64,000 nucleotides of DNA. Origin: Flavobacteriaceae bacterium. GTDB taxonomy: Bacteria > Bacteroidota > Bacteroidia > Flavobacteriales > Flavobacteriaceae. Position 1 is the first letter of the stretch; each line of letters opens with the position of its first letter. A model generated the notes under the pieces. That model searched no databases, was not told the DNA's origin, and saw nothing but the letters and a program-made list of their open reading frames with translations. Positions 1 through 64,000 of this stretch are shown piece after piece. The stretch spans positions 124,001 through 188,000 of the forward strand of contig JAQWSK010000005.1 in assembly GCA_029243245.1 (NCBI GenBank). The letters are read 5' to 3'. Both the position numbers and the translations under genes were made by a program.

Positions 1-1083
1 ATTGATGTTTTATATATTAAAAATTATCCTATTTTTTTTAATGTTCTTGATAAATCAGCTATGCCATTTGATATTTTTGCGGCAAGTTTTTACTTGATAA
101 GCCGTTATGAAGAATATTTACCACATTTAAAAGATTCAAAAGGGAGATTTCAATACAAAGAAAGTGTAGCTTATAAGAATAATTTTTTAGAAAAACCAAT
201 TGTGGACATCTGGGTATATGAACTAAGACAAATTATAAATAATAAATTTGATAATACATTTAAAACTCCTATTTTAAATAAAAAAATACTTCCAATTCTT
301 GAAGTTTCGAACCCATATATGTTTCGTCATAAATCTCTTATATTGTCATCTTTTCAAGCATTGAATTCTATTTGGAACTTAAATTTTACAAATTTTTTAA
401 ATCAAATTTATGTTTTACTGCGAATTACAAAAGACCCTTATTTAGAGTATGATTTTCTAATTGATAAGTTTAAAAATATTAAATATGATCTTTTGAGTTT
501 TTTCAGGTATACTCAAAATAGTTTTGATAGTGGTGCAATTTCAATTTTTAATTCATCATATAATCAATTAATTAAGAATGTTTCAGATAAAATCCCTCTC
601 AGTTTACTGGTTTCTTTTTTTGCACAAAAAAATTCAAAAGCTTTAAAACAAGAAATGAGTAGCTTAACAAGTCTAATACACAGAAGTTCACATAAAGTTA
701 GACTTAATTTTGGCATATTGTCATTGCCTGAAACCTATTCAATGTTAGTTCAAAATGAAGTTTTGGAGGATTACAGCATGGGCTATGTTAACTCTGTTGG
801 ATATAGAGCAAGCACTTCAATTCCGTTTTATTATTATGATTTAATGAATGAGGTTCAAAGTCCTTTAAAAATATACCCTGTAGCTGTATCTGAGGTTGCA
901 TTAAGAAAACTATCAAGTCAAAAAGCATTTAATCTTATTAGGAAATATTATTCAAAACTACCTCTTGAAAACTCTATTTTTGGTTTTGCTTTTACCCCTA
1001 AAATGTTATCAAAATCTAATGAAAATTTATCATGGCGGTCCTCTTTTTTAGAATATATTAGTGAACATGAAAAATCTAAATAA
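1..1083 (+). CDS. Polysaccharide deacetylase-like protein (DUF7033/NodB type), 5' truncated by window edge
   Basis: The frame is open from base 1 with no stop, so the gene begins before the window; the ATG at 61 is internal. The visible 360 residues resemble the flavobacterial polysaccharide deacetylase family: SRYEEYLPHLKD and the segment EKPIVDIWVYEL near the N-terminal side, and LSLPETY followed by EDYSMGYVNSVGYRAS toward the C-terminus. Family members should hydrolyse N-acetyl groups of surface polysaccharides using a metal. The places where I expect the metal ligands look altered: EVSNPY where relatives have a DIDNAY-like motif, and LSLLVSFF where relatives have an Asp/His-containing GIHPSY-like motif. 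It may therefore be a catalytically inactive relative. The 3' end overlaps the next gene by 23 bases, which suggests co-transcription. The family call is fairly firm; the loss of activity is inference. Confidence 0.72.
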   Translation: MDVLYIKNYPIFFNVLDKSAMPFDIFAASFYLISRYEEYLPHLKDSKGRFQYKESVAYKNNFLEKPIVDIWVYELRQIINNKFDNTFKTPILNKKILPILEVSNPYMFRHKSLILSSFQALNSIWNLNFTNFLNQIYVLLRITKDPYLEYDFLIDKFKNIKYDLLSFFRYTQNSFDSGAISIFNSSYNQLIKNVSDKIPLSLLVSFFAQKNSKALKQEMSSLTSLIHRSSHKVRLNFGILSLPETYSMLVQNEVLEDYSMGYVNSVGYRASTSIPFYYYDLMNEVQSPLKIYPVAVSEVALRKLSSQKAFNLIRKYYSKLPLENSIFGFAFTPKMLSKSNENLSWRSSFLEYISEHEKSK

Positions 1084-1762
1084 AGTAAAGACAATATTTT
1101 TTGACTTAGATCATACTTTATGGGATTTTGATAGAAATTCCTCTTTAGCTTTTAAGCATATTTTTAATATCTATGATTTTCCGTTTTCTCATTCAGAATT
1201 TTTAAAATGGTATGTGCCAATTAATCATAAATACTGGAGAGATTATAGTGAAAATAAAATTAGTAAGGAAAAATTAAGAATTAGAAGCTTACAAAAAACT
1301 TTTAATTGTTTAAATTTTAACTATAAAGCCGAATATATAAATGAAATTTCTAATGAATACATAAAAACTTTACCAACAAAAACTTTTTTATTTGAAGGGG
1401 TCATTGATTTACTTGAAAAATTAAAACCAATATATGATTTACACATAATTTCAAATGGGTTTGAAGATGTTCAGTATAAAAAAATGAAACTTTCAGGATT
1501 ACTTCCTTTTTTTGACAAAATTATTACTTCAGAAAATGCAAATTCAAAAAAACCTGACAGTAAGATTTTTAATTATGCACTTCGTTTGACAAATGAAAAT
1601 CCACAAAATTGTTTAATGATAGGCGATAATTTAATTGCAGATATTTTGGGAGCAATTAACGTTGGCATGAATGCAATTCACTATAATTCAAACAATGAAT
1701 CGATTCATTATAAGTGCCCAATTGTAAGCTCTTACAAAGATTTAGATAAATTATTAATATAA
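1061..1762 (+). CDS. HAD-superfamily phosphatase, YjjG-type nucleotidase
   Basis: This 233-residue HAD hydrolase has motif I FFDLDHTLW (nucleophile Asp15, acid/base Asp17), motif II in HIISNG, a Lys in the SKKPDSKIF stretch, and motif III IGDNLIADILGA. A helical cap lies between motifs I and II. Length and the motif I context match the YjjG family, which dephosphorylates nucleoside monophosphates including non-canonical pyrimidines. The start overlaps the preceding gene; ATG 1067 is an equally possible start that shortens the overlap. The next gene is a MazG-like pyrophosphohydrolase 10 bases downstream, so the pair may sanitise nucleotides. The exact substrate is not determinable from sequence. 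Confidence 0.82.
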   Translation: MNMKNLNKVKTIFFDLDHTLWDFDRNSSLAFKHIFNIYDFPFSHSEFLKWYVPINHKYWRDYSENKISKEKLRIRSLQKTFNCLNFNYKAEYINEISNEYIKTLPTKTFLFEGVIDLLEKLKPIYDLHIISNGFEDVQYKKMKLSGLLPFFDKIITSENANSKKPDSKIFNYALRLTNENPQNCLMIGDNLIADILGAINVGMNAIHYNSNNESIHYKCPIVSSYKDLDKLLI

Positions 1763-1772
1763 AATTATAAAT

Positions 1773-2099
1773 ATGGATATTAAAAATTCTCAAAAAATAG
1801 TCGATCAATGGATATCTGAGTATGGTGTAAGATATTTCAATGTTTTAACAAATATGGCTCAATTGACTGAGGAGGTAGGAGAAGTAGCTAGAATAATTGC
1901 AAGGAGATATGGTGAGCAAAGCGAAAAAGAAGAAGATAAAAATAAAGATCTAGGAGAAGAATTAGCTGACGTTATTTTTGTAGTAATCTGCTTAGCTAAC
2001 CAGACAAATATAGATTTACAAGAAGCATTTGATAAAAAACTTAAAGTAAAAATAAAAAGAGATAAAAATCGTCATTATCAAAATAAAAAATTGAAATAA
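1773..2099 (+). CDS. MazG-like nucleotide pyrophosphohydrolase
   Basis: This is a 108-residue all-alpha NTP pyrophosphohydrolase of the MazG/dCTPase superfamily. The metal-binding pattern is visible: EEVGE at residues 33-37 and the second ExxD element in GEELADVIF (about residues 61-68). Such enzymes convert (d)NTPs to monophosphates and PPi, limiting incorporation of damaged nucleotides. It is a single short domain, not the duplicated MazG of E. coli. It sits 10 bases after the YjjG-like gene and 3 bases before aroA, consistent with one operon. The C-terminal tail is very Lys-rich. Confidence 0.85.
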   Translation: MDIKNSQKIVDQWISEYGVRYFNVLTNMAQLTEEVGEVARIIARRYGEQSEKEEDKNKDLGEELADVIFVVICLANQTNIDLQEAFDKKLKVKIKRDKNRHYQNKKLK

Positions 2100-2102
2100 A
2101 AA

Positions 2103-3329
2103 ATGGATATTCACCTATCACATACAACAACTAAATTTACAGGGAGAATAAATATTACAGGATCTAAAAGTGAATCAAATAGATTACTTCTATTACAAGC
2201 AATATATCCAAACCTTAGATTAGTTAATGTTTCTAACTCAGATGATACTCAAACAATTATTAATGCTTTAAAGTCATCAAAGAGCATAGTCGATGTTCAT
2301 CACGCTGGAACTGCAATGAGGTTTTTAACCGCCTATTACGCATTTAAATTAGAAAGTGTTGTTATATTGACAGGATCAAAAAGAATGCTGGAGCGTCCAA
2401 TTAAAATTTTAGTTGATGCTTTAAAAGAAATGGGGGCGTTAATTGAATATGAAAACGTAAATGGTTATCCGCCAATAAGAATTAAAGGTTCAAATCCTTT
2501 AAAAAATATTGTAAAATTATCTTCATCTGTAAGCAGTCAATATGTTTCAGCTTTAATGTTAGTAGCTTCAAAAATGCCAGATGGATTGACTATTGAATTG
2601 TCTGGAGAAATAACTTCATTACCCTATATAAAAATGACTGAGTCATTGTTGAAAACAATAGGAATAGGAGTTGAGTTTAAAAATCAAAAACTTACTATTT
2701 TTAATAAAGAAACTATTGATAATAAAATAATTACTATTGAATCTGATTGGAGCTCTGCGTCATATTTTTATAGTATTGTGGCTCTTTCTGAAAATTCAAG
2801 CTTAAGATTAAGTAGTTATAAAAAGAAATCATTACAAGGTGATTCTTGTCTTATGTCTATTTACAAAAAACTTGGAGTTTTATCTAAATTTGAAGGAAAT
2901 ACATTAATTCTTATAAAGCAGTCAGATTTTAATATTCCTAAACAAATTTCTTTAAACTTAATAGATTCTCCTGATATAGCACAAACAATTGCTGTGACTT
3001 GTTACGGCTTAGGGATAAAGTGCGATTTATACGGACTACATACATTAAAAATAAAAGAAACAGATCGTTTGAGTGCTTTAAAAAAGGAATTAATAAAGCT
3101 AGGGGCTAAAATATCTATAACAGATGAGAGTATTCACATAAAATCATCTAACACATTAAATCATAATATAAGAGTGTCTACTTATCAAGATCATCGAATG
3201 GCAATGGCCTTTGCTCCTTTAGCCACCAAAGTATCATTGATTGTCGAGGATGCTAATGTAGTTAATAAATCATATCCTGACTTTTGGAAGGATTTGCAAA
3301 GAATTGGTTTTAAGTGTATTAAAAAATAA
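2103..3329 (+). CDS. aroA: 3-phosphoshikimate 1-carboxyvinyltransferase (EPSP synthase)
   Basis: The enzyme transfers enolpyruvate from PEP to shikimate-3-phosphate, the sixth step of the shikimate pathway. At 408 residues it is near the usual length. Hallmarks are the substrate-binding TGSKSESNR near residue 20, HAGTAMRFLTAYY for the PEP loop, SSVSSQYVSALML, LIDSPDIAQT with the catalytic Asp, KETDRLSALKKEL, and YQDHRMAMAFAP near the C-terminus. It follows the MazG-like gene by 3 bases and probably ends this small operon, because a new promoter lies in the 74-base gap before queA. Confidence 0.95.
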   Translation: MDIHLSHTTTKFTGRINITGSKSESNRLLLLQAIYPNLRLVNVSNSDDTQTIINALKSSKSIVDVHHAGTAMRFLTAYYAFKLESVVILTGSKRMLERPIKILVDALKEMGALIEYENVNGYPPIRIKGSNPLKNIVKLSSSVSSQYVSALMLVASKMPDGLTIELSGEITSLPYIKMTESLLKTIGIGVEFKNQKLTIFNKETIDNKIITIESDWSSASYFYSIVALSENSSLRLSSYKKKSLQGDSCLMSIYKKLGVLSKFEGNTLILIKQSDFNIPKQISLNLIDSPDIAQTIAVTCYGLGIKCDLYGLHTLKIKETDRLSALKKELIKLGAKISITDESIHIKSSNTLNHNIRVSTYQDHRMAMAFAPLATKVSLIVEDANVVNKSYPDFWKDLQRIGFKCIKK

Positions 3330-3352
3330 TTTAATATTATTTTGAAAATTGC

Positions 3353-3384
3353 TTGACATTCCCTATAACAGGATAGTATATTTG
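3353..3384 (+). promoter_or_regulatory. Bacteroidota-type promoter upstream of queA
   Basis: A TTG (3353-3355, within TTGACA) lies 21 bases before TATATTTG (3377-3384), which matches the Bacteroidota -33/-7 consensus TTG...TAnnTTTG. The predicted start of transcription is about 12 bases before the queA ATG at 3404, giving a very short A-rich leader without a Shine-Dalgarno sequence. Confidence 0.7.
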
Positions 3385-3403
3385 CATTTCAAAAAAAATA
3401 AAA

Positions 3404-4453
3404 ATGAAGCTATCCGATTTTAATTTTGAAATTCCTGATTCTCTATTAGCACAATATCCAACTCCAGATAGAGATGAGTCTCGCTTATTGGTGTTAGATA
3501 GAAGTAATGGTAATATTCAACACCTTACATTTAAGGATATAATAAATTATTTTGATGAAGATGATGTTCTTGTTTTAAATAACACAAAGGTTTTTCCTGC
3601 CAGATTGTATGGAAATAAAGAAAAAACTGGAGCTAGAATTGAAGTTTTTTTGCTTAGGGAGCTTAATGAAGAACAACGCCTATGGGATGTGTTAGTTGAT
3701 CCAGCAAGAAAAATAAGAATTGGAAATAAGTTATATTTTGGTGATGACGAATCACTGGTTGCTGAAGTAATCGATAATACAACTTCTAGAGGAAGAACAT
3801 TACGTTTTTTATTTGATGGAGCTTATTCAGAATTTAGATTAAAACTACATGAATTGGGTCAAACTCCTCTTCCAAAATACATCAACCGTGACGTTGAAGA
3901 TGGAGATAGGGAGAGATACCAAACTATATATGCAAAACATGAGGGGGCAGTTGCAGCTCCTACCGCTGGCCTTCATTTTTCAAAACATCTTTTAAAACGA
4001 CTTGAAATTAAGGGTGTTAATCTTGCAGAATTAACACTTCATGTTGGATTAGGAACTTTTAACCCAGTGGAGGTTGAAGATCTTTCAAAGCACAAAATGG
4101 ATTCGGAAGAATTAATTATTGAAGATAAAGCAGTGGAATTTGTAAACACCGCTTTATTTAAAAAGAAACGAATATGTGCTGTAGGAACAACTGTAATGAG
4201 AGGATTAGAAAGCTCTGTTTCTTCAATTCAAAGATTAAAACCTCATGACGGATGGACTCACAAATTTATTTTTCCACCTCATCAATTTTCAATTGCAAAT
4301 TGTATGATAACAAATTTTCACAGATCAAAATCTACTCTTTTAATGATGGTTTCTGCATTTGCAGATCATGATATGGTTATGAATGCATATAGAGAAGCAA
4401 TAAAAGAAAAATACAGATTCTATTCCTATGGGGATGCGATGCTCATCATTTAA
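3404..4453 (+). CDS. queA: S-adenosylmethionine:tRNA ribosyltransferase-isomerase
   Basis: QueA transfers and isomerises the ribosyl moiety of SAM onto 7-aminomethyl-7-deazaguanine in tRNA, giving epoxyqueuosine at wobble position 34 of GUN-anticodon tRNAs. The 349-residue protein shows the family start ([14 protein letters not shown]), [42 protein letters not shown] and [13 protein letters not shown]. The short promoter leader at 3353-3384 precedes it, and rlmN begins 5 bases after its stop, so these two RNA-modification genes are probably co-transcribed. Confidence 0.96.
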
Positions 4454-4458
4454 TTAAA

Positions 4459-5520
4459 ATGGAAAATCTAACAAAGCAAGATATTAGAGCCCTATCATTA
4501 GGAGAACTAGAATCTTTTTTTGAAAGTATTGGAGAAAAAGTATTTAGAGCTAAACAAGTTTACAATTGGTTGTGGCAGAAAAGTGTTTTTTCTTTTAATG
4601 AAATGACTAATATTTCTAAAACTACTCGTCTAATTTTAGAAAAAAATTTTTTCATAAATAATATTTTAATTGATTTTCAACAAAAAAGCAAAGATGGTAC
4701 AATAAAAAATTCTGTAAAATTACATGACGGGTTAGTAGTTGAATCGGTCTTAATACCAACAAGTAAAAGAATTACCGCGTGTGTTTCTTCTCAAGTCGGA
4801 TGTAGTTTAGATTGTAGTTTCTGTGCAACTTCATTATTAAAACGCATGAGGAATCTTAATCCTGATGAAATTTTTGATCAGGTTGTTGCTATAGGAAAAC
4901 AAAGTAAGTTGTATTATAACCGAGCTCTAACGAATATTGTTTTTATGGGAATGGGAGAACCATTGATGAACTACAAAAACGTTTTATCAGCTATACAAAA
5001 AATAACTGAACCAGATAGTCTAGGAATCTCTCCTAAAAGAATAATTTTATCTACATCAGGAATTCCTAAAATGATAAAAAAATTAGCTGATGATAAAGTA
5101 AAATTTGGATTAGCTATTTCCCTCCATAGCGCAAGGCAATTAATAAGGGAACAAATTATGCCTTTTACAAAAAAATTTCCACTGGAAGATTTAATGGAAT
5201 CACTTCAATATTGGTATAAAAAAACAAATAAGCCTGTTACTTTTGAATATGTCGTTTGGGAAGGTATTAATGATAAGCAAGAGGACATTGATTCTTTAAT
5301 CAGATTTTGCTATAAAATTCCATCTAAAGTAAATTTAATTCAATATAATTCAATTGGAGACTCAAAATTTATTCAAGCTCCCCAGATAAAATTAATTGAA
5401 TACAAAAAGGCATTAGAAAATGCTAAAATAACCGTAACAATTAGACACTCTAGAGGAAAAGATATTGATGCGGCTTGTGGTCAACTAGCGAACAAGAATA
5501 ATGAATTGTCTGTAGTTTAA
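4459..5520 (+). CDS. rlmN: Dual-specificity rRNA/tRNA adenine-C2 methyltransferase RlmN
   Basis: This radical-SAM enzyme methylates C2 of A2503 in 23S rRNA and A37 in some tRNAs. The 353-residue sequence carries the CxxxCxxC cluster motif at Cys115, Cys119 and Cys122 (GCSLDCSFCATS), the SAM-binding GMGEPLMNY, and the mechanistic Cys340 in AACGQLA. It follows queA by 5 bases. The next gene appears to have its own -7 box. Confidence 0.95.
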   Translation: MENLTKQDIRALSLGELESFFESIGEKVFRAKQVYNWLWQKSVFSFNEMTNISKTTRLILEKNFFINNILIDFQQKSKDGTIKNSVKLHDGLVVESVLIPTSKRITACVSSQVGCSLDCSFCATSLLKRMRNLNPDEIFDQVVAIGKQSKLYYNRALTNIVFMGMGEPLMNYKNVLSAIQKITEPDSLGISPKRIILSTSGIPKMIKKLADDKVKFGLAISLHSARQLIREQIMPFTKKFPLEDLMESLQYWYKKTNKPVTFEYVVWEGINDKQEDIDSLIRFCYKIPSKVNLIQYNSIGDSKFIQAPQIKLIEYKKALENAKITVTIRHSRGKDIDAACGQLANKNNELSVV

Positions 5521-5541
5521 TAAAGTCTGTTTCATATAGAT

Positions 5542-5549
5542 TATCTTTG
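5542..5549 (+). promoter_or_regulatory. -7 promoter box immediately before the polyprenyl synthase gene
   Basis: TATCTTTG matches TAnnTTTG and ends only 4 bases before the ATG at 5554. If used, transcription would start at or next to the A of the start codon, giving a leaderless mRNA. No clear -33 TTTG was picked out, so the assignment is tentative. Confidence 0.4.
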
Positions 5550-5553
5550 AAAG

Positions 5554-6534
5554 ATGAAAGTAACAGAGCAAATTAAATTACCAATTTATAAAGAGATGGA
5601 ATTGTTTGAAAAAAAATTTTCAAATTCTATGTCATCTAAAGTTGCTTTGTTAAATCGTATAACAAATTTTATTGTAAGAAGAAAAGGAAAGCAAATGCGA
5701 CCAATGTTTGTGTTTCTTTCCGCTAAGTTATTATCTAAAGAAAATAAAGTATACGAGAGAACATACAGAGGAGCTACAGTAATAGAATTAATTCATACAG
5801 CAACGTTGGTTCATGACGATATAGTTGATGAAAGTAATCAACGTAGAGGTTTTTTTTCGATTAATGCATTGTGGAAAAATAAAATAGCAGTTTTAGTTGG
5901 AGATTATCTTTTGTCTAAGGGCCTACTTCTTTCCATTGAAAATGAAGATTTTGATTTATTGAAAATCATTTCGGTTGCAGTTCGAGAGATGAGTCAGGGT
6001 GAATTATTACAAATTGAAAAATCAAGAAAGCTAGATATTACAGAAGATGTTTATTTTAGAATTATCAAACAGAAAACAGCATCTTTATTAGCAGCATGTT
6101 GTGCTATTGGAGCTAAATCAGTTAATAACTCTGAAGAAAAAGTTTTTGAATTTCACAAGTTTGGTGAATTGATAGGAATTGCTTTCCAGATTAAAGATGA
6201 TCTTTTTGATTATGGAGATGCCAGAATAGGTAAACCTATAGGAATAGACATAAAACAAAAAAAAATAACATTACCCCTTATTTATGCAATAAACACATCT
6301 ACACAAAAAGAAAAAAAATGGCTAATTAATGCGGTTAAAAATAATAATAACGATAATGAAACTGTAAGAAAAGTTATTGAAAAGGTTGTGAATTTAGGAG
6401 GTGTTAAGTATGCATTGAATGCTATGTATTTATATAAAAATAAAGCCTTGGATGTTCTATACAATTTCCCTAAAAACAAATATAGAGATGCATTGGAATT
6501 AATGGTTAACTATGTTGTGAAGAGAAAAGCATAA
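5554..6534 (+). CDS. Trans-polyprenyl diphosphate synthase (IspB-like)
   Basis: The protein condenses isopentenyl diphosphate onto an allylic diphosphate to make a long trans-polyprenyl chain, probably for the menaquinone side chain. Both aspartate-rich motifs are intact: the first at Asp88-Asp92 (HDDIVDE), the second at Asp215-Asp219 (KDDLFD). GKQMRP near residue 45 is the usual diphosphate-binding stretch. The 326-residue length fits octaprenyl- or heptaprenyl-type enzymes. Chain length cannot be read with confidence. It follows rlmN by 33 bases and may have its own promoter. Confidence 0.9.
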   Translation: MKVTEQIKLPIYKEMELFEKKFSNSMSSKVALLNRITNFIVRRKGKQMRPMFVFLSAKLLSKENKVYERTYRGATVIELIHTATLVHDDIVDESNQRRGFFSINALWKNKIAVLVGDYLLSKGLLLSIENEDFDLLKIISVAVREMSQGELLQIEKSRKLDITEDVYFRIIKQKTASLLAACCAIGAKSVNNSEEKVFEFHKFGELIGIAFQIKDDLFDYGDARIGKPIGIDIKQKKITLPLIYAINTSTQKEKKWLINAVKNNNNDNETVRKVIEKVVNLGGVKYALNAMYLYKNKALDVLYNFPKNKYRDALELMVNYVVKRKA

Positions 6535-6573
6535 ATCTTTTACTTTTTTTATACTTTTATAAAAAATCTTTTA

Positions 6574-8532
6574 GTGATAAACAAAACAACAATTGATCAA
6601 GTTTATGAAGCCTCAAGAGTAGAGGAGATTATTGGAGATTTTATTTCATTAAAAAAATCAGGCGCTAACTTTAAAGGGCTTAGCCCTTTTACAAAGGAAA
6701 AAACACCAAGTTTTATGGTGTCACCTGTGAAACAAATCTGGAAAGATTTTAGTAGCGGGAAAGGTGGTAATGTTGTTGCTTTTTTAATGGAACACGAGCA
6801 TTTTACTTATCCTGAAGCTATTCGTTATTTAGCAAAAAAATATTCTATAGAAATTGAAGAAACGAAACAGACTGAAGAAGAAAAGCTCTTGAATGATGAT
6901 AGGGAAAGCATGTATCTTCTTTCAAATTATGCTTCCAATTTTTTTGAAAATTCTTTATGGAATACAGATGAGGGTAAATCAATTGGAATTTCTTATTTCA
7001 AGGAAAGAGGTTTTACAGATGACACTATTAAATTTTTTAAACTTGGCTATTCCCAAGATAAAGTTGATGCATTTTCAAAGGATGCTCTAAAAAAAGGATA
7101 TAAAATTGATTTTATGACCAAAACAGGATTGGTTATTTTGAATAAAAATCAAAAAAACAATATTGATCGTTTTAAGGGAAGAGTTATTTTTCCAATAAGA
7201 AGTATGTCTGGCCGTGTTCAAGGTTTTGGTGCAAGAACTTTGTCAAGTTATAAGAAAACTGCAAAATATATAAATTCACCAGAGAGTAGCATTTATTATA
7301 AAAGTAAAATTTTGTATGGGCTTTATGAAGCAAAACAATCTATTGCAAAAGAGAATTGTTGTTATTTGGTAGAAGGCTATACAGATGTAATTCAAATGTA
7401 TCAATCTGGAATTAAAAATATTGTCTCATCTTCAGGAACCGCATTAACATCTGATCAAATTAGATTGATCAAGAGGTTGACATCTAACATTATAGTTTTA
7501 TTTGATTCAGATCCAGCTGGAATAAGAGCAGCTTTGAGAGGAATAGATTTAATTTTGGAACAAGGCATTAATGTTAGAGTTTGTGCTTTTCCAGATGGAG
7601 AAGATCCTGATAGTTTTGCAAAGAGCAATTCTCCTTCTGTTTTAAAACAGTTTTTAAATGATAATACCAAAGATTTTATTCAATATAAGGCTAAGCTTTT
7701 ACTTGATGAAAGCAAAAATGATCCAATAAAAAAAACATCAACGGTTAGAGATATAATTCAAAGTATTTCTAAAATTCCAGATATAATTCAACAAGAATTT
7801 TATTTAAAGAGTTGTTCTGAAATTATGGATGTTAGTGAGGAGGTTTTGTTTAGTGCTTTTGCTCAAGAAAAAAATAAAAAATTTAGAAATAAAAATGTAA
7901 TTAAATATCAAGTTCCTCAAAAAGTAATCAATAAAACAGATAACACAAAAAGAATAGATGATTCTTATAATTTAGAAAAACAAATTATTTCAATACTCTT
8001 ACAGTATGGACATTTAGAGGCAGAGTATGAAGATGTAGTTATTAAATCAAACGAGGAGGGAGATCTCATAGAAAGTTTTGAAAAAATTAAATCTAAGGTT
8101 TATGAAAAGATTTTTCTTGATTTACAAGAGGATGAGATTGAATTGGCAGATCCTATTTTTCGCAAGCTATTTTCTAAACTTGTTTCTGCATATCAAATGA
8201 AAGCAGATTCTGCTATAAGTAAGTTAGTTTTCTCTGAGAACATTGAGTTAAACTCTGTGATTGTTGATCTAATTATGGAAACAGAGCGTTATTTTATTCA
8301 TTCTTGGGAAACAAAAAACATTTTTGTAAAGAGTAAAACTCATGATATTGGTCAGTTAGTAAGTGAAACTATTTTAACATTGAGAAAAAATTTAATTAAT
8401 GATAAAATTAATGATTTGAAAAGTGAACTTGTTAAAGACAATTCAAAAAAGAATAAAGATTTGCTTGAAGATATTATGAATTACAATTTGTTAAAAAAAA
8501 TTGTTTCAAATAAATTAAATAGGGTTTTATAA
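6574..8532 (+). CDS. dnaG: DNA primase
   Basis: DnaG synthesises RNA primers at the replication fork. The 652-residue protein starts at GTG (INKTTIDQVYEASRVEEIIGD), chosen because this matches the family N-terminus and no in-frame ATG precedes it. The TOPRIM domain is intact (LVEGYTDVIQ, then LFDSDPAGIRAA), and a C-terminal helicase-interacting region follows a variable linker. The N-terminal CHC2 zinc-finger fold is recognisable, but its ligand positions hold Ser37, Thr40, Asp58 and Ser61 instead of Cys/His/Cys/Cys (GLSPFTKEKTPSF and WKDFSSGKGG). I recall the same pattern in other flavobacterial primases. The 3' end overlaps convergent nadE by 6 bases. Confidence 0.95.
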   Translation: MINKTTIDQVYEASRVEEIIGDFISLKKSGANFKGLSPFTKEKTPSFMVSPVKQIWKDFSSGKGGNVVAFLMEHEHFTYPEAIRYLAKKYSIEIEETKQTEEEKLLNDDRESMYLLSNYASNFFENSLWNTDEGKSIGISYFKERGFTDDTIKFFKLGYSQDKVDAFSKDALKKGYKIDFMTKTGLVILNKNQKNNIDRFKGRVIFPIRSMSGRVQGFGARTLSSYKKTAKYINSPESSIYYKSKILYGLYEAKQSIAKENCCYLVEGYTDVIQMYQSGIKNIVSSSGTALTSDQIRLIKRLTSNIIVLFDSDPAGIRAALRGIDLILEQGINVRVCAFPDGEDPDSFAKSNSPSVLKQFLNDNTKDFIQYKAKLLLDESKNDPIKKTSTVRDIIQSISKIPDIIQQEFYLKSCSEIMDVSEEVLFSAFAQEKNKKFRNKNVIKYQVPQKVINKTDNTKRIDDSYNLEKQIISILLQYGHLEAEYEDVVIKSNEEGDLIESFEKIKSKVYEKIFLDLQEDEIELADPIFRKLFSKLVSAYQMKADSAISKLVFSENIELNSVIVDLIMETERYFIHSWETKNIFVKSKTHDIGQLVSETILTLRKNLINDKINDLKSELVKDNSKKNKDLLEDIMNYNLLKKIVSNKLNRVL

Positions 8533-9318
8533 GTACTCCTTAGGTATAAAACATACTGGAATTGATAACATTTTGTGTTTATTTTGGGAATGAAGCTTTT
8601 GATAAATTTTTCTTATTTTAATTTGTTTTTTATTTAGATTATTATCAGAAATGTTATTTTTAATTAACTCCATTGCCTTTTCTAAGTCTTCATATTTTGC
8701 CCCTATTTGATCTTCATCTGTCCTTCCATCATCCCAGAGTCCATCAGTTGGATCTGCAGATAAGATACTTTTTAAAATATTTAAGTGAGATGCTAATGAA
8801 AGAACTTCTGATTTAAGTAAATCTGCTATAGGACTTAAATCTACTCCTCCATCTCCGTATTTTGTATAAAATCCAATTCCAAAATCTTCAACTTTATTTC
8901 CCGTGCCTACTACTAAACATTTATAAGAGCCTGCAAAATAATATAAAGCAGTCATTCTTAATCTAGCTCTTGTGTTAGCTAAACTAAGTAAGTCTAATTC
9001 TTGCTGTGTTGTTTTTTCAATTTCACTTTTGAAAGCATTAAACACCTTAGTAAGGGAATGTGAGATTGGTGTCACATTTTCATAATTAGAAACCAGCCAG
9101 TTCATATGATTCCTAGACCTTGAAACCTGATTTATGTTTTGATAAATAGGCATTTCAATCACATAAACTGGAAACTTAGTTAGGGCACATAATGTTGATG
9201 TAAGAGCAGAATCTATTCCTCCTGAGATTCCAATCACAAAACCATTTTGTTTTGAATTAACCAAATATTCCTTGAGCCATTTAACAATATGTTTTTGTAC
9301 TTTTTCCGGAGATTTCAT
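8527..9318 (-). CDS. nadE: NAD synthase, ammonia-dependent type
   Basis: The enzyme amidates deamido-NAD to NAD with ATP. The 263-residue protein consists of the synthetase domain only: PP-loop SGGIDS at residues 32-37, GTGNKVEDFGIGFYTKYGDGG for substrate binding, and DPTDGLWDDGRTDEDQIG near the C-terminus. There is no glutaminase domain, so ammonia (or a separate amidotransferase) is the expected nitrogen donor. It is transcribed divergently from gldB and converges on dnaG with a 6-base overlap. A -7 box is present at 9351-9358. Confidence 0.94.
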   Translation of the reverse strand: MKSPEKVQKHIVKWLKEYLVNSKQNGFVIGISGGIDSALTSTLCALTKFPVYVIEMPIYQNINQVSRSRNHMNWLVSNYENVTPISHSLTKVFNAFKSEIEKTTQQELDLLSLANTRARLRMTALYYFAGSYKCLVVGTGNKVEDFGIGFYTKYGDGGVDLSPIADLLKSEVLSLASHLNILKSILSADPTDGLWDDGRTDEDQIGAKYEDLEKAMELIKNNISDNNLNKKQIKIRKIYQKLHSQNKHKMLSIPVCFIPKEYL

Positions 9319-9340
9319 CTAATAATCCTATTATAGGGTG

Positions 9341-9358
9341 TAAATTTGTGCAAAGATA
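9341..9358. promoter_or_regulatory. Overlapping divergent promoter boxes between nadE and gldB
   Basis: On the + strand TAAATTTG (9341-9348) matches TAnnTTTG and points toward gldB. On the - strand the complement of 9351-9358 reads TATCTTTG and points toward nadE. The two boxes are 2 bases apart and face each other, so their predicted start sites lie within each other's promoters. I saw no strong -33 partner for either. Confidence 0.5.
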
Positions 9359-9384
9359 AAAATTTGAAAATAATTTTCAATTTA

Positions 9385-10362
9385 ATGAAGTATCGTCTTA
9401 TAAAATTTTTTTCTATCTTATTTTTGTTCAATTTAGGTTGTAATAAAATTAATAATTTAGAAGCTAAAATTAATTCTATTATAGTTAAAATTAATATTGA
9501 TCGCTTTGATAAAGCATTTGATACTTTGACTGAATCAAATATTCTTGATGTAAAGAAAAAGTATCCTTTTTTGTTTCCTGACAATTATTCAAATACATTT
9601 TGGATTAAAAAAGCTAATGATACTTTATATAATTTATTACAAAAAGCTGTAGACAATAAGTTTAGTAATTTAAATGATATTGAGGGTGAACTTTCACACT
9701 TATTTAAACATCTGAAATATGAGTTTTCAGATATTGATCCCCCTAGAGTTATATCTATAATTAATAATGTTGATTATGAAAATAAATTAATATTAGCAGA
9801 TTCTTTATTGATAATTTCTATTGATTCTTATTTAGGCTTCAACAATAACTTATATGATGGAATTCCACTTTTTATTAAAAAAGAAATGGATATTAGTTTT
9901 TTATCATCTCATATAGCGGAAAAATATGCTCAAAAATTAATTATAAAACCCTCAAACAGAGATTTTTTATCAAAAATGATTTTTTATGGAAAGCAGCTTT
10001 ATTTTAAAGATATAATAACGCCACATCAAAATGATGCAGTCAAAATAGGATATTTAGAAGAGGAAAATAAATGGGTGAAAGAAAATGAATTATTTATATG
10101 GCAATACATAATTGAAAAACAATTATTATATAGCACTGATGAAAGACTGGAGAATAGGTTCCTGTTGCCGTCACCCTTTTCAAAATTTTATTTAGAAATA
10201 GATAATGATTCGCCAGGCAGAGTAGGTCAGTGGATTGGATGGCAAATAGTGAGATCATATTCAGATAATTTTCCTAAAGCAGGGCTACAAGAAATTTTAA
10301 AACTTCCTGCGGATGAAATATTTAAAAAATCAAAATATAAACCAAAAAGAACATGGCAATAA
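9385..10362 (+). CDS. gldB: Gliding motility lipoprotein GldB
   Basis: GldB is a lipoprotein needed for flavobacterial gliding; its molecular role is poorly defined. I chose ATG 9385 over an upstream TTG at 9346 because it gives a clean type II signal peptide: MKYRLIKFFSILFLF then a lipobox ending in Cys19. The mature 300-residue domain contains FDKAFDTL, KYPFLFPDNY and the C-terminal segment PGRVGQWIGWQIVRSY, typical of GldB. Its stop overlaps the gldC start by 10 bases. It is divergent from nadE. Confidence 0.9.
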   Translation: MKYRLIKFFSILFLFNLGCNKINNLEAKINSIIVKINIDRFDKAFDTLTESNILDVKKKYPFLFPDNYSNTFWIKKANDTLYNLLQKAVDNKFSNLNDIEGELSHLFKHLKYEFSDIDPPRVISIINNVDYENKLILADSLLIISIDSYLGFNNNLYDGIPLFIKKEMDISFLSSHIAEKYAQKLIIKPSNRDFLSKMIFYGKQLYFKDIITPHQNDAVKIGYLEEENKWVKENELFIWQYIIEKQLLYSTDERLENRFLLPSPFSKFYLEIDNDSPGRVGQWIGWQIVRSYSDNFPKAGLQEILKLPADEIFKKSKYKPKRTWQ

Positions 10363-10685
10363 ATAGACAATCACCAATTACCATTAATGTTAGTTTAGAT
10401 GAAAATAAAATTCCTGAAAACATAACGTGGTCTGCCCCAGATGGAGGAGTTGAAAATCAGGATGCAAAGGCTATGCTATTAACACTTTGGGATGGAAAAA
10501 ACAAAGAGTCTCTTAGGATGGATTTATGGGTAAAAGATATGCCTTTAGATGAAATGAAACTATTTTTTCATCAAAGTTTGATTAGTATGGCTAGCACATT
10601 TCATAGAGCTACTCAAGACGATAAAATGACAGCTACAATGAATGATTTTTGTGATTATTTTGCTGAAAAAATGGATTTAAAATAA
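10353..10685 (+). CDS. gldC: Gliding motility protein GldC
   Basis: GldC is a small soluble protein encoded with GldB in gliding Bacteroidota. The 110 residues match the family closely: an N-terminal beta segment (ITINVSLDENKIPENITW), then DAKAMLLTLWDGK and MRMDLW-like region (SLRMDLWVKDMPLDEMK), and a helical end with TMNDFCDYFAEKM. Overlap with gldB implies translational coupling. Its stop lies 2 bases from the stop of convergent engB. Confidence 0.93.
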   Translation: MAINRQSPITINVSLDENKIPENITWSAPDGGVENQDAKAMLLTLWDGKNKESLRMDLWVKDMPLDEMKLFFHQSLISMASTFHRATQDDKMTATMNDFCDYFAEKMDLK

Positions 10686-10687
10686 TT

Positions 10688-11287
10688 CTATTTTAGAGTA
10701 ATATTGAGATTTCCAATATAATCTAAGACCTCTTCAAGACCATTTTTTTTTAGAGTCGACGTAACAAAATGATTTGGCAGTAAGCTCCATTGATCACTCA
10801 TTGTTTTAAAATAATTTTCAATATGTGTTTTTACATTAACTGGTTTAAGTTTATCAGATTTAGTAAAAATAATTGAAAAAGGGATTTTTTTTTCAGCAAG
10901 CCAGTACATAAAATCTAAATCAATTAATTGAGGTTTGTGTCTAATGTCAATGAGAACAAAAGCAGAAACTAACTGGTTCCTTTTTTTAAAATATGAAATT
11001 ATAAACTTTTGAAATACTTTCTTTTTCGTTTTTGAGGTTCTCGTATACCCATATCCAGGAAGATCAACTAAGTGCCAACTTTTATTAATTAAAAAATGAT
11101 TGATTAATTGGGTTTTTCCTGGCCTTGAAGAGGTTTTTGCTAATGATTTTTTATTACATAGAGCATTAATTAAAGAAGATTTGCCAACATTTGATCTGCC
11201 TATAAAAGCATAATCTGGCAGAAAGTTATTGGGACATTTTGCAACATCAGTGTTGCTTATTAAAAATTCAGAACTTAAAACCTGCAT
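10688..11287 (-). CDS. engB: Ribosome biogenesis GTPase EngB/YsxC
   Basis: This small GTPase assists late assembly of the large ribosomal subunit. I place the start at 11287 (MQVLSSEFLIS), not the longer upstream reading at 11332, because it matches the family N-terminus and leaves a 4-base gap after the hydrolase gene. G motifs: G1 GRSNVGKSS (residues 30-38), G3 DLPGYGY, G4 TKSDK. The length of 199 residues is normal. It is probably co-transcribed with the alpha/beta hydrolase. Confidence 0.93.
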   Translation of the reverse strand: MQVLSSEFLISNTDVAKCPNNFLPDYAFIGRSNVGKSSLINALCNKKSLAKTSSRPGKTQLINHFLINKSWHLVDLPGYGYTRTSKTKKKVFQKFIISYFKKRNQLVSAFVLIDIRHKPQLIDLDFMYWLAEKKIPFSIIFTKSDKLKPVNVKTHIENYFKTMSDQWSLLPNHFVTSTLKKNGLEEVLDYIGNLNITLK

Positions 11288-11291
11288 AATA

Positions 11292-12059
11292 CTAAAAACT
11301 CTTTTTTTGAAGCCAATCAAAAACAGACACATTAAATTTATCGGGGTGTTCCATCATTGGTGCGTGACCACATTTGTCAATCCATATTAGATGAGATTCA
11401 GGAAGCAGGGCGTTAAATTCTTTTGCTACATTAGGAGGCGTAACATTATCTTGCTTGCCCCAAATTATTAATGTTGGGGTTTTTATCTTTGGAAGATCAT
11501 CAGCCATATTATGCCTAATAGCACTCTTAGCTATAGTTAGTGTTTTTATTAATTTATTTCTATCATTGACGCTTTCAAAAACTTCATCAACAAGTTCTTT
11601 AGTTGCAACTTTTGGATCAAAAAACACTTCTTCTGTTTTTGATTTAATGTAATCATAGTTGCCACGCTTAGGATACCCATCCCCCATGGAGTTTTCATAG
11701 AGACCAGAACTGCCTGTAAGAATAAGTCCAAGCACTTTTGATTTAAACATTTTAGTAAAAAGGAGTCCAATATGTCCTCCTAAAGAATTTCCAAGAAGAA
11801 TAACAGAATCTAATTTTTTAAATAATAAAAATCTGTTTAAATATTCTGCAAATGCTTTTACGGTTGTTTTTAGTAACGGGTAATCATATAACGGAAGAAC
11901 TGGCATTATAATCTTATATCCTTTTTTAGGGAAAAAAGACAACACACTATTAAAATTACTTAGCCCACCCATTAAGCCGTGAAGAATTATTATTGGTTGC
12001 CCTTGACCATATTCAACATATTTAAATGACTTTTCTTCAATAAGGTTTATGTGGCTCAT
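11292..12059 (-). CDS. Alpha/beta-hydrolase fold enzyme
   Basis: The 255-residue single-domain hydrolase shows the oxyanion HG motif (ILHGLMGG), the nucleophile elbow GNSLGG, an acidic residue in WGKQDNVTPP, and the catalytic His in CGHAPMMEHP. There is no signal peptide, so it is cytoplasmic. The substrate is unknown; similar genes often sit beside engB and mraZ in flavobacteria. A -7 box on the minus strand at 12079-12086 is its likely promoter, and engB follows 4 bases downstream. Confidence 0.85.
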   Translation of the reverse strand: MSHINLIEEKSFKYVEYGQGQPIIILHGLMGGLSNFNSVLSFFPKKGYKIIMPVLPLYDYPLLKTTVKAFAEYLNRFLLFKKLDSVILLGNSLGGHIGLLFTKMFKSKVLGLILTGSSGLYENSMGDGYPKRGNYDYIKSKTEEVFFDPKVATKELVDEVFESVNDRNKLIKTLTIAKSAIRHNMADDLPKIKTPTLIIWGKQDNVTPPNVAKEFNALLPESHLIWIDKCGHAPMMEHPDKFNVSVFDWLQKKSF

Positions 12060-12078
12060 TTTTTATGCTATAATGTGA

Positions 12079-12086
12079 CAAATATA
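12079..12086 (-). promoter_or_regulatory. -7 promoter box for the hydrolase-engB operon
   Basis: The minus strand reads TATATTTG, a full TAnnTTTG match, 20 bases upstream of the hydrolase ATG at 12059. A good -33 partner was not seen at the usual spacing. Confidence 0.55.
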
Positions 12087-12161
12087 TTCAATTACTAATC
12101 AATATAGCATTTTAATTATAGTTGAATGTTTTTAAAGAAAATGTTGAAAAAAAATATAAAT

Positions 12162-12191
12162 AAGTGGTATTTTGTGGTAAAATGTGGTATA
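12162..12191 (+). promoter_or_regulatory. Candidate MraZ operator: three 10-bp-phased GTGGTA repeats
   Basis: GTGGTA occurs at 12164-12169, 12174-12179 and 12184-12189, exactly 10 bases apart on one face of the helix, with A/T on both sides of each copy. In E. coli, MraZ represses its own operon by binding TGGG-type direct repeats with the same 10-base period just upstream of mraZ. Here the array ends 9 bases before the -7 box at 12200, covering the position of the -33 element, so autorepression is a natural reading. Binding itself is inference. Confidence 0.65.
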
Positions 12192-12199
12192 ATATTAAT

Positions 12200-12207
12200 T
12201 ATATTTG
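12200..12207 (+). promoter_or_regulatory. -7 promoter box of the mraZ/dcw cluster
   Basis: TATATTTG matches TAnnTTTG and lies 28 bases before the mraZ ATG at 12236. The phased GTGGTA array lies directly upstream and overlaps where the -33 element should be. Confidence 0.65.
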
Positions 12208-12235
12208 AGTATTGATGGGTAAATTTTCTTTATAA

Positions 12236-12700
12236 ATGAATCATTTTATTGGAACATTCGAATGTAAGGCAGATAATAAAGGTCGAATAATGATTCCTGT
12301 GTCGTTAAAAAAACAAATAGCAACAGGAATAAGAGAGGGATTTGCTATTAAGAGAGCAGTTTTCAATTCTTGTTTAGAATTATATCCTATAACACAATGG
12401 ACTTTATTAATGGAAAAAGTTAATTCTTTGAACCGTTTTAATAAGAAAAATAATGACTTCATTAGACGATTTACAGCTGGTGTCAAATTAGTGAATATAG
12501 ATTCTTCAGGGAGGTTATTAATTCCTAGAGACTTAATTTCACATGCTAAAATCAACAAAAAAGTTGTTATTTCTTCAGCGGTAAATATTCTCGAGATCTG
12601 GGATAAAGATTTATATGAAGCATCAATTGATGAGGCAACAATTGATTTTGGTTTATTAGCCGAAGAAGTAATGGGAGAGAATAATGGAGATGTATCATAA
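12236..12700 (+). CDS. mraZ: Transcriptional regulator MraZ
   Basis: MraZ is a SpoVT/AbrB-like ring-forming DNA-binding protein that controls its own dcw operon. The 154-residue sequence has two tandem AbrB-like halves: FECKADNKGRIMIPVSLKKQ near the N-terminus and VNIDSSGRLLIPRDLISHA from about residue 82. It overlaps rsmH by 17 bases and opens the division/cell wall cluster. The three phased repeats 45-75 bases upstream are its likely operator. Confidence 0.93.
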   Translation: MNHFIGTFECKADNKGRIMIPVSLKKQIATGIREGFAIKRAVFNSCLELYPITQWTLLMEKVNSLNRFNKKNNDFIRRFTAGVKLVNIDSSGRLLIPRDLISHAKINKKVVISSAVNILEIWDKDLYEASIDEATIDFGLLAEEVMGENNGDVS

Positions 12701-13589
12701 ACCAGTTCTTCTTGATTCATCAATAAATGGCTTAGCTGTCAAGTCAGATGGTATTTATGTTGATGTTACATTTGGAGGAGGAGGCCATAGTAAAGCTATT
12801 TTGGAAAAATTATCTAACAAGGGAAAACTCATTGCTTTTGATCAGGATGATGAAGCTATGCTAAATAAAATAAATGATGATAGAATATTATTTATTTCTT
12901 CAAACTTTAGGTACCTAAATAAATTCTTGAAATTAAATAAAATAAATAAAGTTGATGGTATTTTAGCAGACTTTGGAGTTTCTTCTCATCAATTTGATTC
13001 TAAAGAAAGAGGTTTTTCAACTAGGCTTAATGGCCCACTCGATATGAGAATGGATAAGGATCAAAGCCTATCTGCTTCTATTATTGTTAACAAATATTCA
13101 GAAGCAGAGTTAGAAAAGTTATTTAAGAATTATGGGGAATTGAGAAAATCAAAGCAATTGGCCGCGGTTATTGGTGTCCAACGGTCAATTGCTCCCATAA
13201 TATCTACAGGAGACTTAAGAAGAGTGGTCGAGTCAATATTTCCAGAAAGATTTTTAAATAAAACATTGGCACAACTTTTCCAGGCCTTAAGAATAGAAGT
13301 GAACCATGAATTAGACGTCATTAAAGATTTTCTAAACCAAACAGCCGAATCATTGATTCCGGGAGGTAGATTAGTTTGTATATCCTATCATTCTTTAGAA
13401 GATCGCTTAGTAAAACGATTTATAAGAGAAGGGAAATTTGAAGGTGAAGCTCCTAAAGATATTTTTGGAAATACAAATTTACCATTCAAAAAAATAGGAG
13501 GAGTTCAAATACCTTCATTAAATGAAATAAATAAAAATAATAGGTCTAGGAGTGCTAAGCTTCGGGTAGCTGAAAGAATATTTAATTAA
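12684..13589 (+). CDS. rsmH: 16S rRNA (cytosine-1402 N4)-methyltransferase
   Basis: RsmH (MraW) methylates N4 of C1402 in 16S rRNA. The 301-residue protein begins MEMYHKPVLLDSSINGL, with SAM-binding VDVTFGGGGHSKAIL, LADFGVSSHQFD and GPLDMRMD, and ends with SYHSLEDRLVKRFI and a basic C-terminus (NNRSRSAKLRVAER). All are hallmarks of the family. The start overlaps mraZ by 17 bases; MYHK at the third residue is an alternative start (12690). Confidence 0.96.
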   Translation: MEMYHKPVLLDSSINGLAVKSDGIYVDVTFGGGGHSKAILEKLSNKGKLIAFDQDDEAMLNKINDDRILFISSNFRYLNKFLKLNKINKVDGILADFGVSSHQFDSKERGFSTRLNGPLDMRMDKDQSLSASIIVNKYSEAELEKLFKNYGELRKSKQLAAVIGVQRSIAPIISTGDLRRVVESIFPERFLNKTLAQLFQALRIEVNHELDVIKDFLNQTAESLIPGGRLVCISYHSLEDRLVKRFIREGKFEGEAPKDIFGNTNLPFKKIGGVQIPSLNEINKNNRSRSAKLRVAERIFN

Positions 13590-13593
13590 AAAA

Positions 13594-13905
13594 ATGATTA
13601 AAAAAATAGTTTCTTTTTTGAAAATGGAATTTTTGATTAAAGAAGATTCTTTTAAGAATTGGAGAATGATTTTATTTTTCTCAATTCTAGCTTTAATAAT
13701 GATATCAAGTGGTCACTCTGCTGACAATAAGGTTTTTAAAATTGCAAATTTAAATGAGCAGATAAAAGCATTAAAAAGTGAATTTATTGAACAAAGGACT
13801 TATTTGATGAAATTAAAAATGGAGTCTAATATTGTTAATGTGCTCTCTGATAAGGGTATATTTTCTTCTAAAACTCCGCAAACAAAAATTATTGTAACAA
13901 AATGA
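13594..13905 (+). CDS. ftsL: FtsL-like septum protein
   Basis: This 103-residue bitopic protein sits between rsmH and the class B PBP, the standard place for ftsL. It has a short cytoplasmic N-terminus, one membrane helix (about residues 27-42, MILFFSILALIMISSG), and a periplasmic helical region with heptad-like spacing (residues 50-85). FtsL proteins share little sequence, so position and topology carry the call. Its TGA overlaps the next ATG (ATGA). Confidence 0.8.
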   Translation: MIKKIVSFLKMEFLIKEDSFKNWRMILFFSILALIMISSGHSADNKVFKIANLNEQIKALKSEFIEQRTYLMKLKMESNIVNVLSDKGIFSSKTPQTKIIVTK

Positions 13906-15875
13906 ACTTGAAAGACCATAAATTTAATTTTCGTTTTTACTTTGTTATATCTACCCTAGTTTTATTATCCATCATACTTTGTTCTAAACTTATTTATATT
14001 CAGACAGTTGAAGGGGAGAAATACAATAAAATCGCTGAAGAAAGAACGCTTAAAAATGTTGTTGTAAAACCCATTCCGGGAAACATATATTCTGATGATC
14101 AGAGTTTATTAGCAACATCTGTAGCTAAATATGAATTAAGATGGGACTCTAAGGTCGTGTCAAGCCAAAATTATAAAAAATACAAAGAAAAATTAGCTAT
14201 TGGAATATCGATAATAACATCTAAAAACCTTTTGAAAATCAAAAACGATTTAGAAGCAGCTAAATTAAGCGGTAATCGTTACTGGTTGGTTGGAAAAAAT
14301 TTAAGCTATTCTCAGCAAAAAGCTTTAAAAAACTTACCTCTTTTTAATTTACCTTCATACAAGGGAGGATTAATAATTGAGCAAAAAGTAACACGAGAGA
14401 GACCACTCGGAAAAATTGCAGAACGAACAATAGGTTATAAACGTCAAGATCCAGACGGAACATTTGTTAGAGTAGGTCTCGAAGGGGCTTATGGGAGTTT
14501 ATTGGAAGGAAAAGAAGGCTATAGATTGAAACGAAAAATAGCTAATGGTAAATGGAAATCAATTAATAATACAAACGAAAAAGAACCAACAGAAGGATAT
14601 GATATATATACTACTATTAATATAAATTTTCAAGACATAGCCCATAATTCACTTTTAGAACAATTGGAGAAATATGAGGCTGAATATGGAACAGTTATAG
14701 TAATGGAAGTAGAAACTGGGGCAATTAAGGCTATTTCGAATTTAGGAATAACATCTAATAAAACTTATTTTGAAAAATTAAATTATGCTGTTGGAACTGC
14801 TCATGAACCCGGATCAACTTTTAAGTTAATGAGTATTATTGCCGCATTAGAGGATGGGGTTGTAAAGCCATCAGACATAATTGACACAGGAAATGGAGAA
14901 AGAATTATATATGGCAAAAAGGTAAAAGATTCGAGAAAAGGAGGTTATGGCAAAATATCAGCATCTAAGGTTTTTGAAGTTTCTTCTAATACAGGAATTG
15001 TTAAAATCATATATGACAACTATAAGGATAAGCCTAAACAATTTGTAGATCGAATCTATAACATGGGACTTCATAAATTATTGAATATTCCAATAAAAGG
15101 GGAGGCATTACCAAAAATTCCTTATCCAACAGATAAGGAATGGAGTGGAATTAGTCTACCATGGATGGCTTGGGGATACGGTGTTTCAACAACTCCATTA
15201 CAAACACTTACTTTTTATAATGCTATAGCTAATAATGGTATAATGGTTAAGCCTAATTTTATAGATAAAATTGGTCGATTAGGCGGAAAAGCCCATATTG
15301 AATTTTCAAAGGAGGTATTGAACCCTTCTGTTTGCTCAGAAAGAACACTTTTAGCTGTTAAGAAAATGCTATTTAATGTTGTAGATAAAGAATGGGGCAC
15401 TGCAAATAATATAAAAGATAGCAATTTTACAATTGCTGGAAAGACAGGTACAACGCAAACTGATTATACAACTAATACAACCGAATATATTTCAAGCTTC
15501 GTCGGCTATTTTCCTGCTGAAAAACCTAAATATTCTTGTATAGTTGTAATAAATAAACCAAATAAGTCTAAAGGATATTATGGTGCCCAAGTAGCAGCAC
15601 CTGTATTTAAAAAAATAGTAAAGAAGATTTATACGGGAATTCCTAAAGAAGTAATAGTCTCTATTTCAAACTTAAAAAATTCAAGAAACATTTTACCTGA
15701 AATAAAAAATACCCTTCCAAATTTGATTGGACTTGAGCCAATGGACGCGTTAGCTATCCTTGAAAAGAAGAATATAAAAGTAAATATAAAAGGAAATAGA
15801 GGGAAAATAAAAAATCAGTCGGTAATGCCTGGAACACTTTTAGATAAAATTAAAACTATTGATTTAAATCTATGA
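13902..15875 (+). CDS. ftsI: Division-type penicillin-binding protein (FtsI/PBP3-like) with C-terminal PASTA domain
   Basis: This class B transpeptidase cross-links septal peptidoglycan in the periplasm. The 657 residues comprise an N-terminal anchor helix (about residues 13-32), a dimerisation/pedestal domain, and the transpeptidase domain with Ser305-xx-Lys308 (GSTFK), Ser361-Ser-Asn363 and Lys514-Thr-Gly516. The last 50 residues (LPNLIGLEPMDALAILEKK onward) form a PASTA repeat, which E. coli FtsI lacks. It overlaps both neighbours by 4 bases (ATGA). Confidence 0.93.
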   Translation: MNLKDHKFNFRFYFVISTLVLLSIILCSKLIYIQTVEGEKYNKIAEERTLKNVVVKPIPGNIYSDDQSLLATSVAKYELRWDSKVVSSQNYKKYKEKLAIGISIITSKNLLKIKNDLEAAKLSGNRYWLVGKNLSYSQQKALKNLPLFNLPSYKGGLIIEQKVTRERPLGKIAERTIGYKRQDPDGTFVRVGLEGAYGSLLEGKEGYRLKRKIANGKWKSINNTNEKEPTEGYDIYTTININFQDIAHNSLLEQLEKYEAEYGTVIVMEVETGAIKAISNLGITSNKTYFEKLNYAVGTAHEPGSTFKLMSIIAALEDGVVKPSDIIDTGNGERIIYGKKVKDSRKGGYGKISASKVFEVSSNTGIVKIIYDNYKDKPKQFVDRIYNMGLHKLLNIPIKGEALPKIPYPTDKEWSGISLPWMAWGYGVSTTPLQTLTFYNAIANNGIMVKPNFIDKIGRLGGKAHIEFSKEVLNPSVCSERTLLAVKKMLFNVVDKEWGTANNIKDSNFTIAGKTGTTQTDYTTNTTEYISSFVGYFPAEKPKYSCIVVINKPNKSKGYYGAQVAAPVFKKIVKKIYTGIPKEVIVSISNLKNSRNILPEIKNTLPNLIGLEPMDALAILEKKNIKVNIKGNRGKIKNQSVMPGTLLDKIKTIDLNL

Positions 15876-17329
15876 TAAAATCATTGAAAGACATATTATA
15901 CAAGGTTTCAATAGTTGCAATGTCAGGCCCGTCAAATCAAAAAATATCTAATATTGAAGTTGATTCAAGAAAGGTTAAAAAAAATAATTTATTTGTTGCT
16001 TTATCAGGAATTAAATCGGATGGACATTTATATATTAATGAATCAATTGAAAATGGAGCTATAGCGATAGTATGTTTAAAATTTCCAAAAAAAATACAAA
16101 CATCATATACTTATATTAAAGTTAAAAATACAACTAAAGCACTTGCTATAATTTCTGGAAATTTTTACGATCATCCATCAAACAAAATAAAATTGGTTGG
16201 AATTACTGGAACAAATGGAAAGACTACAATATCTAACCTATTATTTGAGCTTTTTAATAATCAAAATAAGAAAGCAGGTTTGATTTCAACTATTAATATA
16301 AAATATGATACAAATGAGTTTCCCACTAAGTATACAACTCCTAACATAATCACTACCAATTATTTTTTATCAGAAATGGTTAAGAAAAAGGTTAAGTATT
16401 GCTTTATGGAGGTTTCATCTCATGGTATTTCTCAGGGAAGAATAGATGAACTGAGTTTTTCAGGTGCTGTTTTTACTAATTTAACTCATGACCATCTTGA
16501 TTATCATAAAGATTTTAAAAACTATAGAAATGTTAAAAAACTTTTTTTCGATAGACTTCCAAAATCTGCATTTTCTTTAGTAAACAATGATGATAAAAAT
16601 GCATCATTTATGATACAAAATAGTATTTCAAATAAATCAGGATATGCAATGAACAATTTTGCAGATTTTAATGTTAAAGTTTTAGAATGTGAATTTAATG
16701 GAATGCTTATCAAGATAAACAACAATGAAGTATGGACAAGTCTGCTTGGAAATTTTAATGCTTCAAATTTATTAGCGGTATATAGTGTTGCTATTTTATT
16801 AGGCTTATCAGAGTCTGACACTTTAAGGAGTATTAGTATGTTGAAAAATGTTCCTGGTCGTTTTCAAACATTTCAATTTGATAAAAAGGGATTAGTAATA
16901 ATAGATTACGCACATACTCCAAATGCACTAGAAAATGTAATCGATACAATAAATCAAATTAGAACTAAAAATGAAAGTTTAATTACTATAATAGGGTGTG
17001 GAGGTAATAGAGACAAAAAGAAGAGATATGAAATGGGAAGAATTGCATCTCAGAAAAGTGATAAAGTTATTTTTACTTCTGATAATCCAAGAAATGAAAG
17101 ACCAAATGACATTATAGATCAAATGGTTGAAGGAGTTAGGCCTGAAGATTATCACAAAATTTTAAATATTGAGGAACGCGAAATGGCAATCAAAACTTCT
17201 AAACATATTTCAAATCAATCAGATATTATTCTAATTGCTGGAAAAGGACATGAAGCTTATCAAGAAATAAATGATTCTCAAATTCCATTTGATGATTTTT
17301 TGATAGCTAAAAAATATTTTAAAAATTAA
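15872..17329 (+). CDS. murE: UDP-MurNAc-tripeptide synthetase (probable meso-DAP ligase)
   Basis: MurE adds the third residue to UDP-MurNAc-Ala-Glu in the cytoplasm. The 485-residue protein has the ATP loop GTNGKTT (residues 113-119), the carbamylated-Lys region, [10 protein letters not shown], and the specificity motif Asp404-Asn-Pro-Arg407 ([10 protein letters not shown]). DNPR is the signature of meso-diaminopimelate ligases, so DAP-type peptidoglycan is expected. Start and stop fit the operon: 4-base overlap with ftsI, 10 bases to mraY. Confidence 0.95.
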
Positions 17330-17339
17330 AATTAATTAT

Positions 17340-18560
17340 ATGCTGTATTATTTTTTCGAATTCCTTGAGCATAAATATCAATTTCCAGGATCTGGATTGT
17401 ATCAGTTTTTGTCTTTTCGAGCAGCAGTTGCTATGATTATTTCTTTGACTTTTTCTTTAGTTTTTGGTCAAAGAATAATTAACTATTTGTCTAAGTTACA
17501 AATAGGAGAGTCAGTTCGAGATTTAGGATTGGACGGGCAAAAAGAAAAGACAGGAACACCTACTATGGGAGGTTTAATAATTATTTTTTCAACAATTATT
17601 CCTGTTATTCTTCTAGCTAAATTAGAAAACATATACATCATTATTCTTTTAATAACTTCTTTATGGATGGGCTTGATTGGCGGTATAGATGATTATATAA
17701 AGGTTTTTAAAAAAAACAAAGATGGACTTAAGGGATGGTTTAAAATAATTGGTCAAATTATTCTCGGAATTTTTATTGGATCTATTTTATATTTTCATTC
17801 TGATATAACTGTCCGTCAAAAGTTTAAAGCCTCTGATATAGCAATAGTTAAAACAGAAACTCCTTTTGCTCCTGCAGAAAAAGCTTTTGTAACTAATACT
17901 CCTCTAATAAAAGACAATGCATTTAATTATTCTAATTTGATTACGTGGATTGATAATAGCTTGATTAATTACACATGGATGATTTTTATTCCAATAGTTA
18001 TATTTATAATAACTGCCGTATCTAATGCAGCTAATTTGACTGATGGATTAGACGGCCTAAGCGCTGGAAGTTCTGCTATAATTGTTTTTGTATTAGGAAT
18101 ATTTGCGTGGATATCAGGTAATTTTGTTTTTGCTGATTATTTAAATATCATGTACATTCCACAAGTTGGTGAAATAACAATTTTCATATCAGCTTTTTTA
18201 GGAGGATTAATTGGTTTTTTATGGTATAACACATACCCTGCTGTTGTTTTTATGGGAGATACTGGTAGTTTAACAATTGGAGCTCTTATAGCAGTTATAG
18301 CATTAATCGTTAGGAAAGAGTTATTAATTCCATTATTATGCGGAATTTTTTTAATTGAAACACTTTCTGTATTAATCCAAGTCAGTTATTTCAAGTATAC
18401 TAAACGAAAAACTGGTAAGGGTAAAAGAGTGTTTTTAATGTCACCACTACACCACCATTTTCAAAAAAAAGGATTCCACGAGAGTAAGATTGTTACGAGA
18501 TTTTGGATTTTGGGGATTTTATTTGCAATTCTAACTATAGTAACATTAAAAATAAGATAG
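17340..18560 (+). CDS. mraY: Phospho-MurNAc-pentapeptide transferase
   Basis: MraY transfers phospho-MurNAc-pentapeptide to undecaprenyl phosphate, making lipid I. The 406-residue polytopic protein has about ten membrane helices and the catalytic signatures [40 protein letters not shown] and FMGDTGSL, then the cytoplasmic [11 protein letters not shown] loop. It is about 45 residues longer than E. coli MraY, because of an insert around residues 150-195 between membrane helices; I recall this from other Bacteroidota. It abuts murD without a gap. Confidence 0.96.
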
Positions 18561-19898
18561 ATGAAAAACAAGTGTGTTATTTTAGGATCAGGAATTAGTG
18601 GAGTTGGAACAGCACAGTTGGCAATTAAAGAAGGATTTAGTGTTTTTGTATCCGATTCAGGTCCAATTAAAAGTGATATAAAAGATAAATTTAAAAATTG
18701 GGGGGTTTCTTGGGAAGAAAATGTACAAAAATCAAGTTTTTTAAAAAATGCAGATTGGATAATGAAAAGCCCAGGAATATCTAATTCTTCTTCTTCAGTT
18801 TTAAATGCAAATAAATTAGGAATTCCAATTTTATCAGAAATAGAGTTTGCTTCAAGATTCACAAACGCAAAAATTATTGGAATAACAGGAAGTAATGGAA
18901 AAACTACTACCACAGAACTAACTTATCATATATTAAAAAATTCTGGATTAAATGTAGGTATAGCAGGAAATATCGGAAAAAGTTTTGCTCAACAAGTTGC
19001 AGAAAACTCTTTTGAAATTTATGTTTTGGAATTAAGTAGTTTTCAGTTAGAAGATATTATTGATTTTGCTCCTGATGTTGCAGTAATAACTAATATTACT
19101 CCAGATCATTTAGATCGCTATAATAATAATTTTAATGACTATATAAAGTCTAAACTCAGAATAACTTTAAATCAAACTAATGATCAATTTTTGCTTTTAA
19201 ATTCAAATGATCCAGTTTTAATTAAAGCAGTTGAACAAGAATCAATTGAAGCTCAAAAACATTTATTTGGGTTTAATATAGAAGGGGGCTCAACAACCTC
19301 ATTAAAAAATAACAGAATAATTATTGAATATAAAAACGTTAACACTATGATTTCAGCTAATACATTTCAGCTTAAAGGAAGACACAATTTACTTAATGCA
19401 ATGGCCGCTTCTACAATTGCATCCATATTTAGATTGAATAAAAAAAGTATTCGTGAAAGCTTATCAAATTTTAGAGGATTGCCTCACCGCCTTGAACATG
19501 TTTTAAAGATCCAAGATGTGAATTATATAAATGATTCTAAGGCAACAAATGTTAATGCAACTTTTTATGCTTTAGAAACATTAAATACTAAAGGAATTTG
19601 GATTGCTGGAGGGGTTGATAAAGGAAATAACTATGAGCAACTATTACCTTTAGTTAGGGAGAAAATTAAGGCGATTATCTGTTTAGGAAAAAATAATCAA
19701 AGATTGATTGAAGTTTTTTATGAAGTAACAAATATTATGGTTGAAACACAATCGATTGAAGAAGCTGTAAAAATAGCTCACAACCTTTCCAAAAAAAAGG
19801 AAACAGTTTTATTATCACCAGCTTGCGCTAGTTTTGATTTATTTGAAAGTTATGAAGATCGTGGAAATCAGTTTAAAAATGCAGTAAGAAATTTATGA
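18561..19898 (+). CDS. murD: UDP-N-acetylmuramoyl-L-alanine:D-glutamate ligase
   Basis: MurD adds D-Glu to UDP-MurNAc-L-Ala. The 445-residue protein has an N-terminal Rossmann domain (ILGSGISGVGTA), the ATP loop GSNGKTTTTE (residues 110-119), ITPDHLDRYN in the central domain, and C-terminal GLPHRLEH and NDSKATN. The ATG directly follows the mraY stop, and its TGA overlaps the ftsW ATG. Confidence 0.96.
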   Translation: MKNKCVILGSGISGVGTAQLAIKEGFSVFVSDSGPIKSDIKDKFKNWGVSWEENVQKSSFLKNADWIMKSPGISNSSSSVLNANKLGIPILSEIEFASRFTNAKIIGITGSNGKTTTTELTYHILKNSGLNVGIAGNIGKSFAQQVAENSFEIYVLELSSFQLEDIIDFAPDVAVITNITPDHLDRYNNNFNDYIKSKLRITLNQTNDQFLLLNSNDPVLIKAVEQESIEAQKHLFGFNIEGGSTTSLKNNRIIIEYKNVNTMISANTFQLKGRHNLLNAMAASTIASIFRLNKKSIRESLSNFRGLPHRLEHVLKIQDVNYINDSKATNVNATFYALETLNTKGIWIAGGVDKGNNYEQLLPLVREKIKAIICLGKNNQRLIEVFYEVTNIMVETQSIEEAVKIAHNLSKKKETVLLSPACASFDLFESYEDRGNQFKNAVRNL

Positions 19899-21091
19899 GT
19901 TTAACTTCGAGAAATTATTGGATTAAAGGAGACCGTGTTTTATGGTGTATTATATCATTATTAGCAATATTTTCCTTTTTGCCAGTTTTTAGTGCAAGCT
20001 CAAATCTTGCTTATGTAATTGGAAAAGGAACACCCATAGGATACTTGATTAAACATTTTGTAATAATGTCATTTGGATTTTCACTTTTATTTGCTGTTCA
20101 TAAAATTCCATATACATACTTTAAAGGAATTTCTGTTTTAATGATGCCAGTTGTTTTTATTTTACTGATTTACACTGCTTCACAAGAAAATGTAATTAGT
20201 GGAGCAAATGCAAATAGATGGATAGAGATTCCTATAATTGGTTTTAGTTTTCAAACCTCTACACTTGCATCTATAATTCTAATGATTTATGTGGCTCATT
20301 ATATGTCAAAATCTGATAATAATTATTTAAAGTTTAAAAGGTCTTTTTGGTTATTATGGATCCCTATTATTTCTATTATAATGCTAATATTTCCTTCAAA
20401 TTTTTCAACTGCAGCGATACTTTTTTTTATGGTTATGGTTCAAATGTTCATTGGCGGTTATCCATCAAAGTTTCTTATTTACATATTAGGTTTTGGATTG
20501 ATAATTGTTTTTATATTTTTTTTATCAGCTAAAGTATTTCCTGAAGTTATTCCAAATAGAATTGACACATGGACTAGTAGGATTGAAAATTTTAGATCTG
20601 GAAATGCAGATGGAAATTATCAAATTGAACGAGCTAAAATTGCAATTGCTACAGGTGGAGTATATGGGCAGGGTGCTGGAAAAAGTGTAATGAAAAATTT
20701 TCTTCCACAAAGCTCATCGGATTTTATATATGCTATAATTGTTGAAGAATATGGTCTTATAGGAGGTATAATTTTAATTTTATTATATATACTTCTCCTT
20801 TTTAGGATAGTTGTTATCGTTCATAAAACTTCAAATTTATTTGGAAAACTTTTAGTTTTGGGCTTAGGAATTCCAATAGTTTTTCAAGCATTTATAAATA
20901 TAGGTGTTACTCTCCAGCTTTTTCCTGTAACTGGCCAAACGCTTCCTTTGGTTAGTAGCGGAGGCACTTCAGCTTGGATGACATTTGTAGCATTAGGTAT
21001 TATTTTGAGCGTGAGTAGTTCAATTCAAAATAATAATCAAGATGATACGAAAATTAAGAACCCATTAGCCATTTTAAGTGAAGACAAATAA
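19895..21091 (+). CDS. ftsW: Septal peptidoglycan glycosyltransferase FtsW
   Basis: FtsW is a SEDS-family polymerase that extends glycan chains from lipid II at the division site. The 398-residue sequence is highly hydrophobic, with about ten membrane helices. Signatures include NANRWIEIP, YQIERAKIAIATGG-type loop (around 20623-20660), FLPQSSSDFIYAIIVEEYGL, and TGQTLPLVSSGGTS. It overlaps murD by 4 bases and murG by 14 bases. Confidence 0.95.
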   Translation: MSLTSRNYWIKGDRVLWCIISLLAIFSFLPVFSASSNLAYVIGKGTPIGYLIKHFVIMSFGFSLLFAVHKIPYTYFKGISVLMMPVVFILLIYTASQENVISGANANRWIEIPIIGFSFQTSTLASIILMIYVAHYMSKSDNNYLKFKRSFWLLWIPIISIIMLIFPSNFSTAAILFFMVMVQMFIGGYPSKFLIYILGFGLIIVFIFFLSAKVFPEVIPNRIDTWTSRIENFRSGNADGNYQIERAKIAIATGGVYGQGAGKSVMKNFLPQSSSDFIYAIIVEEYGLIGGIILILLYILLLFRIVVIVHKTSNLFGKLLVLGLGIPIVFQAFINIGVTLQLFPVTGQTLPLVSSGGTSAWMTFVALGIILSVSSSIQNNNQDDTKIKNPLAILSEDK

Positions 21092-22166
21092 ATATATTAT
21101 TTCTGGGGGTGGTACAGGAGGACATATTTTTCCTGCACTGTCAATTGCTAATAAAATTAAAGAAGAAAATCCAGGATCCAACATTTTATTTGTAGGATCA
21201 ATTGGTAAAATGGAGATGAATAAAATTCCAGATTCTGGATTCTCTATAATTGGGCTTCCTATAGATGGTTTTCAACGTTCTTTATCTTATAGAAATATTC
21301 TATTTCCTTTCAAACTTTTGATTAGTCTTATAAAGTCAATTTTTATAGTGATCAGATACAAACCAGATGCTGTTATCGGAACGGGTGGTTTTGCTAGTGG
21401 TCCTGTAGTTTTTATTTCACAAATTTTAGGTTATCCTACGTTAATTCAAGAACAAAATTCATATGCCGGTGTAACAAATATAATACTTGGAAAAAGAGCA
21501 AAATTGGTTGCTGTAGCTTACCCTAATATGGAAAAATTCTTTTCAAAAGAAAAAATTGTATTAACTTGAAATCCTGTAAGAACAGATATAATTGAGAATG
21601 ATTTAAAATCATTAAATGCAAAATCATATTTTGACCTGGATCCTGACAAAGCAGTTATTGGAATTATTGGTGGGAGTTTAGGTGCTCTTAAAATAAACCA
21701 GGTAATTAGTAATTATTTAAATGTTTTTAATGATTTGGGAGTTCAGGTTATCTGGCAATGTGGAAAACTATATTATGAAAGATATAAGATTAAACAAACA
21801 AAAAGCATAAAAATAATACCTTTTATTACTAGAATGGATTATTTATATAAAGCTGTAGATGCTTTAATCTCTCGATCAGGTGCATTGACTATTTCTGAAA
21901 TTTGTATAACATGCACTCCTTCAATTTTAATACCCTCAGCAAATGTTGCTGAAAATCATCAATATCATAATGCTATGGTATTATATAATGAAAAAGCATC
22001 TGAGATAATTGAAGAAAAATATCTTGATGAAAATTTTAAAACTGTATTAACGAATTTTTGGTTAAATGATTCATTAAGAAATGAAATGAAAGAAAAATTA
22101 CAAAAAAGATCTAAACCTAATGCAACAGACGAAATTGTAAGAAACATAAAAAAAATAATAAATTGA
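21078..22166 (+). pseudogene. murG: murG interrupted by an in-frame UGA at codon 164
   Basis: MurG adds GlcNAc to lipid I, making lipid II. The reading frame is 362 codons, full length for the family, but codon 164 (21567-21569) is TGA. Before it: SGGGTGGH at residues 9-16, IGTGGFASGP, QEQNSYAGVTN and KIVLT. After it, in the same frame: NPVRTD, GGSLGA (21669-21686), SRSGALTISE and NVAENHQYHNA. Relatives read LTGNPVR, so TGA replaces a Gly codon (GGA to TGA is one change). A second usually conserved Gly, before the PSILIPS segment, is TGC (Cys, codon 279). No in-frame ATG, GTG or TTG exists between the stop and ATG 21735, which lies after GGSLGA. TGA is a normal stop elsewhere in this cluster. 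The cause may be a real nonsense mutation, a sequencing or assembly error, or readthrough. Confidence 0.85.
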
Positions 22167-23491
22167 AAGGTCTTAAAACATATTTTTTAATTGGAATTGG
22201 TGGTATTGGAATGTCTTCAATAGCTCAATATTTAATTCTAAAAGGTTATAATGTATTCGGATTTGATAGGGCTTCTTCAGCTATAACAGATTTGCTTGAG
22301 AGTAAGGGTGTAAAAATTAGTTTTACAGAATCAATTAATGATATACCAGAATATTCTGAAAAAAGTAAAATAGAAATTATTTATTCAGCAGCAATTAAAC
22401 CTGAACACCCAATTTTTTCTTATTTTATTAGGAAAGGATATAATCCTATTAAAAGAGCTGTGTTTTTAGCTTCAATAGTTAATAATACAGAATCTTATGC
22501 AATTGCAGGAACACATGGGAAAACTACTACCAGTGGAATTTTAACACATATTTTTAAAAATACTAAGACATCATTTTCTGCCTTTGTCGGCGGTATAATG
22601 TTGCCAGAAAAAACTAATTTTATTCATAATGGTTTTGAAAAGACAGTGGTTGAAGCTGATGAATTTGATAGATCATTTTTAAAACTCAGACCTTTTGTAG
22701 CATGTATCACATCCCTAGATGCAGATCATTTAGATATATATAAAAATCATAAATCATTGAAACAAGCATTTGTTAAATTTTCTAAGAATGTTAAAAGTCA
22801 ATTAATTATTCATCATTCAATTTCATTAAAAGGACTAACATATGGTATAAATGTTAGCGCTGATTATGTTTTCTATAATTGTAATCAAGTTAATGATGGA
22901 TATATTGTAGATGTTAAAACGCCAGAAAAAGAGTTTTCAAATATTTTTTGTAAAGTAATAGGAAAGCATAATTTAGAAAATATGTTAGCTGCTTTTACTT
23001 TAGCTTGTCAATCTGGTTATGCATCAGAAGAAATTATTTTATCATTAGGAACTTTTAATGGAATTCAAAGAAGAATGACAACTCATGAAATAGATGATAA
23101 AATAATAATTGACGATTATGCTCATCATCCTACCGAAATAGATGCTGTAAACAAAACCCTTAGAGAAAAATATCCAGGGTTATTTATTGAAGTAGTATTT
23201 CAACCACATCTGTTTTCAAGAACCAAAGATTTTATTGATGATTTTGCTTACCAATTATCAAAATTTGATAGTGTTAAATTAATGCAAATTTATCCTGCTC
23301 GAGAAGCTCCTATTCCGGGTATAGATAGCAATAAGATACTAAAAAAAATAACTTGTAAAGCAACTCTTCTAGATGAAAAAGAGTTTAATGATAATTTGAA
23401 TGATAACGATGCAGATGTCATAGCAGTATTAGGCGCTGGTAGTATTGGGGATTACATTGACAAGTATTTAAAAATAAAATCAATACAATGA
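22163..23491 (+). CDS. murC: UDP-N-acetylmuramate:L-alanine ligase
   Basis: MurC starts the peptide stem by adding L-Ala to UDP-MurNAc. The 442 residues include GIGGIGMSSIA at the N-terminus, the ATP loop GTHGKTTT (residues 116-123), DADHLDIY, and DDYAHHPTEIDA in the C-terminal domain. The start is TTG, overlapping the murG stop (TTGA). The next in-frame Met lies inside the Gly-rich loop, so a non-ATG start is required. Translation may be coupled to murG, which is interrupted upstream. Its TGA overlaps the ftsQ ATG. Confidence 0.95.
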   Translation: MKGLKTYFLIGIGGIGMSSIAQYLILKGYNVFGFDRASSAITDLLESKGVKISFTESINDIPEYSEKSKIEIIYSAAIKPEHPIFSYFIRKGYNPIKRAVFLASIVNNTESYAIAGTHGKTTTSGILTHIFKNTKTSFSAFVGGIMLPEKTNFIHNGFEKTVVEADEFDRSFLKLRPFVACITSLDADHLDIYKNHKSLKQAFVKFSKNVKSQLIIHHSISLKGLTYGINVSADYVFYNCNQVNDGYIVDVKTPEKEFSNIFCKVIGKHNLENMLAAFTLACQSGYASEEIILSLGTFNGIQRRMTTHEIDDKIIIDDYAHHPTEIDAVNKTLREKYPGLFIEVVFQPHLFSRTKDFIDDFAYQLSKFDSVKLMQIYPAREAPIPGIDSNKILKKITCKATLLDEKEFNDNLNDNDADVIAVLGAGSIGDYIDKYLKIKSIQ

Positions 23492-24192
23492 ATAAAAGAA
23501 AATTGTTTTTTGGTTTTACTCTAGTGTCTTTATTTGGATTAGGCATTTTATCACATTGGAATTTTATGAATAGAAATGAGACTAGAGTTAATATTTTATT
23601 TAATGAAAACAGATCTAATTTTTTAAATGATTCTCTAGTTAATAAATTGTTGATACAAAAAATAGCTAATGAAGACAACCAATCAAATCTTAAACTAGAT
23701 TTGAGAGAGCTTGAGGAATATATAGAGTTATTACCTGAAGTTCATAAAGCAGAGGTGTTTAGTGATATTGAAGGAAATGTTAATGTTAAAATTTTTGAAA
23801 GTACAGCTTTGTTAAGGATTCAGAATGAAGGATTTTATTTAGACCCTTTTGGGAAAAAAATTCTTTTTTCAAATAATTATACACCAATAGTCCCAATTTA
23901 TTCTGGGTACTTTAAAGATGATAAGATAGAAGACCTAGTTAAGTTGTCAAAATTAATTATTAGTGATAGTTATTTGAAAAGTGAGTTTGTTGAAATTTGG
24001 AATGAAAAATTTGGGTACTCTTTAAGATTAAGAAATCATGATTTTGTGGTCTTTTGGGGTAATTTAAAAAACATAAAAGAAAAGAGAGATAAACTAAAAG
24101 CCTTTTGCGCTTATGCAACAGAGAATGAATTTATTAATAAACCAAAACAAATTGATTTGACAATATATGATCAAATTGTTTCTACACATTAA
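23488..24192 (+). CDS. ftsQ: Cell division protein FtsQ
   Basis: FtsQ links the cytoplasmic and periplasmic parts of the divisome. This 234-residue protein has a short basic N-terminus, one membrane helix (about residues 5-22), then a POTRA-like region (LDLRELEEYIELLPEVHKAEVFSDIEGNVNVKIFE spans about residues 65-110, given here by its first part) and a beta-rich domain. Sequence similarity to E. coli FtsQ is low; the position between murC and ftsA and the topology support it. Confidence 0.88.
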   Translation: MNKRKLFFGFTLVSLFGLGILSHWNFMNRNETRVNILFNENRSNFLNDSLVNKLLIQKIANEDNQSNLKLDLRELEEYIELLPEVHKAEVFSDIEGNVNVKIFESTALLRIQNEGFYLDPFGKKILFSNNYTPIVPIYSGYFKDDKIEDLVKLSKLIISDSYLKSEFVEIWNEKFGYSLRLRNHDFVVFWGNLKNIKEKRDKLKAFCAYATENEFINKPKQIDLTIYDQIVSTH

Positions 24193-24197
24193 TTAAA

Positions 24198-25523
24198 ATG
24201 GACAAACATAGTTCGGTTGGATTAGATATTGGCACTACTAAAATAGTAGCTATGGTTGGCGCAAAGAATGATTTTAATAAAGTTGAAATTCTTGGTATTG
24301 GAAAATCTAAAAGTTTAGGAGTACATAGAGGGGTTGTTAATAACATAACTCAAACCATACAATCTATTCAACAAGCAGTTGAAGAAGCTAAAAGTATTTC
24401 TGGTTTAGAAATTGAAGAAGTTGTTGTTGGGATAGCTGGACAGCACATAAGGAGTTTACAGCACAGTGATTATATTACAAGAAATAATCCGGAAGAGGTT
24501 ATTGATGAAAATGATATTGAACGTTTAATTCAACAGGTTTATAAATTAGTTATGTTACCTGGAGAGGAAATTATACATGTTCTTCCTCAAGAGTATAAAG
24601 TAGATGGACAAGCTGAAATAAAAGAACCAATAGGTATGTATGGAGGGAGGCTTGAGGCAAATTTTCATGTAGTAGTAGGACAAGTTTCTTCCATAAGAAA
24701 TATAGGTAGATGTATTAAAAGTTCTGGTTTAATAATGGGTAATATTACTTTAGAGCCTCTTGCGTCTTCTGATGCAGTACTAAGTAATGAAGAAAAAGAA
24801 GCTGGTGTTGCTTTATTAGATATAGGTGGAGGCACAACTGATTTAGCAATTTTTAAAGATGGAATAATTCGTCATACGGCTGTTATACCATTTGGAGGAA
24901 ATGTAATTACTGATGATATAAAAGAAGGGTGCTCTATTATTGAGAAACAAGCTGAACTTTTAAAAGTAAAATTTGGATCTGCATGGCCTGGAGAAAACAG
25001 AGATACTGAAATTGTTTCTATTCCTGGCCTAAGAGGTCGCGATCCAAAAGAAATTTCTTTAAAAACATTATCAAAAATTATTAATGCTCGAGTTGTTGAG
25101 ATAATTGAACAAATTTTTTTAGAAATAAAAAATTATGGACATAGTGAACAAAAAAACAAACTTATTGCTGGAATTGTATTAACGGGAGGAGGAAGTCAAT
25201 TAAATCATTTAAAACAATTAGTCGAATATATAACTGGTATGGACACTCGTATTGGATACCCTGGAGAACATCTGGCAGGAGATTCTCATAAAAATACTAG
25301 TCCCATGTTTTCTACTGCTGTTGGGCTTTTAATGAATGCTTTGAATAATTCAAACACTCCTAAAGCTGATAATGAAATAAATAATTCTGATGATATTACT
25401 GAATCAGGAAATTTTGAAAAAGTTAATAGTGATTCTGAATTGAAGTTAGAAAAAATAAAGCCCAAAAAATCAATTTTTGATAAATGGGTAGATAAGTTTA
25501 AGGAATTTTTAGATAATGCATAA
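24198..25523 (+). CDS. ftsA: Cell division protein FtsA
   Basis: FtsA is an actin-like ATPase that tethers FtsZ to the membrane. The 441-residue protein has phosphate-1 motif LDIGTTK (Asp10), the 1C subdomain, LLDIGGGTTDLA for phosphate 2, and TGGGSQLNHL for adenosine binding. A variable linker (about residues 380-420) leads to the C-terminal amphipathic helix SIFDKWVDKFKEFL, the membrane-targeting sequence. It lies 5 bases after ftsQ and 14 bases before ftsZ. Confidence 0.95.
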   Translation: MDKHSSVGLDIGTTKIVAMVGAKNDFNKVEILGIGKSKSLGVHRGVVNNITQTIQSIQQAVEEAKSISGLEIEEVVVGIAGQHIRSLQHSDYITRNNPEEVIDENDIERLIQQVYKLVMLPGEEIIHVLPQEYKVDGQAEIKEPIGMYGGRLEANFHVVVGQVSSIRNIGRCIKSSGLIMGNITLEPLASSDAVLSNEEKEAGVALLDIGGGTTDLAIFKDGIIRHTAVIPFGGNVITDDIKEGCSIIEKQAELLKVKFGSAWPGENRDTEIVSIPGLRGRDPKEISLKTLSKIINARVVEIIEQIFLEIKNYGHSEQKNKLIAGIVLTGGGSQLNHLKQLVEYITGMDTRIGYPGEHLAGDSHKNTSPMFSTAVGLLMNALNNSNTPKADNEINNSDDITESGNFEKVNSDSELKLEKIKPKKSIFDKWVDKFKEFLDNA

Positions 25524-25537
25524 ATAAAGCTAGTATA

Positions 25538-27556
25538 ATGGATCAAGAGAATAGCACAAATTTTAGTTTTGATTTACCAAAAAACAAGAGTAATGTAATT
25601 AAAGTAATTGGAGTTGGAGGAGGAGGGAGTAATGCTATTAATTACATGTTTCAACAAGGAATAATAGGGGTTGATTTTGTAGTGTGTAATACAGACGCTC
25701 AAGCTTTAAATCAAAGTCCTGTTCCTATAAAAATTCAATTAGGAGCTACTTTAACAGAAGGTTTGGGTGCAGGGGCAAATCCTGAAGTAGGTGCCGGTGC
25801 AGCACAGGAGAGCTATGAAGACCTACAAAGTCTTTTAACTACTCAAACAAAAATGGTGTTTATTACTGCAGGTATGGGAGGTGGAACTGGAACGGGAGCT
25901 GCCCCTATAATTGCTAAAATGGCAAAAGAATTAGAGATTTTGACAATAGGAATAGTTACAATGCCATTTCAATTTGAAGGAAAGCTTAGGTTAGATCAAG
26001 CTCAAAAGGGATTAGAGAATATTAAATCTGAAGTTGATTCTTTAGTAGTAATAAATAATAATAAACTTAGAGAGGTATATGGAAATCTTGGGTTTAAAGC
26101 TGGGTTTGCTAAAGCTGATGAGGTTTTATCTAAAGCTGCTAGAGGAATAGCCGAAGTTATAACTCATCATTATACTCAAAATATTGATCTTAAAGATGCT
26201 AAAACAGTACTAACTAATAGTGGATCTGCTATTATGGGTTCAGGAATGTCTAGTGGCACTAACAGAGCTCAAGAAGCAATAGTCAAGGCATTAGATTCTC
26301 CTTTGTTAAATGATAATAAAATAACTGGAAGTAAAAATGTTTTATTATTAATAGTTTCTGGTACTGAAGAAATTACAATTGATGAAATTGGAGAAATTAA
26401 TGATTATATACAATCAGAAGCTGGAAATAATACTAATATTATAATGGGAGTTGGTGAAGATGAAAAACTTGAAAATGCAATTTCCGTTATTATAATTGCT
26501 ACTGGTTTTGACATTGATCAACAAAATGAAATTGTAAATACTGAATCTAAAAAAATTATTCATACACTTGAAGAAGATCAGAGAATGGAGCATATATTAG
26601 TTCCAAATGATCAAAAAGTCACGTATCATAAATTAGACGATAATGAGGAAGTTAATGAAATGAATGATTTGACTAATGAGTTTAGTAAAGAGGAATCAAG
26701 TTTTAAAATACTTATAACTGATGAGATTAAGGATATAGATGTTTATTATGAAGAAGTTTTGGGAGCTATTGACAGTGATGATGAAAAGATTAGTTTTATG
26801 AAAGACAAGGGTGATGATATTTATCAAAGCAACATCGAAAAGAAAGAAATTGAAATAACTGACTCATTTGATAATGATAAGAAACAATTAGAGTCATTGC
26901 CTCTAAGCGAAATAAATGATGAGTTTGAAGGAAATTTTATAATAAACAATCTTAGTGAAGAAATCAAATCATTAGAGTTAGAAGATGAAGAGTTGTTAGG
27001 TGTTGAAAAAGAAAACCAGACTACCTTTGATTTTGGAATTCCATCAAGTAGAATAAATAATGAAATTAAATCTGAGGTCACATTTAATTTTGATATTGAC
27101 AAATTTGAGACCGATCAAGCTAAGAATATTGAAGATGCTGAATCTTTAAAGCAGGACAATAATAAAAATAATGATTTAGAAGATGAAGTTGATAAACTTG
27201 AATATAATAAAGAAAAATCAAACTCTGAATTATTCAATATTGAAGTTAATGAGGCTGAACTCATTGACCCGAAGAAAAATAATGAGCAAAGTCCATTTGA
27301 TAAATCAATTATTGAAACAGCATCCTTAGAAAATAAAAAAAGAATGATTCATCTAAAAGAATTTAATTATTCTTTTAAAAATAGTTCAAGTAAAATTGAT
27401 GAAATGGAAAAACAACCTGCATATAAACGATATGGACTAAATCTTGAAGAACCAGAACTTCGGGATGATAATCCTAAAACAATTGTTGAAACTAATGAAA
27501 ATGATGATATTCAGATTAAGTCGAATAATTCCTTTCTACATGATAATGTTGATTAG
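25538..27556 (+). CDS. ftsZ: Cell division protein FtsZ with long acidic C-terminal region
   Basis: FtsZ is the tubulin-like GTPase of the division ring. The GTPase core occupies residues 1-320, with GGGSNAINYM near the N-terminus and the tubulin signature GGGTGTG at residues 114-120. After it comes about 300 residues rich in Asp, Glu, Asn and Ser, then a basic patch PAYKRYGLNLEEPEL near residues 625-640, and a further 35 residues. At 672 residues it is far longer than E. coli FtsZ (383); long linkers are common in flavobacteria. PAYKRYGLNL is the likely conserved tail that binds FtsA. Confidence 0.96.
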   Translation: MDQENSTNFSFDLPKNKSNVIKVIGVGGGGSNAINYMFQQGIIGVDFVVCNTDAQALNQSPVPIKIQLGATLTEGLGAGANPEVGAGAAQESYEDLQSLLTTQTKMVFITAGMGGGTGTGAAPIIAKMAKELEILTIGIVTMPFQFEGKLRLDQAQKGLENIKSEVDSLVVINNNKLREVYGNLGFKAGFAKADEVLSKAARGIAEVITHHYTQNIDLKDAKTVLTNSGSAIMGSGMSSGTNRAQEAIVKALDSPLLNDNKITGSKNVLLLIVSGTEEITIDEIGEINDYIQSEAGNNTNIIMGVGEDEKLENAISVIIIATGFDIDQQNEIVNTESKKIIHTLEEDQRMEHILVPNDQKVTYHKLDDNEEVNEMNDLTNEFSKEESSFKILITDEIKDIDVYYEEVLGAIDSDDEKISFMKDKGDDIYQSNIEKKEIEITDSFDNDKKQLESLPLSEINDEFEGNFIINNLSEEIKSLELEDEELLGVEKENQTTFDFGIPSSRINNEIKSEVTFNFDIDKFETDQAKNIEDAESLKQDNNKNNDLEDEVDKLEYNKEKSNSELFNIEVNEAELIDPKKNNEQSPFDKSIIETASLENKKRMIHLKEFNYSFKNSSSKIDEMEKQPAYKRYGLNLEEPELRDDNPKTIVETNENDDIQIKSNNSFLHDNVD

Positions 27557-27578
27557 ATAAAATTAAATATAGAAATAA

Positions 27579-28028
27579 ATGTCTTTAGAAGATAAAATCA
27601 CAACTGAACTTAAAGAAGCTATGAAAGCTAAAGATGTAATTCGTCTTGAAGCTTTAAGAGCAATTAAATCCTCTTTAATTATACTAAAAACTGAAAATCG
27701 AAGTGAGAATATATCAGAAGCTAAAGAGATTCAAGTCCTTCAAAAATTAGTTAAACAAAGAAAAGATAGCTCATCAATTTTTAGAAAACAAAATAGAATT
27801 GATTTAGCTGAGCCTGAAGAAGCTCAGGCAAATATTATATCAAAATTTCTTCCTAAGCAACTGTCTGAATCAGAAATTGAATTAATTGTAATTGAATCAA
27901 TCAATAAAATTAAAGCTAAAGGAATGAAAGATATGGGAAAGGTTATGGGTGTTGTTTCCAGTAAATTAGCGGGAAAAGCAAACGGAAGAACAATTTCTAA
28001 TATTGTTAGGCTAAAACTTTCTTCTTAG
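27579..28028 (+). CDS. GatB/YqeY domain protein
   Basis: This 149-residue protein of the YqeY family resembles the tRNA-binding tail of the GatB amidotransferase subunit. It begins SLEDKITTELKEAMKAKD and contains LEALRAIKSSL, LVKQRKDS and a C-terminal helical domain with MGKVMGVVSSKLAGKANG. Its function is not established; a role with tRNA is suggested by the GatB similarity. It follows ftsZ by 22 bases and precedes the tRNA gene by 15. Confidence 0.88.
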   Translation: MSLEDKITTELKEAMKAKDVIRLEALRAIKSSLIILKTENRSENISEAKEIQVLQKLVKQRKDSSSIFRKQNRIDLAEPEEAQANIISKFLPKQLSESEIELIVIESINKIKAKGMKDMGKVMGVVSSKLAGKANGRTISNIVRLKLSS

Positions 28029-28043
28029 GTATAATTTAATACT

Positions 28044-28117
28044 GGCTCAGTAGTTCAACTGGATAGAATATCAGATTTCGGCTCTGAGGGTTGGGGGTTC
28101 GAATCCTCTCTGGGCCA
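28044..28117 (+). tRNA. tRNA-Arg (anticodon TCG)
   Basis: A 74-base cloverleaf: acceptor stem GGCTCAG/CTGGGCC (one G-U pair), D arm GTTC/GAAT, anticodon stem TCAGA/TCTGA with loop TTTCGGC giving anticodon TCG (reads CGN codons), T arm GGGGG-TTCGAAT-CCTCT, discriminator A. CCA is not encoded (CAA follows). It starts 15 bases after the yqeY-like stop. A TATAAT at 28030-28035 could serve as its own promoter, or it may be processed from the upstream transcript. Confidence 0.95.
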
Positions 28118-28125
28118 CAAAAAAT

Positions 28126-28149
28126 AAATCCACTCATTGAGTGGATTTT
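28126..28149 (+). terminator. Hairpin terminator after tRNA-Arg
   Basis: AAATCCACTC (28126-28135) pairs perfectly with GAGTGGATTT (28139-28148) around a 3-base loop, 9 bases past the tRNA. The stem's T side extends as TTTT. It could end transcripts from the + strand cluster and also, because of the A-run on the other side, from the - strand membrane-protein gene. Confidence 0.75.
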
Positions 28150-28196
28150 CTGTTTAGACTTTTCAATTCTATAAATTTAGTTAAAGGCTTCATTTT

Positions 28197-28901
28197 TCAT
28201 AAAGACTTAGATTTAAAAATCGAAATTTTAGTAAATAGAAAATATGTAACTGCAAATAAAATAATAATTATAATCTCTAGATTTATTAAATAAATAGGCC
28301 ATTCACCAATGATTAATGGATTTTTGACTTTTGGGGGTTCATTTACATACATGTAATTAGAACCTAAATATGAATTTAAAGGAATAAGTATAGCCATAAG
28401 AATATTTAAAAAAATTAAAGTCATCAACCATGAGTAGGGTCTAAGTTTATAATTTAAATAATAATAAAGATATAGTGGAATGAGTATTATCATTCCGTGT
28501 TGTAAATAATAAACCGAATACTCTAATATACTTCCATCATAATCATTTATTTGTGGAGTTAATAAAGCAACAAACCCACCTAAAACACCACCAAAAAAAT
28601 TAAACTCAAATAATTTTTTATTTTTAGGAATAAATAAGATACATATACATATTAAGCCATTTATACTGCATAAATGTAATGGTAAGTGTTCTTTAACGCT
28701 CCATTGACCTGATTCTAAATTTCCTAAATGTGAAATGACAGTAACCAGAAGTAAGAAAAAACCAATTGTCTTTGCAACTAGTAAGTTTTGTCTACTACTT
28801 AGGAATTTACCAATAAAAAGAAAAGACGCAATAAATGAAATTATTATAAATAAATTTCTTGTCCATTCTATAGATAAAAATTCTATGGTGTAAGCCTCCA
28901 T
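28197..28901 (-). CDS. TIGR02206/YwaF-like integral membrane protein
   Basis: The 234-residue protein has six to seven predicted membrane helices and the segment EHLPLHLCSINGLIC about one third along, which is characteristic of the TIGR02206 (YwaF) family. NDYDGSILEYSVYYLQHGMIIL follows, with a conserved-looking His. The family has no established function. It lies 20 bases downstream of rpe on the same strand and may be the last gene of the rpoD-rpe operon. Confidence 0.75.
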   Translation of the reverse strand: MEAYTIEFLSIEWTRNLFIIISFIASFLFIGKFLSSRQNLLVAKTIGFFLLLVTVISHLGNLESGQWSVKEHLPLHLCSINGLICICILFIPKNKKLFEFNFFGGVLGGFVALLTPQINDYDGSILEYSVYYLQHGMIILIPLYLYYYLNYKLRPYSWLMTLIFLNILMAILIPLNSYLGSNYMYVNEPPKVKNPLIIGEWPIYLINLEIIIIILFAVTYFLFTKISIFKSKSL

Positions 28902-28921
28902 ATAATAGATATAATAAGTCT

Positions 28922-29578
28922 CTAATTAATAATTGACTTAAGATTAGTAATTGTATCTAATGGATTGTTTGATTTAAAAACAAAACTTCCAGCAACTAAT
29001 ACATCAGCTCCCGTTTCAATTAATTCTTTAGCATTTTGGTCAGTTACTCCACCATCAATTTCAATTAACGTATTAGAATTTTTTGTATCAATAAGGGTTT
29101 TTAAAGCTCTTATTTTTTTAAATGTGTTTTTGATGAACTTTTGACCGCCAAAACCTGGATTAACACTCATTAAACAAACTAAATCAATATCATTAATAAT
29201 TGAATCTAAAACAGAAATAGGTGTATGAGGATTTAAAGCAACTCCAGCTTTCATTCCATTGCTTTTAATTTCTTGAATAGATCTGTGAAGATGATCACAT
29301 ACTTCGTAATGAATAGTTAATATTTCAGCATTAAGATCAGAAAATTTTTTAATATATCTGTCTGGATTAACTATCATTAGGTGAACATCAAGGGGTTTTT
29401 CAGCATGATTATTTATTGATGCTAGAACTGGCATGCCAAAAGAAATATTAGGAACAAAGACGCCATCCATTATATCTATATGAAACCAATCTGCACTACT
29501 TTCATTAATCATCTTGCAGTCTCTTTCTAAATTACCAAAATCTGCTGCAAGGATTGAAGGTGCGATAAGTTTTTTCAT
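28922..29578 (-). CDS. rpe: Ribulose-phosphate 3-epimerase
   Basis: This TIM-barrel enzyme interconverts ribulose-5-phosphate and xylulose-5-phosphate in the pentose phosphate pathway. The 218 residues begin KKLIAPSILAADFGNLE and show HIDIMDGVFVPNISFG, DVHLMIVNP, MSVNPGFGGQ and IEIDGGV, which carry the metal-binding His/Asp residues and the phosphate site. It is 9 bases downstream of the sigma factor gene. Confidence 0.96.
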   Translation of the reverse strand: MKKLIAPSILAADFGNLERDCKMINESSADWFHIDIMDGVFVPNISFGMPVLASINNHAEKPLDVHLMIVNPDRYIKKFSDLNAEILTIHYEVCDHLHRSIQEIKSNGMKAGVALNPHTPISVLDSIINDIDLVCLMSVNPGFGGQKFIKNTFKKIRALKTLIDTKNSNTLIEIDGGVTDQNAKELIETGADVLVAGSFVFKSNNPLDTITNLKSIIN

Positions 29579-29587
29579 AGATTATTT

Positions 29588-30451
29588 TTACCCAAGATAA
29601 GTTTTTAATATTTTACTTCTTGAAGTATGTTTTAGTCGTCTTATAGCTTTTTCTTTAATTTGTCGAACTCTCTCTCTTGTTAAGTCAAAAGTTTCTCCAA
29701 TTTCTTCTAATGTCATAGCATGTTGGTTCCCTAGGCCAAAATATAATCTAACTACATCGGCTTCTCTAGGAGTTAATGTCTCAAGTGCGCGTTCAATTTC
29801 TGTACGTAAGGATTCATGAAGAAGAGTTCTATCAGGATTAGGAGATTCACCAATATTTAATACATCATATAAATTTGAATCTTCACCCTCCACAAGAGGA
29901 GCATCCATAGAAACATGACGACCGGAATTTTTTAATGATTCTTTAACATCATTAATAGTCATATCTAATTCTTTTGCAATTTCTTCGGGAGAAGGTTGAC
30001 GCTCGTGAGCTTGTTCTAAAAAAGCATAGGTTTTATTAATTTTATTTATTGATCCAATTTTATTTAAAGGAAGCCTTACTATTCTTGATTGTTCAGCTAG
30101 AGCTTGAAGAATGGATTGTCGTATCCACCAAACAGCATATGATATAAATTTAAAACCCCTAGTTTCATCAAATCTTTGAGCAGCTTTAATTAATCCTAAA
30201 TTACCTTCATTAATTAGATCGGGTAGGGTTAATCCTTGATTTTGATATTGTTTTGCAACTGAGACTACAAAACGTAAATTTGCTTTAGTCAATTTTTCTA
30301 ATGCAACTTGATCGCCAGCTTTTATTCTTTGTGCTAATTCTACTTCTTCCTCAGCTGTGATTAAGTCTACTTTACCAATTTCTTGTAGGTATTTATCTAA
30401 AGATGCTGTTTCTCTATTTGTAACCTGTTTTGTAATTTTTAGTTGTCTCAT
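29588..30451 (-). CDS. rpoD: Primary RNA polymerase sigma factor (sigma-70/RpoD, Bacteroidota type)
   Basis: This housekeeping sigma factor recognises the TAnnTTTG promoters seen throughout the window. At 287 residues it lacks the long N-terminal region 1.1 of E. coli RpoD, as in other Bacteroidota. Region 1.2/2: [63 protein letters not shown]. Region 3 follows. Region 4: [15 protein letters not shown] and the helix-turn-helix [23 protein letters not shown]. It is likely transcribed with rpe. Confidence 0.95.
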
Positions 30452-30514
30452 TTTTTAAATTAGTGTTATACTTGTTTATACGTAATAAATAAAAAAAGGT
30501 TACATAATTTTAAA

Positions 30515-30544
30515 AAAAAAATCTCCTAACTAGGAGATTTTTTT
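30515..30544 (-). terminator. Terminator after pnp
   Basis: A 14-bp perfect inverted repeat (30515-30528 with 30531-30544; core ATCTCCTA/TAGGAGAT) around a 2-base gap, with A-run and T-run on the two sides. It is 23 bases past the pnp stop on the minus strand and separates pnp from rpoD. Confidence 0.85.
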
Positions 30545-30566
30545 AATTATAAATATTTATTTAGTA

Positions 30567-32696
30567 CTAATCTTTCCGATGTGGACGTTCTAATAATGCT
30601 TTTCTAGAAACTTTTTCTTTTCTAGTTCTAGGATCCACGCCAAAATATTTAACTTCTAAAACATCACCAATTTTAAAAACTTCACTAACATTCTCTGTTC
30701 TTTCCCAAGCTATTTCGCTTACATGAAGTAAAACTTCATTACCAGGCGCTTCATTATATTCTACCACTGCTCCAAAATCTAAAATTTTAATTACTTTAAC
30801 CTCGTAATTGTCTCCTTTTACTGGCTTAAATAACAAAGAATCTATTTTTGATAATACAGTTTCAATTCCTTCTTCTCCTGTTCCAAGAATTTCAACAACT
30901 CCTTCTTCAGTTAAAGGATCTTCATTAATCACGATAGTACAACCGGTTACTTTTTGAAGTTCTTGAATCACTTTTCCACCGGGGCCAATAAATGGTCCAA
31001 TAAATTCATTTGGAATTCTTCTAGTTACCATTTTTGGCGAATGTGGCTTTACATCTGCATTAGGTTTTTCAATGGTTTCAGTTATTTTATCTAAAATATG
31101 AAGCCTTCCATCTCTTGCTTGTTTTAAAGCTTTTACTAGTATTTCATATGAAAGGCCTTTAATTTTAATATCCATTTGACATGCAGTTATTCCATCGGAA
31201 GTACCAGTGACTTTAAAATCCATATCACCAAGATGATCTTCATCACCTAAAATATCACTTAAAACAGCAAATCTATCACCATCAGATATTAATCCCATTG
31301 CAATTCCTGAAACTGGACGTTTAATTTGAATACCTGCATCCATGAGTGCCATTGTTCCAGCACAAACTGTAGCCATAGATGATGATCCGTTAGATTCTAA
31401 AACTTCAGATACAACCCTCACAGTATATGGGCAATCCTCAGGAATCATCCCTTTTAAACCGCGTTGAGCTAAATTACCATGTCCAACCTCACGACGTGAG
31501 GTTCCTCTTAAGGGACGAGCTTCACCCGTACAAAAAGGAGGGAAATTATAATGCAAATAGAAATTTTCTTCACCTTCATAAGAAGGCATATCAATTTTAT
31601 TTGAATCTCTTGATGTTCCAAGAGTTACAGTAGCTAATGCTTGAGTTTCTCCACGAGTAAAAATTGAAGATCCATGAGTAGAGGGTAAGTAATCGACCTC
31701 ACACCAAATTGGTCTGATCTCATCAGTTTTACGTCCATCTAATCTAATTCCTTCACTGAGCGTTAATTCACGTATTGCTTCTTTTTCAGCTTTTCTATAA
31801 TAACCTCCAATAAGGTGTCCAAATTCAGCCATTTCATCTTCAGTAAAAGATGCTTCTACTTCTTCTTTGATTTCAGAGAATGAAGCGCTACGTTCAGCTT
31901 TAGAAGTTCCCTTCTTAGCAATAGCGAAACATTTGTCATAAGCCATATTACGAACACGTTTCTCAAGATCTTCATTAGTTTCAGCAGTTTCATATTCACG
32001 AATTTCCTTTCTTCCAAAGGCTTCTGCTAAACGTAATTGAGCAGCTACTTGAACTTTAATTGCTTCGTGTGCGTATTTTATAGCATCTGCCATTTCTTCT
32101 TCAGAAATTTCATCCATTTGACCTTCAACCATCATTACTGAATCTGCTGAAGCCCCAATCATCATATCAAGATCAGATTCTGCTAATTGTGTACGGCTTG
32201 GATTAATAACGAATTCACCATTTACACGAGCTACTCGAGCTTCAGAAATAGCACATTCAAAAGGAAAGTCACTCAATTGAATAGCTGCAGAAGCAGCAAG
32301 ACCGGCTAAAGCATCTGGTATTACATCTTCATCGTTAGACATCAATTGAATCATCACTTGTGTTTCTGCGTGATAATCTTTTGGAAATAATGGACGTAAT
32401 ACACGATCAACTAAACGCATAGTTAAAACTTCACCATCACTAGGGCGAGCTTCTCTTTTAAAAAAGCCTCCTGGATAGCGTCCTGCAGCCGCAAACTTTT
32501 CTCGATAATCTACTGTTAAAGGTAAAAAGTCTACATCTGATTGTTTGTAGTTTGATACAACTGTACATAACAACATGGTTTTTCCCATTTGCACTACAAC
32601 TGAACCGTGGGCTTGCTTTGCAAGTTTACCCGTTTCTATGGAGATTATTCTTCCATCAGGTAGTTTAATCTCTTCTTTATATATTTTTGGTTTCAT
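30567..32696 (-). CDS. pnp: Polyribonucleotide nucleotidyltransferase (PNPase)
   Basis: PNPase degrades RNA 3' to 5' by phosphorolysis. The 709-residue protein has two RNase PH domains ([19 protein letters not shown] in the first; [19 protein letters not shown] and [14 protein letters not shown] in the second), then a KH domain ([17 protein letters not shown]) and an S1 domain ([15 protein letters not shown]). rpsO lies upstream, the usual rpsO-pnp arrangement, and a strong terminator follows. Confidence 0.97.
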
Positions 32697-32776
32697 TTTT
32701 CAAGGTTTAAGTTAACTGTTGTGTGTTGGGCAACCAATGAAAAAATAAGATATTAACCTGTGATTAAATACTTAGG

Positions 32777-33046
32777 CTATTTTCGTATACTTAATTCTTT
32801 TATTATAGAACGATACCTCTCTATGTCTTTAGATTTTAAATAATCAAGAAGACTTCTTCTTTTACCTACTAATCCTACTAGAGACCTTTCAGTATTAAAA
32901 TCTTTTCTATTACTTTTTAAATGTTCAGATAAGTGGTTTATACGATGAGAGAAAAGTGCTATTTGTCCCTCTGTAGATCCTGTATTAGATTTAGATTTTC
33001 CATATTTTTTAAAAATCTTTTCTTTTATTTCTTTTGATAAATACAT
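32777..33046 (-). CDS. rpsO: 30S ribosomal protein S15
   Basis: S15 binds the central domain of 16S rRNA. The 89 residues contain the family core: GSTEGQIALFSHRINHLSEHLK, DFNTERSLVGLVGKRRSLLDYL and IERYRSIIKELSIRK. It precedes pnp by 80 bases. The promoter box at 33094-33101 and a short leader hairpin lie upstream. Confidence 0.96.
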   Translation of the reverse strand: MYLSKEIKEKIFKKYGKSKSNTGSTEGQIALFSHRINHLSEHLKSNRKDFNTERSLVGLVGKRRSLLDYLKSKDIERYRSIIKELSIRK

Positions 33047-33077
33047 GCCAATATTATTTTAAATGATTTTTATGTAT

Positions 33078-33101
33078 GCGCTTTTAGCGCTTGCAAATAT
33101 A
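33078..33101 (-). promoter_or_regulatory. rpsO promoter -7 box and 5'-terminal leader hairpin
   Basis: On the minus strand TATATTTG (33094-33101) matches TAnnTTTG. Immediately downstream, 33078-33090 reads GCGCTAAAAGCGC, a GC-rich 5-bp hairpin that would lie at or very near the 5' end of the mRNA, 32 bases before the ATG. GC-rich stems are rare in this AT-rich intergenic DNA. Confidence 0.5.
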
Positions 33102-33139
33102 ATTATTTTTAATAAACACCTCTTTTTAATTACAAATTA

Positions 33140-33994
33140 TTATCTGATACATTGATTAAGGATTAAATCAATGTATTTGTTTATCTCATCTTTTAACTTG
33201 CTTCTATGAACAATAAAGTCTAAGAATCCTTTTTCTTTAAGAAATTCACTAGTTTGAAATCCTTCTGGAAGATCTTTACCAGTAGTATCTCTTACTACTC
33301 TGGGTCCAGCAAATGCAATTAAAGCTTTCGGTTCAGCAATATTTATGTCTCCTAACATAGCAAAAGAAGCTGTAGTGCCTCCAGTTGTGGGATCCGTGCA
33401 TAACGAGATAAAAGGTAATTTAGCTTCTGCTAAATGAGCTAATTTTGCTGAAGTTTTTGCCATTTGCATAAGAGATGTTGCAGATTCCATCATTCTAGCT
33501 CCACCAGATTTCGAAATTATCAGTAAAGGAAGTGAGTTTTCAATACAGTAATCAGTTGCTCTAGCAATTTTTTCTCCCACAACAGAGCCCATTGACCCGC
33601 CAATAAATGCAAAATCCATACATGAGATTACTAATTTTTTCCCTTTTGATTTACCAACTGCTGTTCTAATTGCATCATTAAGATTAGTTCTTTTTTGAGC
33701 CTGTTTAATTCTCTCCTTATATTTTTTATTATCAATAAAATTTAAAAAATCTTTTGGTTTTAAGTTTTTGTCTAACTCAGTAAATTCGCCTTCATCAAAA
33801 AGAATTTCAAAGTATTCTTTACTACCTATGTGAACATGGTAATCATCCTCAGGACTTATATAGTAGTTTTCAGCTAGTTGTTGTGTTTCAACAATCTTCC
33901 CTGATGGAGTTTTATACCACAAACCCTTAGGAATATCTTTTTTTTCTTCGGTTTTAGTAAGAATTCCTTTTTCACTTCTTTTAAACCAGCTCAT
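33140..33994 (-). CDS. accD: Acetyl-CoA carboxylase carboxyltransferase beta subunit
   Basis: AccD with AccA transfers CO2 from carboxybiotin to acetyl-CoA, the first committed step of fatty acid synthesis. The 284-residue protein has the crotonase-like core ([49 protein letters not shown]). The N-terminal zinc-ribbon region is present, but the four Cys positions read Thr29, Gly32, Ser47 and Asp50 ([12 protein letters not shown] and [11 protein letters not shown]). I recall the same in other flavobacteria. It lies 12 bases after the aldolase gene. Confidence 0.94.
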
Positions 33995-34006
33995 ACTTTT
34001 TTATAA

Positions 34007-35077
34007 TTAATCTAATGTATTAACATTATTTAAATCTTCAAAGGCTTTTTTCAAACGATTAATGAATGTTTCTTCCCCCATTCTTAACCATTTTCTTGGA
34101 TCATAATATTTTTTATTAGGTTGATCAGCGCCATCTGGATTTCCTACCTGAGAGTTGAGGTATTCATACTTATCATTCATATGATCTCTAACACCTTCAG
34201 TAAAAGCATACTGCAAATCAGTGTCAATATTCATTTTCACAACTCCATAACCAATAGATTCTTTAATTTCTTGTTCAGAGGAACCTGACCCACCATGAAA
34301 GACAAAGTCTACAGTATTAGAGGGAAGATTATATTTATTAGAGATATATTCTTGAGAATTTTTTAAGATTTTTGGAGTTAATTTTACGTTTCCAGGTTTG
34401 TAAACTCCATGTACATTACCAAAAGCTGCAGCAATTGTAAATTGAGAGCTAATTTTATTTAATTCTTCAAAAGCATATGAAACTTCTTCAGGTTGTGTAT
34501 AAAGTTTTGACACATCTACATCACTATTATCTACTCCGTCTTCTTCTCCTCCAGTAATTCCTAATTCTATCTCAAGCGTCATAGCCAAAGGCTTCATTCT
34601 TTTTAGATATGTTTTACATATTTCTATATTTTCCTCTAATGGTTCTTCAGAGAGATCTATCATATGAGAACTAAATAATGAATAACCGTTTTTTTTATAA
34701 AAATCTTCACTAGCATCTAAAAGACCATCAATCCATGGTAAAAGTTTTTTAGAACAATGATCGGTATGTAATATTACATATGCGCCATATAATTTTGCTA
34801 ATTCATGAATATGTTTTGCACCTGAAATCGCACCAGAAATTGCAGCTTTCTGATTTAGATTAGAAAGACTTTTACCAGCATTAAAGCAGGATCCCCCATT
34901 TGAGAATTGAATAATTACAGGACTGTTTAGATTCGCTGATGTTTCTAGAACAGCATTAATTGTATTTGATCCAATAACATTAACTGCTGGAATTGCAAAT
35001 TTTTTAGTTTTAGCCAGTTTGAAAATCTTTTGAACATTCTTGCCAGTTACAACCCCTGGAGGAAAAGGTAAACTCAT
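34007..35077 (-). CDS. fbaA: Class II fructose-bisphosphate aldolase
   Basis: This zinc-dependent aldolase cleaves fructose-1,6-bisphosphate in glycolysis and runs in reverse in gluconeogenesis. The 356 residues contain VILHTDHCSKKLLPWIDGLL with zinc-binding His and catalytic Asp, TLEIELGITGGEEDG, AAFGNVHGVYKPG and FVFHGGSGSS. The length fits the E. coli FbaA type. It is in line with accD (12 bases) and follows the outer-membrane gene by 33 bases. Confidence 0.95.
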   Translation of the reverse strand: MSLPFPPGVVTGKNVQKIFKLAKTKKFAIPAVNVIGSNTINAVLETSANLNSPVIIQFSNGGSCFNAGKSLSNLNQKAAISGAISGAKHIHELAKLYGAYVILHTDHCSKKLLPWIDGLLDASEDFYKKNGYSLFSSHMIDLSEEPLEENIEICKTYLKRMKPLAMTLEIELGITGGEEDGVDNSDVDVSKLYTQPEEVSYAFEELNKISSQFTIAAAFGNVHGVYKPGNVKLTPKILKNSQEYISNKYNLPSNTVDFVFHGGSGSSEQEIKESIGYGVVKMNIDTDLQYAFTEGVRDHMNDKYEYLNSQVGNPDGADQPNKKYYDPRKWLRMGEETFINRLKKAFEDLNNVNTLD

Positions 35078-35110
35078 TGATTATTTTTTTCGTAAAATTA
35101 AAAATTAAAA

Positions 35111-37645
35111 TTAGAAAGGATAGTTAATACCAATATTAAATACTGCTTTTTTCAATGAAAATTCGCTAAACCATCTATTTTGCTTTATAAGGGATGGGTT
35201 ATGTGTTTTAAAAGCAGTATCAAATCGAAATACAAAGAAATTAAGATCATAGCGTATTCCAAAACCTGAACCTATTGCAATTTCACTTAAATCAGATATA
35301 TTTTCAAAACGAGACTCCGGGTCCTTCACATTATCTGCTATATTCCAAATATTACCAGCATCAATAAATAGAGCTCCTTTGAGAGGTCCAATTAAAGGAA
35401 AACGATATTCTAAATTGGTTGAAATTTTTAGGTTAGCCTCGTTAAATTCATTGTTATTCTTAGTTGTACCGGGTCCTAACTTATATGCTTTCCATGCTCT
35501 ATTATCATTTGCACCACCAGCAAAATATGAACGGGAAAAAGGTATGTTAGATGAATTTCCAACAGGTAGTGCTATTCCTCCAAAAAATCTAAAAGCTAAG
35601 ACACGATCTCTTCCTGTGGGATAATGTTTAATATAATCAACTTCAGTCTTTATGTATTGAGAGGGTCTTACGCCATTAATAACATATTCCCCATAATCAT
35701 TTTTTTTAGAAGACCATTCTAATAGTTTATTCAACACATTCCCAACCCATTCAAATTTCCATTTTAATTGATGAAAATTTTCATCAATTAAACTTTCTTG
35801 ACTATTAGTGTTGAAAATTAATGAAGAACCTAAAATTAGATTATTTACTGTAAGACGATTTTGCCTCTCACTTATGCTATTTATCCTGTCCAAATCAGCT
35901 TGATTTATAATTTCTAAGTTACCATTTTGAACATCTTCAATAAAAGAATTTGATCCTTCGGGCACGCTTAAATTTCCATCATATCCTAGATATTGATCAC
36001 TGATAAAATTGTTTTTTGCAATAGTATTTAACCGGTCATATGAGTTTTTATAAACATTAAAATAATTTTCAATATTCTTATTATTTACAAATTCAAAATC
36101 TACAAGTTTAAAACTAATTTTTTTTGACTTTTTAGGACTCCATTGATACTCGAAACTACTTCCAAAATATTGTTTATCTAGCCCAATGTTTTCTTGCAAA
36201 GTAGTACCAAAGTTTAATTGAGTAATCGGATCCATTTCTCTAGGTATAAATTTTTCAAAAGAAATGGGTGATATTATTTTAGGGAATTGAATTTTTATAT
36301 CTCCTCCTAGTTCAAATAAATTAAAGAATCTATCATTTGCAATTGCAGAATTTCTTGACGCTCCAAGAGTGCTTTTAATTCTGAAATCTAAAACTTCTGT
36401 ACCCTTAAAAATATTTCTTATTCCAGTACTAATCCCTAACCCCATTCCGATATTTTGAATATTAGAATGAGAAATGTCTATATCTAGTCCTAATGAGAAC
36501 CTTTCTTTAGGAGTCAGAATAATAGAAGCTACTAAAGTACTGTCTGAGCTAGGTTCATATGTTATACTAGGGTATTTGAAATTTCTTAGAGAGTTGAAAT
36601 AACGATATGTTGAGGCTCTATCATTATCACTATACCATTCCCCTTTTTTAATAAAAATAGGATCTGTAATTGCCTTATTTTTATATTTTAATTTTTCTTT
36701 CGAATAGATCTGAAACCCTTTGTATGATGAATTATAATTATAATTTAAATCATTATTAATTAAAGACTCAATAAAAACATTTATTTCATCGACTTTATGT
36801 TTTTTATAAGGTATAGTTATAAGAGTATCATTAACTCTTCTTTGAATAGGGTTTATTTCTATTACTACATCAATTTTTTTATCTATTCCACTACTATCTA
36901 TTTTTGCTATAAATTGCAGACTGTTTTGTTGAAAATTGTACACACCATTATCCCTAAATAACTTTATTAATCTATTTCTTTCCTTTTCAACACTTTGTAT
37001 AGTGAATGAGTTTCCTGGTTTTAAAAAGCTTTTCTTTTTATTATTCAAAAACAAATCACGAAGCTCATTTGATTTTATTTCATCAATAAAATTATCAATT
37101 GTATAGATCTCTTTAAGATCAACCTTATATTTTACCTCTTGAATTTTTGGTTTTAATTTATTTATTTCAAAATTCGAAACAACATCGAAATAACCAAAAT
37201 TTTTATGATATTGATTAAGTCTTTTAATATTGTTTTTAATCAATGAGCTATCAATTAAGCTTGGTTCTTCCCCATTTTTTTTTAGCCATGAGTTTAATTG
37301 AACAGAGTATTTTTCTAGTTGATAAACTTGTTTTGAGGATAACAACTTATTTAATTTTTCTCTTCTCTGGGGTTTTTTATTTAACCATTTCTCAAAATTT
37401 TCTTTAGGTGATTCATTTGCCCACTGATTTAATTGCATTTTAAGTGGTAATCCCAAAAAATAAGTATTTGGTTTAGGTAATATTAGTTGTTTAGCAGGAT
37501 TTGACCTTTTTTCTTCACTATTAATATATAGTCTATTTTCGGATAAAAGATTATCCCCTTTTTTTAAAAACTTTTCACTACTACAACTCATAATTAGTAG
37601 TAAAATGAAAAGTATATTGTGTAATTTTAGAAGTGAAGAATTCAA
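35111..37645 (-). CDS. BamA/TamA-family outer membrane lipoprotein (TamL-like)
   Basis: The 844-residue protein begins with a lipoprotein signal ending in Cys21 (ILLLIMSC), followed by POTRA-like repeats (about residues 150-320) and a C-terminal 16-strand Omp85-type barrel ending in Phe (FNIGINYPF). A lipid-anchored TamA homologue is the definition of TamL in Bacteroidota, which works with TamB in outer-membrane assembly and lipid homeostasis. TamB is not visible nearby. The neighbouring TrmH-family methyltransferase and porT match the flavobacterial arrangement I recall. It has its own -7 box at 37664-37671. Confidence 0.85.
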   Translation of the reverse strand: MNSSLLKLHNILFILLLIMSCSSEKFLKKGDNLLSENRLYINSEEKRSNPAKQLILPKPNTYFLGLPLKMQLNQWANESPKENFEKWLNKKPQRREKLNKLLSSKQVYQLEKYSVQLNSWLKKNGEEPSLIDSSLIKNNIKRLNQYHKNFGYFDVVSNFEINKLKPKIQEVKYKVDLKEIYTIDNFIDEIKSNELRDLFLNNKKKSFLKPGNSFTIQSVEKERNRLIKLFRDNGVYNFQQNSLQFIAKIDSSGIDKKIDVVIEINPIQRRVNDTLITIPYKKHKVDEINVFIESLINNDLNYNYNSSYKGFQIYSKEKLKYKNKAITDPIFIKKGEWYSDNDRASTYRYFNSLRNFKYPSITYEPSSDSTLVASIILTPKERFSLGLDIDISHSNIQNIGMGLGISTGIRNIFKGTEVLDFRIKSTLGASRNSAIANDRFFNLFELGGDIKIQFPKIISPISFEKFIPREMDPITQLNFGTTLQENIGLDKQYFGSSFEYQWSPKKSKKISFKLVDFEFVNNKNIENYFNVYKNSYDRLNTIAKNNFISDQYLGYDGNLSVPEGSNSFIEDVQNGNLEIINQADLDRINSISERQNRLTVNNLILGSSLIFNTNSQESLIDENFHQLKWKFEWVGNVLNKLLEWSSKKNDYGEYVINGVRPSQYIKTEVDYIKHYPTGRDRVLAFRFFGGIALPVGNSSNIPFSRSYFAGGANDNRAWKAYKLGPGTTKNNNEFNEANLKISTNLEYRFPLIGPLKGALFIDAGNIWNIADNVKDPESRFENISDLSEIAIGSGFGIRYDLNFFVFRFDTAFKTHNPSLIKQNRWFSEFSLKKAVFNIGINYPF

Positions 37646-37663
37646 ATTAAATTAATTTATAAT

Positions 37664-37671
37664 CAAAAGTA
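37664..37671 (-). promoter_or_regulatory. -7 promoter box of the TamL-like gene
   Basis: The minus strand reads TACTTTTG, a TAnnTTTG match, 18 bases before the ATG at 37645. The + strand gene starting at 37682 lies so close that its own promoter must overlap this 36-base gap. Confidence 0.5.
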
Positions 37672-37681
37672 CATTTTTTGA

Positions 37682-38407
37682 ATGGTTACTAAAAGTCTGA
37701 TTAATCAAATACAACATCTCAAGCAAAAGAAATTCCGACAAAAGAAAGGACTTTTTCTTGCTGAAGGCGAAAAATTAGTTGAAGAGCTGCTGGAAGCAAA
37801 TTTCAAATATATTAAATTGTTTACTACTGAAAACAGTACAATTTTTCCAGCAGATTTTATCACAAAAACAGATATGCAAAAGTTGAGTCATTTGAAAAAT
37901 GCAAGTAATTATCTAGGACTTTTTATTAAGCCCCAATATGTTTTTGATCTAAATAAAATATCGAGTTCTATCTTAGCATTGGATGGGATTTCTGACCCTG
38001 GGAATCTTGGAACTATTATTAGAACATGTGATTGGTATGGAATTAATGATATAGTTTGTAGTAAAGATACTGTTGATTGCTTTAATTCTAAAGTAGTTCA
38101 ATCCTCTATGGGTTCAATTTCCAGAGTTAAATGTCATTATGTTGATTTGGCATCATTTATTAAAACATCAAAAATGAATATATATGGCACTAGTTTATCC
38201 GGAAAATCAATTTATGATTTAAATTTAAAAAAAGAATCGATATTTGTTTTTGGCAATGAGTCTAATGGAATCTCCTCCAAAGTTTATGAATTTATTGATA
38301 ATTCTATTACTATACCTAAAAATAATAATAATTTATTGATTGATAGTTTAAATGTTGCCTCATCAGTTTCTATCATTCTTGGAGAGAGATTCAGACAAAA
38401 TAAATAA
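37682..38407 (+). CDS. SPOUT-family (TrmH/SpoU) RNA 2'-O-methyltransferase
   Basis: The 241-residue enzyme has an N-terminal substrate-binding domain (QKKFRQKKGLFLAEGEKLVEE) and the SPOUT knot domain with motif 1 LDGISDPGNLGTIIRT, motif 2 FGNESNGIS and motif 3 IDSLNVASSVSIIL. It should methylate the 2'-O of a ribose in rRNA or tRNA using SAM; the target is unknown. It is distinct from the rlmB homologue at 43.5 kb. Its stop abuts the stop of porT. Confidence 0.9.
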   Translation: MVTKSLINQIQHLKQKKFRQKKGLFLAEGEKLVEELLEANFKYIKLFTTENSTIFPADFITKTDMQKLSHLKNASNYLGLFIKPQYVFDLNKISSSILALDGISDPGNLGTIIRTCDWYGINDIVCSKDTVDCFNSKVVQSSMGSISRVKCHYVDLASFIKTSKMNIYGTSLSGKSIYDLNLKKESIFVFGNESNGISSKVYEFIDNSITIPKNNNNLLIDSLNVASSVSIILGERFRQNK

Positions 38408-39148
38408 TTATTCAAAAGTAAAGTTTATTACAAATCCTCTAGAAAACATGTTTTTCAAATTACTTGTCCATGGGCTATTATCATCATAATCAGGAATTAA
38501 TTCATTTTGCATTGAAAAAACTCCTCTAATAGATGGTGAAAACTTAAAGTAGTATAAATAAAAATCAAAGCCTAAACCTATTTCATAATTAAAACTTTTT
38601 GAAAGTGTTCTAAAAACATTACTGGAATTATCATCTGTGTTTTTTGAATTGCTTGAAAGATTGTAATCTGATGAAATACCAAAAGTCACATATGGTTTAA
38701 AATTATTTATTCTTTTTGCACTCATTTTTATTAGTAAAGGAATATGAATATAGGTAGACTTAACCTCTCTAATAAGATCATTTTCAGATTCAAAAAATGG
38801 AAGATCAGGGTATATTAAATTGCGTTGAGAGTATAGTAGGCCTGGCTCTAATCTTAAATTAAAATACTTATTTATTCTTATATCTCCAATTAGGCCTACA
38901 TTAAAACCAGTCATAGACTCTATTTGAACATCAGGATAGTTATTAACCCTATAATAATCATTTATATATTCAAATTTGTAATCATAAGAATTAACCCCTA
39001 CATAATATCCGTAATGAAGAAATTTTTCATCAAAATTGGGTAAATTAATTATTCTCTCTTTTACTGTAGGGTATTGTCCATATACTTTAGTTATTATAAA
39101 TAAAGAGGATAGTATTAATAGATAATATGTTTTATGTTTCAGGTTCAC
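38408..39148 (-). CDS. porT: PorT-like outer membrane protein of the type IX secretion system
   Basis: The 246-residue beta-rich protein has a signal peptide (about residues 1-24, cut near VYGQ). It contains PNFDEKFLHYGYYVG, TGFNVGLIGDIRINKYFNLR, LEPGLLYSQRN, VKSTYIHIPLLIKMS and YYFKFSPSIRGVFS, and ends RGFVINFTF. These match PorT/SprT of flavobacteria as I remember it, an outer-membrane protein needed for type IX secretion and gliding. The TamL-TrmH-porT neighbourhood supports the call, as do gldB and gldC elsewhere in the window. A generic porin-family barrel is the alternative. Confidence 0.82.
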   Translation of the reverse strand: MNLKHKTYYLLILSSLFIITKVYGQYPTVKERIINLPNFDEKFLHYGYYVGVNSYDYKFEYINDYYRVNNYPDVQIESMTGFNVGLIGDIRINKYFNLRLEPGLLYSQRNLIYPDLPFFESENDLIREVKSTYIHIPLLIKMSAKRINNFKPYVTFGISSDYNLSSNSKNTDDNSSNVFRTLSKSFNYEIGLGFDFYLYYFKFSPSIRGVFSMQNELIPDYDDNSPWTSNLKNMFSRGFVINFTFE

Positions 39149-39329
39149 TTTAGATTATATACCAAACAAGTTTTGTAAAGGCTGTCTTTTAGTTGTATAA
39201 ACCCCATTTTTAATAAAATATTGTTGAAACTTAAGAACCTTTTTAATTTGTGTTGGTTTTTTAAGATGAATCAAACTACATTTCAAATTTCATTTTTTAT
39301 TTTACTTTACTTCTAATTTTATGAATTTG

Positions 39330-39337
39330 TATATTTG
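39330..39337 (+). promoter_or_regulatory. -7 promoter box of trkA-trkH
   Basis: TATATTTG matches TAnnTTTG and lies 23 bases before the trkA ATG at 39361. No exact TTTG was found at the -33 position. The rest of the 212-base gap between porT and trkA is AT-rich with nothing else I can name. Confidence 0.55.
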
Positions 39338-39360
39338 TGTAACTTTTTGGCCACAAAAAT

Positions 39361-40710
39361 ATGAAAATAGTTATTGCTGGTGCTGGAGAGGTTGGGTTTC
39401 ACTTAGCCAAATTACTCTCATTTGAATCTTTAGATATAACGCTTTTAGATATTGATAAAGAACGTTTAAATTATGCTGAAACTCATTTAGATATAAGAAC
39501 AATTAGGGGTAATTGTGTTTCTATTTCTTTATTGGAAGAAGCTCAAGTAGGTGAATCCGATTTGTTTATTTCTGTAACTTCTGAAGAAACAACAAATATA
39601 ACTGTAGCAGCTTTATCAAAACAATTAGGATGTAAAAGAACTATTGCAAGAATTTCAACTCTTGAATTTTTAAAGAAAAACGATGCTGTTAACTTTAATA
39701 ATTTAGGTGTTGATGAACTTATTTCTCCTGAAGCATTAGCCGCAGAAGAAATAATGCAATTACTTGATCAATCTGCTTTTAGTAATAGTTATGAATTTGA
39801 GAAGGGTGAGTTAACTTTAATAGGAACTAGTTTAGGAGATAATGCTCTTATTGTTGGAAAATCAGTAAAAGAATCTGCAAATATTTTTCCAGATTTGCAT
39901 TTTATGCCGATTGCTTTGCAAAGAAATGGAACACAGAATACTATAATTCCTAGAGGAGACACATTGTTTGAGACTGGTGACACTGCTTTTTTTATAACCT
40001 TAAAACAAGGAGTGGATGAACTCTACAGATTAACTGGAAAAGAAAAAAAGTCTATTAAGAATGTCATGATACTTGGTGGTGGAAAAATTGGAAGAGGAAC
40101 TGTAAAGACCTTATGTGAGAAAAAATTTAAGGTTACTTTAGTTGAACAAGAAAAAAGTAAAGCTTACGATATTGCCGAATCTTATCCTGAAGCTCTTGTA
40201 ATTCATGGAGATGGAAGAAGTGTAGAACTTCTTAATGAGGAGTCTATTGAGGAAATGGATGCATTCATAGCTGTTACTGAAAACTCTGAGACCAATATAA
40301 TGTCTTGTTTAATGGCAAATTCCAAAAATGTTTCGAAAACTATAGCTTTAGTTGAGAATATGGATTATTTCTCGCTTTCTCAATCTATTGGGATTGATAC
40401 ATTAATTAATAAGAAACTTTTAACTGCAAATACAATTTTTAGATATATAAGAAGAGGAGAAGTTGTTGACATGACTACCCTTAATAATCTTAATGTTGAA
40501 ATTCTAGAGTTTATTGTAAAACCAGAATCTAAAGTAACAGGATATAAAATAAAAGATTTGGATTTTCCTAGAACTGCAAATATTGGAGGAGTTATAAAAT
40601 CTGGAGTAGGTAAAATTGCATTAGGAGATTATGTTATAGAATCAGGGGATAGAATTTTAGTATGTTGTTTGTCTCGTTCAATAAAAAAAGTTGAAAGTTT
40701 ATTTTCTTAA
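39361..40710 (+). CDS. trkA: Trk potassium uptake regulatory subunit TrkA
   Basis: TrkA is the cytoplasmic gating ring of the Trk K+ channel. The 449 residues contain two RCK units, each with a nucleotide-binding Rossmann domain: GAGEVGFHLAKLL at the N-terminus and GGGKIGRGTVKTL near residue 240, each followed by a RCK_C domain. trkH follows 2 bases downstream, so subunits are co-expressed. Confidence 0.95.
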   Translation: MKIVIAGAGEVGFHLAKLLSFESLDITLLDIDKERLNYAETHLDIRTIRGNCVSISLLEEAQVGESDLFISVTSEETTNITVAALSKQLGCKRTIARISTLEFLKKNDAVNFNNLGVDELISPEALAAEEIMQLLDQSAFSNSYEFEKGELTLIGTSLGDNALIVGKSVKESANIFPDLHFMPIALQRNGTQNTIIPRGDTLFETGDTAFFITLKQGVDELYRLTGKEKKSIKNVMILGGGKIGRGTVKTLCEKKFKVTLVEQEKSKAYDIAESYPEALVIHGDGRSVELLNEESIEEMDAFIAVTENSETNIMSCLMANSKNVSKTIALVENMDYFSLSQSIGIDTLINKKLLTANTIFRYIRRGEVVDMTTLNNLNVEILEFIVKPESKVTGYKIKDLDFPRTANIGGVIKSGVGKIALGDYVIESGDRILVCCLSRSIKKVESLFS

Positions 40711-40712
40711 TA

Positions 40713-42209
40713 ATGAATAGAATTAATTATCAAATAATAATCTATTTAATGGGAGTTTTACTTCTTTTTAATGGAGGATTTATGTTTTTATCTGCTTTGG
40801 TAAGTTTAATTTTTAAAGATGGAGTTACCCTAGAGATTTTTTCAGCTGGATTTAGTGTTTTTTTTCTGGGATTAATATTAATGTTCATCACAAAAAATCA
40901 TGAAAAACAAATTCAAAGAAGGGAGGGCTATATAATAGTTACTTTAGGATGGGTTTTGATGATTCTTTCAGGAATGTTGCCTTATTTATTAACTGAAACA
41001 ATTCCTCAAATTTCTTTTGCTTTTTTTGAAACAACTTCTGGATATACTACAACAGGATCTACAATTCTTAATGACATTGAAAGCCTTCCTAAAAGTATAA
41101 TTTTTTGGAGGAGTACAACTCATTGGATAGGAGGTATGGGAATAATTGTTTTAACAATAGCCATATTGCCTCTATTGGGTGTAGGAGGAATGCAACTCTT
41201 TAGCGCAGAGGCCCCAGGCCCTAATGGAGATAAGCTGCATCCAAGAATAACAGACACAGCTAAAAGGCTATGGTATATATATGTTGGATTTACTTTAACG
41301 GAAACATTATTACTGAATATTGCTGGAATGAGTTTTTTTGATGCTATTAATAACTCTATGAGTACAATTGCAACTGGAGGCTTTTCTACTAAAAATGCTA
41401 GTATAGCATATTGGAATTATAATCCAATCATTCAATATATAATAATATTTTTTATGTTTATTTCTGGTACAAATTTTGTTTTGAGTTATTTTGTTTTTAC
41501 TGGAAAAATTCAAAAAATATTAAAAGATGAAGAGTTTAAAGCTTATTTTACTTTTATTTTAATTTCAGTTATTATTGTTGCTTTTATTTTATTTAACAAT
41601 GTAGATTTATCAAAATCAAATTTTGAACATCCTCAAGTTTATGGTAAACTAGAGAGCACCATTAGACATTCTCTTTTTCAAGTTGTTGCTGTTATTACAA
41701 CAACAGGGCTTGTTTCAGCTGATTTTGCTGCTTGGACTCCCTTTTTAACAATGTTTTTCTTTGGACTTATGTTTGTTGGGGGGTCAGCAGGTTCAACTTC
41801 TGGAGGAATTAAAATTGTTAGACATTTATTACTGATTAAAAGTGGATTATTAGAATTTAAAAGGTCTCTACATCCAAGCGCAATAGTAAGATCTCGTTTT
41901 AATGGGTCAATCTTAGATCAAAGTATTATTTATAATATTTCAGTTTTTTTTATTCTATATATGCTGTTGTTTGCATTAGGCGTTTTGGTTTTCAGTGCTA
42001 TGGGATTAAATTATGAATCCGCTTTTGGAGTATCAGCCGCTAGTCTAGGTAACGTAGGTCCAGCGATTGGAGATTTCGGACCTTCTTCTAACTATGCTCT
42101 CCTACCGGATATTGGTAAATGGTGGGCTTCATTTCTTATGTTGCTAGGAAGGTTAGAATTATTCACTGTATTAATTTTGTTTACGCCATTCTTCTGGAGA
42201 AATCGTTAA
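40713..42209 (+). CDS. trkH: Trk-type potassium transporter membrane subunit TrkH
   Basis: TrkH forms the K+-conducting pore. The 498-residue protein has about ten membrane helices and four filter-like segments: SGYTTTGSTI, MSTIATGGFST, VITTTGLVSADF and AASLGNVGPAIG, plus FVGGSAGSTSGGIK. It is coupled to trkA. The last 4 bases overlap the end of convergent rarA. Confidence 0.94.
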   Translation: MNRINYQIIIYLMGVLLLFNGGFMFLSALVSLIFKDGVTLEIFSAGFSVFFLGLILMFITKNHEKQIQRREGYIIVTLGWVLMILSGMLPYLLTETIPQISFAFFETTSGYTTTGSTILNDIESLPKSIIFWRSTTHWIGGMGIIVLTIAILPLLGVGGMQLFSAEAPGPNGDKLHPRITDTAKRLWYIYVGFTLTETLLLNIAGMSFFDAINNSMSTIATGGFSTKNASIAYWNYNPIIQYIIIFFMFISGTNFVLSYFVFTGKIQKILKDEEFKAYFTFILISVIIVAFILFNNVDLSKSNFEHPQVYGKLESTIRHSLFQVVAVITTTGLVSADFAAWTPFLTMFFFGLMFVGGSAGSTSGGIKIVRHLLLIKSGLLEFKRSLHPSAIVRSRFNGSILDQSIIYNISVFFILYMLLFALGVLVFSAMGLNYESAFGVSAASLGNVGPAIGDFGPSSNYALLPDIGKWWASFLMLLGRLELFTVLILFTPFFWRNR

Positions 42210-43489
42210 TATTTGTATTTATCTTTCCAAAGATTTTTTAAATGATTACGTAGAGTATTTTCTTTTTGATTATTTCCAGGTATGTAAAAGCAAGTATCTT
42301 TTATTTCATTGGGTAAATATTCTTGAGAAACAAAATTATTTGAAAAATCATGTGCATAACCATAGCCTTCCCCATGCCCTAAATCTTTTAAAAGCTTTGT
42401 TGGTGCATTTCTTAAATGAAGAGGCACACTAAGATTTCCTGTTTCTTTAATGATTTCTTGAGCTTTTTGTATTGATTTATAGCTACTGTTACTTTTAACT
42501 GAGCTGGCTAGATAAATTACACATTGACTAAGAATAATTTTTGCTTCAGGAAGACCAATTATGTTTACAGCATCAAATGTTGATTGTGCTATTAATAATG
42601 CATTTGGGTTTGCATTCCCAATATCTTCAGAGGCCAGAATAATTAACCTTCTTCCAATGAATTTAACATCTTCTCCTGCTTCAATCATTCTTGCCAACCA
42701 ATATATTGCCGCATTTGGATCGCTTCCTCTTATAGATTTAATAAATGCAGATACAAGGTCGTAGTGCAAATCTCCTGCCTTGTCAAACATTAACATGTTT
42801 GTTTGAATTACATCCATCACCTTATCATTAGAAATATCAATAGTTTTTGAATTATCAAGTACATTTACAACTAATTCAAGTACTGACAATAGCTTCCTTG
42901 CATCCCCTCCTGAAAGTCTTAGCAATGTGTCATCTTCTATTACAGAAATATTTTTTTTTGAAAGAATCTCATCCTTATTTATAGCTTTAGTAATAATTTT
43001 TCGAAGTGATTCAATTGGTAATGGTTCTAAAATAAATACTTGACACCTTGATAATAATGCATTGATAACCTCAAAACTTGGATTTTCTGTTGTGGCTCCA
43101 ATTAGAGTTATAATACCTTTTTCAACCGCCCCTAGCAAAGCATCTTGTTGAGATTTACTAAATCTATGTATTTCATCTATAAAAAGTATCGGGTTTTTTT
43201 TTGTAAACAGTCCGCCAGTGTTTTTAGACTTTTCAATGATCTCTCTAATATCTTTTACCCCTGCGTTAATAGCAGAAATTTGATAAAAAGGTCTTTCTTG
43301 TATTTTTGACAATAGCTCTGCCAAAGTAGTTTTTCCAGTTCCTGGAGGACCCCATAATATCATCGAGGGTATTAACCCGCTCTCAATTATATTCTTTAGC
43401 GTTCCTTTTGGTCCAAGTAATTTGCTTTGCCCTTCAAAGTCATTTAATGACCGAGGACGCATTCTTTCTGCTAAAGGAGTGTTATTCAT
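42206..43489 (-). CDS. rarA: Replication-associated recombination protein A (AAA+ ATPase)
   Basis: RarA (MgsA) acts at stalled replication forks. The 427-residue clamp-loader-like ATPase has Walker A GPPGTGKTTL, Walker B LFIDEIHRF, sensor 1 in IGATTENPSF, and the C-terminal tetramerisation domain with HLRNAPTKLLKDLGHGEGY. It overlaps rlmB by 4 bases (shared ATGA) and trkH at the 3' end. Confidence 0.94.
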   Translation of the reverse strand: MNNTPLAERMRPRSLNDFEGQSKLLGPKGTLKNIIESGLIPSMILWGPPGTGKTTLAELLSKIQERPFYQISAINAGVKDIREIIEKSKNTGGLFTKKNPILFIDEIHRFSKSQQDALLGAVEKGIITLIGATTENPSFEVINALLSRCQVFILEPLPIESLRKIITKAINKDEILSKKNISVIEDDTLLRLSGGDARKLLSVLELVVNVLDNSKTIDISNDKVMDVIQTNMLMFDKAGDLHYDLVSAFIKSIRGSDPNAAIYWLARMIEAGEDVKFIGRRLIILASEDIGNANPNALLIAQSTFDAVNIIGLPEAKIILSQCVIYLASSVKSNSSYKSIQKAQEIIKETGNLSVPLHLRNAPTKLLKDLGHGEGYGYAHDFSNNFVSQEYLPNEIKDTCFYIPGNNQKENTLRNHLKNLWKDKYKY

Positions 43490-44229
43490 TTATCAGTTAA
43501 TTGTTGTCTTATTTTTTCATATAAAACGATACCACAAGCAACAGAAACATTTAAAGAATTTATCTCTTTTTCCATTGGTAGCTTAACAGAATTATCACAT
43601 AGTTTAATAAGACCATTTTGAATTCCTTTATCTTCAGATCCCATTATTATTGCAGATGCATTTCCAATTTTTATGTCAAATAAATTTTCTTCTGCTTTCT
43701 CAGTTATAGCAACTATTTGAATATTGTAAGATTTTAATAAATAGACAACATCTTTTAAGTGATTAACCCTTGAAATAGGAACTTTAAAAGCTCCACCAGC
43801 TGATGTTTTAATAGTAGCATCATTGATAGGAGCACTTCCTGTTTGAGGAATAATTAAGCCATTAACACCAGTTGCTGCAGAAGATCGAAGTATTGCGCCT
43901 ACATTTCGAGCATCTGTAATCCCATCGAGTAATATAAAAGTTGGCGAATTAGTTTTTTTAAATGCATCTTCTAATAATTTTTCAATTTCGACAAACTCTA
44001 TTTTAGATATATTGGCAACAGCTCCTTGATGATTCTTATTCTTAAACCGTTCTAGTCTTTCTTTCGGAACATATGAATGTGGAATATTACTTTGTCTTAA
44101 GGATTGTTCAAGGCGCTGGAATAATGATCCTTTATTACCTTTAAGGAGCCACACTTTTTCAATATTAGTTCCTGAATTTATAGCTTCTATTATTGCATGA
44201 ATACCATATATTTCAATATTATTTTCCAT
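43486..44229 (-). CDS. rlmB: 23S rRNA (guanosine-2251 2'-O)-methyltransferase RlmB-like
   Basis: RlmB 2'-O-methylates G2251 in the peptidyl-transferase region. The 247-residue protein begins IEIYGIHAIIEAINSGTNI, typical of RlmB, followed by a substrate-binding domain and SPOUT motifs LDGITDARNVGAILRSS, MGSEDKGIQ and EINSLNVSVACGIVLYE. Its stop overlaps the rarA start. Confidence 0.92.
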   Translation of the reverse strand: MENNIEIYGIHAIIEAINSGTNIEKVWLLKGNKGSLFQRLEQSLRQSNIPHSYVPKERLERFKNKNHQGAVANISKIEFVEIEKLLEDAFKKTNSPTFILLDGITDARNVGAILRSSAATGVNGLIIPQTGSAPINDATIKTSAGGAFKVPISRVNHLKDVVYLLKSYNIQIVAITEKAEENLFDIKIGNASAIIMGSEDKGIQNGLIKLCDNSVKLPMEKEINSLNVSVACGIVLYEKIRQQLTDK

Positions 44230-44270
44230 TATTTAAAAATACTCTATATATTTTTGTTTAAAGTTGAAAT

Positions 44271-44305
44271 AAAAAAAAAGGAGATCATTTGATCTCCTTT
44301 TTTTT
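44271..44305. terminator. Bidirectional terminator between the SusCD unit and rlmB
   Basis: AAAAAAAAGGAGATCA (44272-44287) pairs perfectly with 44290-44305 around a 2-base loop, giving A- and T-runs on both sides. On the minus strand it ends the SusC-SusD-lipoprotein transcript, 23 bases past the last stop codon; it also insulates rlmB upstream. Confidence 0.85.
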
Positions 44306-44327
44306 GTTAGTATTTTGAATTCGTCAA

Positions 44328-45218
44328 TTATGGACAAACACTTAATACTTTTACACCTGCATCTGGATATGATTCAGATATTGCAGTTTGGTCAGGTCCA
44401 CCCACGCCATTATTAAAAATAATAGTATATGAAACCTCACTATCCCATGCTCCTTTCACCCATGCAAATGACATAGTTGTAGCACTACTAGGTATGTTTA
44501 AAGTGTATGATGAAGAAGAATAAGATCCTGGAGTCCAAAGTAATTCAGGCTCCAATTCAGGAAAATCACCCCAATAATCAGGAATTCCTATCTTACTTTC
44601 AACACCATCAACTGTAACACTTACATAACCGCCGTTCCATCCATCACCATAAGAGTCAATCATATTAACGGTATAGTTTCCAGCAACAGCACCAGTAGGA
44701 ATACACTTAATCACCATGTTATATATATAAGGTGACTTAAAGTAAGATCCTGTTAGTGAACTTGCAGCATCAGTGTTAGTATAGCTAATACCATTCGTTA
44801 AATTTAATTGTAAACGAATATTGATTGTATCTCCACCAGAATACTGGGAAGACGACAATCCTAAAGCAGATATAGCATCTCCAAGAGAAACTGTCAAGTT
44901 GTGTCTAGGAAGTCCTGTTGGACCGGTTGTAAAATCAGAAGGTGTTAATGTTCTTAGTAGGACTTCGCCTTGACCATTAAGGGCAACGAAAACCTGAACA
45001 TCTTGCATTAATGCACCATTCTGTTCATCATGCTCTTCAAGTTCAACTGTAAATACAGATGTAGAAGGCGCGAAGTAATTGTAGTCTCCCGCAGGATTCC
45101 AACCTCTTAATACAGCACCTGTTACATAATTGTCTAGCACATCGTTAATTGTTGTTTCAGGTTCTTGACAAGAAACTGTAATCAACAATAAACTAAATAA
45201 AGTTATAATTTTTTTCAT
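44328..45218 (-). CDS. Surface-exposed lipoprotein encoded with SusC/SusD
   Basis: The 296-residue protein has a lipoprotein signal ending in Cys17 (ITLFSLLLITVSC), followed by acidic QEPE. The mature part looks like two beta-sandwich domains: the first around residues 30-150 (TVELEEHDEQNGALMQDVQ), the second around 170-290. The second carries DSYGDGWNGG, an Asp-rich turn that could bind Ca2+. It is the third gene of the SusC-SusD unit, where SusE/SusF-like ligand-binding lipoproteins often sit. It has no type IX secretion C-terminal domain that I can see. I cannot name its family; a ligand-binding role is inference from position. Confidence 0.8.
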   Translation of the reverse strand: MKKIITLFSLLLITVSCQEPETTINDVLDNYVTGAVLRGWNPAGDYNYFAPSTSVFTVELEEHDEQNGALMQDVQVFVALNGQGEVLLRTLTPSDFTTGPTGLPRHNLTVSLGDAISALGLSSSQYSGGDTINIRLQLNLTNGISYTNTDAASSLTGSYFKSPYIYNMVIKCIPTGAVAGNYTVNMIDSYGDGWNGGYVSVTVDGVESKIGIPDYWGDFPELEPELLWTPGSYSSSSYTLNIPSSATTMSFAWVKGAWDSEVSYTIIFNNGVGGPDQTAISESYPDAGVKVLSVCP

Positions 45219-45227
45219 GTCTATATA

Positions 45228-46844
45228 TTATTTAAGGTTATGACTTTGAGTATTCCAAAATACTTTACCCGTCAAATCGCTTTTTTGAGTAGCGTTCGAG
45301 TTTCTAGCAGTATAGTTGTTTGGATACCACATTGAAAGTGGAAATGCACCTGGCTGAGGTTCAATATTTGGTTGAACATCAGAAGGATAACCTGTACGTC
45401 TGTATGCATTGTATGCATCAGTACCGTTACCCCACATTGCAATCCAATATTGCTTTGCCCACATATTTCCTTTTTCAGCTGTACTTGCAGCAGTCCATGC
45501 TGCAGTAAATTTAGCTGTATAATCAGCTACATCAATGCTTTCAGCAGCCATACTAGGAGATCCAGCAAAACCAGAAACTTTTGACATTGAATCAGCTATT
45601 CCAGCTAATACTGCAGTTGTACCTGCAGCAGTTCCAATACCAGCAACTTCTGCATCCATAAAGTGCTGCCATGAGGAAAGCATTATAGGTGTAACACCTG
45701 CTCCTCCAGCACCTGCTCCATTTTTCTGAGAAGCATATGATCTATCATCAAACTTACCTCCAGCAGGATAACTACCGTGAAGTGTTCTCTGGAATCCATC
45801 TGGTGGAATACCGTTATCATTTCCATGATCACGTCCCCAATAACCTCCACCTGGAGAGCAGAAAACTACTCCTGCAGCATATGGGTTATAGTAACCTTCA
45901 AGACCACATTCTAAAACTTCTTCATCAGGTTCTGCACCATCAAACCCAGGAACTTCCTGAACTTGACGATAGAAATAATAACGAATTCGTGGATCTCTAA
46001 CACCATCAATACCATCCATCATTGTCTTCATATACCAGTTTGCCATATAATAACCTCCTCCTGTTGGAGTGTAGCTACCACGGTAAAATGGGTGACGTGT
46101 GTCTGGTTGAGCTGCGTTAGTTCCCCATTGAAATTGGAAATCATCAGCATTGGTTTTAATGTAGTTTGAAACCCCGTTATAAGCAGAGGTATTACCCGTA
46201 TTTAAATAAGCCTTCTTCTTAAGACTACCTGCAGCTTTTATCCATTTTGATGCGTCGCCTTTATAAAAGAAGTCATTTGCAGGTGCTCCTCCACCAATGT
46301 TGAAGTTAGCAATAGCATTATCTAATTTTTGGATAGCATGTGCATATACATCTGCTCCTGGAGATGCATTTGGATTCAATACACCGTTGAGAGCATCAAG
46401 TGCTTCCGCTTGGGGTACATCTCCAAAATAATCTACAAGTGTTAAATATATATATGCTTCCATTACCTCTCCCATTCCTAATGCATATGGTCGCTCTGCA
46501 GCTAAGGCATTCATCAGTCTTATATCTTCAAGCATACCTCGATATGCGGATGACCAACGGCCATCAAAAGAGTTAGGTGAATATACGTTAGCATAAGTTC
46601 TTCCGCTCATATAGTTAATACGAGCAAAATCACCACCAACATCTCCAAAGGAGTGAGCCCATGATGCAAAATCTTCTTGAATTCCATTCAAGAAAAAGTC
46701 TGCACTTGCCTGGCTAGGATCTAAAGCATTTGGGTTCGTAGTAAGCTCCAAATCAGCAGTCTCACATGAACTTAATACAAGTAGACTTCCAAGGCAAATT
46801 GCGAAAAATTTATTCATTGATTTCATGATTATATTGTTTTTCAT
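45228..46844 (-). CDS. SusD/RagB-family nutrient-binding lipoprotein (SusD-like_2 type)
   Basis: SusD-like proteins cap the SusC channel and capture ligand outside the cell. The 538-residue protein has a lipoprotein signal ending in Cys27 (GSLLVLSSC); ATG at residue 7 or 10 could also be the start. LELTTNPNALDPSQASADFF after the Cys is typical of the SusD-like_2 branch. The N-terminal half is helical with TPR-like packing (RPYALGMGEVMEAYIYL, LVDYFGDVPQAEAL). The C-terminal part ends in a poorly conserved region with GYPSDVQPNIEP. It follows susC by 2 bases, so both are made together. The ligand is unknown: no carbohydrate-active enzyme or peptidase lies nearby. Confidence 0.92.
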   Translation of the reverse strand: MKNNIIMKSMNKFFAICLGSLLVLSSCETADLELTTNPNALDPSQASADFFLNGIQEDFASWAHSFGDVGGDFARINYMSGRTYANVYSPNSFDGRWSSAYRGMLEDIRLMNALAAERPYALGMGEVMEAYIYLTLVDYFGDVPQAEALDALNGVLNPNASPGADVYAHAIQKLDNAIANFNIGGGAPANDFFYKGDASKWIKAAGSLKKKAYLNTGNTSAYNGVSNYIKTNADDFQFQWGTNAAQPDTRHPFYRGSYTPTGGGYYMANWYMKTMMDGIDGVRDPRIRYYFYRQVQEVPGFDGAEPDEEVLECGLEGYYNPYAAGVVFCSPGGGYWGRDHGNDNGIPPDGFQRTLHGSYPAGGKFDDRSYASQKNGAGAGGAGVTPIMLSSWQHFMDAEVAGIGTAAGTTAVLAGIADSMSKVSGFAGSPSMAAESIDVADYTAKFTAAWTAASTAEKGNMWAKQYWIAMWGNGTDAYNAYRRTGYPSDVQPNIEPQPGAFPLSMWYPNNYTARNSNATQKSDLTGKVFWNTQSHNLK

Positions 46845-46846
46845 AA

Positions 46847-49800
46847 TTAAAAAGTAAGTTTCAAACTAGCCCCGTACCTCTTAGCACTAGGACCATTTAA
46901 ATAGTCAAATCCACGTCCGTTACCTACTCCTGTTCCCACGATATTTGGGTCAAAGTTAACATGTTCAGGTGTGTTATAAGCATTATACCACAGGTTATAA
47001 CCTGAAGCAGTTAAGCTTATACTACCAAACGGTGTTTTATCTACAAGCGATTCTGGTATATCATAAGAAAGAGATATCTCTCCTAAACGCCATACACTAC
47101 CATCATAAATTTGGAGTTCATCCGGACCATACAATACATTACTAAAGTAGAATGTAGAGTTGTTGATCTGTTTTGTATTTGGAGCTCCAGCAGAATTTAC
47201 ACCAGGTAAAATAAATGAAAGCTCACGATCTAGCGTATCATCTGTTAAACCACGACCTAGCAATGTTGCTACAGTCATAGAATAAATATCTCCACCATTT
47301 ACATGGTTAATCAAGAAATTAAATGATAAATTCTTGTAATTAATACTGTTGCTGATGTTAAGCAAGAAATCTGGATTAGCATCACCAATGATATTTGTAC
47401 CATATGTAGTATCATAACTACCTTGGTTGTTGACTAATAATCCGCCTGCATCAGTTCTTGTGATTTTAGATCCCACAATGGAACCTAAAGATTCTCCTAC
47501 TCTGGCTACGTTACCTAAGCTACTAAAGCCAGCATAAACGATTTCATCTGTATCAAGACCAAGATCTGTAACTATTGATTCATTTGCTGAATAGTTTATA
47601 AATGCAGTCCAGTTTAAATCTTGACCCCTAATAATATCAAGTCCAAGATCTAATTCAACACCTTTATTTTCTATTTCACCAATATTAGTTTGAGTAGAAG
47701 TATAACCTGTAGAAGGGTCAAGTGGACGACTTATAATTAAGTCGTTTGTCCCTTTATTGTAAACAGAGAAATCTACACTTAATCTGCTGTCAAGAAATCT
47801 ACCTTCAATACCAAACTCTATCTCACTAATAGTTTCTGGTTTTAAATTAGGATTACCTAATAGAGATCCAGAAGTGTTAGTGATTACTTGTCCACCAGCA
47901 TCTGTTAAGAAATCTTGTGTGTCAAGAAACATTGTTGCAGCAATTGGATATCCAAATGGGAAGTTAGCAGATGTACCATAACTAGCACGAACTTTTAACA
48001 AATTCAATATGTCACTCTTAATCTCCGGCATAGCAGAGGTTGGAAGGAATGAAACACTTGCAGATGGATAAATGATTTCACGATTTTCCAATGCCAAGTT
48101 AGACACCCAGTCTTTACGAGCAGACACTGTTAAATAAGCATAACGTTGGTAGTCAAATGAAGCTTGTCCATATAGACCTCTAATGTTACGTGCCTCGTAA
48201 TATTGAATTTCATCTTGTTGTTCGTAATTGAAATGACGAAGTACACCGTAAACCTGCTGACCAATAGATCGAGTTCCGTTTCTATCGTATACATCACCAC
48301 GAGTTGTATAACCAAGCGTGAAGTCCATACCAATTTCACCAAACTTATAACTACCAGCTACAGAAAGGTTATGGTCATAAATACTCTTTCTATTATTCCA
48401 AGTCTCGTATATACCATTTTGATTAATCAAACTTCCAGTCTTACCTCCTTTGTTTGCATAGTTAACATTGTTCTCAGAATAAACATCAAGACCATAACGG
48501 TATGATGCATTAAGATTATCGCTAAAACTATAAGATATACTAGCTCCACCAAATACACGATCAACCAACTGAGTGTTTGCTGCGTTTTTAGTAGTCCAAA
48601 TTGGATTTTGAATTCCATTGTTGTTACGGTAGTATAAAGAAGCTTTAGTTACTGGGTTAGTATTAGGGAGTCCCACTAAATCTACAGAACGTGGTGTATA
48701 AAATACATTTGCAAAAACAGAAGCACCTTCACCACCTACATTAGAACCATATCCAGCAGCAACTGGAGGAGATTTAAAGTTAGTGTTCGAATAGTTTAAA
48801 GTTCCGTTGATTGTAAATTTATTAGTTAAAACAGCACGACCTCCAAAACTTAAAGTATTTCTTCTTAAAGAGTTTTCAGGAGTAAATCCTTGGTCTTCAA
48901 GATTACCATAATTTATGTTGTATGAAATAGACCCATCTTCACTTGCCCCACGTAAGTTCATGTTAGTAGATGCAGTGTGACCTGTCTGAAAGAAGCCTCC
49001 AACACTATCGTATGGTTGCCATTTGTATTCAGATGTTTGGTTAAGACCTATTAGTTCTAGGATATCATATGTACCAGTAGCACTACTTTGTGTTACATAA
49101 GGGTGTTTTAAGTATCCTCTTGTAACAGACTGTCCTGCATTTGGTCCAATAAGACCAGCGGCCCATGATCCAGATCCATTAATTGAAGATTGTCCACCCC
49201 ATCCTGCAGGACCACCTTCATTGAAGCTAGGACCCCAGTTAGAGAAGAACCATCCAAATGATTGGTCAAAACCATTACCATAGCCCATTTGATAATTTGG
49301 CATTGAGGCTAGTTCTACGTTAAAATAAGATGTGTTAACAGTAATTTCAGTTTGCTTAGCACCTGAGCCAGCAGTACTTCCTGACTTAGTTGTGATTAAG
49401 ATAACTCCGTTACGACCCTGAGTACCATAAAGGTTGGAGGCCGCAAGTCCTTTTAAAACGTTAACACTCTCAATGTTGTTTGGGTCGATGTCAAGAAAAC
49501 GTGAAGATCCACTGTTTCCATCAACAAAGCTACCTTGAGCGTTAGTATCACTAGAAAAAGGAATCCCATCAACTATAAAGAGAGGTTGATTGTCTTGGCT
49601 AAACGTATTAAATCCACGAATAACTATACTTGTTCCAGATCCAGAGACACCAGATGCATTGGTGATTTGTACACCAGATGCTTTTCCAGCAAGGACACGT
49701 CCTATATCTCCTTCAGCACGTTGTTCTAATTGATCAGACTCAACTTCTGAAACAGCATACCCAATGGCTTGCTTCTCACGCTTAATACCAAGAGAAGTCA

Positions 49801-50107
49801 CGATAACTTCTTCTAGTTCATTGCCTTGAGCTAGCGACACATTAATTTGATCGTCGGCTCCTACCGTTATTGCTGAAGTTTCATATCCAACAAAACTAAA
49901 TTCTAAAACAGATCCTTCAGCTACCTCAATGGAATAATTACCATCAAAGTCGGTGGAAACACCATTGCTAGTACCTTGCTCGAGAACTGTAGCTCCTGGG
50001 AGCGGCATACCTTGGTCATCAGAGACCACACCTGTGATTGTTTTTTGCGAAAACGCGACTTGCGTCACAAGCAAACTAACCATCATCAGTCTTAATAAGC
50101 TTTTCAT
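46847..50107 (-). CDS. SusC/RagA-family TonB-dependent transporter
   Basis: The 1086-residue outer-membrane transporter has a signal peptide (about residues 1-20), a CarboxypepD_reg-like beta-sandwich (KTITGVVSDDQGMPLPGATV, residues 22-100), a TonB box and plug domain (EEVIVTSLGIKREKQAIGYA; GRVLAGKASGVQIT; IVIRGFNTFSQDNQPLFIVD), and a 22-strand barrel ending in GASLKLTF. It imports large ligands with its SusD partner, powered by TonB. No standard -7 box was seen in the 181 bases upstream, so an alternative sigma factor or a weak promoter is possible. Confidence 0.95.
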   Translation of the reverse strand: MKSLLRLMMVSLLVTQVAFSQKTITGVVSDDQGMPLPGATVLEQGTSNGVSTDFDGNYSIEVAEGSVLEFSFVGYETSAITVGADDQINVSLAQGNELEEVIVTSLGIKREKQAIGYAVSEVESDQLEQRAEGDIGRVLAGKASGVQITNASGVSGSGTSIVIRGFNTFSQDNQPLFIVDGIPFSSDTNAQGSFVDGNSGSSRFLDIDPNNIESVNVLKGLAASNLYGTQGRNGVILITTKSGSTAGSGAKQTEITVNTSYFNVELASMPNYQMGYGNGFDQSFGWFFSNWGPSFNEGGPAGWGGQSSINGSGSWAAGLIGPNAGQSVTRGYLKHPYVTQSSATGTYDILELIGLNQTSEYKWQPYDSVGGFFQTGHTASTNMNLRGASEDGSISYNINYGNLEDQGFTPENSLRRNTLSFGGRAVLTNKFTINGTLNYSNTNFKSPPVAAGYGSNVGGEGASVFANVFYTPRSVDLVGLPNTNPVTKASLYYRNNNGIQNPIWTTKNAANTQLVDRVFGGASISYSFSDNLNASYRYGLDVYSENNVNYANKGGKTGSLINQNGIYETWNNRKSIYDHNLSVAGSYKFGEIGMDFTLGYTTRGDVYDRNGTRSIGQQVYGVLRHFNYEQQDEIQYYEARNIRGLYGQASFDYQRYAYLTVSARKDWVSNLALENREIIYPSASVSFLPTSAMPEIKSDILNLLKVRASYGTSANFPFGYPIAATMFLDTQDFLTDAGGQVITNTSGSLLGNPNLKPETISEIEFGIEGRFLDSRLSVDFSVYNKGTNDLIISRPLDPSTGYTSTQTNIGEIENKGVELDLGLDIIRGQDLNWTAFINYSANESIVTDLGLDTDEIVYAGFSSLGNVARVGESLGSIVGSKITRTDAGGLLVNNQGSYDTTYGTNIIGDANPDFLLNISNSINYKNLSFNFLINHVNGGDIYSMTVATLLGRGLTDDTLDRELSFILPGVNSAGAPNTKQINNSTFYFSNVLYGPDELQIYDGSVWRLGEISLSYDIPESLVDKTPFGSISLTASGYNLWYNAYNTPEHVNFDPNIVGTGVGNGRGFDYLNGPSAKRYGASLKLTF

Positions 50108-50288
50108 ACTTTATATTTAGGTTAATTAATAATTTATTTAAATAAAAAAATTGGCTATAAATATAGGTTAAATGTTAAGAAAAACCAAAAATTTTCATTT
50201 TACATTGATTTTTAGATAGTTAAGTCAGCAAAACAATGAAATGAACTCTTTTGATTAATTGAATACTTTAACTCCTATATTTTTGACT

Positions 50289-51032
50289 TTATAATGAATT
50301 GAGATGTTCAAAAACTTTGATTAAACCTTCCGAAGATTTTATCTTAATATCATTTTCTTTAATATAACTTCTAACTTTTGAACCGTTTTCACCTGACATC
50401 CTAATTATGGAAGATTTACTTATTCTTAATGGAATTGGAGTATCCCCTGAAGAACTGTAATAAAATGATATGTCATCTACAAATCTAGCAGGGAAAGATC
50501 TATCTAAAGAAGTTCTAGCTTCAACAGCCTTCATAAAGACTTTGGCTCGTTTTAAAAACAATGAATATTTTGAATGATCAACTAAAACAACCAAATATCC
50601 AATAATTGGATAATTAGTTTCTTTTAAACGATGGGGTAACAGTCTATATTCTTCACCATCAATTATGGCATTAACTTTTGCGCTTTTTAATAAAATTTCT
50701 TCAGCGTCTTTTTGTGTTGAACTGTTTCCCATTTCAATTTCATCGTTGGCGGCATTATATCTGAGAAATAGTTTATTTTCTAATTTTTCTCCAAAATATA
50801 TAACATCAGACAATTGAAAATTTTTATTGAAATAATAAGTTCCTTTAATATCTTTTGGAGTATCAGCTTTTCTAACTACTCGATTTTTAAGATCAGTCAT
50901 TGCATCCATTATTCTAGTATCTGTCATGTCTTGAGATCCACCCGAATTTCCAATCTGAGATTGAACACTTTGACTCAGTATTGTTATTGACATTAAGAAG
51001 TATAGCTTTGAATAAAAGAAATTATTTTTCAT
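50289..51032 (-). CDS. Unrecognised secreted protein
   Basis: I do not recognise this 247-residue protein with confidence. It has a signal peptide (about residues 1-25, MKNNFFYSKLYFLMSITIL then SQ) and no further membrane segments. The middle has GTYYFNKNFQLSDVIYFG and LRYNAANDEIEM, resembling a pattern I remember from flavobacterial exported hypothetical proteins. The C-terminal third is rich in Lys, Arg and Ser with DRSFPARFVDDISFYY. It stands alone: 181 bases from the start of susC and 432 bases from rpsL, on the minus strand. Exported location is well supported; function unknown. Confidence 0.75.
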   Translation of the reverse strand: MKNNFFYSKLYFLMSITILSQSVQSQIGNSGGSQDMTDTRIMDAMTDLKNRVVRKADTPKDIKGTYYFNKNFQLSDVIYFGEKLENKLFLRYNAANDEIEMGNSSTQKDAEEILLKSAKVNAIIDGEEYRLLPHRLKETNYPIIGYLVVLVDHSKYSLFLKRAKVFMKAVEARTSLDRSFPARFVDDISFYYSSSGDTPIPLRISKSSIIRMSGENGSKVRSYIKENDIKIKSSEGLIKVFEHLNSL

Positions 51033-51121
51033 GGTTTTTTTGAACGCGTAAACTTAATGAAATATTTTAACAGTTTTTAATAATATTTTGTTGAAAATTT
51101 CAATAAAAATCAAATGACCCT

Positions 51122-51177
51122 AATTAAACCTATGGGTAATCTATGCATAGACTAAATATAGAGACTAAGGTTTAATT
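51122..51177. repeat. Nested inverted-repeat element in the rpsL upstream gap
   Basis: AATTAAACCT (51122-51131) and AGGTTTAATT (51168-51177) are perfect 10-base inverted copies. Between them lie the perfect 12-base palindrome TCTATGCATAGA (51140-51151) and two direct copies of AGACTA (51149-51154 and 51162-51167). It could be an operator, a structured RNA or a remnant; its function is unknown. Confidence 0.6.
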
Positions 51178-51322
51178 GCTCTTTAGAAGTTAAAAAACAC
51201 TCTATCAATCAAAGTTAAAATTTAATAACAATATTTCACCACATGTAGATTAATAGACAACTTAAATATCATAAAATCAATTCAATAACAACACTGATAT
51301 TTATTGTTGATCTATTAAAAAA

Positions 51323-51351
51323 TAATCTTAATGCTTATTCATTAAGGATTA
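51323..51351. other. Imperfect hairpin upstream of the rpsL promoter
   Basis: TAATC-TTAATG (51323-51333) pairs with CATTAAGGATTA (51340-51351) with one bulged G and a 6-base loop. On the minus strand the hairpin is followed directly by a T-run (ATTTTTT after the stem), which resembles a terminator for leftward transcription; no leftward gene ends there. Confidence 0.4.
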
Positions 51352-51386
51352 AATATCATTTTTTTTTAAAAAACCGCAATTTTGGA

Positions 51387-51417
51387 TTTGAAAGACAAAA
51401 AAAATATTCTACATTTG
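51387..51417 (+). promoter_or_regulatory. Promoter of the str-S10-spc ribosomal cluster
   Basis: TTTG (51387-51390) and TACATTTG (51410-51417) with 19 bases between them match the Bacteroidota -33/-7 consensus at ideal spacing. The predicted leader before the rpsL ATG (51465) is about 40 bases and A-rich, and has no Shine-Dalgarno sequence. Confidence 0.8.
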
Positions 51418-51464
51418 CACGCCCAAAAAGGGGATTTCAATAAATAAAAATTGATAAATAATAT

Positions 51465-51839
51465 ATGCCAACTATTGCACAATTAGTAAGAAAAGGAAGA
51501 GTCACTAATACTAAAAAGAGTAAATCGGCTGCTTTGGAATCATGTCCACAACGTCGTGGTGTATGCACAAGAGTATATACAACAACCCCTAAAAAACCGA
51601 ACTCAGCAATGCGTAAAGTAGCTCGTGTTCGATTGACTAATGGGAAGGAAGTTAATGCTTATATTCCTGGTGAAGGACATAATCTTCAAGAGCATTCTAT
51701 AGTCTTGGTTCGTGGCGGAAGAGTAAAAGATTTACCAGGAGTTCGTTATCACATTGTTCGTGGAGCACTAGACACAGCTGGAGTTGAAGGACGACTTCAA
51801 AGACGTTCTAAATATGGAGCTAAACGGCCTAAAAAGTAA
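51465..51839 (+). CDS. rpsL: 30S ribosomal protein S12
   Basis: S12 sits at the decoding centre and affects accuracy. The 124-residue protein has the decoding loop [18 protein letters not shown] and [28 protein letters not shown], where streptomycin-resistance changes normally occur; Lys is present at the classical PKKPNS site. It is the first gene of the cluster and follows the promoter at 51387-51417. Confidence 0.98.
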
Positions 51840-51863
51840 TAATAATTTCTTCAAGCATTAATC

Positions 51864-52343
51864 ATGAGAAAAAGACAAGCAAAAAAACGCCCATTACTTC
51901 CAGATCCTAAATTTAAAGATCAGCTAGTTACACGTTTTGTAAACAATCTTATGTGGGATGGCAAAAAATCTACAGCTTTCAAAATTTTTTATGATGCTAT
52001 TGAAATTATAGAGGAGAGAAAGCAAGAACAAGATGAAAAAACAGGGATTGAAATATGGAAAGACGCTCTTTCTAATGTTATGCCTCATGTAGAGGTTAGA
52101 AGTAGAAGAGTTGGAGGAGCTACTTTTCAAATACCCATGCAAATTCGTCCAGACAGAAAAGTCTCTTTAGCCATGAAGTGGTTAATTAGTTATGCGCGTA
52201 AACGTAACGAAAAATCTATGGCTCTTAGACTTGCAAATGAGTGTCTTGCTGCAGAAAAAGAAGAAGGTGCCGCTGTTAAGAAAAGAGTAGATACCCATAA
52301 AATGGCTGAAGCAAATAAAGCCTTTTCTCATTTCAGATTCTAA
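51864..52343 (+). CDS. rpsG: 30S ribosomal protein S7
   Basis: S7 nucleates assembly of the 30S head. The 159 residues begin [16 protein letters not shown], with [33 protein letters not shown] and [16 protein letters not shown] at the end. It lies between rpsL and fusA with short gaps. Confidence 0.98.
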
Positions 52344-52364
52344 TTCAATAAGATTCAATTTAAA

Positions 52365-54491
52365 ATGGCAAGAGATTTAAGATATACACGAAACATTGGA
52401 ATTGCAGCTCATATTGATGCAGGTAAGACAACTACTACTGAGAGGATTCTTTTTTACACCGGTGTTAGTCATAAAATTGGAGAGGTTCATGATGGAGCGG
52501 CTACAATGGACTGGATGGAGCAAGAACAAGAGCGTGGAATTACTATAACATCTGCAGCAACAACTTGTACATGGTCTTTTCCTTCTGAACAAGGTGAAGT
52601 CACATCAGAAGCTAAAGATTATCAATTTAATATAATTGACACTCCCGGCCACGTTGACTTTACAGTTGAAGTAAACCGATCTTTAAGAGTTCTTGATGGA
52701 TTGGTTTTTTTATTTTCAGCTGTTGATGGCGTTGAACCTCAATCAGAAACAAATTGGCGTTTAGCCGATAACTACAAGGTTCCTCGTATTGGTTTTGTTA
52801 ACAAAATGGATCGTCAAGGATCGAACTTTTTAGGTGTCTGCAAGCAAGTAAAAGATATGCTTAAATCAAATGCTGTCCCAATAGTTTTAAATATTGGTGA
52901 TGAAGAAAATTTTAAGGGTATAATTGATTTGGTAAAAAATCGAGCTATTGTATGGCATGATGACAATTATGGTTCAACATTTGATGTTGTAGACATTCCT
53001 TCAGAACTTAAAGAAGAGGCAGAAATACTTCGTAATCAATTAATAGAAGCTGTTGCTGAATATGATGAAGTATTATTAGAGAAATTTTTTGACGATCCCG
53101 ATAGTATAACGGAAGATGAAGTTCATGACGCACTTAGAGCCGCTACTCAAGAAATAAGTATTATTCCTATGATTTGCGGATCTTCTTTTAAAAATAAAGG
53201 CGTACAATTTTTATTAGATGCTGTTTGCCGTTATTTACCTTCACCTGAAGATAAAGAGGCTATAATTGGTACTGATCCAAAAACAGATTTAGAGATTGCA
53301 AGACCGCCAAGTGTAAAAGAACCGTTTTCTGCATTAGCCTTTAAAATTGCTACTGACCCTTATGTTGGGCGCTTAGCATTTTTTCGTGCATATTCTGGAA
53401 GATTGGATGCAGGTTCATACGTTTTAAACAATCGATCTGGAAATAAGGAAAGGATTTCACGTATATATCAAATGCACTCTAATAAACAAAATTCTATTGA
53501 TTTTATTGAAGCAGGAGATATTGGAGCTGCAGTAGGTTTTAAAGACATTAAAACCGGGGATACTCTTTCAGAAGAAAAATCACCAATTGTATTAGAAAGC
53601 ATGGATTTTCCTGATCCAGTAATTGGAATTGCGGTTGAACCAAAGACTAAAGCTGATGTAGACAAATTAGGAATGTCTCTAGCTAAGTTAGCTGAGGAAG
53701 ATCCAACTTTTCAAGTTAAAACTGATGAAGCTTCTGGCCAAACAATTATTTCTGGAATGGGTGAACTTCACTTAGATATTATAGTTGATCGTCTTCGACG
53801 AGAATTTAAAGTTGAAGTAAATCAAGGAAAACCACAAGTTGAGTATAAAGAGGCCTTGACTGAAAAAGCTCAACATAGAGAAATTTATAAAAAACAATCT
53901 GGAGGTAGAGGGAAGTTTGCGGATATTGTATTTGACATTGAACCTGCTGAAGAAGGACAATCAGGACTAGAATTTGTCAATTTGATTAAAGGTGGAAATG
54001 TGCCAAAAGAATATATTCCTTCAGTAGAAAAAGGATTTAAGATGTCAATGAATAATGGTCCATTGGCAGGATTTGAAGTTGATTCTATGAAAATAACATT
54101 GAAGGATGGTTCTTTTCATGCAGTTGATTCAGATTCTCTTTCTTTTGAGTTAGCTGCTAAATTAGGATTTAAAGCAGCAGCTAAATCTGCAAAAGCTGTA
54201 ATAATGGAACCGATTATGAAGCTTGAAGTTATAACTCCAGAAGAAAATATGGGAGATATAGTAGGTGATTTAAATCGCCGTCGAGGACAAGTTAATTCAA
54301 TGGACGATAGGGCGGGGGCTAAAGTTGTAAGGGCTGAAGTTCCTCTTTCTGAAATGTTTGGATATGTAACTTCATTAAGAACACTTTCTTCGGGTAGAGC
54401 AACATCAACTATGGAATTTTCGCATTATGCAGAGACCCCATCAAATATTTCTGAAGCGGTTATTGCAGATGTAAAAGGAAAAAACGTTTAA
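52365..54491 (+). CDS. fusA: Elongation factor G
   Basis: EF-G drives translocation of the ribosome by GTP hydrolysis. The 708-residue protein has G1 AHIDAGKTT (residues 15-23), the switch I region [12 protein letters not shown]3 [10 protein letters not shown]4 NKMD, then domains II-V ([18 protein letters not shown] in domain III). rpsJ follows directly; tuf is not in this cluster, unlike the E. coli str operon. Confidence 0.97.
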
Positions 54492-54501
54492 TTATCGATC
54501 G

Positions 54502-54807
54502 ATGAGTCAAAAAATTAGAATAAAATTAAAATCTTACGATCACAATTTAGTAGATAAGTCTGCTGATAAAATCGTAAAAACAGTAAAGACAACAGGTGCT
54601 GTAGTAACTGGACCTATTCCACTTCCTACAAACAAAAAAATCTTTACAGTATTACGTTCACCACACGTAAATAAAAAATCACGTGAGCAATTTAAACTTT
54701 GTTACTATAAGCGTTTATTAGATATATATAGCTCTTCATCAAAAACAATTGATGCGTTGATGAAATTAGAATTACCTAGTGGTGTTGAGGTAGAAATAAA
54801 AGTATAA
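54502..54807 (+). CDS. rpsJ: 30S ribosomal protein S10
   Basis: S10 is a head protein of the small subunit and, in many bacteria, a NusB partner in transcription antitermination. The 101 residues include [45 protein letters not shown] and the C-terminal [11 protein letters not shown]. It joins the str and S10 operons, 10 bases after fusA. Confidence 0.98.
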
Positions 54808-54828
54808 TTAAAATAATTAAAAGTAATC

Positions 54829-55446
54829 ATGTCTGGATTAATCGGAAAAAAAGTTGGAATGACATCACTTTATGATAGTAATGGAAAAAACATTCCATGT
54901 ACCGTGATAGAGGCTGGTCCTTGCGTGGTTACCCAAGTTAGAACTAAAGATATTGATGGGTATGAAGCCCTTCAATTAGGCTTCGACGACAAGTCTGAAA
55001 AAAACAGCTCTAAAGCGGCTATGGGTCATTTTAAAAAAGCTAACACTCCTGTCAAACGTAAACTTGTAGAATTTCAAAATTTTAGTGAAGATTATAAACT
55101 GGGTGACCTAATTACAGTTGAACATTTTCTTGAAGGAGAATTTGTTGATGTTTCGGGAATATCTAAAGGAAAAGGATTTCAGGGAGTAGTTAAACGACAT
55201 GGTTTTGCTGGAGTAGGACAAGCTACTCATGGACAACATAATCGTCTTCGTGCTCCAGGATCAATCGGTGCTGCATCCTACCCTGCTAGAGTTTTTAAGG
55301 GTATGCGTATGGCTGGTCAAACTGGTAATGAAAATGTTCAAGTTCAAAATTTACGTGTAATTAAGATAGTTTTAGAAAAAAACCTTCTTGTTATTAAAGG
55401 TTGTGTGCCTGGACACAAAAATTCATATGTAATAATAAGTAAATAA
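54829..55446 (+). CDS. rplC: 50S ribosomal protein L3
   Basis: L3 is an early large-subunit assembly protein near the peptidyl-transferase centre. The 205 residues begin [15 protein letters not shown], with [39 protein letters not shown] and the extended loop [14 protein letters not shown]. Its TAA overlaps the rplD ATG by one base. Confidence 0.97.
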
Positions 55447-56078
55447 TGGAAATAGCTATTGTAAATATCGAAGGAAAAGACACCGGAAGAAAAGCAAAGC
55501 TTGATCCTTCAGTGTTTAGCGTTGAACCTAACAACCATGCAATCTATTTAGATGTAAAACAACATTTGGCAAATAAGCGTCAAGGTACTCACAAGTCAAA
55601 AGAACGTGCTGATATTACGGGCTCAACAAGAAAAATAAAAAAACAAAAAGGAACTGGAACTGCTAGAGCGGGTAGTATTAAAAATCCTATATTTAGGGGA
55701 GGAGGTCGAGTTTTTGGACCTTCGCCAAGAGACTACAGCCAAAAAGTTAATAAAAAAGTTAAGCGTTTAGCTAGGAAATCTGCACTTAGCATTAAGGCTA
55801 ATGATAAAGCAATTATTGTTCTAGAAGATTTTCAATTATCAGAACCTAAAACTTCTTCTTACATAAATGTTTTAAAGGCATTAGGTATTGATGGTAAAAA
55901 ATCTTTACTGGTATTGGGAGAGCCAAATAAAAATGTATATTTGTCGTCGCGCAATTTAAAAAATTCTCAAGTTGTAATTAACTCAGAATTAAATACTTAC
56001 AAAATAACCAATGCTAGAAGTTTGGTTTTGTCAGAAAGTGCAATTGCCGAGTTAGAATCAATTTTGAATAAAGTTTAG
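55446..56078 (+). CDS. rplD: 50S ribosomal protein L4
   Basis: L4 lines the peptide exit tunnel. The 210 residues carry the tunnel loop KQKGTGTARAGSIKNPIFRGGG followed by VFGPSPRDY, and the C-terminal globular domain (SLLVLGEPNKNVYLSSRNL). Autogenous control of the S10 operon by L4 is known in E. coli; the leader for it is not evident here. Confidence 0.97.
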   Translation: MEIAIVNIEGKDTGRKAKLDPSVFSVEPNNHAIYLDVKQHLANKRQGTHKSKERADITGSTRKIKKQKGTGTARAGSIKNPIFRGGGRVFGPSPRDYSQKVNKKVKRLARKSALSIKANDKAIIVLEDFQLSEPKTSSYINVLKALGIDGKKSLLVLGEPNKNVYLSSRNLKNSQVVINSELNTYKITNARSLVLSESAIAELESILNKV

Positions 56079-56082
56079 ATAA

Positions 56083-56373
56083 ATGAGTATTATAATTAAA
56101 CCAATTATCACTGAAAAAGCGACATCAGATAGCGAGTTGAATAACCGTTATACTTTTCTTGTTGACACAAAAGCTAATAAAATTGAGATAAAAAAAGCTG
56201 TTGAGAATTCTTATGGAGTAAATGTAAATAAAGTTCGAACTATGAACTATGGCCTAGATCGAAAAACAAAATATACTAAGACTGGTATTCAGCATGGAAA
56301 AACGAATGCATTAAAAAAAGCTATAGTTCAGATAGCAGATGGTGATGTAATTGATTTTTATAGTAATTTATAA
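56083..56373 (+). CDS. rplW: 50S ribosomal protein L23
   Basis: L23 lies at the tunnel exit and docks trigger factor and SRP. The 96 residues begin IIIKPIITEKAT, with YTFLVDTKANKIEIKKAVENSYGV and the VRTMNYGLDRKTKYTKTG loop. Spacing to rplD is 4 bases. Confidence 0.97.
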   Translation: MSIIIKPIITEKATSDSELNNRYTFLVDTKANKIEIKKAVENSYGVNVNKVRTMNYGLDRKTKYTKTGIQHGKTNALKKAIVQIADGDVIDFYSNL

Positions 56374-56383
56374 TATTAGATAA

Positions 56384-57208
56384 ATGTCAGTTAGAAAATT
56401 AAAACCAGTAACGCCCGCCCAAAGATTTAGAGTAGTAAATGGCTTTGATGCAATTACTACTGATAAACCCGAAAAAAGTTTGCTTGAAGCCAAAAAGCGA
56501 AGTGGTGGGAGAAATAATAAAGGTAAAATGACTATTCGTCATAGAGGTGGTGGTCATAAACGTCGTTATCGTGTTATTGATTTCAAGAGAAATAAGTTTG
56601 ATATTCCTGCAACCGTTCAATCAATAGAATATGATCCTAACAGAAGCTCATTTATTGCGCTTCTTGAATATAAAGATGGAGAGAAAAGGTATATTATTGC
56701 TCAAAACGGATTGAAAATTGGTCAGAAAATTTCTTCTGGAGATAAGTCTTCGCCAGATATTGGAAACTCTTTACCATTATCAAAAATACCCTTGGGAACG
56801 ATAATTTCATGTATTGAACTACAACCTGAAAAAGGTGCAGTTATAGCTAGAAGTGCTGGTGCTTTTGCTCAATTGATGGCTAGAGATGGTAAATTTGCAA
56901 CAATTAAAATGCCTTCAGGTGAAACTAGATTAATTCAAACAATTTGTTTAGCTACAGTTGGTGCAGTTTCTAATTCAGATCATCAGTTGTTAGTGTCTGG
57001 AAAAGCTGGACGTTCTCGTTGGTTGGGTCGTCGTCCTAGAACAAGACCTGTAGCAATGAACCCGGTTGATCACCCAATGGGTGGAGGAGAAGGTAAAGCT
57101 TCTGGAGGACATCCTCGTTCCCGTAATGGGATTCCTGCTAAAGGATTCCGTACACGTACAAAAACAAAAGCAAGTAACAAGTTCATTATTGAGCGAAGAA
57201 AAAAATAA
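56384..57208 (+). CDS. rplB: 50S ribosomal protein L2
   Basis: L2 is essential for subunit joining and peptidyl transfer. The 274 residues include [33 protein letters not shown], and the C-terminal [18 protein letters not shown] with the conserved His of the PVDHP motif. It lies 10 bases after rplW. Confidence 0.98.
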
Positions 57209-57211
57209 ACT

Positions 57212-57490
57212 ATGGCACGTTCACTTAAAAAAGGTCCTTTTGTTCATCATAGCTTACATGCTAAGATTAATAAGAATATAGAAAACAAAAAGAAAACTGT
57301 TATAAAAACTTGGTCTCGTGCATCATTGATTACACCTGATTTTGTTGGACAAACGATAGGAGTTCATAATGGAAAGACCCATGTTCCCGTTTATATTACA
57401 GAAAACATGGTTGGACATAAACTAGGCGAGTTTTCACCAACAAGATCATTTCGTGGACATGCTGGAGCTAAAAATAAAAGTAATAGATAA
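57212..57490 (+). CDS. rpsS: 30S ribosomal protein S19
   Basis: S19 binds the 16S head with S13. The 92 residues begin [18 protein letters not shown] and contain [23 protein letters not shown] and [15 protein letters not shown], all family hallmarks. The gap to rplB is 3 bases. Confidence 0.98.
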
Positions 57491-57495
57491 GCACT

Positions 57496-57900
57496 ATGGG
57501 AAATCGTAAAAGACAGAGTGCTGAACTCATAAAGAATGATAAAAAAGATATTGCTTTTGCAAAATTGAATAATTGTCCTACTTCTCCACGTAAAATGCGA
57601 TTAGTAGCAGATCAGGTTAGAGGAGAAAATATTAATAAAGCTCTTTCTATACTTAAGTTTAGCTCAAAAGAAGCTTCACGTAGATTAGAAAAGTTATTGC
57701 TGTCAGCAATATCGAACTGGCAAGCTAAAAATGAAGAAAATGATATAGAAAATGCAGCATTATTTGTAAAAGAAATTAAAGTAGATAGTGGAAGTATGCT
57801 TAAACGCCTTCGTACAGCTCCCCAGGGACGTGCTCATCGAATCAGAAAACGATCAAATCATGTAACCCTAGTTTTGGGTGCAAATAATATTGAAGATTAA
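57496..57900 (+). CDS. rplV: 50S ribosomal protein L22
   Basis: L22 lines the exit tunnel with a long beta-hairpin. The 134 residues contain [22 protein letters not shown], the helical core, and the hairpin and tail [22 protein letters not shown]. It has an extended N-terminus of about 20 residues relative to E. coli, common in Bacteroidota. It lies 5 bases after rpsS. Confidence 0.96.
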
Positions 57901-57903
57901 ATT

Positions 57904-58632
57904 ATGGGACAAAAAACAAATCCTATTGGAAATCGCTTGGGAATAATAAGAGGCTGGGACTCTAATTGGTATGGAGGTAGTGATTACGGTGACAAATTAG
58001 CTGAGGATGATAAAATCCGAAAGTATATCAATGTTCGTTTAGTAAAAGCTAGCGTTTCAAATGTTATAATTGAGAGAACATTGAAATTAATTACTGTAAC
58101 TATTACTACAGCTCGTCCAGGTATAATCATTGGTAAAGCAGGACAGGAAGTTGATAAACTCAAAGAAGAGTTAAAGAAAATCACTGAAAAAGAAGTTCAA
58201 ATAAATATTTTCGAGATTAAAAGACCTGAGTTAGATGCAAAACTTGTTGCTGCTAGTATTGCTCGTCAAATTGAAAACCGTATTTCATATAGACGAGCAA
58301 TTAAAATGGCAATTGCTTCATCTATTAGGATGAATGCCGAGGGCGTTAAAGTTCAAATTTCAGGACGTTTGAATGGTGCTGAAATGGCAAGAAGCGAGTC
58401 TTATAAAGAAGGTCGTATTCCATTATCAACTTTTAGAGCTGATATAGATTACGCTCTAGTAGAAGCGCATACTACGTATGGACGATTAGGTGTTAAAGTA
58501 TGGATTATGAAAGGAGAAGTTTATGGAAGAAGAGAATTATCACCACTTGTTGGAATGCAAAAAAAATCAGGATTAAATTCGAAAAACAATAATAAATCTG
58601 GACTTCGTCAACAAAGACGTGGAAGAAAATAA
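57904..58632 (+). CDS. rpsC: 30S ribosomal protein S3
   Basis: S3 is at the mRNA entry channel and has helicase activity. The 242 residues comprise the start [21 protein letters not shown], the KH domain with [16 protein letters not shown], and the C-terminal domain ([32 protein letters not shown]). The tail from 58560 on is basic and Asn/Lys/Arg-rich. Confidence 0.97.
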
Positions 58633-58651
58633 TTTGAATTAACTAGGGATC

Positions 58652-59086
58652 ATGTTACAACCTAAAAGAACAAAATTTCGGAAAGCACAAAAAGGAAGAA
58701 TGAAAGGTCTTTCTCAAAGAGGTAATCTGTTATCTAATGGAATGTTTGGTATTAAATCTACAGATTCTCACTTTATAACTTCTAGGCAGATTGAAGCTGC
58801 TAGGATTGCTGCCACTAGATACATGAAACGTGAAGGGCAATTATGGATTAAAATTTTCCCAGATAAGCCTATCACTAAAAAACCTTTGGAAGTTAGAATG
58901 GGGAAAGGTAAAGGAGCACCAGAATATTTTGTTGCCGTGGTTAAACCTGGTAGAATAATATTTGAAGTTGCAGGAGTTTCTTTAGAGATAGCAAAAGAAG
59001 CTCTTAGGCTCGCAGCTCAAAAATTACCTGTTCGAACTAAATTTATTATTGCTCGAGATTATGAAAACCAAACTGACGATAGATGA
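58652..59086 (+). CDS. rplP: 50S ribosomal protein L16
   Basis: L16 helps organise the A-site of the large subunit. The 144 residues begin [19 protein letters not shown], with [45 protein letters not shown] and [12 protein letters not shown]. Its TGA stop overlaps the rpmC ATG (ATGA). Confidence 0.97.
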
Positions 59087-59268
59087 AACAAACAGAAATA
59101 GAAAAACTCTCGTTAGAAGATTTAATAGATAAACTAGAGGAATTCAAAAAACAATTAAATGACTTAAGAATGACACATTCGATCTCACCTCTAGAAAATC
59201 CAATACAGATTCGAGATGTCCGCAGAACAATATCACGTTTATTAACAGCAAAAAATGCTAAAGAATAA
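59083..59268 (+). CDS. rpmC: 50S ribosomal protein L29
   Basis: L29 is a two-helix protein at the tunnel exit. The 61 residues show the [13 protein letters not shown] helix and [14 protein letters not shown], as expected for the family. Start overlaps rplP by 4 bases; rpsQ follows after 20 bases. Confidence 0.94.
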
Positions 59269-59288
59269 ACCAATAAGGAATAACTATA

Positions 59289-59546
59289 ATGGAAAATAGA
59301 AATCTTAGAAAAGAACGAATTGGGGTAGTAACTAGTAATAAAATGGAAAAATCTATTATTGTTGCTGAAGTTAAGAGAACCAAACATCCAATGTATGGAA
59401 AATACGTTCTAAAGACTAAAAAGTATACCGCTCATGATGAAACAAATGATTGTAATATCGGTGATACAGTTAAAATAATGGAAACTCGTCCTTTGAGTAA
59501 GTCAAAAAACTGGAGATTAGTTGAAATAATAGAAAGAGCAAAATAA
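59289..59546 (+). CDS. rpsQ: 30S ribosomal protein S17
   Basis: S17 is a primary 16S-binding OB-fold protein. The 85 residues contain [37 protein letters not shown] and [23 protein letters not shown]. The gap to rplN is 1 base. Confidence 0.97.
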
Positions 59547-59547
59547 A

Positions 59548-59916
59548 ATGTTACAACAAGAATCAAGACTTAAGGTTGCAGATAATACTGGCGCAAAAGA
59601 AGTGTTAACAATTAGGGTGCTAGGAGGTACAAAGAGACGTTATGCGTCTGTAGGTGATAAAATAGTTATTACAGTTAAAGATGCTACACCTGCAGGTACA
59701 GTTAAAAAAGGACAGGTGTCTACTGCAGTTGTTGTTAGAACTACAAAAGAAATTCTACGCTCAGATGGATCATATATTCGTTTTGATGATAATGCTTGTG
59801 TTTTACTTAACGAAACTGGAGAAATGAGAGGAACTCGAGTTTTTGGTCCTGTTGCCCGTGAATTAAGGGATAAACAGTTTATGAAAATTGTTTCATTAGC
59901 ACCTGAGGTGTTATAA
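59548..59916 (+). CDS. rplN: 50S ribosomal protein L14
   Basis: L14 forms part of the subunit interface with L19. The 122 residues begin [18 protein letters not shown], with [47 protein letters not shown]. Normal length and no anomalies. Confidence 0.98.
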
Positions 59917-59926
59917 ATTTTAACCT

Positions 59927-60238
59927 ATGGCAAAATTTAAAATTAGAAAAGGAGATAATGTTCGAGTAATAACTGGAGCTCAAAAAGGAAGTGAAGGAAA
60001 GGTAGTCAAAATTCTTTCAGATTCAGGTAGAGCTATTGTTGAGGGAGTTAATTTAATTAAAAAACATACCAAGCCAAGTGCTCAAAGCCCTCAAGGAGGT
60101 ATTGTTGAAAAGGAGGCCTCAATTGATATTTCAAACCTTTCAATACTTAATTCAGATGGAAAGACTACCAGAATAGGCTTTCGAATTGAGGATGATAAAA
60201 AAGTTCGATATTCTAAAAAATCAAATGAAGTTTTATAA
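59927..60238 (+). CDS. rplX: 50S ribosomal protein L24
   Basis: L24 initiates large-subunit assembly. The 103 residues contain the KOW motif [19 protein letters not shown] and [22 protein letters not shown], then the C-terminal [19 protein letters not shown]. It lies 10 bases after rplN. Confidence 0.97.
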
Positions 60239-60240
60239 TT

Positions 60241-60792
60241 ATGAACTATCAACCAAGACTTAAAAAGGAATATAAAGAAAGAATAATGAATTCTCTAAAA
60301 GAAGAATTTAGTTATTCTAATATAATGCAAGTACCTAGACTTGATAAAATTGTTATTAGTCGAGGTGTCGGTGCAGCTGTATCAGATAAAAAACTTATCG
60401 ATTATGCTGTAGATGAGTTAACACAAATTTCGGGTCAAAAGGCTGTTCCAACAATATCAAAAAAAGATGTTGCTTCTTTTAAATTAAGAAAAGGGATGCC
60501 GATTGGAACCAAAGTCACTCTTCGTGGAGAGAGAATGTATGAGTTTTTAGACAGACTTGTTACTGTAGCATTGCCTCGTGTAAGAGATTTTCAAGGCGTA
60601 AAATCAACTGGTTTTGATGGACGTGGAAATTATAACCTTGGAGTTACAGAGCAGATTATCTTTCCTGAAATTGATATTGATAAAGTTAATAAAATAGGTG
60701 GTATGGACATTACATTTGTTACCAATGCAGGAACAGATAAGGAAGCAAAGTCATTGTTGAACGAATTGGGCCTTCCCTTTAAAAAGAATTAA
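60241..60792 (+). CDS. rplE: 50S ribosomal protein L5
   Basis: L5 binds 5S rRNA and contacts the P-site tRNA. The 183 residues include [50 protein letters not shown] and [12 protein letters not shown]. Gap to rplX is 2 bases and to rpsN 1 base. Confidence 0.98.
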
Positions 60793-60793
60793 T

Positions 60794-61063
60794 ATGGCAA
60801 AAGAATCAATGAAAGCTCGTGAAGTAAAAAGAGCTAAAATAGTAGCAAAGTACTCTGCTAAACGAAAAGCTTTAAAAGAGGCTGGTGATTATGAAGCTCT
60901 CCAAAAATTACCAAAAAATGCTTCTCCGGTTCGCTTACATAATCGTTGTAAGTTAACAGGGCGACCAAAAGGTTATATACGTCAGTTTGGAGTTTCTCGT
61001 GTTACATTTAGAGAGATGGCAAATAAAGGATTAATACCAGGAGTAACAAAAGCTAGCTGGTAA
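60794..61063 (+). CDS. rpsN: 30S ribosomal protein S14, long zinc-free form
   Basis: S14 is a head protein of the small subunit. The 89-residue sequence ([41 protein letters not shown]) is the long C-minus type: it lacks the two CxxC pairs of the short zinc-binding S14. It agrees with the zinc-free forms of DnaG and AccD in this window, although long S14 is common in many bacteria. Confidence 0.97.
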
Positions 61064-61075
61064 AAATATATATAT

Positions 61076-61477
61076 ATGAATACAGACCCAATTGCAGATT
61101 ATTTAACTCGACTTCGTAATGCTAATAGTGCTGGTCATCGCGTAGTTGACATCCCATCATCTAATTTAAAACAGGATATGACTAAAATCCTTTTTGATCA
61201 AGGATATATTCTTAGTTATAAATTTGAAGAAACAAAAAATAATCAGGGCAATATAAAGATTGCTTTAAAGTATGATTTAAATACTAAAGATCCTGTTATT
61301 AAAAAATTACAAAGAATCAGTACTCCGGGATTGCGTAAGTATTCTGGAAGTGATGACCTTCCTCGAGTGCTAAATGGGCTAGGGATTTCAATTATTTCTA
61401 CATCTAAAGGTTTGATGACAGGAAAACAAGCAGAAAAACAAAAGGTAGGAGGCGAAGTCCTTTGTTACGTTTATTAA
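61076..61477 (+). CDS. rpsH: 30S ribosomal protein S8
   Basis: S8 is a primary 16S-binding protein and the repressor of the spc operon in E. coli. The 133 residues begin NTDPIADYLTRLRNANSAGH, with ISTPGLRKYSGSDDLPRVLNGLGI and ISTSKGLMTGKQAEKQKVGGEVLCYVY. Family length is normal. Confidence 0.98.
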   Translation: MNTDPIADYLTRLRNANSAGHRVVDIPSSNLKQDMTKILFDQGYILSYKFEETKNNQGNIKIALKYDLNTKDPVIKKLQRISTPGLRKYSGSDDLPRVLNGLGISIISTSKGLMTGKQAEKQKVGGEVLCYVY

Positions 61478-61496
61478 TAAAGAAATTGTATAAAAA

Positions 61497-62039
61497 ATGT
61501 CTAGAATAGGAAACAACCCCATATTATTACCAGAAGGTGTAACTTTGGATATTCAAGAGGATTTAATAATCGTTAGAGGTAAACTTGGTGAGTTAACTCA
61601 ATCATATTCTGGTGTTATTTTTGAAAATAAGAATGGTGTTTTAAATGTAATAAACCCACTAGAAACTAAAGATTCAAATGCTAAACATGGATTATACCGA
61701 GCGTTAGTGAATAATATGGTAGAGGGAGTTTCTAAGGGATTTACAAAAGAGCTAGAATTGGTTGGCGTTGGATATCGAGCGACTAATCAGGCTCAAATAC
61801 TTGATTTAGCATTAGGGTATTCCCATAATATTGTTTTTGATATAGCTCCTGAGGTTAAAGTTGAAACAATTTCTGAAAAAGGAAAAAACCCAATAATAAA
61901 GCTCAGATCGCACGACAAACAATTGATAGGTTTTGTTGCTGCTAAAATTAAGTCATTCAGAAAACCTGAACCATATAAAGGTAAAGGTATTCGGTTTGTT
62001 GGAGAAGAAATAAGAAGAAAAGCAGGTAAATCAGCATAA
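61497..62039 (+). CDS. rplF: 50S ribosomal protein L6
   Basis: L6 lies near the factor-binding site. The 180 residues begin SRIGNNPILLPEGVTL and show the duplicated L6 fold, with KELELVGVGYRA in the second half and the C-terminal PEPYKGKGIRFVGEEIRRKAGKSA signature. Confidence 0.98.
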   Translation: MSRIGNNPILLPEGVTLDIQEDLIIVRGKLGELTQSYSGVIFENKNGVLNVINPLETKDSNAKHGLYRALVNNMVEGVSKGFTKELELVGVGYRATNQAQILDLALGYSHNIVFDIAPEVKVETISEKGKNPIIKLRSHDKQLIGFVAAKIKSFRKPEPYKGKGIRFVGEEIRRKAGKSA

Positions 62040-62048
62040 TTTTATATA

Positions 62049-62399
62049 ATGGGATTGACAAAAACAGAACGTAGAGATAGAATTCGAAAAAGAATTCGAA
62101 AAACAATATCAGGAAATTCATCAGAGCCGAGATTAGCTGTTTTCCGTAGTAATAAAGAAATTTATGCTCAATTAATCGACGACCAAAATGGAAAAACTCT
62201 TGCAACAGCATCTTCAAGAGAAAAAGATGTTTCTGGATCATCTAGAATTGAAAAATCTGCAATCGTTGGAAAATTAATTGCTGAACGTTCAATAGCGGCG
62301 GGTGTACAAACTGTTAAATTTGATCGTGGTGGATATTTATACCATGGTCGAGTTAAATCATTAGCAGAGGGTGCTCGTGAAGCAGGTCTTAAATTTTAA
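62049..62399 (+). CDS. rplR: 50S ribosomal protein L18
   Basis: L18 binds 5S rRNA. The 116 residues have the basic start ([15 protein letters not shown]), [18 protein letters not shown], and the C-terminal [25 protein letters not shown]. The repeated Arg-Ile-Arg-Lys is encoded by two tandem copies of a 12-base unit at about 62080-62103. Confidence 0.97.
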
Positions 62400-62411
62400 T
62401 AGATTAAATAT

Positions 62412-62936
62412 ATGTATCAAAACTATAGTAATATCGAATATGTTAAACCGGCAGGACTTGATTTAAAAGACCGTTTGGTAGGTGTCCAACGTGTAACTAA
62501 AGTAACTAAAGGAGGGCGAGCATTTGGTTTTTCTGCAATAGTTGTTGTAGGTGACGAGAATGGAGTTTTAGGACAGGGTTTAGGTAAATCAAAAGAAGTA
62601 TCTGAAGCTATTGCTAAAGCTATTGAGGATGCAAAGAAAAACTTGGTGAGAATTCCTATAAAAAAAGGAACATTACCTCACGAGCAAAAAGGAAAATATG
62701 GGGGTGCTAGAGTATTCCTGAAGCCAGCTTCTGAAGGAACTGGAGTTATTGCTGGCGGAGCTGTTCGAGCTGTATTAGAAGCAGTAGGTGTTCATAATGT
62801 TCTTTCAAAATCTCAAGGATCTTCTAATCCTCACAATGTGGTAAAGGCTACTTTTGATGCATTACTTCAACTACGAAGCCCAGAAACAATTGCTTATCAA
62901 AGAGGAGTGTCAATTAATAAAGTATTTAATGGTTAA
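62412..62936 (+). CDS. rpsE: 30S ribosomal protein S5
   Basis: S5 contributes to decoding fidelity and mRNA unwinding. The 174 residues contain [65 protein letters not shown] and [20 protein letters not shown]. rpmD follows 10 bases downstream. Confidence 0.98.
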
Positions 62937-62946
62937 ATCTATTAAA

Positions 62947-63126
62947 ATGGAAAAAATTAAAGTTAAACAGTTAAAAAGCAGTATTAAGAGAATTAAGTCT
63001 CAAAAAAGAACTCTTGAGGCTTTGGGTTTAAAAGGTATTGGAAAAGAGGTTATACATGATGCTTCTCCTAGTATTTTAGGAATGATAAAAAAGGTAGAAC
63101 ATTTGGTTTCAGTTGTTGAAGCTTAA
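62947..63126 (+). CDS. rpmD: 50S ribosomal protein L30
   Basis: L30 is a small peripheral protein. I use ATG 62947 (EKIKVKQLKSSIKRIKSQ), giving the usual 59 residues; a longer open frame begins inside rpsE but its extra N-terminus is not L30-like. The sequence continues KRTLEALGLKGIGKEVIHDASPSILGMI, a typical L30. Confidence 0.95.
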   Translation: MEKIKVKQLKSSIKRIKSQKRTLEALGLKGIGKEVIHDASPSILGMIKKVEHLVSVVEA

Positions 63127-63137
63127 AAATAAAATAA

Positions 63138-63596
63138 ATGAGTTTAAGTAATTTACAACCCGCAAGTGGGTCAACACATAAAAATAGTAAAAGATTAGGT
63201 CGTGGTCAAGGCTCAGGAAAAGGTGGTACAGCAGCGAGAGGACATAAAGGTGCAAAATCTCGTTCGGGATATTCTAAAAAATTAGGATTTGAAGGTGGAC
63301 AAATGCCCTTGCAGAGACGTGTTCCAAAGTTTGGCTTTAAAAACATTAATCGAAAAGAGTATACAGTTATTAATATTGATACTATTCAAAGTTTAGTTGA
63401 TTCAAAAAAAATAAAAGGTGAGCTTACTATTGATCATTTAATTTCACTTCGTTTAGCTGGGAAGAATGATCTTGTAAAAATTTTAGGAAGAGGAAAAATT
63501 GAAGCTTCAATAAAAGTTTCAGCTCATAAATTTACTTCTACCGCTAAAACTGCTATTGAAAAGGCAGGAGGAGAAGTTATTAGCTTAGAACAATAA
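63138..63596 (+). CDS. rplO: 50S ribosomal protein L15
   Basis: L15 acts late in large-subunit assembly. The 152 residues start SLSNLQPASGSTHKNSKRLGRG, with GSGKGGTAARGHKGAKSRSG, FEGGQMPLQRRVPKFGF and the C-terminal KFTSTAKTAIEKAGGEV. secY starts 2 bases after its stop. Confidence 0.97.
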   Translation: MSLSNLQPASGSTHKNSKRLGRGQGSGKGGTAARGHKGAKSRSGYSKKLGFEGGQMPLQRRVPKFGFKNINRKEYTVINIDTIQSLVDSKKIKGELTIDHLISLRLAGKNDLVKILGRGKIEASIKVSAHKFTSTAKTAIEKAGGEVISLEQ

Positions 63597-63598
63597 GT

Positions 63599-64000
63599 AT
63601 GAAAAAGTTTTTAGAAACCATAATAAATATTTACAATATTAATGAACTTCGACAAAGGATTGGAATGACATTGTTTTTATTATTGGTTTATCGTTTGGGT
63701 GCTCAAATAGTTATTCCTGGCATAGACTCTGTTCAACTTGCATCCTTAGCTCAAAAAACTGATGCTGGAGGTCTTTTAGGAATTTTAAACGCCTTCACGG
63801 GAGGAGCATTTGCTAATGCGTCTGTTTTTGCCTTAGGAATTATGCCATATATTTCAGCTTCTATTGTAGTTCAGCTTATGGGTATTGCGATTCCATATCT
63901 TCAAAAACTTCAAAAAGAAGGAGAAAGTGGTCGTAAAACTATTAATCAAATTACAAGATGGTTAACTATCGCAATATGTGTTGTACAAGCGCCTGCTTAT
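63599..64000 (+). CDS. secY: Preprotein translocase subunit SecY, 3' truncated by window edge
   Basis: SecY is the channel of the Sec translocon. The first 134 residues are visible: an N-terminal amphipathic start (KKFLETIINIYNINELRQRI), the first membrane helix (TLFLLLVYRLGAQIVIPG), the plug region, then FALGIMPYISASIVVQLM and LQKLQKEGESGRKTINQITR. The frame is open to the last base, so the gene continues beyond the window. It is the usual partner of rplO in the spc operon. Confidence 0.96.
   Translation, partial: MKKFLETIINIYNINELRQRIGMTLFLLLVYRLGAQIVIPGIDSVQLASLAQKTDAGGLLGILNAFTGGAFANASVFALGIMPYISASIVVQLMGIAIPYLQKLQKEGESGRKTINQITRWLTIAICVVQAPAY

Follow-up and report, generated by a model that had tools for sequence, protein, structure and literature searches.

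The murG locus

The DNA analysed here, called the window, is a stretch of 64,000 nucleotides (C9:124001-188000) from a genome of 1.80 Mb (G000), which is in 16 contigs, is 90% complete, and has a G+C content of 30% in the part that was surveyed. The murG frame is found in the dcw cluster between ftsW and murC, which is the usual place for this gene. The features of the locus, in window coordinates, are:

19895..21091, + strand: ftsW, overlapping the start of murG; best NCBIfam match ftsW at 251.4 bits, below the cut-off of 337.5
21078..22166, + strand: murG frame, with a GTG start within the end of ftsW and one internal TGA
21567..21569, + strand: the internal TGA, codon 164 of murG; a glycine codon in 36/36 aligned relatives
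21570..22166, + strand: downstream half of murG, the UDP-GlcNAc side by homology; gene-like; first usual start TTG 21735, first ATG 21834
22163..23491, + strand: murC, with a TTG start and a 4-base overlap with the real murG stop; best NCBIfam match murC at 323.7 bits, just under the cut-off of 335.1

Nine neighbouring genes were compared with NCBIfam profiles. Six score above the cut-off (RsmH, MurE, MraY, MurD, FtsA and FtsZ), and the other three, namely FtsI-like, FtsW and MurC, match their own family below it. At the upstream end (21077-21084), the GTG start of murG lies inside the end of ftsW. The surrounding stretch, AGTGAAGA, occurs in seven of the eight genus loci including the window, with GTGAAGA at the murG start in all eight. 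At the downstream end, the murG stop and the TTG start of murC overlap in an ATTGA (22163-22166), which is seen in six of these eight loci, the window among them; the start of murC, as located by script, is the overlap TTG in three of the six, a more upstream TTG in two, and was not located in one. A stop some 600 bases early in murG would probably also uncouple murC. Further along the window (51465-63596), short open reading frames, most of them on the same strand, follow one another in a long series which, judged by ORF lengths only, resembles a ribosomal-protein/elongation-factor cluster.

Translation of 21078-22169 gives 163 residues up to the TGA at 21567-21569 and, with no change of frame, a further 198 residues up to the TGA at 22164-22166. 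The earlier note on this DNA had described a single in-frame TGA inside murG without a frameshift, and the translation agrees with this in both respects: there is one stop, and since both halves share a frame, a frameshift is ruled out. The source record thus does not encode a continuous two-domain chain. When the TGA is read as glycine, the frame scores 265.3 bits against the NCBIfam murG cut-off of 250.25, and a profile search of the genome that reads through stops finds it at 262.7 bits. This was the only murG match in the 90% complete genome, so that the second copy for which the earlier note had proposed a search was not found there.

Relatives and the two halves of the gene

Relatives of murG were collected in overlapping sets, from a genus search of seven genomes (source included), from 60 genomes (the source and 59 relatives), and from 140 genomes of the family, the last two sets both including the source genome. 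Three of the 140 family genomes have no murG match at E <= 1e-40, and the other 137 have exactly one each. An internal stop is present in one of these 137 matches and in one of the 61 full-length matches from the 60 genomes, and in each case the one is the source murG. It is therefore absent from all 136 other family matches, two of which are truncated N-terminally, and from all 60 other full-length matches. A wider search of the order found a match in 368 of 395 genomes, which were left out of the stop rate.

The only one of the 60 genomes with two full-length murG copies is G006, which is 6% contaminated. This genus-mate bin holds two similar yet different murG clusters (C57 and C42), one of them with ambiguous bases, as would be expected from a strain mixture.

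Codon 164 could be compared in 36 of the 60 other full-length matches, comprising seven genus copies from six genomes (a duplicate G003 locus was dropped) and 29 others. All 36 have glycine and none has a stop, and the codon is GGA in six of the seven genus copies, so that one substitution explains the TGA. The earlier note had expected as much: it suggested glycine at this position in family members, a single base change, and an alignment of related genomes as the check, and the alignment upholds it.

No second genome of the same species was found. The nearest genus-mate among the genomes compared is G003, with which the murG frame (with X at the stop) is 74.6% identical over 362 protein residues. 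Among the best 80 of 572 genome_contigs loci encoding a relative, identity over the N-terminal half of murG is 61% at most, and the loci closest to it come mostly from Flavobacteriales and other Bacteroidota, on which basis the source is taken to be a flavobacterium with a small genome. A plasmid search for murG copies gave two weak matches covering 9%. A search of viral_contigs with a DNA pattern allowing any first base in the codon matched no stretch, though host genes would not be expected there in any case.

Constraint on the two halves was judged from change counts. With G005 as outgroup, residue changes confined to one lineage number 17 in the window and 18 in G003 downstream of the stop, and 6 and 13 respectively upstream of it; the downstream half has thus changed no faster than in G003. 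At downstream columns that are invariant in the genus, the window deviates at 2/64, G003 at 6/68 and G005 at 8/69; when each of the other genus copies is left out in turn, downstream deviations run from 0/57 and 0/62 (the two mutually similar G006 copies) up to 14/75. Upstream of the stop, the window differs at 1 of the 68 columns on which all seven genus copies agree. On the window lineage, single-base changes of codons after the stop comprise 10 nonsynonymous and 9 synonymous ones, against an unconstrained expectation of 82% nonsynonymous (P = 0.003). On this basis we reject the possibility that the downstream half has drifted without constraint ever since the lineage parted from G003.

As far as these counts go, the downstream half appears not clearly decayed, and they indicate that murG was retained through much of the period after the two lineages diverged. 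The nonsynonymous share downstream in the window (10/19) is higher than in G003 (5/20, P = 0.11) and higher than upstream in the window (3/13, P = 0.15); neither difference is significant, and they give a weak hint that could fit a recent relaxation. A very recent lesion in murG is possible.

Decoding of UGA and quality of the record

TGA ends 42 of the 306 long open reading frames in 464 kb of the source genome. Within the cluster ftsL (named by position only), ftsI, murD, murC and murG itself all end in TGA, as the earlier note had pointed out. The gene for RF2 (C11:326667-327686, minus strand) is intact and matches its profile at 464.6 bits against a cut-off of 370. It begins with a 21-codon leader frame that ends at CTT TGA C, preceded by AGGAGG (the site is at about position 1498 of the reverse complement of locus L149), with the rest of the gene in the +1 frame. 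We take this to be the classical autoregulatory +1 programmed frameshift. Such a site makes sense only if RF2 reads UGA, and on this sequence evidence UGA is a stop in the source genome.

The tRNA genes give no sign of another decoder. None of the 32 Rfam tRNA matches, all of which are covered by ARAGORN, has a UCA anticodon, with the proviso that the genome is 90% complete. The tRNA-Trp has a CCA anticodon and a G at position 24, and so lacks the Hirsh-type suppressor change. The tRNA-Sec search gave six matches, the best at 41.4 bits and none above the gathering score of 47; ARAGORN assigns these six places to three Leu, two Ser and one Tyr tRNA, which speaks against a selenoprotein.

The record itself was surveyed over 464 kb (26% of the genome, the window included), using coding statistics to locate in-frame stops within coding-like frames. 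Three places were flagged. One is murG, and the other two resemble ordinary gene borders, where a usual start comes 8 or 11 codons past the stop: one follows a frame that reads, on our own reading of the sequence, like GMP synthase, and the other precedes a second, weaker match to the RF2 profile, which is probably RF1. The rule that flags murG recovered 188 of 306 planted in-frame stops (61%), and a looser rule for headless segments recovered 102 of 306. Planted one-base deletions were detected in 92 of 306 cases, so the survey says little about frameshifts.

At this sensitivity of 61%, the 400 kb outside the window contain no clear in-frame break. Given this null result, substitution errors could nevertheless be as frequent as about 2e-4 per base, since no more than 6-7% of random changes would turn one of these codons into a stop, and at such a rate a single error does not require a poor assembly. 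There is no N in the 464 kb, and the murG stop, at C9:145567 of 209184, is well away from both ends of its contig. By this survey the record is a good one, with which a single error is compatible.

The headless rule gave eight further segments besides murG, of which one is antisense to a 435-codon frame and six are of 22 to 53 codons. The eighth, on C9 outside the window (L157:18108-18323), is a coding-like segment of 71 codons that lacks ATG, GTG and TTG and lies 54 bases ahead of a long frame. It is either a fragment or a small gene whose start codon is unusual.

Origin of the stop

What the locus presents is a single-base change, at the codon for a conserved glycine, in a murG that is normal in other respects and is the sole copy in one record. 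On this reading no special mechanism acts on the TGA: the ribosome would terminate there via RF2, leaving an N-terminal domain of 163 residues that lacks the UDP-GlcNAc-binding domain. MurG is presumably essential in the source organism, and full-length MurG probably exists in the living population. In draft genome records, a nonsense change can be a consensus error or a rare allele. The gene around the stop looks ordinary and working, and a one-letter slip or a rare dead-end variant is consequently the most likely explanation. We put the probability at roughly 0.88 that the stop is a private one-base nonsense change, counting together an error of sequencing or assembly in the consensus and a nonsense allele that is rare or very recent. 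If it is an allele, the working members of the population would make full-length MurG.

The remaining readings have to supply MurG in some other way. A real lesion could be made good by another gene, either a second murG or an unrelated glycosyltransferase, situated outside the known contigs, and about a tenth of the genome is indeed unseen. We consider this unlikely, given that the family genomes carry one murG apiece, that a full-length pair was met only in the contaminated bin, and that the downstream half is still constrained. That same half, with its maintained appearance, could speak for natural readthrough, in which a near-cognate tRNA such as tRNA-Trp decodes the UGA often enough to yield functional MurG; UGA is the leakiest of the bacterial stops, and MurG is needed in small amounts. 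The chance of this is slighter still. RF2 is intact with its autoregulatory site, the tRNA set (possibly incomplete at 90%) lacks the UCA anticodon, the tRNA-Trp is without the suppressor change, the stop is absent from all the relatives searched, and a residue other than glycine would fall where every aligned relative has glycine. A dedicated readthrough of the codon is thus not borne out by the tRNAs, whether UCA-anticodon tRNA, tRNA-Sec or tRNA-Trp is considered. Recoding of UGA as glycine or another residue throughout the organism would put the expected residue at codon 164, and SR1 and Gracilibacteria do read UGA as glycine. It was discounted as a genome-wide code in the earlier note from the TGA codons at gene ends, and to these can now be added the frequency of TGA among the long ORF ends, an RF2 whose frameshift site depends on UGA, the missing UCA tRNA, and the lack of a further clear in-frame TGA break in the 464 kb at 61% sensitivity. 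With RF2 retained and UGA in use, the probability of recoding is close to nil.

The position of the stop could suggest a two-chain enzyme. Naturally split relatives of the MurG-type enzyme exist, namely Alg14/Alg13 in eukaryotes and EpsE/EpsF in bacteria and archaea (PMC8993221). A border split of this kind, with the second chain started from a rare codon, would account for the maintained downstream half, and ATA 21588, ATT 21591 and CTG 21636 are in frame for such a start. The earlier note had placed the stop at the interdomain boundary, which is roughly right: counted along the alignment, the counterpart of residue 164 in the E. coli MurG chain 1f0k is at about position 160, a few residues before the domain border near residue 164 in E. 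coli. The note was also right that no ATG, GTG or TTG precedes 21735, but the codon there is a TTG and not an ATG. This first usual start is 55 codons past the stop and beyond the GGSLGA loop. A split that had become fixed should have left a usual start codon. Nor is a split kept across related species, the stop being found in none of the other 136 family and 60 full-length matches. A second chain of the Alg14/Alg13 type, with its own start near the border, finds little support here, and we regard a two-chain MurG as highly improbable. Even taken together, it is improbable that the organism makes its only MurG either as two chains, from a rare-codon start at the Alg14/Alg13 border, or whole through leaky reading of the UGA.

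The private nonsense change, as error or rare allele, is therefore preferred, and the murG stop is most likely not a new kind of split enzyme. The earlier note had offered error, population variant, readthrough and compensated lesion as options; a substitution at a glycine codon, with neither frameshift nor genome-wide recoding, is supported, while a second murG, dedicated readthrough and a split are not. Among the matches listed in a search of the literature on premature stops with murG or metagenome-assembled genomes, none is on this question by its title. The case carries a caution, in that a suggestive position at the domain border of a cell-wall enzyme does not count as evidence if the relatives, the start codons and the machinery of decoding all indicate an ordinary one-chain gene. 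Should the stop prove real and fixed, the gene would offer a natural experiment on MurG working as two chains or by readthrough.

Compared with MurG as represented by NCBIfam TIGR01133 and the E. coli structure 1f0k, the gene has a whole-length family match across the stop and the usual place between ftsW and murC; it differs in its one internal TGA, where the 36 aligned relatives have glycine. The likeness to Alg14/Alg13 and EpsE/EpsF (PMC8993221) is an interruption near the same domain border, whereas the gene here is a MurG in a dcw cluster, with no usual start for a second chain at the border and no split among the relatives searched. A further parallel is the ordinary nonsense change met in draft genomes: a single substitution in a single record, absent from the relatives searched, in a gene whose frame and constraint are otherwise intact. 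The murG stop departs from that pattern in affecting a cell-wall gene near a domain border, which is suggestive but fits chance.
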